A stretch of 64,000 nt of DNA, from contig NZ_CP137891.1 in the NCBI RefSeq assembly GCF_033547075.1, positions 2,914,001 to 2,978,000 on the forward strand, in the 5' to 3' direction. Under the pieces are notes generated by a model that was given only the letters and a program-made list of their open reading frames with translations, made no database searches and was not told the origin of the DNA. The position numbers were made by a program, and so were the translations under genes. Positions within the stretch are counted from its first letter, which is position 1. The number at the start of each line of letters is the position of its first letter. Positions 1 to 64,000 of this stretch are shown here, in pieces. Origin of the DNA: Flavobacterium ardleyense (GTDB lineage: Bacteria; Bacteroidota; Bacteroidia; Flavobacteriales; Flavobacteriaceae).

Positions 1-40
1 TTTTAGTTTTGAGTTAGCGTACTTTTCAAAAGTTGTGCCA

Positions 41-682
41 CTAAATCTTTTTCATCTTGGCCATCACACCCAAAATGATAATAGGAATGGCAAGAATTAC
101 CACCATAAAAATATTCTCTGTAAACATCTCTGGAAATTTTGCCAAGGTAATTGCATACCCTCCAATTGCTCCACCAAAGTGAGCGGTATGCCCAGTATTA
201 TCTCGCTTGGCACGCATTCCGTAAAGAGAATATAGCAAATAGCCTATTCCAAAAATATAAGCTGGAATCGGGATCGGAATAAAGAATAAATACAAATTCA
301 TCTCCGGCTGAAGTAATATCGCCGAGTATAAAACTCCAATTACGGCTCCCGAAGCTCCAATTGCTCGGTAATTTAGATCGTCTTTATATAAATATAAAGT
401 CAATAAGCTTCCGCAAATAAGACTTCCGAAATAGACTAGCAAAAATGAAAATGCATTCGTGTACATTAATACTACTGGTGCAAAGAAATAGAGCGTCAAC
501 ATATTAAAAGCCAAATGACCAATATCTGCGTGCAAGAATGCCGAGGAAAACATTCGATATTGCTCACCATTTCTGATTGAAGCTATGTGAAATTCAAATT
601 TTCGGAAGAATGCCATATCTCCAAATCCCTTAAAACTGAACAACGCATTGGCGGCAATAATAACTATTAAAACTAAATCCAT
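41..682 (-). CDS. Rhomboid family intramembrane serine protease
   Basis: This 213-residue polytopic membrane protein should cleave transmembrane substrates within the bilayer. The catalytic Ser sits in GASGAVIG (Ser111) and the catalytic His in HTAHFGGAIGG (His168). The HLAFNML segment (His57, Asn60) matches the oxyanion-hole region of the family. About six hydrophobic segments fit the minimal bacterial rhomboid core with no extra cytoplasmic domain. It ends with a Lys-rich tail (MAKMKKI). The ATG start at 682 is followed at once by the first membrane helix. The substrate cannot be told from the sequence. Family assignment is firm because both catalytic residues are in context. Confidence 0.93.
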   Translation of the reverse strand: MDLVLIVIIAANALFSFKGFGDMAFFRKFEFHIASIRNGEQYRMFSSAFLHADIGHLAFNMLTLYFFAPVVLMYTNAFSFLLVYFGSLICGSLLTLYLYKDDLNYRAIGASGAVIGVLYSAILLQPEMNLYLFFIPIPIPAYIFGIGYLLYSLYGMRAKRDNTGHTAHFGGAIGGYAITLAKFPEMFTENIFMVVILAIPIIILGVMAKMKKI

Positions 683-794
683 ACAGTTTTTAAAAAGTGA
701 AAAGTAAAATTAAACATCTTCGTACAGCTTTTGGCATCGACTGCTATCTAAATTTGGTTTTAAGCGTATATTTGTACTTTCAAAACTTGACTAG

Positions 795-1097
795 ATGCAA
801 TTACTGTTCTTTATACTTTTCTATCCACTTATTTGGCTAATTTCCATTTTACCTTTTAAACTGCTATACTTCGTTTCAGATTTTTTTTAAATCATCGTTT
901 ATAAATTAATTGGGTACAGAAAATCTGTCGTTCGACATAATTTAAAACTAGCTTTTCCAGAAAAATCAGAAGCGGAAAGATTAATTATCGAAAAGAAATC
1001 TTACCATCACCTGTGCGATATTTTTATGGAAATGATAAAAACGATGAGGAATGCTGATAAAGAGATTCAAGAAAGATTCAAATTTGTCAAAGTATGA
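795..1097 (+). pseudogene. Decayed lipid A / lysophospholipid acyltransferase (LpxL/HtrB-like), 5' fragment
   Basis: Translation from the ATG at 795 starts MQLLFFILFYPLIWLIS, hits an in-frame TAA at 888-890 (codon 32), continues in the same frame as IIVYKLIGYRKSVVRHNLKL and LAFPEKSEAERLIIEKK, and stops at 1097. This matches the N-terminal third of the roughly 290-residue Kdo2-lipid A-type acyltransferases (membrane anchor, then an R-HNL-AFP-KS-E segment). The part holding the catalytic HxxxxD motif is gone. The internal stop lies in a run of eight T, so a point change or slippage could explain it. The remnant is too short to be active. An intact paralogue elsewhere is likely but not visible here. 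Confidence 0.75.
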
Positions 1098-1129
1098 TAA
1101 GAATCATAATGATATGCCAAGTTTAGAAG

Positions 1130-1137
1130 TATCTTTG
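1130..1137 (+). promoter_or_regulatory. Bacteroidota -7 promoter element for the copper cluster
   Basis: TATCTTTG matches the TAnnTTTG -7 consensus. It ends only four bases before the ATG at 1142, so the transcript would start at or next to the start codon and could be nearly leaderless. No TTG is seen at the -33 position, which suggests an activator or a weak promoter. Confidence 0.5.
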
Positions 1138-1141
1138 CACC

Positions 1142-1507
1142 ATGAAAATCTTTATATTCATAATTGTTACAGTTTTACTTCTAAAACCTGCATTGCCGTT
1201 TCTGGAGTATGTTGTCAATTATGATTATATAACCCAAGTTCTTTGCGAAAACAAAGCGACACCTGAATTAGAATGCAATGGAAAATGCCATCTTATGAAG
1301 GAACTTGCAAAAGCTTCGGAGGTAGAAAAACCCTTATCATCACAAAAAAAATCAGTGGTTGGATTTGAAATCATGTTTTTTCAAAAAATCCAAGAATTTA
1401 CTGTCCTTACACCTAATTCTACTTATTTGGTAGTTAGTAATTATTACTTTGATAATTACACATACTTAGTACTAGATACGCCCTTTCGTCCACCCACAGT
1501 AGCATAA
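1142..1507 (+). CDS. Small secreted Cys-motif protein, first gene of copper-uptake cluster
   Basis: This 121-residue protein starts with a hydrophobic signal or anchor segment (MKIFIFIIVTVLLLKPALPF). It carries Cys35, Cys45 and Cys49 followed by His50, in ECNGKCHL, which could bind a soft metal such as copper. The rest has no recognised domain. It lies directly upstream of a Met/His-rich lipoprotein and an OprC-like copper TonB receptor on the same strand, so a role in periplasmic copper handling is inferred from context. I recognise the layout as one seen before flavobacterial receptor genes, but I know of no characterised function. Confidence 0.7.
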   Translation: MKIFIFIIVTVLLLKPALPFLEYVVNYDYITQVLCENKATPELECNGKCHLMKELAKASEVEKPLSSQKKSVVGFEIMFFQKIQEFTVLTPNSTYLVVSNYYFDNYTYLVLDTPFRPPTVA

Positions 1508-1602
1508 TTTTTTATTGACTCATATTATTGATTTCTCCAATGGCATTTTAGTCATTGGATGTAACATCGTATTTAAACAATTCAAAAAAAAAATTATAAT
1601 AT

Positions 1603-2475
1603 ATGGAAACTAAATTTTCAAAAAACATCTTGCTTTCTGTGGCAAAAATTACTTCTATCATCGTCTTAATATTCTCAATGAACTCTTGTAGTTCAGACGA
1701 TGACAATAATCCCATATCGGATGAAACAGCGGGACTTGTAAAAATTCAAACAATCGAAAACGACATGCATTCAATCGAATTATACTCACAGAGTGGTACG
1801 TTAGTTCAAGGGTATAATTCGGTTTCTTTTCGAATAAAAGACAAATCAAATTCAAATTATATCACACCTTCGAGCTTAAGTTGGATGCCGATGATGCATA
1901 TGACAAATATGATGCATGCCGGGCCATTTTCGGAAATTAAGGTTATTTCGGGAACAAATCTGTATAGTGGTTATCTTGTCTTCCAAATGGCTGAAAATGC
2001 TAGTGAATTTTGGGAAATTAGATTAAAATACAGTGTTAACGGGCAGGAACATCAATTAAATGCGCCAATTTCGGTCGTTGCAAGTGCAAAACAACGTGTA
2101 ACGACTGTTACGGGACCTGACGGCGTGAAATATATTTTGGCTCTAATTGAACCTACTACGCCAAAAGTCGCTTTGAATGATATAACTGTTGGGGTTTTTA
2201 AAATGGCTTCGATGACTTCGTTTCCAATCGTAGATAATATGAAAATCTCAATTGATCCACGTATGCCTAGTATGGGGAATCACGGATCTCCAAATAATAT
2301 TTCACTTACACAATCTACTTTAGATAGGTTATACTACGGAAAACTTTCGCTTACAATGACAGGATATTGGAAAGTAAATATGCAGCTTTTTGATGCTAGC
2401 AATGTCCTTGTTGCTGGTCAATCTATTGAAGGCGCTGTAGAAAACAGCACTTTATATTTTGAAGTAGAATTCTAA
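1603..2475 (+). CDS. Met/His-rich lipoprotein, YtkA-like, copper cluster
   Basis: This is a 290-residue lipoprotein. The signal peptide ends in FSMNSC with the lipidated Cys at 29, followed by an acidic SSDDDNN tether. Residues 95-105 hold an unusual Met/His cluster (WMPMMHM, NMMHAG) typical of periplasmic Cu(I)-binding proteins and of YtkA/CopC-like beta-sandwich domains. A second Met-rich stretch (DPRMPSMGNHG) follows near residue 225. It lies between the small Cys protein and the TonB receptor, so it probably binds copper at the cell surface or in the periplasm and works with the receptor. The copper assignment is inference from residue content and neighbours. Confidence 0.75.
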   Translation: METKFSKNILLSVAKITSIIVLIFSMNSCSSDDDNNPISDETAGLVKIQTIENDMHSIELYSQSGTLVQGYNSVSFRIKDKSNSNYITPSSLSWMPMMHMTNMMHAGPFSEIKVISGTNLYSGYLVFQMAENASEFWEIRLKYSVNGQEHQLNAPISVVASAKQRVTTVTGPDGVKYILALIEPTTPKVALNDITVGVFKMASMTSFPIVDNMKISIDPRMPSMGNHGSPNNISLTQSTLDRLYYGKLSLTMTGYWKVNMQLFDASNVLVAGQSIEGAVENSTLYFEVEF

Positions 2476-2495
2476 ATTTACTCTTCTATTATAAT

Positions 2496-2521
2496 ATGGT
2501 CGGATTTACGAATCCGACCAT
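2496..2521 (+). other. Perfect GC-rich hairpin between lipoprotein and TonB receptor genes
   Basis: Arms ATGGTCGGATT and AATCCGACCAT (11 bp, perfect) close a TACG tetraloop. No T tract follows, so it is more likely an mRNA stabilising or attenuating stem inside the operon than a full terminator. It lies 16 bases before the receptor start codon. Confidence 0.6.
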
Positions 2522-2536
2522 TCTTAAAACAAAGTT

Positions 2537-4531
2537 ATGAAAAACTTTAAATTTTTGATGGTAGCTGTAGTAGTTGCAGCGTCATCTTATGCACAAGAAA
2601 TTGAAAAAGACAGTACTTCGACCCATAGTTTAAAAGAGGTGATTGTGATTGGTCAAAAAGCAACTCTTGATAAGAAACAGTATAAATCTCTTGGTACGGT
2701 TGAGGAATATCTGGAAAATTCTCCAAAGATAAATATGATAAAAAGAGGTGGTTACGCTTGGGAACCACTTATAAATAATATGCCATCAGAAAGAACTTTG
2801 ATTACAATTGATGGAATGCGAATTTTTGCTGCTTGTACCGATAAAATGGATCCCATAACAAGTTATGTTGAAATATCTAATTTGTCCGAAGCATCGATTG
2901 TTTCGGGACAACAAGGCGCTGTTCACGGCTCCACGATTGGCGGCGGAATAGATTTGAAAAGACAGCGAGGAACATTTAAGGATTCTGGTTGGAAAGGATC
3001 TGCTCAGGCAGGTTTCGAGACAAATAATAAACAGAAAATTGGCGGCCTTGCTACACAATATTCAGACAGTACCTTTTATTTTGATGCAGCCTTTATGGCA
3101 CGAGATGCCGAAAATTACTATGCTGGAGATCGCAAAGAGGTTTTGTATAGTCAATATGGCAAGTACAACGTTTCGGGAAATCTTGGTTTTTTGTTAAATC
3201 GCAATTCGGTTTTGGAAGCTTCTATTATTTATGATCGAGCGACAAATGTAGGATATCCTGCCTTGCCAATGGATGTATCTCTAGCCGAAGCATTGATTAC
3301 ATCAGCTACCTATAAAATTATGCCGACAGAATTGTGGTATTCTAAATGGGATACTAAGATCTACTTTAACAAAATAACACATATCATGGACGATAGCAAA
3401 CGTCCTGACGTTCCAATACGCATGGATATGCCTGGTTGGTCTACAACTTACGGATTTTATTCAACTATCGAGAGACATCAAAACAAACATCACCTTACTG
3501 CAGATATCAATGGGTTTCTAAATCAGTCGCGGGCAAAAATGACGATGTATCCAAATGATCCAAATGAGAACGCGATGTTTATGCTTACTTGGCCCGATGT
3601 TCAGACAAGATACGTGGCGCTACAATTGAAGGATCATCTAGTTATATCTGATAATTCAGATCTCGAAATTTCGGCAAGTTTGGGTGCGCATACCAATGAG
3701 GTGACGGATCTATTTGGACTACAAAGTCTGCAGATTATCTATCCAGAAATGGAAGCTAGCCACACAAGATTACTAAAAAGTTTAGCGGTAAATTTTAATT
3801 ATAGTAATTCAGGATTAGGATATGGACTAGGTTTAGGATATGGCGAACGTGCCGCTTCAGTTTCGGAAGGATATGGATTTTATCTTTTTAATAGTTTTGA
3901 CCGTTATGATTATATCGGAAACCCTACACTTAAAAATGAGCAATCATTGGAATTCAACTTCTTTTCGTCCTTTAAAACAGAAAATACTAAGGTGCAACTA
4001 AGCGGATCGTATTTTAATATTCGAAATTATATCGTTGGTATTCCGAAGCCATCATTTCTGCCAATGACTATTGGCGCTGATGGTGTAAAAGTATATTCGG
4101 CACTTAATTATGCGGTAATCGCATCGGCCGACATTACTTTTGAGCAGAAACTAACTGAAACTTTTACCTTTTCGGCGCAAGCTACTTACAGTCAAGGGCA
4201 AGATGATAATGGCGGCAACTTGCCATTTATTAGTCCATTACAATATAAGACTGCCCTAAAATACTATCGAAATCAAACAAGTGCCGAAATTTCTTTTCGA
4301 GGGAATGCTGCACAAACGGCATTCAATTCCTTTTATGGGGAAGATCGCACTGCTTCTTATGGCGTTTTTGATATGGCTTTGGCAAAATCATTTACCTATG
4401 AAAAAACAAATTTGACCGCAAAAATTGGGGTTGAAAATATTTTGGATAGTCACTATTCTACTTATACCGATTGGAACAATATTCCAAGAATGGGTAGAAA
4501 TATATTTGTAAGTTTAAAATTTAGCCTCTAA
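2537..4531 (+). CDS. TonB-dependent outer-membrane receptor, OprC/NosA-like copper importer
   Basis: This 664-residue protein has a signal peptide ending in SSYAQ, a plug domain (about 30-150) with LITIDGMRIF and a Gly-rich GSTIGGGIDL, and a beta-barrel ending in a C-terminal Phe-x-Leu strand (VSLKFSL). There is no carboxypeptidase-like N-terminal extension, so it is not a SusC type. Cys100 and Met104 in ACTDKMDP and His282 and Met284 in THIMDD reproduce the CxxxM and HxM pair that binds copper in Pseudomonas OprC, at almost the same separation (about 180 residues). The upstream Met-rich lipoprotein supports copper as the substrate. The receptor family is certain; copper specificity is strong inference. 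Confidence 0.92.
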   Translation: MKNFKFLMVAVVVAASSYAQEIEKDSTSTHSLKEVIVIGQKATLDKKQYKSLGTVEEYLENSPKINMIKRGGYAWEPLINNMPSERTLITIDGMRIFAACTDKMDPITSYVEISNLSEASIVSGQQGAVHGSTIGGGIDLKRQRGTFKDSGWKGSAQAGFETNNKQKIGGLATQYSDSTFYFDAAFMARDAENYYAGDRKEVLYSQYGKYNVSGNLGFLLNRNSVLEASIIYDRATNVGYPALPMDVSLAEALITSATYKIMPTELWYSKWDTKIYFNKITHIMDDSKRPDVPIRMDMPGWSTTYGFYSTIERHQNKHHLTADINGFLNQSRAKMTMYPNDPNENAMFMLTWPDVQTRYVALQLKDHLVISDNSDLEISASLGAHTNEVTDLFGLQSLQIIYPEMEASHTRLLKSLAVNFNYSNSGLGYGLGLGYGERAASVSEGYGFYLFNSFDRYDYIGNPTLKNEQSLEFNFFSSFKTENTKVQLSGSYFNIRNYIVGIPKPSFLPMTIGADGVKVYSALNYAVIASADITFEQKLTETFTFSAQATYSQGQDDNGGNLPFISPLQYKTALKYYRNQTSAEISFRGNAAQTAFNSFYGEDRTASYGVFDMALAKSFTYEKTNLTAKIGVENILDSHYSTYTDWNNIPRMGRNIFVSLKFSL

Positions 4532-4672
4532 AAAAGAGGAATAGTTCCATCTAGCTACTCTTCTAACTAACTTGAATTTTTATTAAAGTAGTAGTAGATG
4601 TTCCTTAAATGGGATGTTTTGCCGCGATATGATTGAATTGTAGTTACTGCGATCTACTGAAAACGGGAGCCC

Positions 4673-4828
4673 GCGCAAAGGATGGGAATGGCATCCTTTG
4701 CTGCAAGCGAAAATTTTCAGAATTGAAAACTGAACCTACTTGCAGCAAAGATATAATGGACAGCCTGACCTGAGCCACATTGTAATTGAATGTTAGGAAG
4801 GTCGTTGTGGCGAAAGGTTGCGCCCAAA
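4673..4828 (+). repeat. Dispersed structured repeat, family A, copy 1
   Basis: This copy fills most of the spacer after the TonB receptor. It holds GCGCAAAGGATGGGAATGGC, a perfect 12-bp stem (CTTTGCTGCAAG at 4696-4707 with CTTGCAGCAAAG at 4739-4750), then GATATAATGGACAGCC, TGACCTGAGCCACA and a closing GTTGCGCCC. Other copies in this window share the conserved blocks but carry different stem sequences. Confidence 0.75.
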
Positions 4829-4854
4829 TAAAATCGATAATATCTATTTTAATT

Positions 4855-5757
4855 CTAATGTTCTAATGAGTTATCTTGCTTTTTATCTCGGATAAAATAA
4901 ACGCCAATCAAGATAAGAAGTCCGCCGAGAGCGTACCAAAGTGTGAACTTTTCGCCGTCAAGAATTCCCCAAATTACTGCAACCACAGGAAGTAAGAGCG
5001 AAATAGTACTGGCAAAAACCGCCGATGTATCTTGAACGAGTTTAAAAAAAAGAAACATCACCAGTGTGGTGCTAATCACGGTAAGAAAAATTAGATAGCC
5101 CAGAGATTCTAGAATTTGAGATTGGGTGAAATCAATTTTGGTGAAGAAACCTGAAAACGCTAAAATAAGCAGCGATGGCAGCATCCAAAATGTATAAATG
5201 GAACTCGCAAGGTCTACAGATGAGATGTGCATTAATTTTTTTTCGATTATTAGAGCCGAAATTGCGTACAAAGCGGCGCCGAGAATCAGAATGCCAATGT
5301 AAAAATAATGATTGGAGCTGCTATCATCTCCAGAGCTCAAAACCAGCACCAAAGCCCCTGCAAACCCAATGATTGCACCGAAATACTGAATTATTTTGTT
5401 TCGGATTCCAAAAAGTAAAGCGCCGATTAACAATGTAAAAATCGGATCGAGCGCGTTGATTATTCCCGCTAATGAACTGCTAACTTCCCGTTGCGCAAAG
5501 GGAAAAATGAAGACCACAAGGAAATTTCCAAAAAAACCTGAAAGCGCTATCCAAAACACATCTTTTCTGGACATTTTTCGTAATGCCGGAAAGCCAATGA
5601 AAGCCAAAAGTAAGCCTGAAATTCCGGCTCTAAAAGCCCCAATCTGCAATGGATCGAAAACTGGCAAGGTCTTTTTGATCAATATAAAAGAGGAGCCCCA
5701 CGTGATGGCGATGATAAATAGAACGAGGAATTTTTTGGCGAGGAGTTTTTTGAGCAT
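4855..5757 (-). CDS. EamA/DMT superfamily transporter
   Basis: This 300-residue protein has about ten hydrophobic helices arranged as two EamA repeats, as in the RhaT/YdcZ/RarD drug-metabolite group. The first repeat opens with FIIAITWGSSFILIKKTLP, the usual W-G-S-F signature, and the second holds ALYAISALIIEKKL. Members export amino acids, nucleosides or other metabolites; the substrate cannot be told here. It stands alone on its strand with a 415-base divergent spacer upstream. The C-terminus is short and charged (RDKKQDNSLEH), which fits a cytoplasmic tail. Confidence 0.9.
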   Translation of the reverse strand: MLKKLLAKKFLVLFIIAITWGSSFILIKKTLPVFDPLQIGAFRAGISGLLLAFIGFPALRKMSRKDVFWIALSGFFGNFLVVFIFPFAQREVSSSLAGIINALDPIFTLLIGALLFGIRNKIIQYFGAIIGFAGALVLVLSSGDDSSSNHYFYIGILILGAALYAISALIIEKKLMHISSVDLASSIYTFWMLPSLLILAFSGFFTKIDFTQSQILESLGYLIFLTVISTTLVMFLFFKLVQDTSAVFASTISLLLPVVAVIWGILDGEKFTLWYALGGLLILIGVYFIRDKKQDNSLEH

Positions 5758-6172
5758 TGCGAGGACAAATTGAAGTTGACAAAAGTAGTATTTTGGCGAG
5801 TAACTTATGGGCCAATATCAAAGTCTTTTTTCTATAACATTGCTTCTAATACTGTTGATGTATTTTAAAAAATAGCAACTAAGATAGACTTTAGAGTTAG
5901 ATAGAAGCGATTATTCTATTTTACTATATATCAATGGAATACTTACAAATAAAAAGTGATAGAAACGAAAATTACTGAAAAGACAGTATATTATATCGGA
6001 AACCAAATGATGGGAAGTCGTCATTTATTATCAGCTTTTTTAAAATAGATACAATATCGAAAACATTTATAATTATTTTGAAACTATTCATGCAAATTAT
6101 ATAAAAATCCTTATTCCATATTTGTGAACTTTATCACTGTGAAAATAACTTCACAATTAAACAAACTATATT
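5758..6172. other. Divergent intergenic spacer
   Basis: This AT-rich 415-base spacer lies between two divergent genes. Near its right end, CATATTTG (6117-6124) resembles the -7 element with one mismatch and could serve the downstream stress gene. I see no repeat, RNA gene or conserved ORF. Confidence 0.5.
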
Positions 6173-6715
6173 ATGGAAAATGATCACAATGGAAATTTAG
6201 ACAGAAGACCTATGATGACTGGTATGTTTGCCGACCGAGAGAGTACAGAAAGTGCCTACAATGCATTACATGAAAGAGGATATACCAAGGATGAAATTAA
6301 CTTGATTATGTCTGATGATACTCGCGAAAAGTATTACTCAGATAAAAATGACCATTCTGAATTAGGTACAAAAGCAGCAGAAACTGCAGGTACTGGATCA
6401 GCAATTGGTGGAACATTGGGAGCAATTGTTGGAATCATCGCGGCTATTGGAACTAGTGTTGTAATACCTGGCTTAGGATTAATTATCGCTGGACCAATTG
6501 CGGCCGGATTAGCCGGCGCTGGAGCTGGAGGAATTGCTGGAGGACTTGTGGGAGCACTTGTGGGATCTGGAATTCCTGAAGATCGTGCAAAGGTATACGA
6601 GTCTGGAATTAACGATGGACACGTAGTAATGGGGGTTCGTCCAAGAAGTGACGAAGATGCAGATTACCTTGAAAGAAATTGGAGAGACAATCGAGGACAA
6701 GATATCTACAGATAA
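6173..6715 (+). CDS. Glycine-zipper stress protein with GsiB/17M-like N-terminus
   Basis: This 180-residue protein has three parts. Residues 15-60 (MTGMFADRESTESAYNAL, then HERGYTKDEINLIMS) match the domain of general stress protein 17M-like proteins. The middle (about 70-135) is a long Gly/Ala-rich hydrophobic zipper that could insert in or associate with membranes. The tail (YESGINDGHVVMGVRP) resembles the 'YE.G...GHVVVGV' end of the same family. A rho-independent terminator follows and the gene appears monocistronic. A role in envelope or osmotic stress is inferred from family behaviour; the molecular activity is unknown. Confidence 0.8.
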   Translation: MENDHNGNLDRRPMMTGMFADRESTESAYNALHERGYTKDEINLIMSDDTREKYYSDKNDHSELGTKAAETAGTGSAIGGTLGAIVGIIAAIGTSVVIPGLGLIIAGPIAAGLAGAGAGGIAGGLVGALVGSGIPEDRAKVYESGINDGHVVMGVRPRSDEDADYLERNWRDNRGQDIYR

Positions 6716-6736
6716 ATTTTAAAGGCGGACTAACAA

Positions 6737-6773
6737 AATACCTGTTGTAATTTATCAACAGGTATTTTTTTTT
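6737..6773 (+). terminator. Rho-independent terminator
   Basis: Arms AATACCTGTTG and CAACAGGTATT form an 11-bp stem followed by a run of T. It lies 21 bases after the stop of the stress gene. Confidence 0.85.
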
Positions 6774-6941
6774 ATTAACCGGGTGAAGAATTCGAACTTT
6801 ATTTTGGAATTGTCAGCTTTTTTTGCAAAATAATTTCAATGCATCCATGGTGATTAAAATAAAGCTCTTACATCGTAGATCTAACGAGATTGTAGTATTT
6901 TTTAAGTACTTCAATTAGTGCCGATATTTGAATCTTTGACA

Positions 6942-8084
6942 TTAATTTGCTTTTTTCTGTAAAATGGAATTTGTCTTGTAATCTATCAGCACGCTTTTTT
7001 GCTGCTGTTCGCCCAGACTATTTGCCTTCTCCTTATTTAGTACAAGAGCATTTTTTAATTTGATTGCTTGTATTATAGCCGTGCCTAAACGAGCTTCGGG
7101 AATATTTAGATTTTTAAGAGTAGCATCATCAATTAAATAATTGGCAACACTTCTATGAATGAATTCCATGTTTTGTTTTACAAAATCTAGTTGAAGTAAA
7201 CTGATGGGAGTACTTTCCATTAAAAGCGATTTGGCTAATTTTCGCGCGTCTTGATCGGCTTCTGCTTGATATTGGGTCCAGAAAGAAAAGAATTGTAAGG
7301 CCTCACTTTTATTATTTGGAATTAGGTTTTGAGGTACACCTAAAAGATAAGTTACATATTTCCAGAGATGAAAAATCCCTAGTTCTTCTTGTTCAGAGTA
7401 TTTGAAATTAAGCTTTTGAAGCCCGTATAAAAAGTAGACGGTAAATGCAGTATTGGTTGCAATCATATCGGCGTGATTGATTGGAATTCCATATTTTTCT
7501 TGATTCCAATTAAGGTCTTTGTCCAAAATTGTCAATCTAGACACAGCGTGCACCAATCGTGTTTGGAGGCAAGCATCTATTCTAATCTTATTATCTTCTT
7601 TGCTTCTGCTTACATTTACCCAAAAATTTAATGTATTATACAATCGATGAAGAGAACCTTTTTCCAATGAACCTGTAGCAATTAAGGGTTTGGTGAGATT
7701 TGCAAAATTATATCCTCCCAAGAGTGCAAAATTTCTTAAAATTAAAAGTCCTGTTAATCCACTTCTTTCAGATAGGTTGCAACCTTCTCTAATCAATTCA
7801 AAATCGACCCAAGTGGGAACTTTCTCTAATTTATTTTTGAATTCTAAAAAGCTATTTGGTAATTTCTCATTTATTTTATTTGAATGTAGCGATTTCATTA
7901 TATTCTTAAACTCGCCGTTTTGCAACCATTCTTTGGTTAAGAGATCCAGGTTATGATCATATTTATAGAATAATTCTGGATCGAGATTAGATTCCAAATT
8001 TAATCTATCAATTTTGGCCCACTCTAGAAAATCCCGGCCATTTCCCGTCTCCCAAAAAGTCTTATTCGTTTCGTTTTTAACCAT
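6942..8084 (-). CDS. DUF2236 / MpaB-family oxygenase-like protein
   Basis: The protein (380 residues from this start) matches the family of latex-clearing protein and mycophenolic acid MpaB, which are heme-b oxygenases. Family marks are TRLVHAVSRLTIL, then GIPINHADMIATNTAFTVYF, then ELGIFHLWKYVTYLLGVPQN. The first conserved His/Arg pair lies in RLVHAVSR. An upstream in-frame TTG at 8150 would add 22 residues (Ile/Phe/Lys-rich), but the ATG at 8084 (MVKNETNKTFWETGNG) is the more natural start. The substrate is unknown; flavobacterial members are uncharacterised. It lies next to a di-iron repair gene on the opposite strand, which may be coincidence. Confidence 0.82.
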   Translation of the reverse strand: MVKNETNKTFWETGNGRDFLEWAKIDRLNLESNLDPELFYKYDHNLDLLTKEWLQNGEFKNIMKSLHSNKINEKLPNSFLEFKNKLEKVPTWVDFELIREGCNLSERSGLTGLLILRNFALLGGYNFANLTKPLIATGSLEKGSLHRLYNTLNFWVNVSRSKEDNKIRIDACLQTRLVHAVSRLTILDKDLNWNQEKYGIPINHADMIATNTAFTVYFLYGLQKLNFKYSEQEELGIFHLWKYVTYLLGVPQNLIPNNKSEALQFFSFWTQYQAEADQDARKLAKSLLMESTPISLLQLDFVKQNMEFIHRSVANYLIDDATLKNLNIPEARLGTAIIQAIKLKNALVLNKEKANSLGEQQQKSVLIDYKTNSILQKKAN

Positions 8085-8241
8085 TATAGGGTAGCAAATA
8101 TTAGATTTGAAAAATTTAGTGCACTTAAAGATTCGCGCTATAAAGTTCAAATTTTTAAATTAGAAATACAATTCTACCGAACTTAAAGTCCTAATAAAAT
8201 CTCACTTGATTAATCCCTTTCTGATTTACCGCCAGTCATTT

Positions 8242-8400
8242 GCGCAAGGGATGGGAATGGCATCCTTTGCTGCCATCACAAATTTGATTTTTGAAAACTA
8301 AATCTTCTGGCAGCAAAGATATAATGGACAGCCCGACCTGAGCCACACCCTTTACTTTCTTGCTAAAGTAAAGGTTGTGGCTCAGGTTGCGCCCAAATAA
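8242..8400 (+). repeat. Dispersed structured repeat, family A, copy 2
   Basis: Stem 1 is CTTTGCTGCCA (8265-8275) with TGGCAGCAAAG (8308-8318), perfect over 11 bp. Stem 2 pairs 8336-8358 with 8365-8387, 22 of 23 bases complementary, around a CTTGCT loop. The copy ends GGTTGCGCCCAAATAA. This is the most strongly folded copy in the window. Confidence 0.8.
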
Positions 8401-8500
8401 GAATACACCTACTACCAACTTAAGATTTAATACTTTACCTCATCAGTGCTCACATCTTCCTATCTTAAACTGTGTAGAAGAGTAAGGAAAAAACCTTTAT

Positions 8501-8514
8501 ATGATATAGGTCAT
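8501..8514 (+). promoter_or_regulatory. Palindromic operator (CRP/FNR-type) upstream of scdA
   Basis: ATGATATAGGTCAT is an ATGA-N6-TCAT inverted repeat. Its centre lies 22 bp plus half a site from a -7-like TACCTTTA (8537-8544), which puts it near -41.5 from the expected transcription start, the class II activator position. The same site at the same spacing is found upstream of the 607-residue gene at 11279-11292. Confidence 0.65.
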
Positions 8515-8536
8515 AAAAAAGGACAATATTATCCTT

Positions 8537-8544
8537 TACCTTTA
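8537..8544 (+). promoter_or_regulatory. -7-like element of the scdA promoter
   Basis: TACCTTTA differs by one base from TAnnTTTG and lies exactly 22 bases after the upstream palindrome. The leader to the ATG at 8591 would be about 40 bases. Confidence 0.5.
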
Positions 8545-8590
8545 CAATGGTTCTAAATAATCTATAAACAGTTTTTAAAAATATAAAATT

Positions 8591-9319
8591 ATGACAATTC
8601 TAGATGAAAAAACAATTGGTGAATATGTAGCGCAAGATTTCAGAACTGCTGCTGTATTTTCAAAGTATGGTATCGATTTTTGTTGCAAAGGGAATCGTAG
8701 TATTACAGAGGCTTGTGAGAAAAAAGCATTGGATCCAACAAAAATTCAAGGTGAGATAGACAAGTTATTGCAAACTTCGCAAACCGGTCACATTGATTTT
8801 ACCAGTTGGCCGCTCGATTTGCTAGCAGATTATATTGAAAAAACGCACCACCGCTTTGTAGCCGAAAAATCGCCCCTATTGGTGGCTTTTCTTGATAAAC
8901 TGTGCAAAGTTCACGGGCACAATCACCCTGAATTATTTGAAATTACTGAATTATTTAAAGGTTGTGCACAAGAATTAGGCAGTCACATGCAAAAGGAAGA
9001 GCAGATTTTATTTCCTTTTATCAAAAAAATGGTAGCTAGCAATTTGAATAATTCCGAATTAGATCAGCCTGGCTTTGGATCGGTAGCGAATCCAATTGCG
9101 ATGATGAAAGCGGAGCATGAGAATGAAGGAGAACGTCTTGAAAAGATTTCTGCCCTCACAAATAATTATCTGCCGCCTGCTGATGCTTGCAATACTTACA
9201 AAGTTACGTACGCAATGCTGCACGAATTTGAACAAGATTTACACACACATATTCACCTAGAAAACAACATATTATTCCCCCAAGCTTTGCAAATGGAATC
9301 GCAAATGGCATACGCATAA
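8591..9319 (+). CDS. scdA: Iron-sulfur cluster repair di-iron protein (RIC, ScdA/YtfE family)
   Basis: This 242-residue cytoplasmic protein repairs Fe-S clusters damaged by nitric oxide or oxidative stress. The N-terminal ScdA_N domain carries the Cys31-Cys32 pair in GIDFCCKGNRSI. The rest is a hemerythrin-like four-helix bundle with the di-iron ligands in EKTHHRF, HGHNHPE, SHMQKEEQILFPF, KAEHENEGE and HIHLENNILFP. Length fits the family. It has its own promoter with a CRP/FNR-type palindrome upstream, which is how nitrosative-stress genes are usually controlled in this phylum (HcpR/DNR-type regulators). It converges on the 607-residue gene with a shared terminator, and both carry the same operator. 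Confidence 0.93.
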   Translation: MTILDEKTIGEYVAQDFRTAAVFSKYGIDFCCKGNRSITEACEKKALDPTKIQGEIDKLLQTSQTGHIDFTSWPLDLLADYIEKTHHRFVAEKSPLLVAFLDKLCKVHGHNHPELFEITELFKGCAQELGSHMQKEEQILFPFIKKMVASNLNNSELDQPGFGSVANPIAMMKAEHENEGERLEKISALTNNYLPPADACNTYKVTYAMLHEFEQDLHTHIHLENNILFPQALQMESQMAYA

Positions 9320-9346
9320 TCTTTCAATTACTATTTTTTAAAACCT

Positions 9347-9376
9347 AAAAACCCGGCTTAATTAGGCCGGGTTTTT
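9347..9376. terminator. Bidirectional terminator between convergent genes
   Basis: Arms AAAAACCCGG and CCGGGTTTTT form a GC-rich stem with A and T tracts on the two sides, so it can serve the scdA-like gene and the convergent 607-residue gene. Confidence 0.85.
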
Positions 9377-9395
9377 CATTATCTTTAGTAGCAAT

Positions 9396-11219
9396 TTATA
9401 CTAATACTTCACTGTCTTTTGAGGGTGATAGTGCGTTAAGTTCCAAACTATAAAGTTTTAACTCTTCTTCAATCTTGCCTCTTGTCTGGACAAAAAACGT
9501 TGAATGATCAAACAAATCACGGTAATAATTAATTCCCTCTAGCAGATTGGCTTGAAAATTTTTCAGTTTTTTAAGTTGCGCTAAGGATGCATTTTCTGAA
9601 ATATTTCCTAATTCCTCTTTAAGGTACTCTACATACATTTTGATTTCATTGATAAACATATTAGGCCTAGAAATAGTTTCATTAATAATATTTGTTTTGC
9701 CGTAGATATGTTGTGCCATTGTATTTAGCGAAACTTCTTTATCAAAATAAGCCAAATTTGGTCCAGGGCAAATTACGATTCCTTGCTGCTGTCCTTTAAT
9801 TTTGATGCCATTTTCAAGGTAAGATGCATTAGCCAGACCTACACAAAGACAGGCTTTTTCGGTGATTTTGATCTTTTTGTACTCAAACTCTTTTGCCGAA
9901 AGTGTTTCTTTCTTCTGTTCTAATAAGGCAAGTTTTAAATCTTGAAATTTCTTCGAAGCGGAGCAAATTCCTTGTTCACCATACTCCTTGCTCAATGCCA
10001 GAAGTTTTTTTGGGCAAGAACTTCCCGGTTTATTCTGCTCGATTCTCGATTGCTTAAAATATTCATTGCTCATTCCTCTCACCGTGTTAAAAGGCACTCC
10101 TAAAGGTGAAATATCACTTAAGTAAAAATCTTCTTCTTTCGCTTTCGCTAAAATTGCTCTAGTCTCCAAATCTACCGAAGTTGCTTCTGGCACTAACAAA
10201 AATGGTGATCCCCAGCCTACGGAAGTTACTTTGTAATGGTCTAGCAAGAAATCGTGCTCCTCTGCTGTACCTACACCACCTTGTGCAGTTATTATTAATG
10301 GCAGAGGCTCTGTAGGGATGGGAAGGTTTTTTAATTCGAGTGCTTTGATCATTAATGAATGTGCCGACTCTATTAGTTCTAAACGTCTATTTTTAAATTC
10401 TTCCAAAATCGGTCCCATCAGATGCCCATCGGTGGCAAATGCGTGACCGCCACAATTAAGACCAGATTCTATTCGATACTCGGATACCCACAATCCTTTT
10501 TTTGCCAAGAAATTTCCTTGAATCATCGCCGAACGATAATCGCTCACTTTGAGAATAATCTTTTTCCTGAGCGAACCCTGCGTGTCCGGATAAAAATCGC
10601 TAAAATGCTCGAAATATCCATAAAGTCTTGGATTCATCCCCGCCGAAAGAATTACCGAAGATGTCAATGTACTATTAGCAAATCCTCTCAATGCCGCGTG
10701 CGCATCATTAAAAATCGCCTCTTGTTTTACATCGCCAATGAAGTTTTCTTTGTCAATCTTTGTCATAATATTGACATCAATCGCTCCTGCGAAAAGATTT
10801 TCATCTAGATAATTCTTCAAAGATTCTTTGATTGCTACACCATTCCCAACGAATGATTTCAATCCCTGACTGAGGTCTGAGTGCGTAGGCAACATATTAC
10901 TAAAATTTTCTAGCTGCTCCTTGCTTTCTACTAACTGATTTTTGAAATCCTCTAGTTTCGTCTTTACAATCGTGTCCATCATATCTAGATAATGAGTGAT
11001 TCTCGACGCTCTGTAATCATGAAATTTTTGTGTAATTTCTTGGTAAGGAATTGAAAATTTTTTACTGTAAAATGACCTCATCTTTTCTATGAGATCATCA
11101 TCTGTAATGGATAGTGCCGAAGCAATACCTAAGTGAGCCACACGAATTGGACTGTCAATGGTATATGCAAGACCCATGACAGGAATGTGAAACGTATGAC
11201 TATTTTTTGTCTCTTTCAT
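9396..11219 (-). CDS. Unknown 607-aa protein, possible TIM-barrel enzyme, co-regulated with scdA
   Basis: I do not recognise a named family. Conserved-looking blocks are HIPVMGLAYTIDSPIRVAHL (11-30), an acidic helical section (about 60-145), ESGLNCGGHAFATDGH (251-266), IITAQGGVGTAEEHD (309-323), VTSVGWGSPFLLVPEA (331-346) and SPLGVPFNTVRGMSNE (371-386). The AQGGVGT and SVGWGSPF blocks are reminiscent of the phosphate-binding end of FMN-dependent TIM barrels such as nitronate monooxygenase; this is only a resemblance. Six Cys occur at 256, 402, 419, 457, 459 and 484, mostly in the second half (GSSCPKK, GICSASKK, ACLCVG, VICPGPN), which could hold a metal or Fe-S site. There is no signal peptide. 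Its promoter copies that of scdA, so a role in nitrosative or low-oxygen stress is inferred. Confidence 0.85.
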   Translation of the reverse strand: MKETKNSHTFHIPVMGLAYTIDSPIRVAHLGIASALSITDDDLIEKMRSFYSKKFSIPYQEITQKFHDYRASRITHYLDMMDTIVKTKLEDFKNQLVESKEQLENFSNMLPTHSDLSQGLKSFVGNGVAIKESLKNYLDENLFAGAIDVNIMTKIDKENFIGDVKQEAIFNDAHAALRGFANSTLTSSVILSAGMNPRLYGYFEHFSDFYPDTQGSLRKKIILKVSDYRSAMIQGNFLAKKGLWVSEYRIESGLNCGGHAFATDGHLMGPILEEFKNRRLELIESAHSLMIKALELKNLPIPTEPLPLIITAQGGVGTAEEHDFLLDHYKVTSVGWGSPFLLVPEATSVDLETRAILAKAKEEDFYLSDISPLGVPFNTVRGMSNEYFKQSRIEQNKPGSSCPKKLLALSKEYGEQGICSASKKFQDLKLALLEQKKETLSAKEFEYKKIKITEKACLCVGLANASYLENGIKIKGQQQGIVICPGPNLAYFDKEVSLNTMAQHIYGKTNIINETISRPNMFINEIKMYVEYLKEELGNISENASLAQLKKLKNFQANLLEGINYYRDLFDHSTFFVQTRGKIEEELKLYSLELNALSPSKDSEVLV

Positions 11220-11248
11220 AAAATAAATAACTAAATTAATATGAAGCC

Positions 11249-11256
11249 GAAAATTA
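11249..11256 (-). promoter_or_regulatory. -7-like element of the 607-aa gene promoter
   Basis: Read on the minus strand this is TAATTTTC, one base from TAnnTTTG. It lies exactly 22 bases after the palindrome at 11279-11292, the same geometry as at scdA. Confidence 0.5.
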
Positions 11257-11278
11257 GGACAATCAAGTCTTTAAAAGA

Positions 11279-11292
11279 ATGATATATGTCAT
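11279..11292 (-). promoter_or_regulatory. Palindromic operator (CRP/FNR-type) upstream of the 607-aa gene
   Basis: ATGATATATGTCAT (plus-strand reading) is identical to the scdA site in 13 of 14 positions, with the same ATGA-N6-TCAT half sites. It lies 22 bp from the -7-like element, consistent with class II activation. Confidence 0.65.
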
Positions 11293-11364
11293 ACTGAACC
11301 CTAAAACACTTTCTCTAATTTTGGAAGTACTATAATTTCAATTTATTTTTGGATTTATAAGCAC

Positions 11365-11392
11365 AAAAAAACGCGAACTTTAAAGTCCGCGT
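11365..11392 (-). terminator. Rho-independent terminator of the fasciclin gene
   Basis: ACGCGAACTTT and AAAGTCCGCGT form an 11-bp stem with one mismatch. A run of seven A on the plus strand gives the T tract on the minus strand. Confidence 0.7.
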
Positions 11393-11430
11393 TGTATAAC
11401 AAAGCTGGTTGGTTAGAAAATATGAATGCA

Positions 11431-11985
11431 TTAATTTGGCAATAAAACATCTTCTATAATATGGACAATTCCATTTGTAGTTTCGAAGGAAGCGACAATT
11501 ACTGATCCATTTACAAGAATGTGATTTTGTGTTTTAGTGATTTTAATTTTTCCACCGTAAACCATGTCAAATTCGTCAGCATCCTGCATATATTCAGTTT
11601 TTAAAACTCCTACATATGTGTGATAACCTAAAATATTTTCTAAATCTTCTAGCTTTTCTGCATGCAAAAGATCCTCCATCGATGCATCACTGAGTTTAGC
11701 AAACGCCGCGTTTGTTGGAGCAAAAAAAGTATAAGGACCGGCATTGCTCAGTGCATCGACTAGTTCAGCTTTTTTTAGAGCGAGCAGCAAAGTAGTATGA
11801 TCTTTACTATCTGCCACAATTTGCACAATATTAAGCTTTGAATCAGATTTATTTGCATCAGGTGGACTTATGTTCAAGGGAGCTGTTGTCAAGTCATTTG
11901 CCACCTCACTAGTATCAGTATTTTGCTTACAACTCACCAAAAATGCTAATACGGCAAAAAGCAGTATTTTAATCGACGTATTCAT
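11431..11985 (-). CDS. Fasciclin-domain lipoprotein
   Basis: From the ATG at 11985 the product is 184 residues. The signal peptide ends in FLVSC, with the lipidated Cys at residue 19, followed by a Thr/Ser/Asp-rich tether. One fasciclin (FAS1) domain spans about 50-184: NIVQIVADSKDHTTLLLAL, then GPYTFFAPTNAAFAKL, then the closing GIVHIIEDVLLPN. The family mediates surface adhesion or small-ligand binding outside the cell. An in-frame TTG at 12024 would add 13 residues before the signal peptide and is unlikely. It has its own terminator and appears monocistronic. Confidence 0.9.
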   Translation of the reverse strand: MNTSIKILLFAVLAFLVSCKQNTDTSEVANDLTTAPLNISPPDANKSDSKLNIVQIVADSKDHTTLLLALKKAELVDALSNAGPYTFFAPTNAAFAKLSDASMEDLLHAEKLEDLENILGYHTYVGVLKTEYMQDADEFDMVYGGKIKITKTQNHILVNGSVIVASFETTNGIVHIIEDVLLPN

Positions 11986-12080
11986 TATCCTAACGGTTTT
12001 AGAATTATTTAGTAAAGAAAACAAAATATTACTTTACATTTCTTGCTTTGTCCTAAAATTCGATCCAATATTCTTAGAAA

Positions 12081-12311
12081 CTATTCAGCATGGTGAAATG
12101 AAGACACTGTTTTGATAAAGTTCTTTTTACTAGTATCTGAATACGCTTTGTCATTAATTAGATATTTATCAATTAAATCTCGACTTCCCTTGTGGTCAAT
12201 ATCCAATTTTTCTTGAATGGTTTTGGTACTAACTACTTTCTTGGCACTCACCTCTCTAGTAGGAAATTGAAAAACTGCAAGATTTGAGCTATTTTCTATT
12301 TTAGAGTCCAT
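12081..12311 (-). CDS. Small orphan protein downstream of cyanophycin-synthetase-like gene
   Basis: This 76-residue basic protein has no signal peptide, Cys or membrane segment. It begins 28 bases after the stop of the cyanophycin-synthetase-like gene on the same strand, so the two are probably co-transcribed. The sequence is Lys/Ser/Asp rich (KKVVSTKTIQEKLDIDHKG). I do not recognise a family. It could be a real accessory gene or a spurious ORF; position and codon use favour a real gene modestly. Confidence 0.5.
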   Translation of the reverse strand: MDSKIENSSNLAVFQFPTREVSAKKVVSTKTIQEKLDIDHKGSRDLIDKYLINDKAYSDTSKKNFIKTVSSFHHAE

Positions 12312-12339
12312 ATGATTTGATTTTCTTTAAATATAAGGA

Positions 12340-14931
12340 TTAAATTTTAATTTGATGTTGAAGAATTACATCAATTACACTTTCATACATTTCGCTCAAT
12401 GCTACAACAAGGTCATTTTCATGAGCAATATCCAATGCTTTTACCACGGCAAAATTTTCATTTTCAATGACCTCGACCGTAATATTTTCGTTTGCCGAAG
12501 CAATTCCAATCTTTAGAAGTTCCACTATATTGTCTGCCTCCCGACCTCTCAAATCTGCTTCTTGTCTAATGATGATGTGATCAAACATCTGACCTGCTAG
12601 CAATCCACATTCAATAATATCCTGATCTCTTCTATCGCCAACGGCCGAAATAATGCCAATAATTCTCTTACCTTCAAAATTTTTTAGGTATTCCTGCATC
12701 GCTTTGTAACCGTGAACATTGTGGGCATAATCTACAATAATTTCGTAGCCATTATGTTGAAAGTGGTTCATTCGACCAGGCGTATTTTTACTATCGGGAA
12801 TAAATTTTGACAAAGCCGTAGCAATGTGCTTTGCAGATATTCCCTGTAAAAAAGTTGCCAACGCTGCTGCTAAGACATTGGCCATCATGAATCTGCAGGT
12901 GCCATTAACGGTTAAAGGAATATGATTACAGTGGGCAATGATTGTTGAAATTTTATCTTTTAAGATAGTGAGATTTCCCTCTTGATAAAATGCCACCGCG
13001 ATGTTTTGATTGCTAAGTGATTCGATAAGTTCATAATTATACTTATCTATGAAAAAAGCATAATTACATTTGAGCGTACTAGCAATTTTGACGCAGTTTT
13101 CATCTGTACCATTTAGCACTGCCCAGCCACTAGGCTTCACACTGTGCGCAACTACAGCTTTTACATTCGCTAAATCCTCGAGCGTATCTATATTATGAAG
13201 ACCTAGATGATCCCCTTGAATATTGCTTATGATTCCCACATCGCAATAATCATAATACAGTCCTGCTCGGAGAATTCCGCCTCTTGCAGTTTCCAAAACT
13301 GCATAATCAACTGTAGGATCACTCAAAACGATTTTTGCGCTTTGTGGACCAGTCATATCACCTTCTGCTATGAGAATGTCATTCACATAAATTCCATCGG
13401 TTGTGGTAAAACCTGGTGTAAAACCCGCAGTTTTCGCAATAAAAGCCGTTAGTCTTGTAATTGTGGTCTTACCGTTTGTACCGGTAACAGCTATAATAGG
13501 AATACGAAAATTTGATTTTGGAGGATACAACATATCGACTACGGCTTCCCCGACCGATCGCGGAATTCCCGAACTTGGCGCTAAATGCATTCTGAATCCA
13601 GGAGCTGCATTCACTTCTATAATGACACCATTGTTTTTTCTAATAGGCATCTCCAAAGTTTCGGCAATAATATCAAGACCACATATATTAAGTCCCATAA
13701 TTTTGGCTGCTCTTTCAGCAAGTAAGTTATTTTCAGGATGAATATGATCTGTCACGTCCTCGGCAGTGCCACCTGTGCTAAGATTTGCAGTTGACTTTAG
13801 GAAGACAACTTGTCCTCTATCCGCGACACTTTCCAAACTAATATTCTGCTTAAGCAACATATTATGCGAATCTTGGTCAATGGTTATTTTGGTTAAGTTT
13901 TTAGTGTGGCCTATCCCCCGCTCCGGATTGTGATTTTCTATTTCAATTAATTTCTTTATAGAGTGAATGCCATCGCCAATGACGTGCGCCGGATTTCTTT
14001 TGGCCGCAGCCACAACTTTATAGTCTATCAACAATATTCGGAAATCAAATCCTTTTGTATATCGTTCCACTAAGACTGTAGTAGAAATAGTCTGCGCAAA
14101 TAAATATGCCGCATGTGCTGCGGTCCACGTTGTAATATTTATAGTTGCACCCTTTCCTTGATTACCATTCAGAGGTTTTATAACCAAAGGGTAACCAAGA
14201 GTATCAATTATCTCACTCAATTCGTCCTCACTATCGCAGGTGCTTCCTTCTGGCACAGGAATAAACATTTGCGAAAGTAAATTCTTAGTTTTTTGCTTAT
14301 TGCCAGCATCATCAACCGCAAGACAGGAAGTGCTTCCAGCAATAGTTGCCTGAAACTGCTTTTGCTTCACCCCGTATCCTAAATAAATTTTTGAATATTT
14401 TCCAAATCGACGCCACGGAATGCTTCTAGCTTCGGCTGCCGCGACAATGCTTGCTGTACTTGGTCCTAACTGATTGCTGTAGTAAATTTTAGAAATCTGT
14501 TGAAAAATCTCTAAAATTTCAACATCTTTTCCATCTCCCAAACTCGACACAATGCTTTTTAAACTATTTACTACATATCGTGCCGTGTCGAAATCCTGAT
14601 AGCCAAAAGCAAATAGATAGGTATTTGCAGCAGCGGCAGATCTGAAATTAAAATAATAGTTGAGTTGGTTATTAAAAGGTTGCAATAACAATCCAATTTT
14701 GCAAAGCAGAATTACAACCTTTTCTTCTTGGTTATTATGCGCATGAATTTGATCATTTTGAAAAACTATGGGAGCATGATTTAAAGATTCCAGCTGCCCA
14801 TATAGGTCTGTGAGTTTTGAAACAATTGATACGTTACTGTTATCAAATAACACAGTAAATTGTACTAAAGGCTTATAATACGAACTCCAAATATTCGAAC
14901 CTTTTAAATATCGAGTGGCAACTATTTTCAT
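12340..14931 (-). CDS. cphA: Cyanophycin synthetase-like ATP-grasp/Mur ligase fusion
   Basis: This 863-residue enzyme has the three-part CphA layout. The N-terminal domain (1-155) is divergent. The ATP-grasp half is marked by LGPSTASIVAAAEARSIP, then IPVPEGS and PLVIKPLNGNQGKGATINI. The Mur-ligase half carries the P-loop AVTGTNGKTTITRL (about 485-498) and the YAHNVHGYKAM end motif. The known reaction adds Asp then Arg, ATP-dependently, to make multi-L-arginyl-poly-L-aspartate storage polymer. The usual N-terminal 'RGPNYWS' block is here KGSNIWSSYY, and no cyanophycinase gene is adjacent, so product identity is uncertain. Two small orphan genes flank it on the same strand. Confidence 0.88.
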   Translation of the reverse strand: MKIVATRYLKGSNIWSSYYKPLVQFTVLFDNSNVSIVSKLTDLYGQLESLNHAPIVFQNDQIHAHNNQEEKVVILLCKIGLLLQPFNNQLNYYFNFRSAAAANTYLFAFGYQDFDTARYVVNSLKSIVSSLGDGKDVEILEIFQQISKIYYSNQLGPSTASIVAAAEARSIPWRRFGKYSKIYLGYGVKQKQFQATIAGSTSCLAVDDAGNKQKTKNLLSQMFIPVPEGSTCDSEDELSEIIDTLGYPLVIKPLNGNQGKGATINITTWTAAHAAYLFAQTISTTVLVERYTKGFDFRILLIDYKVVAAAKRNPAHVIGDGIHSIKKLIEIENHNPERGIGHTKNLTKITIDQDSHNMLLKQNISLESVADRGQVVFLKSTANLSTGGTAEDVTDHIHPENNLLAERAAKIMGLNICGLDIIAETLEMPIRKNNGVIIEVNAAPGFRMHLAPSSGIPRSVGEAVVDMLYPPKSNFRIPIIAVTGTNGKTTITRLTAFIAKTAGFTPGFTTTDGIYVNDILIAEGDMTGPQSAKIVLSDPTVDYAVLETARGGILRAGLYYDYCDVGIISNIQGDHLGLHNIDTLEDLANVKAVVAHSVKPSGWAVLNGTDENCVKIASTLKCNYAFFIDKYNYELIESLSNQNIAVAFYQEGNLTILKDKISTIIAHCNHIPLTVNGTCRFMMANVLAAALATFLQGISAKHIATALSKFIPDSKNTPGRMNHFQHNGYEIIVDYAHNVHGYKAMQEYLKNFEGKRIIGIISAVGDRRDQDIIECGLLAGQMFDHIIIRQEADLRGREADNIVELLKIGIASANENITVEVIENENFAVVKALDIAHENDLVVALSEMYESVIDVILQHQIKI

Positions 14932-14989
14932 ACGTGCTTAAAAATATTTAGAAATGAGTACTAGGTTACAAATCGTACACTGAAAAATA

Positions 14990-15214
14990 TTATACCATAT
15001 CATCCATCGATCTCAAGTAACACAAGTAGTTGTATCGTTCGATTATTTCTGATTGATCGTTGCATTCTTCGACTCTTGCATCGCACTGTTCATCAGTCGA
15101 TTGTAAATGTTCGAAATCTAAATCCTCCTCTACAACGCAAATTATGTTTAGTTTCGCTTGAGTTGCTAAAGTGTCATCAAGAGGAGATTTGCGGAGGTTA
15201 GTTTGAAAATTCAT
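14990..15214 (-). CDS. Small acidic Cys-containing orphan protein upstream of cphA-like gene
   Basis: This 74-residue acidic protein has four Cys (ICVVEED, EQCDARVEEC, NYLCYL) and no signal peptide. It ends 58 bases before the cphA-like start on the same strand, so it may lead the operon. The upstream sequence is AT-rich, usual for translation starts here. I do not recognise a family. Possible roles are a regulator, a partner or a substrate peptide of the ligase; none is shown by the sequence. Confidence 0.5.
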   Translation of the reverse strand: MNFQTNLRKSPLDDTLATQAKLNIICVVEEDLDFEHLQSTDEQCDARVEECNDQSEIIERYNYLCYLRSMDDMV

Positions 15215-15358
15215 AGCGGTACTTAAATTTATTGGTTAAAACGTAAAGCTATTCTTAATATGCTGAATTACTGTTATATAGTTACTACATACATTTATAA
15301 TATTATTTTACTAAGAACATATCTATATGATGCCCTTGTAAAAAATCAATCAAATAGA

Positions 15359-15673
15359 CTAAGGTTGTGTAAGATCTCCAGTGTATTGCATTATTCCACC
15401 TGCAAGGTTAAATACATTTGTAAAGCCTTGCTGATTCATATAATTGCAAGTTTGATGGCTTCGGACACCCGATCTGCAATAAATATAATAATTGGCATCT
15501 TTATCTTCTAACCCATTAATTGTATCTACAAAATTCTGACCTGAATAAATATCAATCATCATTGCATTTGGAATAATACCCTCCGCCCATTCGGCAGGTG
15601 TGCGAACATCAATTATAATCGCATTCTCTTGATTTGCAACTTGATCAGTCCATTGTTTCTGAGATAAATCCAT
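15359..15673 (-). CDS. Single-domain rhodanese-like sulfurtransferase
   Basis: This 104-residue protein is one rhodanese domain. The active-site loop is YCRSGVRSHQ, with catalytic Cys about residue 66. The N-terminal IIDVRTPAEWAEGIIPNAM and the closing VFNLAGGIMQY match the family. Such proteins carry persulfide sulfur or deliver it to acceptors in the cytoplasm. There is no signal peptide. It is transcribed divergently from the marR-yceI pair, and the spacer holds a palindrome that could control both sides. Confidence 0.92.
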   Translation of the reverse strand: MDLSQKQWTDQVANQENAIIIDVRTPAEWAEGIIPNAMMIDIYSGQNFVDTINGLEDKDANYYIYCRSGVRSHQTCNYMNQQGFTNVFNLAGGIMQYTGDLTQP

Positions 15674-15754
15674 AAGTATTCTTAATTTTTAAAGTTATGA
15701 AGCATTATTAACAAAGTAATAACATTTAAATATCTCCTACAACATTATTTTTTT

Positions 15755-15773
15755 TACATTTGTATATACAAAT
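15755..15773 (+). promoter_or_regulatory. Probable MarR operator overlapping the -7 element
   Basis: ATTTGTATATACAAAT (15758-15773) is a perfect 16-bp palindrome. It overlaps TACATTTG (15755-15762), an exact TAnnTTTG -7 element, and lies 13 bases before the marR start. Binding here would block the promoter, the usual mode of MarR autorepression. Confidence 0.65.
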
Positions 15774-15786
15774 ATTGTAGATGTAA

Positions 15787-16242
15787 ATGACTGTAGAAGA
15801 AATTATAAAAGCACACAAACCAATCTCGCTTCAGAAGAAGACTTTATTAAATTTGAGTATTACAAATCAGATTTTAACAGAAGATTTTAATGAGGTCTTA
15901 AAGCCCTATGATTTGTCTAATGAGCAATTTAACGTCTTACGAATTTTGCGAGGTCAAGAAAATCAGATTCTAAATATGCAGAGTATACAAGAACGAATGG
16001 TTGCAAAGACTAGCAATACCACAAGACTTGTAGATAAGCTATTGCTAAAGGATATGGTTACTAGAGATGTCTGTCCTTCAAATAGGCGAAAAGTTGAAAT
16101 AAAACTTACTGGCAAAGGTTTTGATGTACTACGAGAATTAGATCCAAAAATTGAACTTTACGATGCTGCATTGTCATCAAAATTAAACGATGCCGAACTC
16201 CAACTACTTAATAATTTGTTGGATAAATTACGTAAATCTTAA
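15787..16242 (+). CDS. MarR family transcriptional regulator
   Basis: This 151-residue protein has the winged-helix fold of MarR. Marks are LSNEQFNVLRILRGQ (helix 2-3), the recognition region MVAKTSNTTRLVDKLLLK, and the wing VTRDVCPSNRRKVEIKLTGKG. One Cys in the wing (DVCPSNRR) could sense oxidants or thiol reagents, as in OhrR/DUF24-type regulators, but this is only a possibility. It lies 22 bases upstream of yceI and shares its transcript. A perfect palindrome overlaps its own promoter, so it probably represses itself and yceI. Confidence 0.92.
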   Translation: MTVEEIIKAHKPISLQKKTLLNLSITNQILTEDFNEVLKPYDLSNEQFNVLRILRGQENQILNMQSIQERMVAKTSNTTRLVDKLLLKDMVTRDVCPSNRRKVEIKLTGKGFDVLRELDPKIELYDAALSSKLNDAELQLLNNLLDKLRKS

Positions 16243-16264
16243 ACCTTAATACATACTTTTTACA

Positions 16265-16831
16265 ATGAAACACTTAAAAACGCTCGCCATTGCTATCTTG
16301 GCTTTTACAACTACTACACTTGTAGCACAAACAAAAACGATTAATACTGCCAAAAGTCAAATTAAATGGGTTGGCGAAAAAGTTACTGGAAAGCATGAAG
16401 GAACTGTAAATTTATCTTCTGGAACTCTTATTTTGGACAAACAAAAAATTGTAGGCGGAACATTTACAATTGCAATGCCGACACTTACTGTAACTGACCT
16501 TACAGCAGATCAAGGAAAAGCTAAACTTGAAGGTCATTTAAAATCAGAGGATTTCTTTGATACTGAAACTTCTCCAGAAGCAAAACTTGTTTTTAGAAGT
16601 GTAGCTCCTAAAGCAAATCAGATGTATACTGTAACTGCTGACCTTACTATCAAAGGAATTACACAACCTGTAACTTTTGATCTTAAAGCCAACTCAACTA
16701 CAGCTTCAACAACGTTTAAAGTTGATAGAACTAAGTATGATATAAAATTTAAATCTGGTTCTTTCTTCGATAATCTAGGTGATAAAGCAATCTATGATGA
16801 TTTTACTATTGCGGTAAACTTAGTTTACTAA
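16265..16831 (+). CDS. YceI-like periplasmic lipid-binding protein
   Basis: This 188-residue protein has a signal peptide ending in TTLVAQ and one YceI domain. Family marks are INTAKSQIKWVGEKVTGKHE near the mature N-terminus, the LEGHLKSEDFFDTE block, and VTADLTIKGITQPVTFD. YceI proteins are lipocalin-like barrels that bind polyisoprenoid or other amphiphilic ligands in the periplasm. It is the second gene after marR. A bidirectional terminator follows. Confidence 0.93.
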   Translation: MKHLKTLAIAILAFTTTTLVAQTKTINTAKSQIKWVGEKVTGKHEGTVNLSSGTLILDKQKIVGGTFTIAMPTLTVTDLTADQGKAKLEGHLKSEDFFDTETSPEAKLVFRSVAPKANQMYTVTADLTIKGITQPVTFDLKANSTTASTTFKVDRTKYDIKFKSGSFFDNLGDKAIYDDFTIAVNLVY

Positions 16832-16850
16832 GCTAAAATCTCCGCTTACA

Positions 16851-16881
16851 AAAAAACCCAATCTCGCGATTGGGTTTTTTT
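16851..16881. terminator. Bidirectional terminator
   Basis: AAAAAACCCAATC and GATTGGGTTTTTT form a perfect 13-bp stem around TCGC, serving yceI and the convergent peptidase gene. Confidence 0.9.
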
Positions 16882-16901
16882 ATGTCACAATATTATAATA
16901 C

Positions 16902-18077
16902 TTAGGCTTTTAATTTCGATTTGAAGTTTTTTGTCAAAGCATCTTGATGCAAGTAGATACTAGTAGTTTTTAATTGTACAAAAGCTTTAGAAACATACAG
17001 ATATCCTTTGTAATCATTCTTATCTCCCCACGAATTTTTAATTTTGTAGTACTCTTTACCACCTTGATCTTTTGCAATCCCCACAATTTGCATTGCGTGA
17101 TCGTCGGTAGTGTATAACGAATAGAGACCCGCAAGACGCATCTCTTCTGTAATTACTTTCTCTTGAACTGGCTTGTCAAAAAACTTTTTACGATCGCTAT
17201 CTGTAATATTATATAAATCTACATTAGGAACGTGAGCTACTCCGTTTTTCCAACTAAAGTAATCTTCAGAAACATCTGTCGACCATGCAACAGAAAATCC
17301 ATTTTTTAAAGCTGCATCAATAACATCCGTCATTTCGGTCATAGGAACATTATAGGCCATATCATAACTCCAATTATCAGGAACTGGAACAAGTATTTTC
17401 TCATAATATGGACTGTCCATATAGGATGTAATTTCAACATACTGCTCAGGAACAATGCCCACCACTTCTTTCGCAAAGGTATGTGGCGTATAGTTTTTTC
17501 CTAAATAAGTAAACGTTGCAGGAACTTTCCCTAATGTTTTGTCAAGATAATCATTGATATCTTTAACCCACGAAACACCTTTCTTTGGATCTGGATTCTT
17601 CATATAATTATCTAAAATAGCTTTGAAATCTTTTTGGAAAGCTGCGGATTTCAAACTTCCTTTTCCATAATCTTCATTGGTGTAAGCCTCTTGCGGCATC
17701 GCGCCATATTTCTTAATCATATTGACAACATCGTGTGGTTCGCCACCATCACCAAGGGACATATTTCCGTTCATCAAAATATAGTTTCGAGCTTTTGACA
17801 AATAGACTTGTCGTGCGGTATATATTTCAGCTAGATCAACGGGAGCTTTTCCCAATCGAATCATTTCACTTTCTAAAAATGAATTTCCAGAGTAACTCCA
17901 GCAGGTACCCGCAGATCCTTGATTTTTTATTGAAGTATTTTCAATATCAATCATATCTTTAAAATGAAACTTCGAATTTATTGAAGCATTATTTATAACT
18001 TTATTGACCAAATCATCTTGTGCAAATATCGAAGTCGCGCAAAACAATAGGGAGAGCATTATCGTTTTTCTGATCAT
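16902..18077 (-). CDS. C1-family cysteine peptidase (bleomycin hydrolase-like), exported
   Basis: This 391-residue protein has a signal peptide (ending SIFAQDD) and a papain-fold aminopeptidase C / bleomycin hydrolase domain. Active-site Cys lies in QGSAGTCWSYSGNSF, the His in TTDDHAMQIVGIA and the Asn in YKIKNSWG. The length and spacing fit PepC-like proteins, but most of those are cytoplasmic; the signal peptide points to periplasmic or secreted peptide turnover. It appears monocistronic. Confidence 0.92.
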   Translation of the reverse strand: MIRKTIMLSLLFCATSIFAQDDLVNKVINNASINSKFHFKDMIDIENTSIKNQGSAGTCWSYSGNSFLESEMIRLGKAPVDLAEIYTARQVYLSKARNYILMNGNMSLGDGGEPHDVVNMIKKYGAMPQEAYTNEDYGKGSLKSAAFQKDFKAILDNYMKNPDPKKGVSWVKDINDYLDKTLGKVPATFTYLGKNYTPHTFAKEVVGIVPEQYVEITSYMDSPYYEKILVPVPDNWSYDMAYNVPMTEMTDVIDAALKNGFSVAWSTDVSEDYFSWKNGVAHVPNVDLYNITDSDRKKFFDKPVQEKVITEEMRLAGLYSLYTTDDHAMQIVGIAKDQGGKEYYKIKNSWGDKNDYKGYLYVSKAFVQLKTTSIYLHQDALTKNFKSKLKA

Positions 18078-18152
18078 AGTTTCTGTATTATTTTTTTAAC
18101 GAAGTCGCTAATTTACTTAAAGCTTTGCTTTATCCGATTGTTTTTATCTTTT

Positions 18153-18914
18153 TTAACGTGTAAAAACCAAATCAGTATCTGTTGATAATTTACTATCAAA
18201 ACCATAGCCGTCGTAGTCAAAGTGTTTTAAGTCATCCACGGTCTGCGCATTGCTATCGGCTATAAACCGCACCATCATTCCCCTAGCTTTTTTTGCGTAG
18301 ATAGCTATAATCTTCAAATCGCCATTTTTATAATCCTTAAATTCCGGTTTGATAACCGGCACTTTCAACGCTTTCGTATCAATTGCCGAAAAATATTCGA
18401 CACTCGCAAGGTTTATAAAAAGTTCGTCTTTTTTCAGCTCTTTGTTCAATGCGGCTGTTATTTTTGGCTTCCAAAACTCGTAAAGATTTTTGTTATGCCC
18501 TACTGGCAAAGTGATTCCCATCTCCAATCTGTAGGCTTCCATCACGTCGAGCGGTCTCAAAATTCCGTACAATCCTGATAATATGCGCAGTGAATCTTGA
18601 AGTCCCACTATTTTTTCTTCGCTCAAACTATAAGCATCAAGTCCTTTGTATACGTCGCCGTCTAAAGTAAAAATCGCCTGTCTTGAAGTATCAGTTATTT
18701 TAGTATTAAATTTACGATCTTGATTTCGCTGCCAATTCAAATCAGCTAATTTTTGCGAAATCGACATCAATTTGGACAAAGCATCTGGAGATTGATTCAT
18801 CAGCTCTTGCTGAATTTCTTTTGCCTCTTCCAGAAAAATTGGTTTTGTATGTTTTTGAAGTGGTAATGCGGTGTCAAAGTCTAGCGACTTGGCGGGTGAC
18901 AATACTATTTTCAT
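18153..18914 (-). CDS. yaaA: Peroxide stress protein YaaA (DUF328)
   Basis: This 253-residue cytoplasmic protein matches YaaA over its length: MKIVLSPAKSLDF at the N-terminus, then SGLYGILRPLDVMEAYRLEM, NLASVEYFSAID and the IIAIYAKKARGMMVRF block. In E. coli YaaA limits iron-driven damage after hydrogen peroxide and binds DNA. The ATG at 18914 gives the canonical N-terminus. No obvious OxyR or PerR site is seen upstream. Confidence 0.93.
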   Translation of the reverse strand: MKIVLSPAKSLDFDTALPLQKHTKPIFLEEAKEIQQELMNQSPDALSKLMSISQKLADLNWQRNQDRKFNTKITDTSRQAIFTLDGDVYKGLDAYSLSEEKIVGLQDSLRILSGLYGILRPLDVMEAYRLEMGITLPVGHNKNLYEFWKPKITAALNKELKKDELFINLASVEYFSAIDTKALKVPVIKPEFKDYKNGDLKIIAIYAKKARGMMVRFIADSNAQTVDDLKHFDYDGYGFDSKLSTDTDLVFTR

Positions 18915-18980
18915 TCTATTTTTTTAGGTTGAACTCAAAAATACAAAATTTGGATCGCATTTTCAATTGTGCTGAGAATG

Positions 18981-18999
18981 TTTTGGCTTTCGCCGAAGG
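18981..18999 (-). repeat. Family B repeat, terminal fragment
   Basis: TTTTGGCTTTCGCCGAAGG is the reverse complement of the conserved CTTTCGGCGAAAGCC end of family B, one base different. The rest of the element is not recognisable here. Confidence 0.5.
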
Positions 19000-19113
19000 C
19001 ACTCCGTTTTCAGTTCGCGTTTGTAATAAGTAGGAAGCTAGAAGAGGAAATTCTTAGGGCCAAATTGCCGTTGGATAAGGGATTATTGAGATTCTTAGCG
19101 CAGAAAATTTTCT

Positions 19114-19269
19114 GGTGCTCGTTTAGAACGAGTACCTACATTATTTTTAGACGTAAATGCAGCGTCTGTGACGCGGATTATTACGAAGAAAATTTGTTTA
19201 AAGTATCCGCGTCACAGACGCTCCAATTCTTTTTCACTTCCAGGTAGATACTCGCCACAGGCAAGCACC
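19114..19269 (+). repeat. REP/BIME-like element C, copy 1 (inverted pair)
   Basis: The forward part has a hairpin (GGTGCTCGTTTAG and AACGAGTACC, 19114-19136) and, after 25 bases, a second (GCGTCTGTGACGC, 19162-19174). An inverted part follows: 19205-19222 is the perfect 18-base complement of 19161-19178, and a worn complement of the first hairpin lies at 19243-19269. The layout resembles paired REP sequences. Confidence 0.65.
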
Positions 19270-19432
19270 AGATTAGTAACACAACTTTCCCGCAAACTTG
19301 TCATTTCGACGAAGGAGACCCGAACTATTGCGAACTGGCGAAGCAAATCACATATTAAAACTCTTTTTTTTTCGTGAAAAATGCTGTATTTAATTCTAAT
19401 CTTTATTTCTAAAGTAACGATAATAGTTTTCT

Positions 19433-19570
19433 GGTGCTCGTTTATAACGAGTACCAACTTTCTTAATAGACGTAAACAAAGCGTCTGTGACGCGGTTAAC
19501 TCTCATAAACGTTTGTAATAAACTACCCCCTTGACGGACGCTATGATTTAATTGTAAGTAGGTACTCGAA
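19433..19570 (+). repeat. REP/BIME-like element C, copy 2
   Basis: GGTGCTCGTTTATAACGAGTACC (in two parts, 19433-19455) and GCGTCTGTGACGC (19481-19493) repeat copy 1 with the same 61-base span, also sharing TAGACGTAAA between them. A degraded inverted half (GACGGACGCT, GGTACTCG) follows up to about 19570. Confidence 0.6.
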
Positions 19571-19611
19571 AAAGACAAGCAGCAGCTGCATTTAGTAATT
19601 TCAGCATTATA

Positions 19612-19717
19612 ACTTCAACCGAAGACGAAATCCCACACTAGATATCATAAATCACGTTGACTTGAAAATTAAAAATTATATAGCAACTTAGATTCTTTCG
19701 GCGAAAGCCAAAAAAAA
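19612..19717 (+). repeat. Dispersed repeat, family B, copy 1
   Basis: It starts ACTTCAACCGAAGACGAAAT and ends CTTTCGGCGAAAGCC plus a run of A, with an unrelated middle. Copies 2 and 3 lie at 57082 and 63319. The A run also provides the T tract of the rluD terminator on the other strand. Confidence 0.65.
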
Positions 19718-19744
19718 CGACCTGAAATAAAAAAACTTCAGGTC
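19711..19744 (-). terminator. Rho-independent terminator of the rluD operon
   Basis: On the minus strand GACCTGAA and TTCAGGTC form the stem, followed by seven T. Confidence 0.75.
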
Positions 19745-19771
19745 ATTAATATTTTAAATTGAAAGATTGAA

Positions 19772-20812
19772 CTACTCCTCTTCTTCCAAACTTTTACTTT
19801 GCGCATAGCCGCGCCATTTTTCAATAACTTCGGTCATATCCTGAGGAATTTCGGTATCAAAACGCATTGTTTCGCCAGTTGTAGGATGCACAAACCCAAG
19901 CGTTTTTGCGTGTAATGCCTGACGTGGCAAAATTTTGAAGCAGTTCTCAACAAACTGTTTGTATTTTGTAAAAGTTGTTCCCTTCAAAATCAAATGACCT
20001 CCATAACGCTCATCATTAAATAAGGTATGACCAATATGCTTGAGGTGCACGCGAATTTGGTGCGTACGACCAGTTTCTAATTTGCAAGAAATCAAGGTTA
20101 CATAGCCCAAACGTTCCAAAACTTTGTAGTGCGTAACTGCTGGCTTTCCGATAGTTTCATCTTCAAAAACTGCCATTTGCATACGATCTTTAACGTGTCT
20201 AGCAATATTTCCAGTGATGGTGCCTTCGTCTTCCTTAACATTACCCCAAACAAGTGCAATATATTCGCGCTCAGAAGTTTTTGCTTCAAATTGCTTGGCA
20301 AGATGAGTCATTGCAGCTTCGGTTTTGGCAATAACCAATAATCCAGAAGTATCTTTATCAATCCTATGAACTAAACCTGGACGCTCGCTGCTATTCATTG
20401 GGAGATTATCAAAATGAAACGCTAGCGCATGCACCAAAGTTCCAGTATAATTTCCATGACCAGGATGTACAACCATTCCCGCTTCCTTATTTATAAGCAA
20501 CAAAGCGTCGTCTTCGTACACTATATTCAACGGAATATCTTCTGGATCAATTCGGTTTTCGTAAGGCGGATGCGTTAATAAAATTCGAATTACATCTCCT
20601 GGTTTTACTTTATAATTAGATTTAACCGCAACATCGTTGACGTAAATATCGCCCGAAGTTGCTGCACTTTGAATTTTGTTTCGAGTAGAATTCTGAATCA
20701 TGTTCATCAAGAACTTGTCAATTCTTAATAATAATTGTCCTTTTGGCACTTCAAATCTAAAGTGTTCAAAGAGTGTGTCTTCTTCTACATTATCATCTAT
20801 ATTATTCAGCAT
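19772..20812 (-). CDS. rluD: RluA-family 23S rRNA pseudouridine synthase (RluD-like)
   Basis: This 346-residue protein isomerises uridines in 23S rRNA. It has an N-terminal S4 RNA-binding domain (about 25-80, LRIDKFLMNMIQNSTRNKIQ) and the catalytic core with GLVHRIDKDTSGLLVIAK, whose Asp is the nucleophile. GRTHQIRVHLKHIGHTLFND is the second family mark. An in-frame TTG at 20818 is possible, but the ATG at 20812 is preferred. It overlaps the PASTA gene by 11 bases, so the two are translationally coupled. Confidence 0.93.
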   Translation of the reverse strand: MLNNIDDNVEEDTLFEHFRFEVPKGQLLLRIDKFLMNMIQNSTRNKIQSAATSGDIYVNDVAVKSNYKVKPGDVIRILLTHPPYENRIDPEDIPLNIVYEDDALLLINKEAGMVVHPGHGNYTGTLVHALAFHFDNLPMNSSERPGLVHRIDKDTSGLLVIAKTEAAMTHLAKQFEAKTSEREYIALVWGNVKEDEGTITGNIARHVKDRMQMAVFEDETIGKPAVTHYKVLERLGYVTLISCKLETGRTHQIRVHLKHIGHTLFNDERYGGHLILKGTTFTKYKQFVENCFKILPRQALHAKTLGFVHPTTGETMRFDTEIPQDMTEVIEKWRGYAQSKSLEEEE

Positions 20813-21407
20813 CTTCAAGATTCTCTAGAGGTTCGTCTATTTCATTTTCGTCAAATGCTACTTTCCCATCACCAAGAACAACATCAATTTTGGACGTCTT
20901 CATTACCTTATCTCCAGGTTTCAAAACTTTTCCTTTCTGTTTAAGTTGTCTTACCATGTCTTTTCCTAAATACGGAACATAAGTAATTTCGCCAATTTCA
21001 AGTCCTAGAGCCAAAAGCGTCGGTGATACCTGTCTAAATGTTTTTTCGATTAGATCTGGAATGACCACTGATGTAAATCCTGACGAATTTATTTTGATGT
21101 AAATCTTTCTATCTTCTTTGACTTTAGTGCCTGGAAGAGGATCTTGTTCTACAACGCTAAATTTTGGATAGCCTTTTTTGAAATCAACACTATCAAGCAA
21201 AACATAATTAAGATTTAATTCTTCGACCTTTTCCTTAACTTGCTGCTCTGTAAGTTTGCTTAGGTCTGGAACTTCTATTTCTTGCCCGTGATTTGTATTG
21301 CTATCTAGCCAAAAAATAAAGGCGAAAACCAATGCTGCGACTATTGCAATTGCAATTGCAATCTGCGTAAAGAAAACGCGACTGGTTAGATATTTTCGTA
21401 AACTCAT
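20802..21407 (-). CDS. PASTA-domain membrane protein
   Basis: This 201-residue protein has a short cytoplasmic N-terminus, one membrane helix (about 12-34) and periplasmic PASTA repeats: IEVPDLSKLTEQQVKEKVEE and SVVIPDLIEKTFRQVSPTLL, plus a partial third repeat near PYLGKDMVRQLKQKGK. PASTA domains bind peptidoglycan or beta-lactams. Unlike Gram-positive Stk/PrkC proteins it has no kinase domain. It is the first gene of an operon with rluD and divergent from ddl, which supports a cell-wall link. Confidence 0.9.
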   Translation of the reverse strand: MSLRKYLTSRVFFTQIAIAIAIVAALVFAFIFWLDSNTNHGQEIEVPDLSKLTEQQVKEKVEELNLNYVLLDSVDFKKGYPKFSVVEQDPLPGTKVKEDRKIYIKINSSGFTSVVIPDLIEKTFRQVSPTLLALGLEIGEITYVPYLGKDMVRQLKQKGKVLKPGDKVMKTSKIDVVLGDGKVAFDENEIDEPLENLEDAE

Positions 21408-21520
21408 AATTAATTAATTTGTCGCAAAGATATAAAAATACTAAAGGGTATTCATTTGAAAAAAATTGATAAATTTGTTGCATAAATCAACCTCTTCACC
21501 TCTTAAACAAACTCATTATT

Positions 21521-22495
21521 ATGAAAAATATTGCCATCATTATGGGCGGCTATTCTAGCGAAGTTCAAATCTCATTACTAAGTGGTAATGTGGTGTATAA
21601 CAATCTTGATAAGATGAGATACAATAGATATAGAATTCATATATTAATAGAGGGGTGGTTTTATTGTGATGAAAATGATCAATTGTCAGCGGTAGACAAA
21701 AATGACTTTTCAATTCAGGTTGATGGTAAAAAGGTAAAATTTGATGCTGTCTTTAATGCAATTCATGGTACGCCTGGCGAAGATGGTTTAATGCAAGCAT
21801 ATTTTGCACTGCTAGAAATACCACAAAGTTCTTGTGGTTATTACCAAGCAGCGCTAACTTTTAATAAACGCGACCTACTTTCTGTTTTAAAACCGTACGG
21901 AATAAAAGCCGCAAATTCGTATTATCTAAATAAAGGAGACGAAATTAATACTGCCGAGATTGTAAAATCTGTTGGGTTGCCTTGCTTTGTAAAACCTAAT
22001 AAATCTGGCTCAAGCTTCGGAATATCCAAAGTTAAACTTCAAGACGAATTAGAGCAAGCAATTGAAAAAGCATATCAAGAGGATGATGAAATAATTATCG
22101 AAAGTTTTCTAGATGGAACAGAAGTTTCTGTAGGAGTAATCAAATACAACGATGTAGTGACAGTTCTGCCGATTACTGAAATTGTTTCGGAAAACGAGTT
22201 TTTTGATTATGAAGCCAAATATTTAGGCAAATCTCAGGAAATTACTCCAGCCAGAATATCCGCTGAGATGACCGCAAAGATTCAGAAAATCGCCAAGAGA
22301 ATTTACGAAATTTTAAAAATGGAAGGCTTCAGTAGAAGCGAATTTATTATTGTCAACGACGAACCGCATTTACTTGAATTAAATACGGTGCCTGGCATGA
22401 CAACCGAAAGTCTATTGCCACAACAAGCTGAAAAAGCCGGAATCTCATTGTCACAATTATTTTCTAATAGTATTGAAATGGCTTTAAATAAATAG
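21521..22495 (+). CDS. ddl: D-alanine--D-alanine ligase
   Basis: This 324-residue ATP-grasp enzyme joins two D-Ala for peptidoglycan precursors. Marks are MKNIAIIMGGYSSEVQIS, then AIHGTPGEDGLMQAYF, FVKPNKSGSSFGISKV, and LLELNTVPGMTTESLLPQQ near the C-terminus. Length is typical. It is divergent from the PASTA-rluD operon and followed by a DUF421 gene after 5 bases and coaD, so ddl leads a three-gene run. Confidence 0.96.
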   Translation: MKNIAIIMGGYSSEVQISLLSGNVVYNNLDKMRYNRYRIHILIEGWFYCDENDQLSAVDKNDFSIQVDGKKVKFDAVFNAIHGTPGEDGLMQAYFALLEIPQSSCGYYQAALTFNKRDLLSVLKPYGIKAANSYYLNKGDEINTAEIVKSVGLPCFVKPNKSGSSFGISKVKLQDELEQAIEKAYQEDDEIIIESFLDGTEVSVGVIKYNDVVTVLPITEIVSENEFFDYEAKYLGKSQEITPARISAEMTAKIQKIAKRIYEILKMEGFSRSEFIIVNDEPHLLELNTVPGMTTESLLPQQAEKAGISLSQLFSNSIEMALNK

Positions 22496-22500
22496 CAACA

Positions 22501-23190
22501 ATGGAAGCACTCGATTGGCATCAAATTTTTCTCGACGATAAATCGTTTGGCTTTTTGTTTGAAGTAGCTTTTCGGACAATTGTAATGTTTACGGTATTGC
22601 TGCTAACATTAAAACTAACTGGAAAAAGAGGTGTTCGCGAACTTTCTGTCTTTGAAACGGTTATAATAATAGCGTTAGGATCTGCGGCAGGTGACCCTAT
22701 GTTTTATGATGACGTTGCTATTTTACCAGCACTCACCGTTTTTCTAGTAGTAATTTTGTGCTACCGATTTTTAACTTGGCTTACAGGAAAAAGTAAAAGA
22801 TTTGAAGAATTTATGGAAGGCAAAACTGAATGTCTGATTAAAGAGGGAAAATTTGTTATAGAGACCTTTAATAAAGAATCACTAGCACAAGACGAATTTT
22901 TCTCCGAACTTCGACTTCAATCAGTATCGCATCTTGGACAAATAGAATATGGTTATCTCGAAACTACTGGCGATATGAGTATCATTTTTTACGATGACAA
23001 TTCGGTCAAATATGGATTGCCAATACTACCACATTTGTTTCTCAATAAAACGAAAACTATTTCTCAAAGTGGAATTTACGCTTGTACGCATTGTGGCGCT
23101 GTAGATGAGCTTTCTCCTGGCATAGCGACCTGCAAAATTTGTAAAAAGCAGGAATGGGTTGAAGCTATTAAGACAAAAAGAAATGCTTAA
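22501..23190 (+). CDS. DUF421 membrane protein (YetF/YcaP-like)
   Basis: This 229-residue protein has three N-terminal membrane helices and a cytoplasmic DUF421 domain (KGRE-like LTGKRGVRELSVFETVIII, then GKTECLIKEGKFVIETFNKE, then QDEFFSELRLQSVSHLGQIE). The C-terminus adds a small zinc-ribbon-like motif with CTHCGAVDEL and CKICKKQEW (CxxC pairs), not present in the shortest members. Function is unknown. It starts 5 bases after ddl, so it is co-transcribed. Confidence 0.88.
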   Translation: MEALDWHQIFLDDKSFGFLFEVAFRTIVMFTVLLLTLKLTGKRGVRELSVFETVIIIALGSAAGDPMFYDDVAILPALTVFLVVILCYRFLTWLTGKSKRFEEFMEGKTECLIKEGKFVIETFNKESLAQDEFFSELRLQSVSHLGQIEYGYLETTGDMSIIFYDDNSVKYGLPILPHLFLNKTKTISQSGIYACTHCGAVDELSPGIATCKICKKQEWVEAIKTKRNA

Positions 23191-23205
23191 AAAAATAGAT
23201 GAAAA

Positions 23206-23661
23206 ATGAAAAAAGCTGTTTTTCCGGGATCGTTTGATCCAATAACCTTAGGACATTTGGATATTATCACTCGTGGATTGCCATTATTTGACGAAATAAT
23301 TGTTGCGATTGGGGTCAATGCCGAAAAGAAATATATGTTTACGCTTGAAGAGCGCAAAAAGTTTTTGGAAGAGACATTTAAAGATGCTCCAAATATTAAA
23401 ATTGTAGATTATACTGGTCTGACAATCGAGTTATGCGAAAGAATGGATGCAGCATTTATTTTACGAGGGTTGCGAAATCCAGCCGATTTTGAATTCGAAA
23501 AAGCAATTGCACACACCAATAGAAAGCTTTCTAAAATAGAAACAGTTTTCTTATTGACATCAACAAACACATCTTATATCAGCTCGAGTATAGTGCGAGA
23601 TGTGATTAGAAACGGTGGCGATTACACATTACTTGTGCCAGAGGCAGTACGAACTAAATAA
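23206..23661 (+). CDS. coaD: Phosphopantetheine adenylyltransferase
   Basis: This 151-residue enzyme makes dephospho-CoA from 4'-phosphopantetheine and ATP. The nucleotidyltransferase marks are FPGSFDPITLGHLDII (with the HxGH-like TLGH) and TSYISSSIVRDVIRNGGD near the C-terminus. RGLRNPADFEFE is also typical. Length is normal. It follows the DUF421 gene after 15 bases on the same strand. Confidence 0.96.
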   Translation: MKKAVFPGSFDPITLGHLDIITRGLPLFDEIIVAIGVNAEKKYMFTLEERKKFLEETFKDAPNIKIVDYTGLTIELCERMDAAFILRGLRNPADFEFEKAIAHTNRKLSKIETVFLLTSTNTSYISSSIVRDVIRNGGDYTLLVPEAVRTK

Positions 23662-23709
23662 TAAATAGAACTTCCGCAGAATATTTTTTGTGGTTTAAAT
23701 AAAGAAAGA

Positions 23710-24276
23710 ATGAATTTAGAAAGAGAATTAAACAAACGCAGTAATGGAGCATGCGAACTTTGTGCATCAACAGAAAATCTGAAACAATATGATATTCTTC
23801 CACAAAAGAAAGCAGGAATGGACGAAAGTATCTATCTATGTTCTACTTGTTTAGATCAAATTGAAAACCCTGAAAATGTTGATGCTAATCATTGGAGATG
23901 TTTAAATGACAGTATGTGGAGCGAGTATATTCCGGTACAAGTGATGTCTTACAGATTGTTGAAGCGTTTTGGCAATCATGAATTGGCGGAGCAAATTTAT
24001 ATGGATGAAGAAACTTTGGAGTGGGCAAAAGCTACTGCCGAAGGCGAAGAAGACGAAAACAAATTAATACATCGTGACAGTAACGGCGTTATTCTGAACA
24101 CTGGAGATTCAGTTGTACTAATCAAAGATTTGAAGGTAAAAGGTTCTAGTATGGTTGCTAAACAAGGAACCGCCGTTCGTAACATTCGTCTTGATCACGA
24201 AAACGAAACATATATTGAAGGTCGCGTTGATGGTCAACAAATTGTGATTATTACGCAGTACGTTAAGAAGTTATAA
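23710..24276 (+). CDS. PhnA-domain zinc-ribbon protein
   Basis: This 188-residue protein opens with an HNH/zinc-ribbon-like segment (CELCAST, then LCSTCLDQ) and ends with a PhnA domain (GDSVVLIKDLKVKGSSMVA, then AKQGTAVRNIRL and YVKKL). PhnA was named for its place in the phosphonate operon of E. coli, but phosphonate genes are absent here, so the biochemical role is open. It is probably the last gene of the ddl run; a hairpin terminator follows. Confidence 0.85.
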   Translation: MNLERELNKRSNGACELCASTENLKQYDILPQKKAGMDESIYLCSTCLDQIENPENVDANHWRCLNDSMWSEYIPVQVMSYRLLKRFGNHELAEQIYMDEETLEWAKATAEGEEDENKLIHRDSNGVILNTGDSVVLIKDLKVKGSSMVAKQGTAVRNIRLDHENETYIEGRVDGQQIVIITQYVKKL

Positions 24277-24301
24277 CATTTTAAACTTTAAATAAATATA
24301 A

Positions 24302-24340
24302 AACGGTTTACATCGACAATTGCGAATGTAAACCGTTATT
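24302..24340. terminator. Terminator hairpin
   Basis: AACGGTTTACA and TGTAAACCGTT form a perfect 11-bp stem followed by TATTATATT. It lies between convergent genes. Confidence 0.7.
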
Positions 24341-24394
24341 ATATTATTACTACTTTGAAAAATAAAAGTTTTTTGAAGTTATAATAATATGCTC

Positions 24395-25738
24395 CTACTC
24401 CTCTTTCTTTACTACATTTCTAGCAACTTCTATTTTGAATTTCTTCCCTTTCATCTTCTTGTCACGAATGGCAGTTAGCAGATTTGATACTTTGGTAGAT
24501 TTGACCGCCACAAAAGAAATAAAGTCCTTTACTTCAATAATTCCTATATCAGATTTGTCCAATCCTCCTACTTGTCCAAAAAAGCCTACAATGTCAATTT
24601 TATTTAGCTTGTTTTTCTTTCCGCCGCTGATGTATACTGTCTTATACTCTGGGGCTTTTGGTAGCGTTATCGAATTTTTAACATCTAATACTGGCATTTT
24701 ATAATCTAAATAATCTGCTTTTTTCTCAGCTTCATTATATAAAATATAAGCCGTACCTGAGGCCGTCATTCTTGCGGTACGACCATTACGATGCGTATAC
24801 TCATCTACTTTTGATGGTAAATGATAATGTACAACATGTTTCATATCTGGAATATCAAGCCCACGAGCAGCCAGATCTGTAGTAATAAGGTAGCGAACAC
24901 TGCCATTTCTGAACTGAATGAGCGCTCTTTCACGTTCGTCCTGATCCATTCCGCCATGATAGTAAGTGACACTGATACCTTTTTCGTTAAGCAAATCACT
25001 AATACGCTCAGCAGCATCTCGGTGGTTGCAGAAAATAATTGCCGATTCAGATTTGAAACTGCAGATTAAATTAAACAAGGTTTCTAGTTTATCTTTATCT
25101 GGAGACAAGACAAGTTTCGTAACAAGATTACTATCGTCCTCATCATCAGTTAGGAAATTTAAAACAACTGGTTTATGAACTTTCGTATACTTTGGAATTT
25201 CGATACCATCAGTTGCCGAAACCATTATTCGTTTATTAACTTTCGGCAAGCGTGCAATAATAAATGACATTTGCTCGTGAAAACCAAGCTGCAGTGATTT
25301 ATCAAACTCATCCAGAATAAGGGTTTTAATGGAGTCGGTCTCAAAAGTGCCACGATCAATATGATCGGCAATCCGGCCCGGAGTCCCAATAAGTATAGCG
25401 GGAGGATTGCTAAGATTCTTTATTTCAGTTTCTATAGAGTGTCCACCGTAACAAGTATTTACTTTAAAAGAGGTACCCATTTTTTTCCAAACTTGCTCTA
25501 TCTGCAAGGCAAGCTCCCGAGAAGGAACGAGAATTAAACACTGTACTTTATTAGACTCTTCAATAAGAGTTTGAAAGATTGGCAGTAAAAAAGCCAGCGT
25601 TTTTCCTGATCCTGTTGGAGATAGAAGAAGAACATCGCTGCTATCAATGATGGCTTCTTGAGCCACTACTTGCATCTCATTAAGTTCTGTAATGCCTAGA
25701 TTAAGCAGTATATTATTGGAGTGTACATTATTATTCAT
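24395..25738 (-). CDS. DEAD-box-like RNA helicase with DbpA-type RNA-binding domain (DEFD motif)
   Basis: This 447-residue ATP-dependent RNA helicase has motif I SPTGSGKT (40-47), motif II DEFD (143-146) in place of DEAD, motif III SAT (174-176) and motif VI HRNGRTAR. Residues about 370-440 (YISGGKKNKLNKIDIVGFFG, then KDFISFVAVKSTKVSNLL) match the DbpA C-terminal domain, which in E. coli targets helix 92 of 23S rRNA. A role in ribosome assembly is inferred. It is transcribed alone. Confidence 0.9.
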   Translation of the reverse strand: MNNNVHSNNILLNLGITELNEMQVVAQEAIIDSSDVLLLSPTGSGKTLAFLLPIFQTLIEESNKVQCLILVPSRELALQIEQVWKKMGTSFKVNTCYGGHSIETEIKNLSNPPAILIGTPGRIADHIDRGTFETDSIKTLILDEFDKSLQLGFHEQMSFIIARLPKVNKRIMVSATDGIEIPKYTKVHKPVVLNFLTDDEDDSNLVTKLVLSPDKDKLETLFNLICSFKSESAIIFCNHRDAAERISDLLNEKGISVTYYHGGMDQDERERALIQFRNGSVRYLITTDLAARGLDIPDMKHVVHYHLPSKVDEYTHRNGRTARMTASGTAYILYNEAEKKADYLDYKMPVLDVKNSITLPKAPEYKTVYISGGKKNKLNKIDIVGFFGQVGGLDKSDIGIIEVKDFISFVAVKSTKVSNLLTAIRDKKMKGKKFKIEVARNVVKKEE

Positions 25739-25781
25739 TTGGCAAATTTACTAAGGAAGATTAGAAGAAAGATATAAAAAC

Positions 25782-25812
25782 AAAAAAAACCGCTTAAATA
25801 ATTAAGCGGTTT
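25782..25812 (-). terminator. Rho-independent terminator of the T9SS cargo gene
   Basis: AAACCGCTTAA and TTAAGCGGTTT form a perfect stem; a run of A on the plus strand gives the T tract on the minus strand. Confidence 0.85.
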
Positions 25813-25833
25813 AAATATAAGGGTTGTTATAAA

Positions 25834-26688
25834 TTAGTTTTTCACTACTTTTCTAACAAGGTTTCCTTCGTTTGTGTTAACATTTACCATGTAAACTCCA
25901 TTTGCGAAATTTGACATATCAATAGTATTTCCTGATATGCTTGCATTCATTTGTTTTCCAGAAATATCGCTTACTGTTACAGAAATGATTTCTACAGAAG
26001 AAGGAAGATTTACTTGTACCAATCCGCTTGTTGGATTTGGATATACAGAAACTTGCTCCAAAGTATTGTTATTTAATGCCAATGCATCTGTAGTTCCGCT
26101 AACGTTTAATACTAGGTGCATGTTTGGAAAACCAACTTGCGTATAAGTTGTTGGAGTTGCAATACCACAACCTTCTGCTGCGATATAACCTGGTTTACTT
26201 TGTCCAGAAGAGTTTCCGCCTAAATAAAAACCTTCTTCAAGGTCATCATGAGCAAGCTCTATCACAAGTTTGCTTCCTACAGGAACAAGTGCTGATGTAA
26301 AAGGTACTGTTACCAATCCTAGAGAGTCAGTTTCGTCAACCATAACAGTAGTTGATGCGATCAAATTGTACTGTGGGCCAGGTACTAAAGTAAAACCAGT
26401 TGGGAAATTTGCAGTAGTTGCGTAAAGATTTACAGTTACTTCTACTTCACCGCTAACTTCTTCTAATCCAAAACTAATATTAGTAACACCATAAGGAGCA
26501 GTAACTCCAAGAGCTGGAAGATCGTATGCTCTGTAATAAGTAGATGCACTTGCAAAGCCAGTTGTCTGATCTGAGCATGATACTGACGTTTCAGGTACAA
26601 TATCCTGTGACGTAGTTTGAGAAAAATCTTGTGCTTGAACTGCAAAAGAAGCACATAATACGAATAAACCTAAAGTAATTTTCTTCAT
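25834..26688 (-). CDS. Secreted protein with T9SS type A sorting domain
   Basis: This 284-residue protein has a signal peptide (MKKITLGLFVLCASFAVQAQ), a central beta-rich region of about 170 residues with no named domain, and a C-terminal type A sorting domain (VSVYPNPTSGLVQVNLPSS, then NGVYMVNVNT and LVRKVVKN). The sorting domain directs export by the type IX system. The central region resembles lectin-like or adhesin-like modules with alternating Thr/Val strands but no catalytic motif. It has its own terminator. Confidence 0.88.
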   Translation of the reverse strand: MKKITLGLFVLCASFAVQAQDFSQTTSQDIVPETSVSCSDQTTGFASASTYYRAYDLPALGVTAPYGVTNISFGLEEVSGEVEVTVNLYATTANFPTGFTLVPGPQYNLIASTTVMVDETDSLGLVTVPFTSALVPVGSKLVIELAHDDLEEGFYLGGNSSGQSKPGYIAAEGCGIATPTTYTQVGFPNMHLVLNVSGTTDALALNNNTLEQVSVYPNPTSGLVQVNLPSSVEIISVTVSDISGKQMNASISGNTIDMSNFANGVYMVNVNTNEGNLVRKVVKN

Positions 26689-26759
26689 GATAATTTGATA
26701 AATTTTATTTTGCTAAAATAGCAATGCTTTCGTGATTTTGCAAATTAATCTTTAAAAAA

Positions 26760-27350
26760 TCAACCTTGATCAAATAACAATTTAATGTTTTCATAAGAAT
26801 TGGACAGAATCTCGTTGAGGTTCTTTGATTTAACCCAACGTACTTCTTCGATACCTTCATCTTCCTGACCTACGAGAATTCCATCAAACTTGGAATACAT
26901 CTCAAACCAGTGTGTGATTTTGAGCTTATATTCACCATTTCTTTTGAAGATATGATACGTTTTTTGCAATCTACGGGTAATCTTTAGGCCTGAAACTCCT
27001 GTCTCCTCCTCAACTTCTCTCATAGAAGTTTCTTCAATATCTTCGCCTTTTTCTGTTCCGCCCTTGGGCAAATCCCACTTTCCGTTGCGAAAAATGAACA
27101 ATACATCACCTTCAGTATTATAGACAAGACCTCCACCAGCCTTTTGAACGGAGATTTTGGACTTAAGGACTTTCATAATTTCCTTTGCATCAGAATGATA
27201 TAAATAAGCTTTTTGAATTTTATTATGGAACATTTTTGAGATCAATTGCTTGATATCGACGCTTTCTAAAAGGAACATCTGAAAATCTGTTTCTTTTATT
27301 ATCTCATTTGTGAGAAAAAGAGGCTTGTCGTTTACGAAAACTTTATACAT
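26760..27350 (-). CDS. NUDIX hydrolase
   Basis: This 196-residue protein has a 70-residue N-terminal region and a NUDIX domain. The NUDIX box reads GGTEKGEDIEETSMREVEEE followed by TGV, fitting Gx5Ex7REUxEExGU. Enzymes of this class hydrolyse nucleoside diphosphates linked to another group; the substrate is not predictable. Its start codon lies 7 bases from pyrE on the other strand, so the two promoters lie inside each other's coding sequence. Confidence 0.92.
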   Translation of the reverse strand: MYKVFVNDKPLFLTNEIIKETDFQMFLLESVDIKQLISKMFHNKIQKAYLYHSDAKEIMKVLKSKISVQKAGGGLVYNTEGDVLFIFRNGKWDLPKGGTEKGEDIEETSMREVEEETGVSGLKITRRLQKTYHIFKRNGEYKLKITHWFEMYSKFDGILVGQEDEGIEEVRWVKSKNLNEILSNSYENIKLLFDQG

Positions 27351-27353
27351 TTG
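27325..27353 (+). promoter_or_regulatory. pyrE promoter (-33 TTG and -7 TACATTTG)
   Basis: TTG at 27325-27327 and TACATTTG at 27346-27353 are 18 bases apart, a good match to the Bacteroidota consensus. The -7 covers the NUDIX start codon on the other strand and ends four bases before the pyrE ATG, so the transcript may be leaderless. Confidence 0.6.
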
Positions 27354-27357
27354 TATT

Positions 27358-28005
27358 ATGATTTTTACTAAAGATACAGCCGAGAAAACTGCCGAACTAC
27401 TTTTGCAAATAAATGCAATTAAATTGAATCCGAAAAATCCTTTTACATGGGCATCCGGATGGAAATCTCCAATATATTGTGATAATCGAATGACACTGTC
27501 ATTTCCACCTATCAGAAATTATATTCGTGAGTCATTTGCAAAGAACATTGAAAAACAATTTGGAAAACCAGATGTGATTGCCGGAGTTGCCACAGGCGCT
27601 ATTGGTATTGGTGTTTTGGTGGCCGAATATATGGGACTCCCGTTTGTATACGTGCGACCCGAAGCCAAAAAACATGGACGTCTTAATCAGGTGGAAGGAT
27701 TTTTGCAAAAAGGGCAAAATGTTGTTGTAATAGAAGATCTTATCAGTACAGGAAATTCAAGCCTTAATGCAGTTGCGGCACTTAGAGAAGCTGGAGCAAA
27801 TGTTAAAGGCATGGTGGCTATTTTTAGTTATGGTTTTGATACTGCAACAGAAAACTTTAAAAATGCAAAGGTCGACCTCTTTACACTTAGCAATTATGAT
27901 CATCTCCTACCTTTGGCCGTAGCCAAAAGATATATAACCGAAGAAGAATTATCGGCCCTTGAAGCTTGGAATAAAGATCCTGCTAACTGGGCAGCAACAG
28001 TTTAA
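27358..28005 (+). CDS. pyrE: Orotate phosphoribosyltransferase
   Basis: This 215-residue enzyme transfers phosphoribose from PRPP to orotate in pyrimidine synthesis. The PRPP-binding loop is VVVIEDLISTGNSSL; also typical are NPFTWASGWKSPIYCDNR and VYVRPEAKKHG. The GTG at 27310 would overlap the NUDIX gene and add a non-homologous MRKRGLS stretch, so the ATG at 27358 (MIFTKDTAEKTAELL) is chosen. An SRPBCC gene follows after 30 bases. Confidence 0.95.
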   Translation: MIFTKDTAEKTAELLLQINAIKLNPKNPFTWASGWKSPIYCDNRMTLSFPPIRNYIRESFAKNIEKQFGKPDVIAGVATGAIGIGVLVAEYMGLPFVYVRPEAKKHGRLNQVEGFLQKGQNVVVIEDLISTGNSSLNAVAALREAGANVKGMVAIFSYGFDTATENFKNAKVDLFTLSNYDHLLPLAVAKRYITEEELSALEAWNKDPANWAATV

Positions 28006-28035
28006 AACTATTAAAATTTTAAAGTTATCATTATT

Positions 28036-28428
28036 ATGAATATAGAGACTCCAAAGACCACGGTAGAAAAATCAGCTGAAAGCATTTTCAATTCATTGTC
28101 TAACATTGAGAATTTTGAAAAATTGATGCCGAGCAATCTTCAAAAGTTTGAAATAATTAACCCTGACACTTTCAAGTTTTCCTTAAAGGGAATGCCTGAA
28201 ATAGAATTGAAGGTTAAGGAGAGAATTCCAAACAGCAAACTTATCCTTGAGTCTGCAAACGAGAAGATGTCATTTTCTTTAATTGCTAATTTGACAGAGA
28301 TCTCCGAAAACGAAACAGATGTGCAATTAGATTTTGAAGGTAAATTTAACGCTATGATGGCAATGATGATAAAAGGTCCAATCACTAAATTTATGGAATC
28401 TATATCATCAAATATGAATAAGCTTTAG
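28036..28428 (+). CDS. SRPBCC-family (START-like) protein
   Basis: This 130-residue protein has the helix-grip pattern: KTTVEKSAESIFNSLSNIEN at the N-terminus, a middle strand block (PEIELKVKERIPNSKLILES), and a long C-terminal helix (MIKGPITKFMESISSNMNKL). The fold binds hydrophobic ligands in a deep pocket; the ligand here is unknown. It is co-transcribed with pyrE (30-base gap), a pairing I recall from flavobacteria. Confidence 0.85.
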   Translation: MNIETPKTTVEKSAESIFNSLSNIENFEKLMPSNLQKFEIINPDTFKFSLKGMPEIELKVKERIPNSKLILESANEKMSFSLIANLTEISENETDVQLDFEGKFNAMMAMMIKGPITKFMESISSNMNKL

Positions 28429-28451
28429 ATATAAGCTTCAAAAAAAATTAT

Positions 28452-28488
28452 ATGCTTTACTAAAATTTGGTTTTAGTAAAGCATTTTT
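28452..28488. terminator. Bidirectional terminator overlapping birA 3' end
   Basis: ATGCTTTACTAAAA and TTTTAGTAAAGCAT form a perfect 14-bp stem. The TTA at 28473-28475 inside the second arm is the birA stop codon on the minus strand. Confidence 0.8.
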
Positions 28489-29201
28489 ATTTCCTTTATA
28501 TTGTAGTAGTATTCGATCTCATCGCTATGCTCAACTACCAACAAACCCTGAGGAGTTACATCTTTAATAATTCCCATCAATCTCTTTCCTTGGTCAACTT
28601 CAAATACCATGGGTACATCTTTTTTAAATAAATGTGATTTGTAAGTTGTCCACAAATCCTCACTACTATTTTTCATATCATTAACAACTAATTCAAGTTC
28701 GGCAATAATATTTTCTAGAAGTATCGTCTTGTCAAAGACTTGCTGTGTAACTAATGCCAATGAAGTAGCAGTAGGCATATTTTCAAAAATTATTTGATTA
28801 ACATTTATGCCGATACCAAGTATTGATGTGATACTGCCATCACCTCGCATACTATTTTCTATTAATACTCCCCCAAGTTTCTTTGTATCTGCCATAATGT
28901 CGTTTGGCCACTTTACAGATAATTTTGGAACTTGATATTTTTGAAGTACGTTAAAAATACTTACTGCAACTGCAACATTTAGCAAATAGATCTGACTAAT
29001 ATCCGAAATTACTTTTTCAACATAAACACTAAAAGTCAGGTTCTTACCTGCTTCAGCGGCCCATTGAGCTCCCATCTGTCCTCTTCCCTGCGTTTGATTT
29101 TCTGCCACAACACACATAAAATTTTCTACATTATTACTATGAGAAAGTTTTTTAAGATAATCATTTGTGGAGGGAATGGCATTAAGTTTGACTATACGCA
29201 T
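28473..29201 (-). CDS. birA: Biotin--[acetyl-CoA carboxylase] ligase, HTH-less
   Basis: This 242-residue enzyme attaches biotin to carrier proteins via biotinyl-AMP. The biotin loop is QTQGRGQMGAQWAAEAG and the second mark is VKWPNDIMADTKKLGGVLIE. It lacks the N-terminal helix-turn-helix of E. coli BirA, so it should be an enzyme only and not a repressor. It is divergent from rsfS, and its 3' end lies in a shared terminator. Confidence 0.94.
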   Translation of the reverse strand: MRIVKLNAIPSTNDYLKKLSHSNNVENFMCVVAENQTQGRGQMGAQWAAEAGKNLTFSVYVEKVISDISQIYLLNVAVAVSIFNVLQKYQVPKLSVKWPNDIMADTKKLGGVLIENSMRGDGSITSILGIGINVNQIIFENMPTATSLALVTQQVFDKTILLENIIAELELVVNDMKNSSEDLWTTYKSHLFKKDVPMVFEVDQGKRLMGIIKDVTPQGLLVVEHSDEIEYYYNIKEIKMLY

Positions 29202-29266
29202 ACAATGAATATATTAATACATAATTTAATGTTATGTTAACGTTCAAAATTAAGCACAAAAAGTGG

Positions 29267-29274
29267 TAACTTTG
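29267..29274 (+). promoter_or_regulatory. -7 promoter element of rsfS-ftsH
   Basis: TAACTTTG matches TAnnTTTG and lies 20 bases before the rsfS start. No clear -33 TTG is seen. Confidence 0.5.
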
Positions 29275-29294
29275 CCAATTACAGAAAAAAATAA

Positions 29295-29666
29295 ATGACT
29301 AAAAAAGCTATAAACAATGATGTTCTTCTAGCAAACATCATAAAAGGAATTGAAGAAGTTAAAGGACAAGATATTGATATTTTAGATTTACGCGACATTG
29401 ATACATCAGTGTGCGATTACTTCGTAGTATGTAATGGAACTTCAAATACTCAGGTTAATGCCATCGTGAATTCCATCCAAAAAATCGTTTCTAAAGAGTT
29501 GCATGATAAACCATGGCATGTGGAGGGTTCTGATAATGCCGAATGGGTACTTATGGACTACGTAAACATCGTTGTACATGTTTTCCAAAAGCATATTAGA
29601 GAATATTACAACATAGAAAGTTTATGGGGCGATGCCAAAATCACAACAATAGAAAATAAATATTAG
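29295..29666 (+). CDS. rsfS: Ribosome silencing factor RsfS
   Basis: This 123-residue protein binds uL14 and blocks subunit joining when nutrients are low. Marks are KGQDIDILDLRDIDTSVCDY, then FVVCNGTSNTQVNAIVNSI, WHVEGSDNAEWVLMDY and VVHVFQKHIREYYNIE. Length is typical. It is followed by ftsH after 5 bases. Confidence 0.95.
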   Translation: MTKKAINNDVLLANIIKGIEEVKGQDIDILDLRDIDTSVCDYFVVCNGTSNTQVNAIVNSIQKIVSKELHDKPWHVEGSDNAEWVLMDYVNIVVHVFQKHIREYYNIESLWGDAKITTIENKY

Positions 29667-29671
29667 AGTTA

Positions 29672-31600
29672 ATGGCGAAAGACAATAATCCAAATCCGAA
29701 TAAATTAAAAATTAGTCCATGGCTCGTCTATGGTGTAATTGTATTTATTTTCCTTGCCATCAGTTTTGCAACTGGTGGATCTTCGTTTCAAGATGCACAA
29801 AAAACATCATCATCAAAATTTAATGTTTTTCTTGAATCAGGAGATGTATCCAAGGTAAATATTTTAAATAAAACTCAGGCCGAAGTATTCCTTACGCCAG
29901 AAGCTTTAAAAGAAAAGCAGCATGCGGCGGTTGCTAAAGATTTGCTAAACAGACCTAATCCGGGTCCACACTATGTATTTGACATTGGTAATGACGAAAT
30001 CTTTCAGAAGAAACTGGAAGTTGCGGTTGCCGAAGGAAAACTTAAGGACTTTAGCTTTATGCAACAAAGCAATTGGACTGATTTACTGATTGGTTTTCTT
30101 CCGATAATTGTAATTATTGCAATCTGGATTTTCATTATGCGCAGAATGTCTGGCGGCGGCGCCGGTGGCCCTGGCGGACAACTCTTTAATATCGGGAAAT
30201 CTAAAGCAAAATTATTCGATGAAAAAACCGATATCAAAACTACATTTAAAGATGTAGCAGGCCTTGAAGGCGCAAAAGAGGAGATTCAAGAAATTGTTGA
30301 ATTTCTTAAAAATCCTGAAAAATATACAAATCTTGGAGGGAAGATTCCAAAAGGAGCGTTACTTGTTGGTCCTCCAGGGACAGGAAAAACTTTGTTAGCC
30401 AAAGCTGTAGCAGGAGAAGCGCAAGTACCTTTCTTTTCACTTTCTGGTTCAGACTTCGTAGAAATGTTTGTAGGTGTTGGAGCCTCAAGAGTTCGTGACT
30501 TATTTAAACAAGCAAAAGAAAAATCGCCAGCTATTATCTTTATTGATGAAATAGATGCTGTAGGTCGTGCAAGAGGAAAAAATAATATGTCAGGTTCAAA
30601 TGATGAACGTGAAAATACATTAAACCAACTTCTTACTGAGATGGATGGTTTTGGCACAAATTCAAATGTTATTGTTCTTGCTGCTACAAATAGAGCCGAC
30701 GTTTTGGACAAGGCACTTATGCGCGCCGGACGTTTTGACAGACAAATTTTTGTTGATCTTCCAGATATTAGAGAACGCAAAGAAATATTTGAGGTTCACT
30801 TGAAACCTCTTAAGATTGAAGAAGCATTGGACACTGATTTCTTAGCAAAACAAACGCCTGGTTTTTCAGGTGCTGATATTGCAAATGTATGTAACGAAGC
30901 TGCACTTATTGCTGCTCGCTACGACAAAAAAGCGGTGGACAAACAAGATTTCTTAGATGCAGTAGACAGAATTGTTGGTGGTCTTGAAAAGAAAAACAAA
31001 ATTGTAACACCACATGAAAAACGTGCAATTGCCATTCACGAAGCTGGACATGCAACTGTAAGTTGGATGTTAGAGCATGCTGCACCACTTATCAAAGTAA
31101 CAATTGTTCCTCGCGGACAAAGTTTAGGTGCTGCTTGGTACCTTCCAGAAGAGAGACTTATTGTACGTACTGACCAAATGTTAGACGAAATGTGCGCTAC
31201 AATGGGTGGTCGCGCTGCTGAAAAAGTTACTTTTAATAGAATTTCTACTGGAGCTTTAAGTGATCTTGAAAAAGTGACAAAGCAAGCAAGAGCGATGATT
31301 ACAGTTTACGGACTAAATGAAAAATTAGGAAACGTGACGTATTACGATTCTTCAGGTCAGAATGAATATGGTTTTTCTAAACCTTACTCAGAAGATACAG
31401 CAAGAATTATTGACGAGGAAATTTCGCTACTTATAGAAAGTCAGTACCAAAGAGCTATTACTATACTTGAAGAAAATAAAGATAAACTTTTCCAACTCGC
31501 TGATATTTTGATTGAAAAAGAAGTTATTTTTAAAGATGATTTAGAAACAATCTTCGGGAAACGTACTTTCGACGAGAATCTACAAGAGCAAATTTCATAA
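29672..31600 (+). CDS. ftsH: ATP-dependent zinc metalloprotease FtsH
   Basis: This 642-residue membrane protease degrades misfolded and short-lived membrane proteins. Two membrane segments flank a periplasmic domain (about 16-130). The AAA+ part has Walker A GPPGTGKTLL, Walker B AIIFIDEIDAVG and the second region of homology DRQIFVDLPD. The zinc site is HEAGH in AIHEAGHATVSW, with the third ligand Asp further on. It is co-transcribed with rsfS and ends in a strong terminator. Confidence 0.97.
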   Translation: MAKDNNPNPNKLKISPWLVYGVIVFIFLAISFATGGSSFQDAQKTSSSKFNVFLESGDVSKVNILNKTQAEVFLTPEALKEKQHAAVAKDLLNRPNPGPHYVFDIGNDEIFQKKLEVAVAEGKLKDFSFMQQSNWTDLLIGFLPIIVIIAIWIFIMRRMSGGGAGGPGGQLFNIGKSKAKLFDEKTDIKTTFKDVAGLEGAKEEIQEIVEFLKNPEKYTNLGGKIPKGALLVGPPGTGKTLLAKAVAGEAQVPFFSLSGSDFVEMFVGVGASRVRDLFKQAKEKSPAIIFIDEIDAVGRARGKNNMSGSNDERENTLNQLLTEMDGFGTNSNVIVLAATNRADVLDKALMRAGRFDRQIFVDLPDIRERKEIFEVHLKPLKIEEALDTDFLAKQTPGFSGADIANVCNEAALIAARYDKKAVDKQDFLDAVDRIVGGLEKKNKIVTPHEKRAIAIHEAGHATVSWMLEHAAPLIKVTIVPRGQSLGAAWYLPEERLIVRTDQMLDEMCATMGGRAAEKVTFNRISTGALSDLEKVTKQARAMITVYGLNEKLGNVTYYDSSGQNEYGFSKPYSEDTARIIDEEISLLIESQYQRAITILEENKDKLFQLADILIEKEVIFKDDLETIFGKRTFDENLQEQIS

Positions 31601-31623
31601 AAAATTATAATTTTCATAGACAA

Positions 31624-31667
31624 AATCTTAATTCAAAATAAACCATTTTGAATTAAGATTTTTTTAT
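31624..31667 (+). terminator. Terminator of rsfS-ftsH
   Basis: AATCTTAATTCAAAAT and ATTTTGAATTAAGATT form a perfect 16-bp stem around AAACC, with a T run after it. The T run leads straight into the -7 element of the next gene. Confidence 0.85.
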
Positions 31668-31672
31668 CTTTG
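31665..31672 (+). promoter_or_regulatory. -7 promoter element of the LUD-cdsA operon
   Basis: TATCTTTG is an exact TAnnTTTG match. It overlaps the T tract of the ftsH terminator, so termination and re-initiation are back to back. Confidence 0.5.
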
Positions 31673-31700
31673 AACGTTTTCAAATCATAAATAAACGAAA

Positions 31701-32312
31701 ATGCCTATTATGAGTCTTTTCAAGAAACTTTTCGGAGCAGCTGATTCTAAGGAAGAAAAAGAAACGGAAAATATTTACAACAGTCAGCATGATCTTCCAA
31801 AAGTTCCAGTTGATGAACGATTTATGCTTAATTTTAAAAAGAATGGCGGTAAATTTATTTACTGTGAAAATTTGGATGAAGTAAAAGAGCAGTTTGAAAA
31901 TATTTTAGAAGAAAATGATTGGTTTGAATCAGAAGTGATGTGTTTCGAGCCAAAACTTCATATTCTCTTAGACGAAAACAAGTTAGAACATGCAAACGTT
32001 AAAAATCCTATATTTTTATTTGCCTCTTGTGAGAATCTGATTGCCGATGAAGGATCGATTTTCCTTTCTTCAAATCAGCTTAAGCAAAATAAGCCAAATC
32101 AATTGCCTTCCAATATTATTATTTTGGCAACAACAAGTCAAATTATTGAAAGTACAAGTGATGGATTGCGTCTGATAAAAAGGAAATACGAAAAAAACTA
32201 TCCCACAAATATTACGACAATAAAGTACTTTGACAAAGCAAAAGAAGAAGATTTTTTACAGTACGGCAGTACCCCAAAAAACCTTTATTTATTGCTTTTA
32301 GAAGATCTCTAG
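31701..32312 (+). CDS. LUD-domain protein (LutC-like)
   Basis: This 203-residue protein resembles the C-terminal part of the LutC/LUD lactate-utilisation family (GSIFLSSNQLKQNKPNQLPS, then NIIILATTSQIIESTSDGL), but no LutA/LutB subunits are nearby. It is therefore unlikely to be a lactate oxidase subunit and its role is open. Translation could start at Met1 or at Met4. It overlaps no gene and precedes cdsA by one base, so the pair is translationally coupled. Confidence 0.82.
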   Translation: MPIMSLFKKLFGAADSKEEKETENIYNSQHDLPKVPVDERFMLNFKKNGGKFIYCENLDEVKEQFENILEENDWFESEVMCFEPKLHILLDENKLEHANVKNPIFLFASCENLIADEGSIFLSSNQLKQNKPNQLPSNIIILATTSQIIESTSDGLRLIKRKYEKNYPTNITTIKYFDKAKEEDFLQYGSTPKNLYLLLLEDL

Positions 32313-32313
32313 T

Positions 32314-33123
32314 ATGCGCGAAACACTCATAAGAACGGCTTCTGGTCTAATTTACATCTTTCTGTTAATTGGGGCAACATTGTATTCCTCTGCTACATTT
32401 CAGGTTTTATTTGGAATACTAATGTTAATCAGCATTTATGAATATTGCAGATTGATTAAGACAAGTATCTGGGTGCCAATGTTTGTAGGTGCTTTACTTT
32501 ATTCGTTGTTTTCTTTAATTAGTAAAAACAGTGTCACCTCAATACTTATTTTGATCCCAACTTTATATTTTAGTGTCAATACTATGATTTTGCTCTTTAA
32601 GAATGACATGGCAGAATTAGTAGGTGATCAAAAATTGCGATCTGTTGGTAATTATATTATTTTACCTTTTATAATTATTGCACAAATTCCTTTTGAAGCA
32701 GATTTTTACAATCCAAAAATAATAATATCTATATTTATATTAATATGGATTAACGATACGTTTGCTTATATAGTGGGCAAAACGATAGGAAAAAATAAAT
32801 TATTCGAATCGATATCACCAAAGAAAACAATCGAAGGATTTATTGGCGGCTTAGGTTTTGCCATGCTTGGAGGACTGCTATTATCGCAATATTATCTTCA
32901 TCAGCCTTATCTTATTTGGGTGATTATAGCCTTGATTATAGCTATTTTTGGAACAATCGGAGATCTGATTGAGTCTCGCTTTAAGCGAATTGCCAAGGTA
33001 AAGGATAGTGGAAAAATTATGCCTGGTCATGGAGGAATATTAGATCGATTGGATAGTATTATTTTTGCAGCACCATTTGTATTCTTGTTTTTTCAGATTT
33101 TAAATTTACTTGCAAGGTTTTAA
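32314..33123 (+). CDS. cdsA: Phosphatidate cytidylyltransferase
   Basis: This 269-residue membrane enzyme makes CDP-diacylglycerol from phosphatidate and CTP. It has about eight membrane segments. Marks are NDTFAYIVGKTIGKNKLF, SPKKTIEGFIGGLG and the signature MPGHGGILDRLDSI. In related genomes psd follows directly; here a 1-kb insert separates them. The gene has no clear terminator after it. Confidence 0.95.
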   Translation: MRETLIRTASGLIYIFLLIGATLYSSATFQVLFGILMLISIYEYCRLIKTSIWVPMFVGALLYSLFSLISKNSVTSILILIPTLYFSVNTMILLFKNDMAELVGDQKLRSVGNYIILPFIIIAQIPFEADFYNPKIIISIFILIWINDTFAYIVGKTIGKNKLFESISPKKTIEGFIGGLGFAMLGGLLLSQYYLHQPYLIWVIIALIIAIFGTIGDLIESRFKRIAKVKDSGKIMPGHGGILDRLDSIIFAAPFVFLFFQILNLLARF

Positions 33124-33169
33124 TAACTTCTTGATATTTCTATCAAAAATTCAATCGAAACTATTATAT

Positions 33170-33183
33170 GCGAAGTACTTCGC
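33170..33183. repeat. Perfect 14-bp palindrome GCGAAGTACTTCGC
   Basis: It lies 47 bases after the cdsA stop, inside the insert between cdsA and psd. It has no T tract, so it is not a clear terminator; it may be a protein-binding site or a trace of repeat insertion. Confidence 0.45.
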
Positions 33184-33467
33184 TAGGTAAAATAAATGCT
33201 GCAAGATTTGATTGTTATTCGTCCTAATACTTTCATACTAGCATTATGTGTTGCAAAAATTTAGTTGATTTATTTTTCAAATTTTGAATTTTATTTTTTG
33301 TGAAAAATTACTCTCTGCTTAACGACTAAAAATTTCGTGATAATATTAAAATCTCTAGGCTTTGACTACCAAGTAATACCTATAAACACTAAACTGCTTG
33401 ATTAAACAATCTAGTATTTTTACTAGTTACAATTCTATAATCTAATGCTTGTATTTTGATTGATCTT

Positions 33468-33675
33468 CGCGAGAGGGATAGGAACGGCATCCTTTGCTGC
33501 ACATCAAAAAGTGACCTGAAAAAGCAGAACTGAATTGATCAAACTAGTTCAAAACTTATTTGCAGCAAAGATATAGTGTATAGCCCGACCTGAGCCAGAC
33601 AAAGACTAATTATGAAAACTAGTATAACAGGATTTGATTGTTAACAAAAACATTGTGGCGAAAGGTCTCGCCCTG
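33468..33675 (+). repeat. Dispersed structured repeat, family A, copy 3
   Basis: Stem 1 is CTTTGCTGCA (33492-33501) with TGCAGCAAAG (33561-33570). GATATAGTGTATAGCCCG and ACCTGAGCCA follow. The distal part (GTGGCGAAAGGTCTCGCCC) pairs only weakly. It lies inside the cdsA-psd insert. Confidence 0.7.
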
Positions 33676-33838
33676 ATGAAAGATACTAATGAATTTGTTG
33701 GTTAAAACATCGAAAATAGCAGAAAATCAAGATTCTAACGGAGCAAGAAACATTTTCAGCAATCATATATGGTTTTAAATGCTTATATTTTTTTATATTT
33801 ACATTCTTAAATCTTTTATTAATTTAAATTAAAATATT

Positions 33839-34096
33839 ATGTCAGAAATTAAAATTTTATCAAAGAAGGAAATTGATGCTTTATTAACTAAACCAACGGC
33901 GGCTAAGGAAATTATTTATGGCTCAACTATAGAAAAACTTAAGAGTGGCGAAGGGTTTTTAGTTAATATCGAATCGTTTAAAGAAACCATGAAAACACCT
34001 TTACAAACATATTATGCAAATAAGTATAAAAAGAAAGGAAACGACATTATAGATATTAAGAAAATGGGTGATAGTTATTTAATTAGAAAAAAATAA
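33839..34096 (+). CDS. Small orphan protein in the cdsA-psd insert
   Basis: This 85-residue basic protein has no signal peptide, membrane segment or Cys. It reads MSEIKILSKKEIDALLTKPT then IIYGSTIEKLKSGEGFLV and ends in Lys. I do not recognise a family; the AT-rich leader and its place in an insertion suggest a lineage-specific gene. It sits between a family A repeat and psd. Confidence 0.65.
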   Translation: MSEIKILSKKEIDALLTKPTAAKEIIYGSTIEKLKSGEGFLVNIESFKETMKTPLQTYYANKYKKKGNDIIDIKKMGDSYLIRKK

Positions 34097-34171
34097 TTAG
34101 TCGCAAATTTTCATCATAACCGACTCGATTAGTAGCTGCGGTTTTTCCCTGTGTTAAATAAAATTAGTATC

Positions 34172-34825
34172 ATGTTTCATAAAGAAGGATCTCGGATTAT
34201 TTTAATTTCTACAACTTTATTGGTTGCAGTATTATTACTTACAGATAAATTTGTCGAAAATTATTGGTTGTTAAAATCAATTCAAGTTATTTCGTTAATT
34301 TTTCTGATTATCATTTTGCAATTTTTTAGAAATCCGAAAAGGAGCGTTGCTCTTGACGAAGCTCACATAATTTCTCCAGTTGACGGGAAAGTTGTAGTGA
34401 TTGAGGAAGTTTATGAAGCAGAATATTTTAAAGATAAACGACTGCAAGTATCAGTATTTATGTCTCCAATTAACGTCCATGTTACTCGTTATCCAATGAG
34501 CGGCAAAGTAGTTTTTAGTAAATATCACCCTGGAAAATTTCTTGTAGCATGGCATCCTAAATCTAGCACAGAGAATGAACGGACAACAGTAGTTGTAAAT
34601 AACGGTAAATTTGGCGATGTACTTTATAGACAAATTGCTGGCGCTCTTGCAAAAAGAATTATTAATTATGCAAAGGAAGATATGCAAGTCATTCAAGGTA
34701 CTGATGCAGGATTTATCAAATTTGGATCAAGAGTAGATTTGTATTTACCTCTTGGAACTGAAATTAATGTTGTTTTGAATCAAAAAGCAATTGGTGGGAA
34801 AACTATTATTGCGACAAAAATGTAA
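34172..34825 (+). CDS. psd: Phosphatidylserine decarboxylase
   Basis: This 217-residue enzyme converts phosphatidylserine to phosphatidylethanolamine. It has an N-terminal membrane region (IILISTTLLVAVLLL and a second helix) and the pro-enzyme cleavage region FGSRVDLYLPLG, where the Ser of the Gly-Ser pair becomes the pyruvoyl group. VHVTRYPMSGKV is also typical. A GTG at 34151 would add seven residues, but the ATG at 34172 (MFHKEGS) gives the start known for the family. It overlaps the acyl-CoA-binding protein gene by one base (TAATG). Confidence 0.93.
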   Translation: MFHKEGSRIILISTTLLVAVLLLTDKFVENYWLLKSIQVISLIFLIIILQFFRNPKRSVALDEAHIISPVDGKVVVIEEVYEAEYFKDKRLQVSVFMSPINVHVTRYPMSGKVVFSKYHPGKFLVAWHPKSSTENERTTVVVNNGKFGDVLYRQIAGALAKRIINYAKEDMQVIQGTDAGFIKFGSRVDLYLPLGTEINVVLNQKAIGGKTIIATKM

Positions 34826-35097
34826 TGACAGATCAAGAGTTAGAAATAGAATTTGCAAAGGCAGTTGAATATGCTATGACCTTGTCACAAGCTTCTTTAC
34901 CTCAAGATGTTCAATTGCGTCTTTATGCCTATTATAAACAAGCATCATTTGCAACTTCAATTCCATCAATGTCGACAAACTTTGATCTACGCAATGCATT
35001 TAAAACCAATGCGTGGATGCAAATAAGTCATATATCTGTTCGCGAAGCTAAAGAGTTGTATATCGAAACAATAAATTTGCTTAAAAGCCAAAAGTAA
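34825..35097 (+). CDS. Acyl-CoA-binding protein
   Basis: This 90-residue protein is a complete ACBP four-helix bundle that carries long-chain acyl-CoA. Marks are LPQDVQLRLYAYYKQASFAT, with the acyl-CoA-binding Tyr/Lys pair in YYKQA, and EAKELYIETINLL. It is coupled to psd by a one-base overlap and followed by a superoxide dismutase after 4 bases, which fits a phospholipid-synthesis operon. Confidence 0.92.
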   Translation: MTDQELEIEFAKAVEYAMTLSQASLPQDVQLRLYAYYKQASFATSIPSMSTNFDLRNAFKTNAWMQISHISVREAKELYIETINLLKSQK

Positions 35098-35101
35098 TTC
35101 T

Positions 35102-35869
35102 ATGAAAATAGCCAAGAATCTCATTTTTTTTTCAAGTCTGCTGCTACTGCTAAGTTCTTGTGATGAAAAAAAATTAATTGAAGTTCAAGTGCCGTTACCT
35201 TCCGGTCCTGAGAAAAAGAAGTTGGGAAATCCTGATGATGTCAAGGCAGATATAGGATCTTTTCAATTGGTGCAATTGCCATATAGCTATGATGCTTTTG
35301 AGCCGGAGTTTGATGCCACCACTATGGAATTGCATTATTCTCGACATTACTTGTCCTACGCAAATCATCTTAATAAAGAATTAAAAGGGACTCCTATTGA
35401 AAAATTCAGAATTGAAGAAATCATTTCCAGCATTGATATGAACAATATCGCTTTACGCGAAAATGCCGGCGGTTATTACAACCATAGTTTGTATTTTGAA
35501 TCTATAACTCCTAAAAATGGAGGCCAACCATCTGCCGCTCTTTCTGAAGCTATTGTACGAGACTTTGGAAGTTTTGAAAACTTTAGATCTTTATTTACCG
35601 CAGCTGCTCAAAAAATTGTCGGATCCGGTTGGGCATGGCTCGTTATTGACAAAGCTGGCGTCTTGCAAATCGCAACCACTGCAAATCAGGATAATCCAAT
35701 GATGCCGCAATCTATAATCAGGGGAACCCCCCTTCTGCCTATAGATGTTTGGGAACATGCTTATTATCTTAATTTTCATACCAAACGTAAGAAATATATT
35801 GACACCTATTTTGATTCCATAAATTGGGCAAAAATTTCAGAACGATATAATACTGCGTTGGGAATTTAA
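35102..35869 (+). CDS. Superoxide dismutase, Mn-type, lipoprotein
   Basis: This 255-residue enzyme has a lipoprotein signal (LLLLLSSC, lipid Cys20) and a 35-residue tether before the SOD domain (about 55-250). Metal ligands are His78 in ELHYSRHYLSY, His128 in NAGGYYNHSLYF, Asp215 and His219 in PIDVWEHAYYL. Gly123-Gly124 and Gln196 (TANQDNP) follow the Mn-type pattern rather than the Fe-type. The second His of the usual HH pair is Tyr83. Export to the periplasm or surface is unusual for this family and suggests defence against external superoxide. Confidence 0.93.
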   Translation: MKIAKNLIFFSSLLLLLSSCDEKKLIEVQVPLPSGPEKKKLGNPDDVKADIGSFQLVQLPYSYDAFEPEFDATTMELHYSRHYLSYANHLNKELKGTPIEKFRIEEIISSIDMNNIALRENAGGYYNHSLYFESITPKNGGQPSAALSEAIVRDFGSFENFRSLFTAAAQKIVGSGWAWLVIDKAGVLQIATTANQDNPMMPQSIIRGTPLLPIDVWEHAYYLNFHTKRKKYIDTYFDSINWAKISERYNTALGI

Positions 35870-35873
35870 AAAT

Positions 35874-35913
35874 AAAAAAAACCTGTACTAATTCACGTAC
35901 AGGTTTTTTTTTT
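35874..35913. terminator. Terminator of psd-ACBP-SOD, bidirectional
   Basis: AAAAAAACCTGTAC and GTACAGGTTTTTTT form a perfect stem with A and T tracts on both sides, so it can also end valS on the other strand. Confidence 0.85.
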
Positions 35914-35932
35914 GATCTACGACTCGCTGAGC

Positions 35933-38566
35933 TTATCGCAAATTTGCCAGTGATTGCTCAATAGTTGCAATTTTAGATAGTGCATCTGCTTCTTTTTTAC
36001 GCTCAATGTCCAAAACATTTTGAGGCGCACCAGCTACAAAACGTTCGTTACTCAACTTCTTCTGTACCGAAATTAAAAACCCTTGAGTGTACTTAAGTTC
36101 TTCGCTTAACTTTGCAATTTCTTCCTCGACATTAATCGCTCCCGAAATTGGAATAAAGTATTCGTTAGCTTGAACCCTAAAAGTTAATGCGCCTTCTTCC
36201 TTTTCAGAAATATAATTATACTCAGAAATATTTCCAAGTTTGATAATGACGCTATCAAAGTCAGCGTCAGAATTAGTATTGTTCATCACTTTCAACACGA
36301 TTGAGTCTTTAAAAGCGATGTTTTTTTCTTTTCTGATTGTTCTAATGGCAGAAATCACTTCCATAGTATTTTCAAAATCCGAAATTATCTTTGAATTAAA
36401 TTCATTAGCGTCCGGCCAAGTCGAAATAATTAGTGCCTCTTCTGAAGTTCTATCCTGTATCAAGTGCCAAATTTCTTCCGTTAAAAACGGCATAAATGGA
36501 TGTAACAATTTCAAATTATCCTCCATCAGCGCAATCGCAGCATCAAAAGTTTTGCGATCAATAGGTTGTTGATATGCAGGTTTTATAATTTCCAAAAACC
36601 ATGAGCAGAAATCATCCCATACTAATTTGTAAATTGACATTAAAGCATCGGAAATTCGGTATTTTTCGAAATGATCTTCAATTTCTACCAAAGTCTGATT
36701 CATTTTCGCTTGATACCATTCGATACCAACTCTTGATGATTCAGGTTGTGTAATTTCATCACTTACCTCCCAGCCTTTTATAAGTCTGAAAGCATTCCAA
36801 ATTTTATTCGAAAAAGCTTTTCCTTGATTGCAAAGTTCTTCGTCAAACATAATATCATTTCCAGCCGACGCACTTAGTAGAAGACCAACGCGAACTCCAT
36901 CAGCACCAAACTTTTCGATTAGATCTAATGGATCTGGTGAGTTACCTAATGATTTCGACATTTTTCTACGTTGCTTATCGCGAACAAGTCCCGTTAGATA
37001 AACGTTGGTAAAAGGTTTTTCACCTGTATATTCGTACCCTGCGATGATCATTCTAGCCACCCAGAAAAACAAAATATCCGGACCTGTTACAAGATCATTC
37101 GTTGGATAATAGTATTTAAATTCTTCATTATCGGGATTTACGATTCCGTCAAATACTGACATTGGCCACAGCCAAGAAGAAAACCAAGTATCTAAAGCAT
37201 CCTTGTCTTGACGTAAATTTTCAGCTTTGAAATCATCAAAACCATCTAATTTCTGAACCATTTCTAATGCTTCTTCACTACTTCTCGCAACTACAAACTG
37301 CTCCTTTCCATCTCCATAATAATAGGCAGGAATTTGCTGTCCCCACCATAATTGACGTGATATGTTCCAATCGCGAATATTAGTCAACCAATGACGGTAG
37401 GTATTTTCAAATTTAGCAGGATGAAGTTTTATCTCATCATCTTCTAGAACCGCTTTAATCGCTGGCTTTACCAATTCCTCCATTTTTAGAAACCATTGTT
37501 CTGAGAGGCGGGGTTCAATTACAGATTTAGTTCTTTCGGAAGTACCTACTTTATTTATATGTGATTCAGTCTTTGCTAATACGCCAAGTTCTTCAAGTTC
37601 TTTTGCAATTTCTTTTCGAACAACAAATCTATCTTTTCCATTATAATGCAATGCATAACTATTGAGAGTGGCATCCTCATTAAGGATATCTATAATTTCA
37701 AGATTATGTTTTTCGCCCAAAACTTTGTCGTTCATATCGTGAGCAGGAGTTACTTTTAGGCAACCTGTTCCAAATTCTAAATCAACATATTCATCTTCAA
37801 TGATCGGAATACTTCTTCCAGCAATCGGAACTATTGCTCTTTTACCCCTAAGGTGTGTAAATCTTTCATCAGCAGGATTAATACAAATTGCAGTATCTCC
37901 AAAGATCGTTTCTGGTCTTGTGGTGGCAACAGTAAGTGATTCAGAAGTACCTTCAATCTGATAATTAATATAATATAAATTTCCTTGCTGTTCTTCAAAT
38001 ATCACTTCCTCGTCAGAAACTGTAGTGCGCGCTTCAGGATCCCAATTTACCATACGGAACCCGCGATAAATTAAGCCTTTGTTATATAAATCTACGAAAG
38101 ACTCAATAACTGCGGCAGACATGTCAGGATCCATCGTAAACTTGGTTCTTTCCCAATCACATGAAGCACCCAACTTTTTAAGCTGCTCTAGAATTACTCC
38201 TCCGTATTTGTCTGTCCACTCCCAAGCATGCTTCAAAAACTCCTCGCGAGAAAGGTCATTTTTATCAATACCTTGTTCTTTTAATTTCGCAACAACTTTT
38301 GCCTCTGTGGCAATTGAAGCGTGATCCGTTCCTGGAACCCAGCAAGCATTAAATCCTTTTAGTCTCGCCCGTCTTATCAGAACATCCTGTATAGTGTTAT
38401 TAAGCATGTGTCCCATGTGAAGGACGCCAGTAACGTTTGGAGGAGGAATTACAATTGTATAAGGCGTTCTGTGATCTGGTTCAGAATGAAAATAGTTATT
38501 TTCCATCCAGTAAGAGTACCATTTGTCTTCGATATTTTTCGCATCAAAATGTGCAGGAATATTCAT
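35933..38566 (-). CDS. valS: Valyl-tRNA synthetase
   Basis: This 877-residue class I enzyme charges tRNA-Val. The HIGH-like motif is [12 protein letters not shown] and the KMSKS motif is [14 protein letters not shown]. The editing domain ([17 protein letters not shown]) and C-terminal coiled coil ([18 protein letters not shown] to the end) are present, so the protein is complete. It is transcribed alone, divergent from the DUF1573 gene. Confidence 0.97.
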
Positions 38567-38660
38567 GTGAGCTTGTTTAGTAAGATTGCCAAAAATTTAT
38601 GGTCTACTTATTGCAAGTACAAAAATAATGAAATAGTACAGTATACAAAATTAAGAATGA

Positions 38661-38668
38661 TATATTTG
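38661..38668 (+). promoter_or_regulatory. -7 promoter element of the DUF1573 gene
   Basis: TATATTTG matches TAnnTTTG, 59 bases before the start codon. The -33 position has no clear TTG. Confidence 0.4.
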
Positions 38669-38727
38669 TATTTATTGCCAATGACAATTAAATTTGAAAT
38701 TAATACACAACCATTAAAATAATTACA

Positions 38728-39159
38728 ATGAAAAATTTTTTACTTATCGCAGCAATTGCATTTAGTTCTGTAACTTTTGCACAATCAGGAGCAAAAATTG
38801 AGTTTAAAGACAGTGACAACACAATCGATTACGGAAAAGTATCTAAAGATTCTGACAGCGGTTTGAGATCATTCGAATTTAAAAATACCGGAGATGCACC
38901 GCTTATAATTACAAATGTTCAGTCAACCTGCGGATGTACAGTTCCTTCTAAACCAGAAGCGCCAATTATGCCTGGAAAAACAGGTAAGATTGATGTAAAA
39001 TACAATATGGCTCCAGGTCCAATAAGAAAGACAATTACGGTTGAATCCAATGCAGTAAATTATGAGGGCGGAAGAGTACCTTTAAAAATTAAAGGAGAAG
39101 TAGTAGTTAAATCTGAAACGAATGTTTTGGAAAAGAAAAAAACTATGATGAGTAAATAA
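38728..39159 (+). CDS. Exported DUF1573 protein
   Basis: This 143-residue protein has a signal peptide (SSVTFAQ) and one DUF1573 immunoglobulin-like domain, recognisable by the VQSTCGCTVPSKPEAPIMPG block with a Cys-x-Cys. These ASPM/SPD-2/hydin-like domains are abundant in Bacteroidota; the function is not known. A Lys-rich tail ends the protein. Its own terminator is shared with the convergent protease gene. Confidence 0.9.
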   Translation: MKNFLLIAAIAFSSVTFAQSGAKIEFKDSDNTIDYGKVSKDSDSGLRSFEFKNTGDAPLIITNVQSTCGCTVPSKPEAPIMPGKTGKIDVKYNMAPGPIRKTITVESNAVNYEGGRVPLKIKGEVVVKSETNVLEKKKTMMSK

Positions 39160-39162
39160 AAT

Positions 39163-39200
39163 AAAAAAAATGCCTTTCAAATCGAGAGGCATTTTTTTTT
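39163..39200. terminator. Terminator, bidirectional
   Basis: ATGCCTTTC and GAGAGGCAT form a stem (one G-U pair) between A and T tracts; it ends the DUF1573 gene and overlaps the end of the protease gene. Confidence 0.75.
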
Positions 39201-40519
39201 TATAACATCGCATGTAGTCGAAAAGAAATAGGAATAACTTTACCATCCCGTAATATTTCGAGCTTAATGAGTTTGTCCTCAGCCCCGCGAAGAAGTTTTG
39301 TAATTTGATCTAGAGACATCTTGTGTGCAACTTTGCCATTCAGACTAATAAGTTGATCATTTACTTTAACTCCCGCCTCTGCCGCTGAACTTCCTGTTCT
39401 CACATTAAATATTTTGAAAATAGGTTTTAGGTCAAATTTATAAACAAAACCATTATTGATTTTAGTTCCCGTGCCGTCGAAAGTTTCTCCCTTATAATTT
39501 CCGCTTATTTCTACGCGTTCTTTTACCCATTCCATGCCGTCGTGTTGCAATTTTATTCCACTTTTGTCATAAAGAAATTCTTGTTCAAAGTTTTTATTCG
39601 GCTTCAAATAGAGCATTTTATTTTTATAATCAAAAACCTGATCAAATCTTCTCATTACTTCTGCTCCTATCGATCCCAATCTATCGATTGTATTACTAAT
39701 ATTTTGAGTAGAAATAGAATCTGGAAATGAAGTAATAATATTCTCAAATTCAAACTTACCCATTTTTAAAAATTCAATTCTTGCTTTTGCACCAAAAATA
39801 TCACCGCTGAATCCTCTACCTAAAAAATCAGGAATACTTTTCTGTGGCAGTTCAATTGAATTTGATCTATTGGCAAACAACCATAATGCATCGCTGTTTC
39901 CGTTGTCTACAAGAACTTTCGCCAACGTCTCTACTTTTCCGCTTTTCACAACAACATCAATATAAGGTTTGTCTTTAATGATTTCTACGGCAAACTTTTC
40001 AAATCTCTTGAGCTTTTGATTCATCCTTTCCGATGGTCTTTTAATCACAATCCGTTTTCGTAGATAATCGATCTCAACAAGGTAATTTTTAAAAAACGCA
40101 TAGCCTAAAATGCCATTTACAGGAATTCCTACATTTGGCGAAAAATTCACTTCTTGATTCAGCACAATCAAAATACTATGGTTATCATCAAAATAATGGG
40201 GTGTTGTTAAATTATTACTTTTAGCAATTAGCGCTTCAATAGCAGCTTGACTACCCATACCCTGCAACTGTAATTTTTCTACATTTTCAAAAATTACATT
40301 CTGATTTTCGTCAAGACTAAATAACACAGTTTCGGCAACCCCGGTATCTAATAAAAAAGTTAGATCAACACCGTTTACATTGACATTTACAAAAATTAGA
40401 TTACTAAGCAGTTGAAAAGGAATTTTTACTGAATTCTTGTTTTTGTCCATTATAAAACCCTCCTGCGCTTGCGAGAACAGAAAAGCAAAAAATAGTATGG
40501 TCGAAAGAAAAATTCTCAT
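39200..40519 (-). CDS. Retropepsin-like aspartyl protease with C-terminal PDZ domain
   Basis: This 439-residue protein has a signal peptide (LFSQAQ), a duplicated retropepsin-like aspartyl protease domain, and a PDZ domain (about 355-435: VRTGSSAAEAGVKVNDQLIS). The first catalytic motif is FLLDTGVAETV. The second half has LVDNGNSDALWLF, with DNG in place of DTG, so its activity in that half is uncertain. Such exported PDZ-aspartyl proteases are common in Bacteroidota and their substrates are not known. Its 3' end lies in a shared terminator. Confidence 0.9.
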   Translation of the reverse strand: MRIFLSTILFFAFLFSQAQEGFIMDKNKNSVKIPFQLLSNLIFVNVNVNGVDLTFLLDTGVAETVLFSLDENQNVIFENVEKLQLQGMGSQAAIEALIAKSNNLTTPHYFDDNHSILIVLNQEVNFSPNVGIPVNGILGYAFFKNYLVEIDYLRKRIVIKRPSERMNQKLKRFEKFAVEIIKDKPYIDVVVKSGKVETLAKVLVDNGNSDALWLFANRSNSIELPQKSIPDFLGRGFSGDIFGAKARIEFLKMGKFEFENIITSFPDSISTQNISNTIDRLGSIGAEVMRRFDQVFDYKNKMLYLKPNKNFEQEFLYDKSGIKLQHDGMEWVKERVEISGNYKGETFDGTGTKINNGFVYKFDLKPIFKIFNVRTGSSAAEAGVKVNDQLISLNGKVAHKMSLDQITKLLRGAEDKLIKLEILRDGKVIPISFRLHAML

Positions 40520-40634
40520 AAGAATTAATTACTTAAAAGTACTAAAATAGATGGCTACAAACCCAAATTTGATACGTTAAACTATCGAAAAAGTCTAAAA
40601 AATAGTGCAAATTTGCATATCAAAATTTAATACT

Positions 40635-41828
40635 ATGCCTAAAGTTTCTCACAAGGGTTCTCAAATGCCCGAATCACCAATTAGAAAATTAGTTCCCTTT
40701 GCCGATATTGCCAAGAAAAAAGGACATAAAGTATATCACTTAAACATCGGTCAACCCGATATAAAAACTCCAGAGGTAGCGATGAACGCTATAAAAAATG
40801 TAGAAATGGAAGTACTTGAGTACAGCCATTCTGCAGGTTTTGAAAGCTACCGAAACAAATTGGCTGCTTATTACCAAAATCAAAATATCAATGTAAACGC
40901 ATCCGAAATTATTATAACTACAGGTGGATCAGAAGCACTTATGTTTGCAATGGGAAGCACAATGGACGTTGATGACGAAATTATAATTCCAGAGCCTTTC
41001 TACGCTAATTACAATGGATTTTCAACTGCTTCAGGGGTAAACGTCGTGCCAGTTGTTTCAACTATTGATGACGGATTTGCACTTCCTCCAATTGCGGAAT
41101 TTGAAAAACTAATTACTTCAAAAACCAAAGCAATATTAATTTGCAACCCTGGAAATCCTACTGGATATCTATATTCGAAAGAAGAAATTATGCAGTTGGC
41201 AGAAATAGTAAAAAAGCACGACTTATTCCTAATTGCCGACGAAGTTTACAGAGAATTTACCTACGATGGTGACATTCATTATTCAGTAATGAGCATTCCT
41301 GGTCTGGAAGAAAATGCAATAATGATCGATTCAGTTTCCAAGCGTTACAGTATGTGTGGTGCGCGAATTGGCTGTATTGTTTCAAAAAACAAGGAACTGA
41401 TGGCTACTGCAATGAAGTTTGCGCAGGCTAGATTGAGTCCTCCAACTTTTGCACAGATTGCTAGTGAGGCGGCTTTGGAGACTCCGCAAACTTATTTTGA
41501 CGAGGTGATCTCGGAGTATCGCGAGAGAAGAGATATTTTAATTAAAGCTCTAAAAGATATCGATGGTGTAAAAGTTAGTAGCCCTAAAGGTGCTTTTTAT
41601 TGCATTGCCGAATTGCCTATCGCAGATGCAGAGAAATTTGCGCAGTGGCTACTTGAAGATTTTGACCTTAACGGAGAGACAGTGATGGTGGCACCTGCCG
41701 CTGGTTTCTACTCTACAAAAGGTTTGGGAATGAAAGAAGTTCGCATCGCTTATGTCTTAAAACAAGAGGATTTAATTCGATCAGTCGAGATATTGAAAGC
41801 AGCGATTACAGCCTATAACGCGCTTTAA
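40635..41828 (+). CDS. Class I/II PLP-dependent aminotransferase
   Basis: This 397-residue enzyme has the fold type I layout of aspartate aminotransferases. The PLP Lys is in SVSKRYSMCGARIG, the binding block is CNPGNPTGYLYS, and the C-terminal Arg is in KEVRIAYVLK. A GTG at 40605 would add ten residues (MQICISKFNT), but MPKVSHKGSQMPES from the ATG is the natural start. Its exact substrate (aspartate, branched-chain or aromatic) is not clear from motifs. Confidence 0.93.
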   Translation: MPKVSHKGSQMPESPIRKLVPFADIAKKKGHKVYHLNIGQPDIKTPEVAMNAIKNVEMEVLEYSHSAGFESYRNKLAAYYQNQNINVNASEIIITTGGSEALMFAMGSTMDVDDEIIIPEPFYANYNGFSTASGVNVVPVVSTIDDGFALPPIAEFEKLITSKTKAILICNPGNPTGYLYSKEEIMQLAEIVKKHDLFLIADEVYREFTYDGDIHYSVMSIPGLEENAIMIDSVSKRYSMCGARIGCIVSKNKELMATAMKFAQARLSPPTFAQIASEAALETPQTYFDEVISEYRERRDILIKALKDIDGVKVSSPKGAFYCIAELPIADAEKFAQWLLEDFDLNGETVMVAPAAGFYSTKGLGMKEVRIAYVLKQEDLIRSVEILKAAITAYNAL

Positions 41829-41854
41829 TTTTCAGCATTTCACTTATAAAATTT

Positions 41855-41884
41855 AAAGGTTGTCATTTGGCAACCTTTTTTTTG
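41855..41884 (+). terminator. Terminator of the aminotransferase gene
   Basis: AAAGGTTG and CAACCTTT form a stem followed by a long T tract. Confidence 0.8.
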
Positions 41885-41899
41885 TTTCGCATTTTTTTT

Positions 41900-42092
41900 G
41901 GGCGAGCCCTTCGCCACAACGTTTTCGTCATTAATGAACTTCTATCCTATCAGTTTTCATAAGAAATTGTAATCTGGCTCAGGTCGGGCTTTCCGTTCCC
42001 AATCTTTGTCGTAGCTTTTGCTCCGCAAAGCCACAACAAAGGATTTGCTTCGCCAGTTCGCAAAAGCTCGGGTCCACTACTATCCCTCTCGC
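41900..42092 (-). repeat. Dispersed structured repeat, family A, copy 4
   Basis: On the minus strand it starts GCGAGAGGGATAGTAG and ends AAGGGCTCGCCC. Stem 1 is CTTTGTTGTGGCTTTGC pairing with GCAAAAGCTACGACAAAG through G-U pairs and one bulge, a sequence quite unlike copies 1-3. The GCCCGACCTGAGCCAGA block is conserved. Confidence 0.65.
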
Positions 42093-42369
42093 AAAACTTC
42101 GGTGAGATTCACCATTGCGGTTGCTAGAAATCTTTACTATCTCCAAATTAACCTCACGATAATCTGTCGAAATAATTCCAAAAGCAACTAGGTCTTTTTA
42201 CTATAAGTACTTTAATAAAACAAGCTGCGGTAAAATGTGAAAATAATTTTTTCTCACGATCTTGTAATTTTTCGCTACTCTTGCAATTTTCTCAGTCCAA
42301 ACTAATCACGCCCTATCACTTCCATTCCCTAGAATTAAATATCCACTTACTAAACTTCATTCGCCATTT

Positions 42370-42470
42370 CCTAATCTCGAATCGCCTTTCCACTCTCCTA
42401 TCTCCAGTCTCCAGTCCCCAATCTCATTCCCCAATTCTCCATTCTCCAATCCCAACCCTCACAATTAGAC
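42370..42470. repeat. Pyrimidine-rich degenerate repeat tract
   Basis: The plus strand is almost all C and T in this stretch, made of units such as TCTCCAGTCTCCAGTCCCC and ATTCTCCAATCCC. It lies between the family A copy and the terminator of the adhesin gene. It is a low-complexity tract with no reading-frame support. Confidence 0.55.
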
Positions 42471-42500
42471 AAAAAAAAAGCAGGCTTTTTACAGCCTGCT
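42471..42500 (-). terminator. Terminator of the giant adhesin gene
   Basis: AGCAGGCT and AGCCTGCT form the stem, with a run of A on the plus strand giving the T tract on the minus strand. Confidence 0.8.
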
Positions 42501-42524
42501 TTAGTTTTTATAAATTTGAAATCC

Positions 42525-45500
42525 TTATCGTTTTAATGAGAAATGGGCTTTAAATTCTTTGTTTGTTCCGTTTTCTAAGTAGAATACTGTAAACCAGTAA
42601 TCTGATGATGGAAGTTCTTTTCCGTTGAAAGTTCCGTTCCATCCTTCGCCACTTGGACTGATTTGTTTGATTAGTTTTCCGTAGCGATCAAATATATAAA
42701 TTTTTGCGCTTAGATCACTAGCTAAGGTTGGAATATTCCAAGTGTCGTTAAATCCATCTCCATTTGGTGTAAAGAAGTGTGGATAGTTAATGGCAAATAC
42801 TTCCAACACTAAGTCATCTTCACATGAATTTAGATCACGAACTACTACTGTGTGTAGTCCCGGCGTGATGTTTAGGAAGATGCCGTCATTGTCTAAGAAT
42901 GGACCATTGTCTAATGAATATACATAGTCTCCAAATCCTTCTACCGTAACGGTCAAGGTCTGATTGTCAGTGAACGCATTGCTTACTGTAAAGCCTTCTC
43001 CAACTGCAACAGCTGGACCTGATTTAATTACTGTAAAACTTGCTGCCGCTGATGGACATCCTAATGCACTTACACTTGTTGCTACTAACGAGTAAACTCC
43101 TGGTGTAACAGTTGTGATGCTATAAGTAGCGTCTACTGCTCCTGCAATGACAACGCCATCAAGTGACCATTCAAATGTATAAAGGGCTGGATCAAGGTTG
43201 CTATCCAAAGTCATCCCGCTGTTTAATACTCCGGTTACAAAGTCAACACATAATGCTGGATTGTCTGAAGTAATTACTGGATTTGGAAGCGCTTCGATTG
43301 TAATAGCTACCTCTACCGGAAGTGATCTACATCCTGTAGTTGTATTATTTACTGCTGCAAATAAGATTCCTGTACTTGCTGAATAAGCTGTTGCTGGATC
43401 AATTGCATTGGTTCCGTCTTGAGCATCTTCTAGAGTTGGGTAGTACGAAACTGTGAATTCTGGCGCTACTTGAGCTCCTAATATTTCGGTGCTAAACAAT
43501 GTTTCTAAATCGATAATCAAAATTCCATCTGCATCTGTATCACAAGTTGCATAAGCTGTTGGTGTAGTTGATACGGCACCTTCGGCAACTACTAATGTTA
43601 CTACTGCATAAGATTTACAACTCGTAGCTCCATGAGTAACGGCTACCACTATATCCTGAGGATTGGTAATATTAGTATAAAGGTTTGGCAACTCATTGAT
43701 TCCTGCTTCGGCATCTGCTTGGTTTAAGTAGTATGCAAATGTGAAATCTGCAAGGTCTTGACCTTCTTCAAGTACTTCGTCGTTGTGAGCGTTTAATGTA
43801 AACTCTGCCGTTCCGGTTGCTCCGATATCACAGTATTTGTATTCGGTAGGATCGTTTAACACTGGAAGTCCATTCACAACAATATTCTGCTGAATAATTA
43901 CATAACAGTTGTCTCCCAAATAATTAACCGATGCGTTCATTACTTTGATCCAGATTGTTGTTGCTGGACCTACATAATTTGTTGGATCGGCAATAGCATT
44001 TACGCCATCAATTGCATCTTGCTCGGATAAATAATATTCGAATATCAGGTTTGGATCTTCATCTGCGATATACTCTTCGTTGGCGGTCAAATCAAAGACT
44101 CCTTCTTCGCTACCTAATGTATCTTCACAACCTTCGATATCCAATCCAGCTAAATCTGTACGTGGAGTTGGCAATGGCAATACGCGAATATCCATAGTAG
44201 TATAGCTCACACATCCGTCTGCAGAGGTTACCATCACGCCAAGTGTTTGTGCATTGGCAATATTGGTGTATGCGGTTGGATCTGTAATAGCATTTGTACC
44301 AGCTTGTGCATCTGCCCAACTTGGGAAGTATACAATGCTGTATCCTACAGCTGTTCCTACGATTTCTTCATTTTTTATCGTTAGGTCAAAAACCGTCTGT
44401 GGCAAAGTGGTCGTTGGGCCGTCGTCACAAAGTGACAATGGCGTTGGACGTGTAAGCAAGATTGGTAAGTTGACACTAATTTCAAAACTCTTAACTGCGA
44501 AACAATCACTATTATCATCATCTATACGAACCCAAATCGTTTGTGGATTTGAAGTGTTGGTATAGAATGTATCTTGGATAATCGGAGCTACTCCAGCATT
44601 GGCTGCAGCCTCAGATGTATAATAAGTTACTGTATAAGGTCCTGCTCCTGTTTGTGCATCTACGATAATTGGGGTTTGAACAGTCAAGTCAAAAGTGGTA
44701 AAACCATTTTGATTGTTGCTATCCTCATCACATTTTACAATTGGATCAAGTGCTGGAATTTTTGGCGCTGCTGTTACATTTAGTTCGATTGCTAGAATGC
44801 TGAAACATCCGGTTAGCGTGTTTTCTGCACGTACCCAAATAAAATCTATAAAGGCAGTGGTATTTTCAAACGGACTTGTCTGAGCAGTAGTTCCTGTTAT
44901 TGCATCTTGCTCGGTAAGGTGGAACGTCACATCGGTGTTTGGTTCTCCTTGTAATAAATCGGCAACAAGCGCATCTAGATCAAATATCGCAAAACCATTT
45001 CCATCTTGATCACACTCTACAACAGGTCCTGTTGGTGGGTATAAAACTGGTAGTGGCACTACACGAAGATCCATGCGGCTTGTTACAAAACATCCAGTAG
45101 CAAGATTCTTTACAGTAACCCAAATAGTTTGAGCGTTGCTTATGTTGGTGTATAAAAACGGAAGCGCATTGGTTTGTGCCTCGGCATTTGCTTGGTCAAA
45201 GTAAAAAGTTACTTCCATTCCGTCTTGACCGTTTAGGATCATCGGAATAGTTGATTGCAAATCAAATTCTTCTGTTTGATCTCCAGGATTGTTTACATCA
45301 CAAAGGGTGTAAGCAGGAATTGGAGCTGCTACAAGTGGCAGTGCATTGACAACCAAATCCAACGAAATAACGTCAAAACATCCAGTATCATTATTCTCTA
45401 CTCGTACCCAAATAGTTTGAGTAGTAGAATTATATGAAGTTACATTCACAATTTCGGCCGTTCCTGCAGTCGCATTTGCTTGTGTAGGATAGAAAGAAAC

Positions 45501-48500
45501 GGTGTGAGTTGTAGGGTCTATAGTATTTAAAATTCCGGCGATTGCAGTAGTCAGATCAAAAGCAGCACTACCATCGGCGTTGTCGTCACAAACTTCCAAA
45601 GCTGGAATTTCGGTGGCAACCGGGGTATTATTCACAATCAATTGAAGCTCTACAATATTCGAACAACCTGTAAGTGCAAAAGAGACATTGACCCAAATTG
45701 TTTGAAGGTACGGAACGTTGTTATCATAAATTGAAGGCAACGCATTTTCGCCAAATTCTGCATCAGTTAGAGTTTCATGGTAGGTGATAGTAACACCTGC
45801 AGGCACTGGACCTCCACTAATTTCTTCATTTGCATCGGCTAAATTAAATGTGCTCCAACCATCGCTATTTGGATCACACACTTCAAGAGGTGTTGGCGTA
45901 TTTGCCGTTGGCCCTTGGGTTACATTAAGCTGTACTTGAGTGGTATTAAAACATCCTGTTGCAGTATTTTCTACTCTAATGAATACAATTGCTGGTCCGC
46001 TCACATAAGGAGTTGGCAGCGCATCAACATCAGCGATGGCATCGGCAAGAGTTAAGTGATACGTTATAACGATACCTGTTGCACCATTCACTTGCGGATT
46101 GTTTAGATTTAAATTAAAGGAAGCAGTGTTCACTATTCCATTGCTACAACCATTCATTGCTGCTGGCTCATTGGCAATAGGACGTGCATTGACTACTAGA
46201 TTGAAAGAAGTTACGGCAAAACATCCGCTTACGGTATTTTCTAGTCGCACCCAGATTTGCGCAGACGCACTGTTGTAAGGAGCCGCTGTACTTATTTCGG
46301 TACCGGCAACTCCACCTTGCGCTAATGCCTGAGATGTGTAGTAAGTAACTTCAATATTTGCTTGACCGTTGATGATTTCAGCGGTTTTTGTATTTAAATC
46401 AAATGCTTCTATCCCATCTTCAGGAATACTTGTCTCACATAATTGGTAGGCTGTAATTGGCGCAATAGCTGGTTTTGGATTTACAACTAATACCAATGTA
46501 GTTGTACTAAAACATTCTGGCGACAATGGATCAAAAACTCGTACCGTTAAAGTATAGGTATTTGCGTTGATGATGCCATAGTTGGTAACATTGGCAATCG
46601 GCGTTGTAGATGTATCTGTTTCAAAATATTGAACAGTTAGTCCTGAACCAGCTCCTGCTATCTCATCATTTTTTGTCGTTAAGTTAAAAGCGGCAAGACC
46701 ATCGTAATTGTCATCGCAAACTTCAAGTGGCGTTGGATCTGTGATGGTAGGAGGACTACCGACTGTAATAGCGGCAGTACCTGTTTGCGCTTGACTGCAC
46801 GCCGCAGCAGTTGCATCACTCACATTGACCAAATCTACATTCACAGTTCCTACAGTAGCAGTTGAAATTGGTATAGATACAGAATTTCCTGTAGTAGTCG
46901 TAATTGTTTGTGGTGCACCACCATCAATAGTATAGGTAAAAGTATAAGGTGCTGTTCCTGCAGCTCCAGTAAAAGTTACCATTGGCTCTGTCGTATTTTG
47001 ACAAACCGCAGTAGTTCCAGAAATTGTTGCAGTAGGCAAAGCTCTTACGGTAATAATCGCAGTACCTGTTTGATTTTGAGTACAGCTAGGAGTACCTAAA
47101 TTTTGCACACTAACTAAAGTATAAGTTGTGTTTCCAACAGTTGCGGTTGGTGCAGATATTGTTGCAACACTGCTTCCAGCAGCACTCGTAACTGTCTGAG
47201 GTGCTCCGCCATTTACTGTATAGGTAAAAGTATAAGGAAGTGCGCCACCAGCTCCGGTAAAAGTAACCGTAGGATTTGTGTCATTTTGACAAACATTTAT
47301 TGTACCTGCAATTGTAGCAGTAGGAAGCGGTGCCACATTAATAGTAATAATTTGCGAAACACTTCCTGTACATCCTGTATTTCCACTAGCACTTACTAAT
47401 TCAACCACTGTCGTAGTTTGCAAGTTTGAAAGCACTAGCGTATTATTAACTGGCGAAACTGTTATAGTTTGATTTGTACCTCCATTTACATTATAAACAA
47501 TTACAGTTCCCGCTGCAGCATTAAATGTAATTGTCGCAGATTCCCCAACGCATATATTAGTACTACTTGAAGAAATTGAGGCTCCACCTCCAGCACCCAC
47601 AATAACTATAATTTCTTGAAATGGTCTACAAAGGGGATCGATAGGAGTCGGATTTGCAATTGCATATACATAATATGTTCCCGGAGTATTTGGAAGTGAT
47701 CCTGGCGTACCTAGAACTGGCGCATCATAGATCGCAAATCCAGCGGCATTGGCAGTTGCAAAGCCAAGTGGGATTCCACCACTATAAACGGTAGCTGCAG
47801 TTTGTTGGGAAGTAAAATAAACATACGAAATTCCATCTGCAGCAGTAAAAGATGTCTCTACTGAAAAAGGCGCTGGATCTGCATCAGGACATAAATCTTG
47901 TTGAGGCGAAGGATTTTCTATAATCGTAGATGACACTAGGAAATTTCGAATATAAATACAACCTCCAGCATTAATATTTTGAACACTCATCCATATTTCT
48001 TGTCCATCACTAACAAATAGCGTCGGATCGGCAATAGGATTGGCAACGTTTTCGGCATCAACTAAACTAGTATGAAAAGCAATTTCATAATCATTCGGAT
48101 CTAATCCCGCTAAAATTGTTGCAGTGTTCTCTGTAAGATCAAATTCGTTAGTACATTGGACTAAATCAACTGCTTGCGCGGTCTCATTTGGAAATACTTC
48201 CACGAGAACATTTTTTGATAAAGTAATTAAATCTCCACATACGTTATATACCGCTGTCGCTGTATAATTGGTAGTTACAGTTGGAGCAACATTTATAGTA
48301 GTATTATTTCCCAAATCATTTCCTGCATCATCAGTCCAGTTAAAAGTAACTGCCGATGGACCATTTGGTGTAAATCTCCATGCTTCATTTGAAGCTGACC
48401 AGTTTCCAGTATTTCTATTTGGTGGAGTATACGCTAGAGTACCTGTTGCATTTTGAATTCCTATAAGTCCACGACCACTCTCGAAACTATTACATGGAGT

Positions 48501-49751
48501 TCTATTTTGCACATAAACTTCGATTATGTTAGAAATTTCATATATAACGATTTGATAGGTCTGCAGTCCGAAATTAGTACCACATTGAAAATGCCCTAAG
48601 TGATAAAAGTTAATTACCAATTTTCGACAAGGATAGTTACCCATTAATTGATAATTTACTGAAACTTCTGGAGGTGACTGCGATGGATTTGTATCTTGCA
48701 AAATTCCATAAATAGCGTTTTTCCAAGGAAATGCTGTATTAGGAATTGTCATTGGAAATTGATATCCCGATCCAGAGTTTGCCGGGTAACTATTAAAGGA
48801 CACTAGTCCATTTGAACCAACGTTTGCTGTAGTAAATTTATTCCCAAAGAAACAAAAGTCAAAAGGCAGCGGAATATCTCCCGACCACACATCATCTGTT
48901 CCTACAGATACAGGAGTAAAACCAGGGCCAAAAAATGCTGCTTGTGGACAATAAGGAATTGACGAAACCTCGTAAGTTGTTGTAGTACCAAGATCTTGAT
49001 AAGAAGCTGTAAGTTCTCTAACATCTCCAATTTCGCAGATAGGTTCGATATTATTAAATAAATCTATATTACCAGCCAATACTGTGGCGCATCCATTTGA
49101 GTTTATAGTTGCAGAAGCATTCTGAGCAGTAATCGGATTATTACAACCATTAAGTGTAGCTGAAAGCAAGGTATATGTAGTTGTTTCTTGTATTAATGGA
49201 GTTGTAAATACCGCGGTTCCCGCAGCGTCTAAAGTAACTGTACTAAATAAATTTGAACTTGACTTAATTATTACAAGAGCTCCCGGAGTCCCGGTTATTG
49301 TAAAGCTAGCAGAGTTATTTGGGCAGATTGTTACGCCTGTCGAAATTGTAGCAGTTGGCAAATCTACCACTGTGACAGTAGCAGTACCATTTTGTAATTG
49401 AAAACATCCTGGAGTTGCACATGAAACGCTAACTAGCGAATAAGTGAATACTCCTACCACATCTGTGGGTACAGGAACAGTAACGCTATTAGATATTGTT
49501 GATGAGACTGTTTGAGGTAGTCCGCCATTAATCGTATAAACAAATGTATACGGTGCACTTTCACCACTTCCAGTGAAAGTAATTACTTGAGAAGGAGTGT
49601 CTTTACACACTGTCGCCGTTCCACTTATTGTTGCCGCGGGCAACAATACCATATTAGTAATAGGTGTTGTAGATAGTGCAGACTCATCGATATTGTTGCC
49701 AAATACACCTGTGAAGATGAAAAGTAACAATAATAAGTAGGCTTGTTTCAT
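42525..49751 (-). CDS. Giant T9SS type B adhesin (SprB-like repeat protein)
   Basis: This 2408-residue surface protein has a signal peptide (LLLFIFTGVFG). Several Ig-like modules follow, with TFTYTIDGGAPQTITTTTG-type repeats. A Cys-rich lectin-like domain lies near residues 235-480 (NVGSNGLVSFNSY). Thirteen or so modules of about 90 residues then run from about 970 to 2170, most opening with a C-D-x-x-x-D-G-x-x-x-F-D-L motif such as VCDDNADGSAAFDLTT. The last 85 residues (FFTPNGDGFNDTW to HFSLKR) form the gliding-motility-associated type B sorting domain. It should be exported by T9SS and serve adhesion or gliding, like SprB. The gliding genes themselves are not here. Confidence 0.9.
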   Translation of the reverse strand: MKQAYLLLLLFIFTGVFGNNIDESALSTTPITNMVLLPAATISGTATVCKDTPSQVITFTGSGESAPYTFVYTINGGLPQTVSSTISNSVTVPVPTDVVGVFTYSLVSVSCATPGCFQLQNGTATVTVVDLPTATISTGVTICPNNSASFTITGTPGALVIIKSSSNLFSTVTLDAAGTAVFTTPLIQETTTYTLLSATLNGCNNPITAQNASATINSNGCATVLAGNIDLFNNIEPICEIGDVRELTASYQDLGTTTTYEVSSIPYCPQAAFFGPGFTPVSVGTDDVWSGDIPLPFDFCFFGNKFTTANVGSNGLVSFNSYPANSGSGYQFPMTIPNTAFPWKNAIYGILQDTNPSQSPPEVSVNYQLMGNYPCRKLVINFYHLGHFQCGTNFGLQTYQIVIYEISNIIEVYVQNRTPCNSFESGRGLIGIQNATGTLAYTPPNRNTGNWSASNEAWRFTPNGPSAVTFNWTDDAGNDLGNNTTINVAPTVTTNYTATAVYNVCGDLITLSKNVLVEVFPNETAQAVDLVQCTNEFDLTENTATILAGLDPNDYEIAFHTSLVDAENVANPIADPTLFVSDGQEIWMSVQNINAGGCIYIRNFLVSSTIIENPSPQQDLCPDADPAPFSVETSFTAADGISYVYFTSQQTAATVYSGGIPLGFATANAAGFAIYDAPVLGTPGSLPNTPGTYYVYAIANPTPIDPLCRPFQEIIVIVGAGGGASISSSSTNICVGESATITFNAAAGTVIVYNVNGGTNQTITVSPVNNTLVLSNLQTTTVVELVSASGNTGCTGSVSQIITINVAPLPTATIAGTINVCQNDTNPTVTFTGAGGALPYTFTYTVNGGAPQTVTSAAGSSVATISAPTATVGNTTYTLVSVQNLGTPSCTQNQTGTAIITVRALPTATISGTTAVCQNTTEPMVTFTGAAGTAPYTFTYTIDGGAPQTITTTTGNSVSIPISTATVGTVNVDLVNVSDATAAACSQAQTGTAAITVGSPPTITDPTPLEVCDDNYDGLAAFNLTTKNDEIAGAGSGLTVQYFETDTSTTPIANVTNYGIINANTYTLTVRVFDPLSPECFSTTTLVLVVNPKPAIAPITAYQLCETSIPEDGIEAFDLNTKTAEIINGQANIEVTYYTSQALAQGGVAGTEISTAAPYNSASAQIWVRLENTVSGCFAVTSFNLVVNARPIANEPAAMNGCSNGIVNTASFNLNLNNPQVNGATGIVITYHLTLADAIADVDALPTPYVSGPAIVFIRVENTATGCFNTTQVQLNVTQGPTANTPTPLEVCDPNSDGWSTFNLADANEEISGGPVPAGVTITYHETLTDAEFGENALPSIYDNNVPYLQTIWVNVSFALTGCSNIVELQLIVNNTPVATEIPALEVCDDNADGSAAFDLTTAIAGILNTIDPTTHTVSFYPTQANATAGTAEIVNVTSYNSTTQTIWVRVENNDTGCFDVISLDLVVNALPLVAAPIPAYTLCDVNNPGDQTEEFDLQSTIPMILNGQDGMEVTFYFDQANAEAQTNALPFLYTNISNAQTIWVTVKNLATGCFVTSRMDLRVVPLPVLYPPTGPVVECDQDGNGFAIFDLDALVADLLQGEPNTDVTFHLTEQDAITGTTAQTSPFENTTAFIDFIWVRAENTLTGCFSILAIELNVTAAPKIPALDPIVKCDEDSNNQNGFTTFDLTVQTPIIVDAQTGAGPYTVTYYTSEAAANAGVAPIIQDTFYTNTSNPQTIWVRIDDDNSDCFAVKSFEISVNLPILLTRPTPLSLCDDGPTTTLPQTVFDLTIKNEEIVGTAVGYSIVYFPSWADAQAGTNAITDPTAYTNIANAQTLGVMVTSADGCVSYTTMDIRVLPLPTPRTDLAGLDIEGCEDTLGSEEGVFDLTANEEYIADEDPNLIFEYYLSEQDAIDGVNAIADPTNYVGPATTIWIKVMNASVNYLGDNCYVIIQQNIVVNGLPVLNDPTEYKYCDIGATGTAEFTLNAHNDEVLEEGQDLADFTFAYYLNQADAEAGINELPNLYTNITNPQDIVVAVTHGATSCKSYAVVTLVVAEGAVSTTPTAYATCDTDADGILIIDLETLFSTEILGAQVAPEFTVSYYPTLEDAQDGTNAIDPATAYSASTGILFAAVNNTTTGCRSLPVEVAITIEALPNPVITSDNPALCVDFVTGVLNSGMTLDSNLDPALYTFEWSLDGVVIAGAVDATYSITTVTPGVYSLVATSVSALGCPSAAASFTVIKSGPAVAVGEGFTVSNAFTDNQTLTVTVEGFGDYVYSLDNGPFLDNDGIFLNITPGLHTVVVRDLNSCEDDLVLEVFAINYPHFFTPNGDGFNDTWNIPTLASDLSAKIYIFDRYGKLIKQISPSGEGWNGTFNGKELPSSDYWFTVFYLENGTNKEFKAHFSLKR

Positions 49752-49861
49752 ATATAATAAAGTTTGAGACGGGAAATTTACATAAAATTAACAAATAAAA
49801 CCAACCAAACTTTCAAAATCTAAAAATTTAACAGCGACGGTCTTTTTAGAATTTTATTAAT

Positions 49862-49869
49862 TATCTTTG
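49862..49869 (+). promoter_or_regulatory. -7 promoter element of folE
   Basis: TATCTTTG is an exact TAnnTTTG match, 40 bases before the folE start. Confidence 0.5.
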
Positions 49870-49909
49870 CATTTCGAAAAAGTTCAACAGAATACAAATA
49901 ATAGTATAG

Positions 49910-50581
49910 ATGATAAATCCTTTGGATGTAGATCAAGAAATCGGCGATAATCATATTGCTAGTAGTGCAGAAAACCCGTTACGTAGTGACGCATTTGTCC
50001 TTACAGATGATCAAAAAATTGAATCAATCAAAAAGGACGTTTACAACATCCTTCAAACTTTAGGAATGGATCTTACGGATGATAGTATGCAAGGCACTCC
50101 TAATAGAGTAGCCAAGATGTTTGTAAAGGAAATATTTGGAGGTTTAAATCCCGATAGAAAACCAAATCCATCTGTTTTTGAAAATCCATATAAGTATGGA
50201 GAAATGCTGGTTGAAAAAAACATCACAGTTTATTCTACTTGCGAGCATCACTTGCTTCCTATTATAGGACGTGCACATGTTGCTTATATCTCGAATGGTT
50301 CAGTTATTGGTTTATCTAAAATGAACCGCATCGTTGAATATTATGCGAAACGGCCTCAAGTACAAGAGCGACTAACAATGCAGATTGTTCAGGAGTTGCA
50401 AAAAGCATTAAATACCTTGGACGTTGCCTGTATTATTGATGCAAAACATTTATGTGTAAATTCACGTGGTATTAAAGATATTGAAAGCAGTACCGTTACT
50501 TCAGAATTTGGCGGACGCTTTAAGGAAGAAGCCGTACGAAGAGAATTACTTGATTATATAAAAATGGAAACTAAATTCTAA
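49910..50581 (+). CDS. folE: GTP cyclohydrolase I
   Basis: This 223-residue enzyme opens the tetrahydrofolate/pterin pathway by converting GTP to dihydroneopterin triphosphate. The zinc site is YSTCEHHLLPIIGRAHV (Cys and His) with the third Cys in KHLCVNSRGIKD. The roughly 45-residue N-terminal tail before the domain is longer than the bacterial minimum. The next gene, cysS, follows after a spacer holding a repeat-like hairpin. Confidence 0.96.
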   Translation: MINPLDVDQEIGDNHIASSAENPLRSDAFVLTDDQKIESIKKDVYNILQTLGMDLTDDSMQGTPNRVAKMFVKEIFGGLNPDRKPNPSVFENPYKYGEMLVEKNITVYSTCEHHLLPIIGRAHVAYISNGSVIGLSKMNRIVEYYAKRPQVQERLTMQIVQELQKALNTLDVACIIDAKHLCVNSRGIKDIESSTVTSEFGGRFKEEAVRRELLDYIKMETKF

Positions 50582-50612
50582 ATTTAGAACTTAGTTTTCT
50601 GATGAAAACCAA

Positions 50613-50697
50613 TGCCCTAGCCCTGATTGCAGCGGCATCCTTTTTCTTTTTTTCTTAGAAAAAAGAAAAAGATACAGCGGAAAGCAGGAAAAAGCTC
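50613..50697 (+). repeat. Family A-related hairpin element
   Basis: GCAGCGGCATCCTTTTTC opens a long stem of T with a complementary AGAAAAAAGAAAAAG, then GATACAGCGGAAAGCAGG. The layout (GGCATCC, stem, GATAyAGyGG, AGC) follows family A, but the stem is T/A only and the second half is lost. Confidence 0.55.
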
Positions 50698-50713
50698 CAA
50701 ATAAAAATTAAAG

Positions 50714-52201
50714 ATGACTCCCTTATACAAAACTCAAGAGGTAAAAATTTACAATTCGCTCAGTGGCGAAAAAGCAGTCTTTGCTCCTATTCACGAGGGA
50801 AATGTGGGTATGTATGTCTGCGGACCGACCGTTTACAGCAATGTTCACTTAGGAAACGTGCGTACATTCATGTCATTTGATGTGGTTTTTAGATATTTTT
50901 TGCATCTGGGATACAAAGTGCGGTATGTGCGAAATATCACCGATGCTGGTCATCTCGAAAATGATGCGGATTCTGGTGAGGACCGAATAGCAAAAAAAGC
51001 GCGCCTCGAAGAATTAGAGCCTATGGAAATTGTGCAGCGCTATACTGTGGATTTTCATAATGTGCTAAATGCTTTTAATTTTTTACCGCCAAGTATTGAG
51101 CCAACGGCAACAGGACATATTGTAGAGCAAATAGAAATTATCCAAGAAATTCTAGACAAAGGTTTTGCCTATGAAGCCAATGGATCTGTCTATTTTGATG
51201 TGGTAAAATACAATGAAAATCATCATTACGGAAAGCTTAGCGGACGTAATATTGAAGATATGTTGAATAATACACGTGATCTGGACGGGCAATCTGATAA
51301 AAGAAATCCACAGGATTTTGCACTTTGGAAAAAAGCGGAGCCCAAACATATTATGCGTTGGAATTCTCCGTGGAGCAACGGTTTCCCTGGATGGCACTTG
51401 GAATGTACAGCGATGAGCACCAAATATTTGGGAAACCACTTTGATATTCACGGTGGTGGAATGGATTTAAAATTCCCACATCACGAATGTGAGATTGCCC
51501 AAAATGAGGCGGCAAAAGGGTGTGATCCAGTCAACGTTTGGATGCATGCGAATATGCTTACGCTAAACGGCAAAAAGATGGCGAAATCTACCGGAAATTT
51601 CATTTTGCCAAGTGAAATTTATACCGGTGAGAACGCTATTTTAAGCAAGTCTTTTACACCATCGGTAGCTCGATTTTTTATGCTACAAGCCCACTACCGA
51701 AGTATATTAGATTTTTCTGATTCGGCAATTGTTGGCGCAGAAAAAGGATACATCAGATTGATGGAAGCAGTAAATCTTTTGGATACTCTCCCAATTTCTT
51801 CAACGTCGACCGTAGATGTGGCGGCTTGGAAGCAGTCTTGTTATGATGCGATGAATGACGACTTTAATAGTCCAATTTTGATCGCACAATTGTTTGAAGG
51901 TGCAAAACATATTCACGCAGTTGCGACTGGCAAGGAAACACTTTCTAGTGAAGGAATTGCAGATTTAAAAAATACAATGCATTCGTTTTTGTTTGATGTT
52001 TTGGGATTGAAAGCTGAAAACGATACTACTGCCGAGGACGAAAAGAGATTGGAAGATGTTGTAGAAATTTTGATTACGATGCGTAATTCTGCTAGAGCAA
52101 ATAAAGATTTTGCCCTTTCTGATAAAATTCGTGACCAATTGCTTGAAGCTGGAATCCAATTGAAAGACACAAAAGAAAAAACAATTTTTACGACTAAATA
52201 A
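50714..52201 (+). CDS. cysS: Cysteinyl-tRNA synthetase
   Basis: This 495-residue class I enzyme charges tRNA-Cys. The HIGH-like motif is [17 protein letters not shown] and the KMSKS-like one is [13 protein letters not shown]. The zinc ligands lie in [15 protein letters not shown] and [10 protein letters not shown], all conserved. Length is typical. yidD follows after 13 bases and lgt after another 27, so the three genes probably form one transcript. Confidence 0.97.
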
Positions 52202-52214
52202 AGAGAAAAAGGCA

Positions 52215-52457
52215 ATGTTGAAAAAGATTCTAATAGCGCCTTTTATTTTTTTGGTACAAATTTATAAAGTCGTACTTAGCCCGATCTTGCCCGCCGCTTG
52301 TAGATATGAGCCCACCTGCTCCACCTACATGATTGAGGCTTTGCAAACTCACGGTCTATTTTACGGACTTTTTTTAGGATTAAAAAGAATACTAAGTTGC
52401 AATCCTTGGGGTGGAAATGGCTACGATCCTGTTCCAGAGAAAAAATGCAAACATTAA
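52215..52457 (+). CDS. yidD: Membrane protein insertion efficiency factor YidD
   Basis: This 80-residue protein assists YidC in membrane protein insertion. Marks are [34 protein letters not shown] and [17 protein letters not shown]. In most genomes it lies near rnpA-yidC; here it lies between cysS and lgt, an arrangement I know from flavobacteria. Confidence 0.95.
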
Positions 52458-52484
52458 AATAAATAAGAAAATAAATAAAAGTTT

Positions 52485-53438
52485 ATGACCAACGCACTTT
52501 ATATGGTTTGGAATCCGTCGGAGGGAATAGACCTCGGAATTTTGATGATTCGGTTTTATAGTTTGATGTTTGTGGTGGCTTTTGGTCTCGGCTGGTACAT
52601 TATGAAGCGTATATTTGAGCGCGAAAATGAACCCGTAGAAAATCTTGACACCTTATTTATCTGGACCGTTCTTGCAACTTTGCTTGGAGCTCGTTTGGGT
52701 CATGTGTTTTTTTACGACTGGGAATATTATCGCAATCATTTAGTTGAAATTCTTTTACCGATTCGTGAAAATGCCAACGAAAGTATTTTATTTTTTCAAG
52801 GTTGGGAATTTACAGGATTTCAAGGACTGGCGAGTCACGGAGCAGCGATTTCAATTATTTTGGTCATGTATTTTTACAGTAAAAATGTTTTAAAACGTCC
52901 CTTGTTATGGATTTTGGATCGTATAGTAATTCCAGTGGCGAGCGGTGCGATTTTTGTCCGATTGGGTAACTTTTTTAACTCCGAAATTATTGGTGAAGCA
53001 ACCACTTCTCCTTTTGGAATTAAATTCTTGCACGACGCTTTTTCAGCTCAAGATGCACAGCAGTTAACGCAAATTCCTGATACAAAAATGGCTTACGATG
53101 CGATTGCAACTAGTCCACAATTTGCAGAATTGCTCAATCAAATTCCAGCAAAACATCCTGCACAACTCTATGAAGCGGTGGGCTATATTGCAATTTTTGC
53201 CGTACTATACTTTATGTATTGGAAAACCGACGCGCGAAATAGACCTGGACTGTTGTTTGGAGTTTTTCTAGTTTCACTATGGTCGGTGCGATTTATAGTG
53301 GAATTTATCAAAGAAAGTCAAGGTGGTTTTGAAAGTGCTTTAGGCCTTTTCTCAACCGGACAATGGCTAAGTATACCGTTTATAATCGCCGGACTATTTT
53401 TTATTATTCGAGCTAAAAAACTTCCAAATACTTTGTAA
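52485..53438 (+). CDS. lgt: Prolipoprotein diacylglyceryl transferase
   Basis: This 317-residue membrane enzyme adds diacylglycerol to the lipobox Cys of prolipoproteins, such as the several in this window. Marks are GARLGHVFFYDWEYYRNH, GFQGLASHGAAIS and the signature VRLGNFFNSEIIGE. About seven membrane segments. It is the last gene of the cysS-yidD-lgt run. Confidence 0.96.
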   Translation: MTNALYMVWNPSEGIDLGILMIRFYSLMFVVAFGLGWYIMKRIFERENEPVENLDTLFIWTVLATLLGARLGHVFFYDWEYYRNHLVEILLPIRENANESILFFQGWEFTGFQGLASHGAAISIILVMYFYSKNVLKRPLLWILDRIVIPVASGAIFVRLGNFFNSEIIGEATTSPFGIKFLHDAFSAQDAQQLTQIPDTKMAYDAIATSPQFAELLNQIPAKHPAQLYEAVGYIAIFAVLYFMYWKTDARNRPGLLFGVFLVSLWSVRFIVEFIKESQGGFESALGLFSTGQWLSIPFIIAGLFFIIRAKKLPNTL

Positions 53439-53460
53439 TATTTAATTTTCTAAATATATA

Positions 53461-53498
53461 AAATTCCTGCTATTTTTGATGGTGGGAGTTTTTTTTTG
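53461..53498 (+). terminator. Probable terminator of lgt
   Basis: TCCTGC and GTGGGA can pair in RNA with two G-U pairs, and nine T follow. The stem is weak but the position fits. Confidence 0.5.
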
Positions 53499-53564
53499 GA
53501 GCTGTTCGCGCTATTCTCTGCAATTCCTCGTGGCAACACTTTTTTCCCAATGCCATAGAAGGAT

Positions 53565-53580
53565 CCCGATTGCTATCGGG
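53565..53580. repeat. Short inverted repeat CCCGAT-TGCT-ATCGGG
   Basis: A perfect 6-bp stem in the spacer after lgt, 72 bases before the tandem repeat. The surrounding 150 bases hold fragments similar to other dispersed repeats but no clear family member. Confidence 0.4.
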
Positions 53581-53652
53581 ACTAAGGTCGCTCTTTTCTG
53601 TCAGGAAAAAATAGTCTTGCTGCCTGCGGGATTTCCGTTATTATTACGGCTA

Positions 53653-54030
53653 CGAAGTAGGATTTACGAAGTAGGATTTACGAAGTAGGATTTACGAAGT
53701 AGGATTTACGAAGTAGGATTTACGAAGTGGGATTTACGAAGTAGGATTTACGAAGTAGGATTTACGAAGTAGGATTTACGAAGTAGGATTTACGAAGTAG
53801 GATTTACGAAGTAGGATTTACGAAGTAGGATTTACGAAGTAGGATTTACGAAGTAGGATTTACGAAGTAGGATTTACGAAGTAGGATTTACGAAGTGGGA
53901 TTTACGAAGTAGGATTTACGAAGTAGGATTTACGAAGTAGGATTTACGAAGTAGGATTTACGAAGTAGGATTTACGAAGTAGGATTTACGAAGCAGGATT
54001 TACGAAGTAGAATTTACGAAGTAGGATTTG
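53653..54030. repeat. 14-bp tandem repeat, 27 copies (minisatellite)
   Basis: The unit CGAAGTAGGATTTA repeats 27 times in exact 14-base phase over 378 bases. Few units differ: GTGGG appears twice, GCAGG once and GTAGAA once near the end. Fourteen is not a multiple of three and the unit has TAG in one reading phase, so the tract cannot be a long coding repeat. Low divergence suggests recent expansion. Confidence 0.95.
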
Positions 54031-54134
54031 GAATTTTAAAAAAATGCCTTACAGATCGGGTTGCTGCAAAAAACGCAACTATCCTAACAAAAATCACCCA
54101 AACTCCCCTATCTTACACCCTTAATCTTTGAAAT

Positions 54135-54359
54135 ATGAAAATAAATTTATTGTCTTGCGATGCGCCAAGACCAGACAAAAGAGCGATTGCCAAATGCATT
54201 GCAGAAATTTCGATTAATGTTAGTGCTTCCTTAGCGAATGAGCTGACCGATATTCTGCTGGAAGGTGACCCCGTAGATTTTGAGATAGATGATAAAAATT
54301 CAAGCTCAGCATTAAGAGATTTACGAAAACTAAGTATCGACTACGAAATTGTAGAATAA
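54135..54359 (+). CDS. Small protein resembling the ribosomal L7/L12 C-terminal domain
   Basis: This 74-residue protein aligns by eye with the L7/L12 C-terminal fold: KRAIAKCIAEISINVSASLA matches the 'KIxVIKxVRxxTGLGLKEA' helix, ELTDILLEGDPVDF matches the 'KDLVEGxPxxV' turn, and ALRDLRKLSIDYEIVE matches the last helix and strand. It is not the ribosomal gene itself, as it lacks the N-terminal dimer domain and is acidic. Function is unknown; such orphan domains are common in Bacteroidota. Confidence 0.7.
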   Translation: MKINLLSCDAPRPDKRAIAKCIAEISINVSASLANELTDILLEGDPVDFEIDDKNSSSALRDLRKLSIDYEIVE

Positions 54360-54566
54360 TTTGTTCAGCATTTCTGGGCTTTCCTAGATGTATAAACAAG
54401 GATACGATAGAGCAAAAAAGGAAGATTATCAACAGTGAAAGTAGTGCTTTATAATTTTTAATTAAAAGAAGACATCGCATTGCTGTCAACTATTCTTTTA
54501 ATTGTATAATTTTTTGTATTCCTGCTTTGTCTACATTTGACGATATCTTAGACACAATTCTGCCTT

Positions 54567-55823
54567 ATGACTTTTACCTCCTTTCTCAAAATCAACATCA
54601 TAGCAGTAGTTCTCCTTGTGGTTTCTCAAAATGCATTTTCGCAAGAAGAAAATATAGAAATAGCCAAAGACAGTGTTCCCTTCGTAACTCTTTACGACTT
54701 ATTCAAAAAGAAAGAAAATCGAGTTGACACACCTCAAGCACTAACGAGTTTTATAATTTTGCCTACCTTGGGATATCAGCCGGCGAACGGTTTTACGGGT
54801 GGTTTTATAAGTCAATATAGTTTTAGAGAGAAGGAAGAAGATCGGGTTTCTTTACTTTCTGGAGGAGCATCTTACAGTACCAAAAAGCAAATTTTAACCT
54901 ACGCTAAAAATAATATGTATCTCAAAGGCGACACATATTTCTTAAGTGGCGATTTACGTTATTATGTGTTTTCTCAATCTAATTTTGGACTGGGTTCGGA
55001 TATTGTACCGTACGGAGAAGCATTTGAAAACTTCAACTATGAAGCGATTGAAGAGCCAATGAAATACAATTATTTTAAATTTCACCAAACCGCCAACTAC
55101 AAAATTCTTCCGAATATTTACGCTGGCTTAGGAATTCACATTGATAGTTATGATCAAATTCAGGATGAACTTCTAAATCTGGAAGCAAATCAGCTAACCG
55201 AACATTATAACTATTCTCAAGAGTATGGATATAATGATGAGCATTATACGGTTGCAGGAGGAAGTGCAAACTTAATCTATGATGGCAGAGATAACTTGAT
55301 CAATACAAATTCGGGATTGTTTGTGAATCTTAGTTATCGTTTTAATCCTGAAATTCGTTCGAGTCAACAACAAAGCTCTACGCTAACTTTAGATTCACGG
55401 TATTTTATTCCATTAAGTAAATCTAATAAGCAACACGTTTTGGGATTTTGGCTCTATGGCCAATTTTTGACTAGTGGTAATTTGCCCTATCTAAATTTAC
55501 CCGCAATTGGATGGGATCAAAATAGCCGCACTGGAAAAGGATATATTCAAGGCCTTTTTAGAGGTGCTAATTTGGCTTTCTTAGAAACAGAGTATCGCTT
55601 TCCGATTCTGAAAAATCAACTAATCAGCGGTACCGTGTTTGTAAATGCAACATCGGCAAGTGATGTGGCGGGGGATTTAGCTCTTTTCCACACTATTCAG
55701 CCCGCAGTTGGACTGGGATTACGGGTCTTACTGGACAAGAATACGCTGACGAATTTCGTTATGAACTTTGGTTTAGGTCGTGATTCTACGACGTTTTACT
55801 TTAATGATGGGGAGGGGTTCTGA
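54567..55823 (+). CDS. Omp85-family outer-membrane protein (BamA/TamA-like barrel)
   Basis: This 418-residue protein has a signal peptide (VVSQNAFSQ) and a surface-antigen beta-barrel with no visible POTRA repeats. The barrel shows alternating aromatic strands, GGASYSTKKQILTYAKNN, and the KGYIQGLFRGANLAFLETEY block that resembles the conserved L6 loop of Omp85 proteins (RGF/Y). It ends at a Phe, as expected for an outer-membrane barrel. A role in outer-membrane protein or lipid transport is family inference; without POTRA repeats it may be a single-module variant. Confidence 0.85.
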   Translation: MTFTSFLKINIIAVVLLVVSQNAFSQEENIEIAKDSVPFVTLYDLFKKKENRVDTPQALTSFIILPTLGYQPANGFTGGFISQYSFREKEEDRVSLLSGGASYSTKKQILTYAKNNMYLKGDTYFLSGDLRYYVFSQSNFGLGSDIVPYGEAFENFNYEAIEEPMKYNYFKFHQTANYKILPNIYAGLGIHIDSYDQIQDELLNLEANQLTEHYNYSQEYGYNDEHYTVAGGSANLIYDGRDNLINTNSGLFVNLSYRFNPEIRSSQQQSSTLTLDSRYFIPLSKSNKQHVLGFWLYGQFLTSGNLPYLNLPAIGWDQNSRTGKGYIQGLFRGANLAFLETEYRFPILKNQLISGTVFVNATSASDVAGDLALFHTIQPAVGLGLRVLLDKNTLTNFVMNFGLGRDSTTFYFNDGEGF

Positions 55824-55849
55824 GAAATTTAAAGATTGAAAGATTTGTA

Positions 55850-55960
55850 TAATGTAAAATTGTCTACTGTATATTGTAAAAAATGTATACTGTATAATTG
55901 ATTATTATAAGCCTGTATTCTGTAAATTGTGCAAAATGTAGAGTGAAGATATTGAATAAT
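55850..55960. repeat. Degenerate short repeat near the Omp85 3' end
   Basis: Units such as TGTATAATGTAAAATTG, ACTGTATATTGTAAAA and ATACTGTATAATTG recur imperfectly. The tract is AT-rich with no coding frame. Confidence 0.4.
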
Positions 55961-56014
55961 TACAGCCGCTTTTGCAATATTTCAATGGTTATTATAGCAT
56001 AAGCTTTTCTACAA

Positions 56015-56920
56015 TTACAGCCCAATAAAATACCGCAGCGCTTTGGGATTGTGCTTATGAATAATTTGCAATTTACTTTGATTTTCCATTACTACTGAAC
56101 TTCGGTAATCTGTATGATTGGCAATTAATTTCTCAATTCGGTAGGTGAAAGTTTCCAAGGTTTTTAATGCCTTAAATAAATACTCCAAACTTTCAATTGA
56201 ATAGACCGAGGTCTCTTCGTCAATCTCCACGGGATTCTGACCGTGCATAGCCAGATTTCGGAGACTATTCACCAAAGTGGATTCGTAAAAACTTTTCCCT
56301 TGAAACTCAATTTTGCCATACGGAAATATACTTTCGGGTTGAGTATCATTGGCGAATTCTAATAAGTCTTTTAAAGTAAAACCTTGAAATTCACCCAACT
56401 GATTAATTTCATCCTCTCTACGTTCCAACTGACGTATGCGCGATTGAAAATAGCTTCGAGAACGTTCACTTTGTTCCGCTCGATTTTTAAAATATTGGAT
56501 CATGTCTTCATTTCTGAAATTTTTTAGAAAAAGATATTCTCTCATCTTTCGTTCAAACGTTAGCACATCATCTTGAATAGCTCTCAATACTGTGGTTTGA
56601 TTATAATCGGCAAAATGAACAACACCACTTAAAACTTCACCTTTAAAGACAAATAATGCGCTGTGCTGATTATTTCTAAATTTCTCTATTAATGAGTTGT
56701 CAAAGATTTTCTCTTCTTTGTCCAGTCGGTTTTCGTTCCCGATTTTTTTCTTCCTAAAGGTATTCCCTTCCAAAACATAAAAATTTTCGGAGTCGTAATC
56801 CGGCATATTGTTAATTTTGAGTTGCTGACAGATACTAACACACGCTACATCCACCTCTCGGTCGTAATATAAAATTGATGATTGCTCTATATCTCCGAAA
56901 TTAAGTTTTAAATGTTCCAT
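56015..56920 (-). CDS. CBS-like / coiled-coil / HEPN-like protein of unknown function
   Basis: This 301-residue protein has no signal peptide. The N-terminal half (about 20-110) resembles a CBS pair (VACVSICQQLKINNMPDYD, then SALFVFKGEVLSGVVHFADY). A charged helix (about 115-175, RAEQSERSRSYFQSRIRQ) follows. The C-terminal part has SLRNLAMHGQNP, the RN-x3-HG form of the HEPN RX4-6H motif (Arg221, His226), which is catalytic in many RNases of toxin and phage-defence systems. Function is not established. No antitoxin or nucleotidyltransferase partner is adjacent, so a stand-alone regulated RNase is only one possibility. Confidence 0.75.
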   Translation of the reverse strand: MEHLKLNFGDIEQSSILYYDREVDVACVSICQQLKINNMPDYDSENFYVLEGNTFRKKKIGNENRLDKEEKIFDNSLIEKFRNNQHSALFVFKGEVLSGVVHFADYNQTTVLRAIQDDVLTFERKMREYLFLKNFRNEDMIQYFKNRAEQSERSRSYFQSRIRQLERREDEINQLGEFQGFTLKDLLEFANDTQPESIFPYGKIEFQGKSFYESTLVNSLRNLAMHGQNPVEIDEETSVYSIESLEYLFKALKTLETFTYRIEKLIANHTDYRSSVVMENQSKLQIIHKHNPKALRYFIGL

Positions 56921-57081
56921 AGTTTGTGTATTTTTCCGCGATCGACTTGAGTTTGTTGGGTAGATTCAAATATATACATTTTCATTCTAGTAGAATCAGC
57001 AGTTTTAAAATTGTTAGAATTTTTACACTACAAAAAATCTAAGGTCCTTCCCACATCAACTCTTCAAATACATCTTTAGCG

Positions 57082-57190
57082 CTTCAACCGAAGCCAAATC
57101 TCCTTCTTGCTAATTGTCTAAAGTGAATATAGCGGGTTTCGCTTACGCAAAATTGAGTAAAGTTGAAGCCTTTCGGCGAAAGCCAAAAAA
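57082..57190 (+). repeat. Dispersed repeat, family B, copy 2
   Basis: It opens GCTTCAACCGAAGCCAAATC and closes GTTGAAGCCTTTCGGCG, AAAGCC and an A run. The TTCAA and TTGAA ends are inverted relative to each other, so the element is bounded by a short inverted repeat. Confidence 0.65.
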
Positions 57191-57433
57191 TTACAATTCT
57201 AAAGTTTCGATCAGATAGTTTTGCGACACAATTATTGATACTGCACTTAAGCGTACACTTAGAATATTAGTAAAAAAATCTTAAATAGTGGGGCACCGCA
57301 CATTCGGTGGGTAATTCTTACACAGGTGCCACAACTCTAAATTACTGCAATCCCTTGATTTTAAAGCAACAGACAAATAGGAACGACAGTTGCTTAAATG
57401 TTTTCAATAAAATTTGACCCTAGAAAAATATTT

Positions 57434-58900
57434 ATGAAAACACAAGCCATAGCAACTACAGAAACCTACTTCAACGATAATATCGACTCAGTAGTGCAGC
57501 ACCCAGCTTCAAAATTTGCAAAAGCAAAATCTGAAAAAAAAGTAATTTCAATCGCGAAAGCAACAGTTACCACTAAGAGAAAAATTTCTAACCAAATAAT
57601 TCTATCTGCAACAATGCTACTGCTTGTAGGTGGAGCAACTCTTGTTTATTTCTTACAAGCAGATTTTCAGCAGTTCAATCAAATGCGAATGAGTTCGACA
57701 CTAGGATTGACTTTTCTAATTTTAACATTGGGACTGTTGCTTTTTAAAGTTTCCTTCCTAATTTATAACGTTTATCTATACTTTACTTACAAGCCAATCG
57801 AATCAGTTTCGGATGAATTATTACCAACAGTAACTGTAATTGTTCCCGCTTACAATGAAGGTAATTTGGTGCTTGAAACTTTAAGAAGTATTGCCAATAG
57901 TGATTTTCCTGCCAAGAAATTACAAATTTTAGCAATTGACGATGGTAGTAAAGATGATACTTGGTCTTGGATGCAAAAAGCAAAAGCGGAGTTAGGAGAC
58001 AAATTAGTTATCTTACAGCAGCCTGAAAATAAAGGAAAAAGACACGCGCTTTACCGTGGTTTTAATCTTGGTACTGGAGAAGTTTTTGTGACAATTGATA
58101 GCGATTCGATAATCAAAAAAGACACTTTGCGTAATCTTGTTAGTCCATTTGTCGTTGACGCAGAATGTGGAGCAGTTGCAGGAAATGTAAAAGTGCTGAA
58201 CAACAAGAACGCGATTTTACCAAAAATGCTTAACGTAAGTTTTGTGATGAGTTTTGAATTTGTACGTTCGGCCGAAAGTCAGTTAGGCAGCGTTTTATGT
58301 ACTCCTGGAGCCTTGGCGGCCTACAGAAGTTCAGCGGTTTTTAAATGTCTGCCAGAATGGATTGACCAGAAATTTATGGGTCAAGCTTCGGATATTGGCG
58401 AAGATCGTGCGATGACAAATATGATATTGAAGCAAGGTGAGAAAGTGCTTTTCCAAAGAAATGCAGTGGTTTTGACCGATGTTCCTGAGCAGTACAAAGG
58501 ACTTTACAAAATGTTTATTCGTTGGGGACGAAGTAATGTACGTGAGAATTTGGTTATGGCAAATTACGTTTTCAAAAGTTACAAAGAAGGTTCAAAAGCA
58601 GGAACAAGATTGCTGTTTTTCAACCAATTTCTAACTATTGTAATGACCTACCCATTCCTGATTTTCACCGCGTTTATGATTGCAATGCATCCACTGTTAT
58701 TTATTAGCTCTACCCTACTAGGAATCCTAGTGGTATCGACATTTCCTGTCTTATTTTATGCAAAAAGATATAGCGCGTCTGAGTCATTATGGGCGTATGC
58801 CTATAGCGTTTTATATACTTTTGGATTGTTTTGGATTGCACCTTACGCAATTGCAACGGCTGGAAAAAGCGGTTGGCTAACTAGAGAATTAACAGTATAG
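57434..58900 (+). CDS. Family 2 glycosyltransferase (polysaccharide synthase-like)
   Basis: The product is 488 residues from this start. Two N-terminal membrane helices precede a GT2 domain (about 130-370) and at least three C-terminal helices follow, the layout of processive synthases such as PgaC, NodC or hyaluronan synthase. Catalytic marks are AIDDGSKDDTW, TIDSDSII, SDIGEDRAMTN and the substrate-binding IRWGRSNVRENL (Q/RxxRW-like). It probably extrudes a beta-linked surface polysaccharide; the sugar is unknown. The ATG at 57398 would add 12 residues. The gene stands alone, without a PgaB-like partner in view. Confidence 0.9.
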   Translation: MKTQAIATTETYFNDNIDSVVQHPASKFAKAKSEKKVISIAKATVTTKRKISNQIILSATMLLLVGGATLVYFLQADFQQFNQMRMSSTLGLTFLILTLGLLLFKVSFLIYNVYLYFTYKPIESVSDELLPTVTVIVPAYNEGNLVLETLRSIANSDFPAKKLQILAIDDGSKDDTWSWMQKAKAELGDKLVILQQPENKGKRHALYRGFNLGTGEVFVTIDSDSIIKKDTLRNLVSPFVVDAECGAVAGNVKVLNNKNAILPKMLNVSFVMSFEFVRSAESQLGSVLCTPGALAAYRSSAVFKCLPEWIDQKFMGQASDIGEDRAMTNMILKQGEKVLFQRNAVVLTDVPEQYKGLYKMFIRWGRSNVRENLVMANYVFKSYKEGSKAGTRLLFFNQFLTIVMTYPFLIFTAFMIAMHPLLFISSTLLGILVVSTFPVLFYAKRYSASESLWAYAYSVLYTFGLFWIAPYAIATAGKSGWLTRELTV

Positions 58901-58973
58901 TTGTTAGCTTTTAGTCCATCAGTTGGCGGATAAAATCTTATTATAAAATACTCCACCATTATATTTACTCTTC

Positions 58974-58998
58974 AAAAGCCGCTATTTTAGTGGCTTTT
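58974..58998 (+). terminator. Terminator-like hairpin after the glycosyltransferase gene
   Basis: AAAAGCC and GGCTTTT pair with a partly paired CTATTTTAG loop. The stem is short, but the position 73 bases after the stop suits a terminator. Confidence 0.5.
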
Positions 58999-59076
58999 GT
59001 GTTATTAGCTATTTAAATTTTCTTTTTGAAGTTTATAAAATCGCGAATGGTACAAATTTATGTCTTCGATTTTTTT

Positions 59077-59200
59077 GGGCGAGCCCTTTCGCCAGAACTT
59101 GACTTGCAAAGTATCATTTTTTTCTTGGCTCAGGTCAGGCTGTTTGCTATATCTTTTCTGGCAAAAAGCCAGAAAAGGATGCCGCGCCCATCCTTCTCGC
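59077..59200 (-). repeat. Dispersed structured repeat, family A, copy 5
   Basis: On the minus strand it opens GCGAGAAGGATGGGCGCGGC. Stem 1 is CTTTTCTGGC with GCCAGAAAAG, perfect over 10 bp, and differs from copies 1-4. GATATAGCAAACAGCCTG and ACCTGAGCCA follow, and the end is AAAGGGCTCGCCC. Confidence 0.7.
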
Positions 59201-59381
59201 AAAATCGGCATTGAAGATTATTTAGGGGTATAAATTTAAAATAAGTCTAGCCCCTCTTTGATACAGTAAAGCATCTTCAGTGCGAGCTCCTAGACCTGCA
59301 TTTATTTTATCAGTCATAAATATGGCCAAATGATCCTTTCTATGTACCTTGCTAGACTATGAAAATTGTTAAAATAAATCT

Positions 59382-61070
59382 ATGACCGAAAAATTACAAG
59401 ATACAAGCAATAAGAAACCATTTCTCGGACTTATTGTTAATAACAAAGTATTTTATCCGTCGCTTTTTATCGTCGTTATTAGTGTAGTTTTAGCCATGCT
59501 TTTCAGCGGACAGGCACAAAGCAGCTTTGAAAACGCACAACGAATTGTCGCCGAGAAAGGCGGTTGGGTTTACACTATTTCTGTAAATGCCTTTATTATA
59601 TTTTGCCTTTTTATGGCCTTCGGAAAATATAGTTCTATCAGATTAGGTGGTCCTAAAGCCAAGCCAGAATTTAAAGTTCACGCATGGTTTGCCATGCTCT
59701 TTAGTGCGGGAATTGGAAACGGATTAGTGCTCTTTAGCATTGCAGATCCTGTTCGCGATTTTATGAATCCCCCTAGACTTGCCGCAGATGCTGCGCCTAC
59801 CGCAATAGCTCAAGAAGCGATCAACTTTTCTTTCTTACACCACGGAATTCACGGCTGGGCAATATATTCGGTAATTGGACTTTCTTTGGCGTACTTCACA
59901 TACAACAGAAAGATGCCTCTCACCATTCGCTCGGCATTTTACCCTTTGTTAGGCGATCGGATTTACGGATGGATTGGTGATGTCATTGATGTTATAGCCG
60001 TGGTCGCAACGCTCTTTGGATTGGCAACGACAATGGGCTTCGGGGTTGGACAAATTAATGCTGGTTTCAATCATGTATTTGGTATAGCAAACAGCCTTCC
60101 TACTCAATATTTAATTATTTTAGGAATTACTTTGATTGCGACTATATCAGTAGTGAGTGGAGTAAATAAAGGAGTAAAATTTTTGAGTGAACTAAATGTT
60201 GGAGTTGCCGCAGTAATATTTATCATGGTATTATTACTGGGACCTACAGCCTTTATTCTAAAAAGCTATGTGCAAAATATCGGAAGTTACCTGACCAACT
60301 TTCTAGATCTCGCTACTTGGTCAGATTCCTATGGAGGCGATTCTTGGCATAACAATGTTACATTAATGTATTGGGGTTGGTGGGCTTCGTGGTCTCCTTT
60401 TGTAGGAACTTTTATCGCCAGAATTTCTAGAGGTCGTACAATTCGCGAATTTATTTTGGGAGTATTATTTCTTCCCGCTTTAGTAACCTTTTTATGGTTT
60501 TCTGCCTTTGGTGGTACTACGATGTTGGGATTAATGGAAGGTGACTTTTCGGTTGCTAATGCCGTCGATGATAACATTTCTACTGCGCTTTATGTGTTCT
60601 TTGAAAAATTCCCACTAGCAATTGTGCTAAAGGTTTTAGGCATGATTCTTATTTGTAGTTTCATTATTACTTCTGCAGATTCGGGAGCATTGGTAGTGGA
60701 CGGAATTACTTCTGGCGGAAATAAAAAAACACCAGCCATACAAAGAATTATCTGGGTGTCACTTTCTGGAATAATCGCTGCAACACTATTAACTGGAGGT
60801 GGATTGGGTACGTTGCAGGCAGCAGTTACTATATCGGGGTTGCCTTTTACAATTTTGCTATTAATGATGTGTGCTTCATTATATATGGGCATCAAAGAAG
60901 ATTACAAAGTCAGCCAACGACGCTCTCATTTAAAACCCGACGAATCGTATAACAGTGATTTAATTAAAATTCTTGAAGAAGAAAATGTTCTCGAAGAAAA
61001 CGAAAAACTAATATTAACGGAAGAAAAAATCGCAAAGCAAATCAGTGATAAAGAAGAAGGAAAGTTTTAA
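59382..61070 (+). CDS. BCCT-family betaine/choline/carnitine transporter
   Basis: This 562-residue protein has twelve membrane segments and the BCCT signature YWGWWASWSPFVGTFIARIS, with the aromatic box of the substrate site. The hydrophilic C-terminal tail (LKPDESYNSDLIKILEEENV, then EENEKLILTEEKIAKQ) is acidic and could act as an osmosensor, as in other BCCT members. Glycine betaine or a related osmolyte is the expected substrate. A universal stress protein follows after 80 bases. Confidence 0.93.
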   Translation: MTEKLQDTSNKKPFLGLIVNNKVFYPSLFIVVISVVLAMLFSGQAQSSFENAQRIVAEKGGWVYTISVNAFIIFCLFMAFGKYSSIRLGGPKAKPEFKVHAWFAMLFSAGIGNGLVLFSIADPVRDFMNPPRLAADAAPTAIAQEAINFSFLHHGIHGWAIYSVIGLSLAYFTYNRKMPLTIRSAFYPLLGDRIYGWIGDVIDVIAVVATLFGLATTMGFGVGQINAGFNHVFGIANSLPTQYLIILGITLIATISVVSGVNKGVKFLSELNVGVAAVIFIMVLLLGPTAFILKSYVQNIGSYLTNFLDLATWSDSYGGDSWHNNVTLMYWGWWASWSPFVGTFIARISRGRTIREFILGVLFLPALVTFLWFSAFGGTTMLGLMEGDFSVANAVDDNISTALYVFFEKFPLAIVLKVLGMILICSFIITSADSGALVVDGITSGGNKKTPAIQRIIWVSLSGIIAATLLTGGGLGTLQAAVTISGLPFTILLLMMCASLYMGIKEDYKVSQRRSHLKPDESYNSDLIKILEEENVLEENEKLILTEEKIAKQISDKEEGKF

Positions 61071-61150
61071 TTTCAGAAGAGTTTTTAGATTATAAAGAGT
61101 TGAAAAACATCTTTAATTAAACTACTGATAATCATTTCAAAATTACCAAT

Positions 61151-62014
61151 ATGAAAAATATTCTCGTTGCTACTGACCTAACCGAAATGGACGAAAAAAT
61201 CATTAGCTATGCAAAATTTCTGAAAAAAAAATGGAATCTCGATACTATAAATTTTGTTCATAATATCCGTATCTATGACATTGATGACGCGCTAAAAGAT
61301 CTCTTAGGAACAAAAGATATTAAATCTATCATTCATCGAAATCTTAACGCAAAAATTTCCAAGATTTTCCAGGAAGATCAAAATTATACTTTAGAAATCC
61401 TTGAAAATGCGAATACTGAGTATGCTTTAAAATATTGGGCAGAGCAAAATAACGTGAGTACTATTTTGCTAGGTTTTAAGCAAAAAGACAATGGAACGGC
61501 TGCAATGTCACAAAAGCTGATTCGTATTTTTAAAGGCGATGTGCTCCTGGTACCGGCAAATGCATCTCTGAGCTGGGATCGAATTTTGGTGCCGACAGAT
61601 TTGAGCGCAATGTTTAAAATTGTGTTGGCAAAAATGGAAGTATTAAAAAAGCTAAATCCCCAAGTCGACTTTAAAATCGTGAAATCTTTTAATATTCCAA
61701 CCGTGTTTTTCCCATATATTGATATCGAAGATCAGAAGGTTATAAATGAAGCTGAAAAGCACATTTATAAACAATTTATTGAAGCCAAAAAGAAATACAA
61801 AATTAGCGATGATGACATTTTTGTTGCAAGTTTTAGAGGCAAAAATAGTATTGTCGAGATCATTAAAAAGGAAAGCAAATCTTTTAATGCAGATCTGATA
61901 TTGATGAGTGCCAAAGGAGATAGTAGTGTAAGTTCTATATTAATAGGTAGCACCATTAATGAATTGATTAATACTGCACCTTTTAAAGCTATTTATATAT
62001 TAAAAGAAAAATAA
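61151..62014 (+). CDS. Tandem universal stress protein
   Basis: This 287-residue cytoplasmic protein has two UspA-like domains. The first starts NILVATDLTEMDEKIISYAK and the second starts RILVPTDLSAMFKIVLAKM. The ATP-binding G2xG9G-S/T block is present in the second (MSAKGDSSVSSILIGSTIN) and weak in the first. It follows the BCCT gene, which fits an osmotic-stress pair; the exact role is unknown. Confidence 0.9.
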   Translation: MKNILVATDLTEMDEKIISYAKFLKKKWNLDTINFVHNIRIYDIDDALKDLLGTKDIKSIIHRNLNAKISKIFQEDQNYTLEILENANTEYALKYWAEQNNVSTILLGFKQKDNGTAAMSQKLIRIFKGDVLLVPANASLSWDRILVPTDLSAMFKIVLAKMEVLKKLNPQVDFKIVKSFNIPTVFFPYIDIEDQKVINEAEKHIYKQFIEAKKKYKISDDDIFVASFRGKNSIVEIIKKESKSFNADLILMSAKGDSSVSSILIGSTINELINTAPFKAIYILKEK

Positions 62015-62145
62015 TTTTTTAATTACTGTTTTCTTTTCCATTTGTTGCAAAAAAATAATTCATTGCATACATACTGAATTAAATTTTAAACAATTTAGTT
62101 TACTTTATTGATTTCTGTTTCTCATGTTTTTTTAGATTTTATTTT

Positions 62146-62982
62146 CTAAAAGAAAACATTTGGATCGTCCACAATTTTCAATTTTAAAATATAATTTTTA
62201 TACTTCTCTTTTTTAGCCTGCCCCCATTTTTTGATATTTGGGTCAGTTAATTCTATTAAGACAATACGACTAAGATATGATTTTTCTGTACCTGCATTCT
62301 CACCGGATTCAAAGCCATTAAGTTGGTCTAAATTATCTAGCCAGAATTTAAAAAATCCATTGTCAGAGTCTTTAACAACTCGCTTTAAAATTAAATATGA
62401 TTTCTTCGTAGATAACTCCGACTTATCAAAACTCTCGAAAAGGTCCTGCGTAACTTTCTTCAGTTTATGATCCTCTCTGTTTACGATTAGTAAATTTGAA
62501 TACGCATACAAGGTTCTGATAGACCTATCGCCCGCTTCATATTTTGCTCTAAGTCCTGAAGAATTAAATTGCGGAAGGACTGCTTTTTTGGCTTCATTTA
62601 ATACTGCTTCTGCATTAATTTCGCCGCTGCTGTAGTGCAAAAAATTTTTGTCCTTATCAAAATACAGTAACACGGGAACACTATCAAAATGTAAATTTGC
62701 AGTTTTTAAAAAGGCTTTTTCAGCATCTGAAACTTCATTATACGTATTTATCGCATAATTGATAAAATTAGAATTGTAGTAGGAAATAATTTCAGCATCT
62801 TCTTTAAGTAGAGTACCAAGACGTTTGCAAACTGAGCAGTCTGAATTGTAGTATTCTATAAAGACATTTTTGTTTTGCGCTTTTGCTTTTTTAAAGGCAT
62901 CAGATAGAGATCTTTCAAACACAACTTGTGCAGAAGTAAAAAGGCTTGTGAAAAGAAGGACAGCGAGATAAATATTTTTCAA
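62146..62982 (-). CDS. Exported thioredoxin-fold protein
   Basis: This 278-residue protein has a signal peptide (LFTSLFTSAQ), a thioredoxin fold with active-site pair SDCSVCKRLG (CSVC, about residues 49-52) and a cis-Pro block (DSVPVLLYFD). The last 120 residues are a helical domain of unknown kind. The start codon is TTG, since no ATG lies before the signal peptide; this is unusual here. A disulfide or thiol exchange role in the periplasm is inferred. It is transcribed alone. Confidence 0.85.
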   Translation of the reverse strand: MKNIYLAVLLFTSLFTSAQVVFERSLSDAFKKAKAQNKNVFIEYYNSDCSVCKRLGTLLKEDAEIISYYNSNFINYAINTYNEVSDAEKAFLKTANLHFDSVPVLLYFDKDKNFLHYSSGEINAEAVLNEAKKAVLPQFNSSGLRAKYEAGDRSIRTLYAYSNLLIVNREDHKLKKVTQDLFESFDKSELSTKKSYLILKRVVKDSDNGFFKFWLDNLDQLNGFESGENAGTEKSYLSRIVLIELTDPNIKKWGQAKKEKYKNYILKLKIVDDPNVFF

Positions 62983-63318
62983 AATAAATTATTTAAAGGA
63001 ATAGCTAAATTTTATAAGTCTGGATTTCTAAAATAGATTGAAGTAATAAAAAAAATACTCTGGTTTAATTAATAAATATCAATATACTAAGATTTTTTAA
63101 AAATAAAATTGTTTTTAGAAAAACATAACAATAGTTTCATTTTGGCAAACAGAATTTCAATACTAGATTTTTAATTAGTAACAACTTGATTAAACCTCAT
63201 CAGTCGGAAATTTCAAAAACTCTAGAATTCAGAATATGATTTTAAAATATAAAATTTGACTTCATATAATATTGAATAAATTATCAAGTACGTAAATTAG
63301 TTCTGTGCAAATTTTATA

Positions 63319-63430
63319 ACTTCAATCGAAGTCAAATCTCATTCGTGCCCCACCTGATAAATGAGAATAATAGTATATCTCAACGATTAATTGTATAAAA
63401 TTGAAGTCTTTCGGCGAAAGCCAAAAAAAA
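63319..63430 (+). repeat. Dispersed repeat, family B, copy 3
   Basis: It opens ACTTCAATCGAAGTCAAATC and closes TTGAAGTCTTTCGGCG, AAAGCC and a long A run. The CTTTCGGCGAAAG end forms a short hairpin. Confidence 0.7.
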
Positions 63431-63519
63431 ATTTAATTATAATACCATTCCACGATTACTGTGATTGATACAAAATTCTTATATTAGATAGATCATCTTT
63501 CTTAAAAAAACAATGTCCT

Positions 63520-64000
63520 ATGAGTGATATTCCAAAATTTAAAATTTGTCTAACGATGGCAGGCGCCGTATCTGCTGGTGCTTTTACCGCAGGAGTTATG
63601 GATTACCTATTAGAAACTCTTGAATTATGGGAGCAGGCAAAAAATAAAAACAGCAGTTTAGGTCCCGATCATCCCGAATATGATTTGTCAATTCCGATGC
63701 ATGATGTAGAAATCGACGTTATATCTGGTGCTTCGGCGGGTGGTATTTCTGGCGCACTTACTTTATTGAATGTGATGGATGCCAACTTTCAAGCAGTAAA
63801 TAAGGACAATCCTTTGGGTAAAAATAATCGCTTTTATCAAAGTTGGGTCGAAATGGGAGACGATTCAAAGTCGACAACTTTTGAAAAAATGTTGGAAAAT
63901 GATGATATCAAAAAGAATGAAAAACCGGAGTCTTTACTGAATTCTCGAGCAATTGATGTCATTGCAAACAACGCTTTGAACATTAAAACACAAAAAAAAT
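63520..64000 (+). CDS. Patatin-like phospholipase, partial (cut by window end)
   Basis: 160 codons are open to the window edge, so the gene continues beyond it. It starts MSDIPKFKICLTMAGAVSAG with a Gly-rich oxyanion loop (GAVSAGAFTAGV) and has the nucleophile elbow ISGASAGGISGAL (GxSxG). The catalytic Asp lies beyond the edge. Patatin-like enzymes release fatty acids from lipids. The acidic loop between 50 and 70 (PDHPEYDLSIPMHD) is an insertion relative to the smallest members. Confidence 0.85.
   Translation, partial: MSDIPKFKICLTMAGAVSAGAFTAGVMDYLLETLELWEQAKNKNSSLGPDHPEYDLSIPMHDVEIDVISGASAGGISGALTLLNVMDANFQAVNKDNPLGKNNRFYQSWVEMGDDSKSTTFEKMLENDDIKKNEKPESLLNSRAIDVIANNALNIKTQKK

Follow-up and report, generated by a model that had tools for sequence, protein, structure and literature searches.

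The window analysed here is a 64-kb stretch of Flavobacterium ardleyense (positions 2914001-2978000 of a 3,185,123-bp genome in a single contig). On its forward strand, at 8591-9319, lies scdA, whose 242-residue product is a di-iron Fe-S cluster repair protein of the RIC/ScdA/YtfE type: it joins an ScdA_N to a hemerythrin domain (PF04405, PF01814) and scores 248.1 bits with TIGR03652, above the cut-off of 204.7. The reverse strand carries at 9396-11219 the gene of a 607-residue protein, predicted to be an FMN-type TIM barrel with a Cys-rich subdomain and a FabX-like fold. Each gene is preceded by a palindrome that we predict to be an FNR-type operator: ATGATATAGGTCAT at 8501-8514 (+) on the scdA side, proposed from the motif and its composite matches (see below), and ATGATATATGTCAT at 11279-11292 (assigned to neither strand; ATGACATATATCAT on the minus strand) at the 607-residue gene, conserved upstream of its relatives. 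Recounting in the sequence confirms that the two palindromes are identical in 13 of 14 bases, and that each is separated by 22 bases, towards its own gene, from a -7-like element: TACCTTTA at 8537-8544 (+) for scdA and TAATTTTC at 11249-11256 (-, read from 11256 to 11249) for the 607-residue gene. The whole genome holds three exact copies of ATGATATATGTCAT.

A third operator, ATGATAAGAATCAT (1094-1107, +), was overlooked in the original prediction. It matches both ATGAYN4RTCAT and the composite pattern of palindrome, spacing and -7 box, the box being TATCTTTG, 22 bp further on (1130-1137, +). Behind it, on the same strand, come a 121-residue ORF without a family match (1142-1507), a 290-residue ORF that is lipoprotein-like by eye and has a weak YtkA-like match below the cut-off (1603-2475), and a TonB-dependent receptor (2537-4531) for which the best model is TonB-copper (E 1.2e-33, below its cut-off). 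To judge from these matches, 1142-4531 is a probable copper-uptake operon.

Geometry and conservation of the operators

The TAnnTTTG box of F. psychrophilum, known as the -7 box, is placed at -12 to -5 in the part of PMC9723704 available to us. With the boxes of scdA and the 607-residue gene set at this position, both palindromes are centred at -41.5. The shared CRP/FNR-type activator in class II position that the original prediction had proposed is supported. As read from the sites, the operator consensus is ATGAYnnnnRTCAT. At the third operator the -12 rule puts the predicted transcription start at the first base of the ATG at 1142, which would make the mRNA leaderless.

The proposed link between the operator and the 607-residue gene is supported and proves to be conserved. 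We computed conservation in the 300 bp upstream of the gene in 105 related loci from 104 genomes (29 + 76, own locus excluded), and found the operator at 9/10 or better in 82 of them and perfect in 56, the remaining 23 having no site at this threshold within the same 300 bp. The 9/10 level is attained by a mirrored control motif in 6 of the 105 loci and by block shuffles in 145 of 2,100; dinucleotide shuffles of the 105 loci (n=40) average 5.4 loci and never exceed 10. Class II activation requires a fixed geometry. At 51 of the 82 sites [TC]AnnTTT starts 22 nt past the site (nAnnTTTG in 49 of 82), while all other offsets between 0 and 37 stay at 6 or below; this spacing had played no part in selecting the sites. 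Both Bizionia loci have a perfect site, starting 75 and 73 bp before the start of the 607-residue-type ORF. Among seven more distant loci (six from Bacteroidota, one from Desulfobacteraceae) the full ATGAYN4RTCAT site was not found near the gene, and in two of them, L050 and L051, AAGATTATAGTCAT at 5753, within an upstream ORF, comes to within one mismatch of it.

The link to RIC appears, from the loci compared, to be less conserved than that to the 607-residue gene. Among the best-scoring RIC loci out of 125 matching genomes of the family (own included), a 9/10 site within 600 bp was seen in one of 29 relatives, 208 bp upstream; among the best-scoring out of 62 matching genomes of the genus (own included), 17 of 29 have a site within 700 bp, 15 of these 17 at 157-211 bp upstream. 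We therefore reject RIC as a conserved core partner. Eight of the genus loci were inspected by eye. In six the site is flanked by RIC on one side and by a divergent gene pair resembling norC-norB on the other, and there the operator may serve nor instead of RIC; the same regulator may thus control NO reductase in these six relatives. In the other two, beside a nadA-like gene, the RIC match is preceded by sites of 9/10 and 10/10 that start 71 and 68 bp ahead of it. RIC-like matches (E 1e-3, distant ones included) occur in 71 of 105 genomes with the 607-residue gene and in 54 of 194 without it, counts that are uncorrected for kinship.

A candidate low-oxygen regulon and its candidate regulator

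Searching the whole genome for the palindrome 22 bp ahead of a -7 box, as the original prediction had proposed, gave 13 matches to the composite TGAYN4RTCA-N23-TAnnTTT against 0, and in 10 of the 13 a co-oriented ORF of at least 60 residues starts no more than 120 bp after the site. The regulon is thus not the two-promoter unit originally envisaged, and a two-gene regulon is rejected. Besides scdA, the 607-residue gene and the window operon 1142-4531, with its receptor nearest to TonB-copper, composite matches precede a short ccoS-like ORF ahead of ccoNO, hemN, a Cu-nitrite reductase with a cytochrome c domain (TIGR02376, 359.7 bits, cut-off 296.3), a CBS-domain-like protein with no model above its cut-off and a 772-residue outer-membrane beta-barrel protein. 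Two others may belong elsewhere: one at 1611094 before an ORF called FtsY-like by eye, and a TTGAC-type one at 1839016. Three are weak, those at 814596 and 2067668 overlapping ORFs and that at 2134118 having no co-oriented ORF of at least 60 residues within 450 bp. One more site, a 10/10 match at 1670002, separates ccoI from a divergently oriented CRP/FNR gene. Taken from these matches, the gene content at the sites would be largely that of an oxygen-limitation regulon.

Some of these sites merit separate comment. The palindrome at 1839016, TTGACATAGGTCAA, keeps the 22-bp spacing to TATCTTTG and stands before a TolC-like ORF near another CRP-family gene; perhaps it belongs to another class II regulon whose half-site differs. 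The site at 2134118 has the 22-bp spacing as well and could precede a small RNA. CBS-domain-like proteins with the operator upstream occur both in Bizionia (L047:723-1227) and in this genome (L057:1060-1476), and are perhaps a further shared target.

Which protein could read these sites? The candidate activator is the product of an fnr-like gene beside the cbb3 oxidase genes (genome positions 1669284-1669961), a 226-residue protein whose identity as the regulator, like its sensing of oxygen, we infer from the following. It has the effector domain (PF00027, 65.2 bits, over the cut-off) and a recognition helix of the E..xxR pattern, and its best NCBIfam model is Fnr PRK11161 (E 2.5e-24, below its cut-off). 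Sites lie at typical FNR targets, namely ccoI, ccoNO and hemN, and at the regulator's own locus, and its control of these genes is read from the sites. In 27 of 30 fnr-like loci (own included; the best-scoring of 180 genomes, counted without a shuffle control) the operator occurs at 9/10 or better within 600 bp of the gene, in 19 of them at 10/10. Across these loci the recognition helix reads GTA(T/V/I)ES.IR, and all 30 proteins have C4, C7, C53 and C106. FNR-type regulators have an oxygen-labile cluster and are active under anaerobiosis; the [4Fe-4S] cluster of E. coli FNR is bound by C20, C23, C29 and C122. On alignment with the solved FNR, C106 matches the Cys of VCEIP, while a counterpart of the third N-terminal Cys, C29, is missing; C53 could stand in for it.

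The regulator (E 1e-40) is present in 180 of 299 genomes of the family, in 91 of 105 that have the 607-residue gene (own included) against 89 of 194 that lack it; the genomes being related, a Fisher test overstates their independence. Fourteen of the 105 have no FNR this close, yet the operator precedes the 607-residue gene in 13 of them. Weaker CRP/FNR relatives (best E 6e-34) are found in 13 of the 14. Ten of the 14 encode proteins of about 350 residues that combine a CRP/FNR C-terminus with an N-terminus looking, by eye, like a receiver domain; their recognition helix, A(T/P/S)E(S/T)LIR, is similar to the one in FNR. Judging from these proteins, in some genomes the operator may be read by another sensor.

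The 607-residue protein

No Pfam or NCBIfam model, PF03060 included, matches the 607-residue family, of which at least 7,999 homologues were scored, and a sequence search of the PDB returned noise. Against the single FabK-like protein of the genome, hhalign gave a probability of 2.5%. Its cofactors and substrate we infer from the computed fold and from conserved residues. A first model (14 sequences, pLDDT 67.6) found generic barrel matches only, and with the model used here FabX ranks top in both structural aligners, the predicted fold being a TIM barrel of the nitronate monooxygenase type. PfaD and the trans-AT enoyl reductases, FabK and nitronate monooxygenases share this predicted fold by structural alignment, with scores below that of FabX. 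On the basis of the model, we hold with high confidence that the protein has the NMO/FabK/FabX fold.

The likeness to H. pylori FabX and its relatives comprises the predicted barrel, FMN-type motifs, the GGH histidine and a Cys-rich part after it. The histidine, H259, is invariant in 76 of 76 sequences, and its putative correspondence to the catalytic H182 of FabX was judged by motif. FabX, at 363 residues, is shorter, whereas the 607-residue protein has long helical insertions, and no sequence similarity between them was detected. The invariant cysteines also differ in spacing, C402-x16-C419-x37-C457-x-C459-x24-C484 as against C300-x3-C304-x3-C308-x11-C320, so that the x3-x3-x11 arrangement of the four FabX ligands given in the accessible portion of PMC8626469 is absent from the family. 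According to the same portion, FabX binds a [4Fe-4S] cluster at the Cys-rich part that follows the GGH motif of its barrel, and no other member of its family characterised to date has a cluster of this type (PMC8626469). From the model and these residues, the protein would most likely be a flavoenzyme that carries FMN and an Fe-S cluster on the fold shared by nitronate monooxygenase, FabK and FabX; the cluster itself we consider, on balance, probable.

What the enzyme acts on is a matter of more caution. A role in unsaturated-fatty-acid synthesis is doubtful, though it is our best guess: the protein might support unsaturated acyl-chain synthesis at low oxygen beside the O2-dependent desaturase that the genome also has. 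We give an even chance to the alternative that it is a flavin enzyme with another substrate (a PfaD-like enoyl reductase, a nitronate oxidase or something new) and not an acyl-ACP dehydrogenase of the FabX type. By eye, no fatty-acid gene neighbourhood is seen in the listed loci; against the alternative speak the top rank of FabX in both aligners and the Cys-rich part after GGH in both proteins, which in FabX binds the cluster. NGO1024, the gonococcal relative of FabX, is UfaA. The accessible text of PMC11300592 mentions NGO1024 and a Bacteroidales FabX about 40% identical to HP0773, and for FabX and Flavobacterium the open-access literature yielded only screens of Bacteroidales.

Low oxygen, nitric oxide or another sensor

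Could the sites have arisen as chance palindromes in AT-rich intergenic DNA? Loose patterns indeed show no clear excess over their controls: the window has 21 matches with up to three mismatches where 17.6 are expected, the genome shows no enrichment of those with up to two (15+21 against 28+30) or of ATGAN6TCAT (63 against 76 for the reversed control), and none that is clear of ATGAYN4RTCAT (17 against 13). The composite pattern, by contrast, is enriched, and the site is kept at most related 607-residue loci against mirrored, block-shuffle and dinucleotide-shuffle controls; chance origin is rejected, and the probability left to it is negligible. A second alternative, close to the HcpR label and the nitrosative-stress role originally proposed, would make the activator an NO sensor of HcpR or DNR type and scdA and the 607-residue gene a nitrosative-stress pair. 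In its favour, RIC and NirK are among the targets, and the site near RIC adjoins norC-norB-like genes in the genus loci described above. Against it, cbb3, hemN and copper uptake suit oxygen limitation and point beyond nitrosative stress alone, and the operator precedes the fnr-like gene in nearly all loci surveyed. The HcpR2 operator of Bacteroides and others, GTAACnnnnGTTAC, and the DNR/FNR operator, TTGATnnnnATCAA, both as given in the available part of PMC1274295, differ from ATGAYnnnnRTCAT; HcpR, by type a heme-bound NO sensor that acts on hcp, is therefore rejected as the regulator, and this alternative as a whole is improbable. Although the HcpR2 regulon likewise belongs to the CRP/FNR family in Bacteroidota, it has hcp as its sole target in most Bacteroides, as far as that source goes (PMC1274295).

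Another CRP/FNR protein might read the operator, either the 205-residue one of this genome (helix RVETVIR) or the receiver-like proteins of about 350 residues where the close FNR is absent. The recognition helices of both keep the E..xxR pattern, the latter proteins occur in 10 of the 14 genomes without a close FNR, 13 of these 14 retaining the operator, and out of 26 CRP/FNR relatives that were measured 6 show a site of at least 9/10 within 300 bp upstream of their own gene, two of them 10/10. Against this, the fnr-like gene has the operator much more consistently, albeit in windows of 600 bp as against 300 bp and with a narrow survey of the others, and we regard this alternative as unlikely. 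For the CRP/FNR homologues of one Flavobacteriales MAG, carbon sensing is predicted in the accessible part of PMC8510549.

FNR-type control of both sites, at scdA and at the 607-residue gene, is very probable. With the FNR regulon (E. coli FNR and its FixK/FnrL relatives) the proposed system shares the N-terminal CxxC, the Cys at the C122 position, class II sites, the likely targets cbb3, ccoI, hemN and nirK and a site at the regulator's own gene; it differs in the half-site, ATGAY and not TTGAT, in having the invariant C53 but no C29 equivalent, in the Bacteroidota-type -7 box and in the inclusion of the 607-residue gene. Within the open-access literature searched, no paper was found that combines an FNR regulon or motif with Flavobacteriaceae or Bacteroidetes in all terms. 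In F. psychrophilum, cbb3 and heme-synthesis genes are up under oxygen limitation, according to the available part of PMC9723704, which agrees with the low-oxygen reading and says nothing on the 607-residue gene.

We propose, at a probability of about 0.7 for the explanation as a whole, that one FNR-type activator governs a low-oxygen regulon that includes the 607-residue flavoenzyme. As oxygen falls, the 226-residue FNR-like protein would regain its cluster, bind ATGAYnnnnRTCAT centred at -41.5 and recruit the sigma-A polymerase at the TAnnTTTG-like box that follows after 22 bp. The regulon would probably comprise the cbb3 genes, ccoI through the divergent site, hemN, the Cu-nitrite reductase, the probable copper-uptake operon, RIC and the CBS-domain-like, outer-membrane and 607-residue proteins, its output being a high-affinity cbb3 oxidase with its copper and heme supply, nitrite reductase, RIC and the flavoenzyme. 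More tentatively still than for the role in fatty-acid synthesis itself, we suggest that the family represents Fe-S flavoenzymes of Bacteroidota that have so far gone unrecognised and whose arrangement of cluster ligands is new. Facultative flavobacteria would switch it on through FNR at low oxygen to supply acyl double bonds when the O2-dependent desaturase fails, its Bacteroidales relatives being without the operator.

The control of flavobacterial genes at low oxygen would hereby gain a concrete operator, a spacing and a candidate regulator, and a widespread 'hypothetical protein' would be attached to it. Should the enzyme reading be true, it would suggest a way for these bacteria to form unsaturated lipids at low oxygen, and the FabX fold would gain a second Fe-S design.
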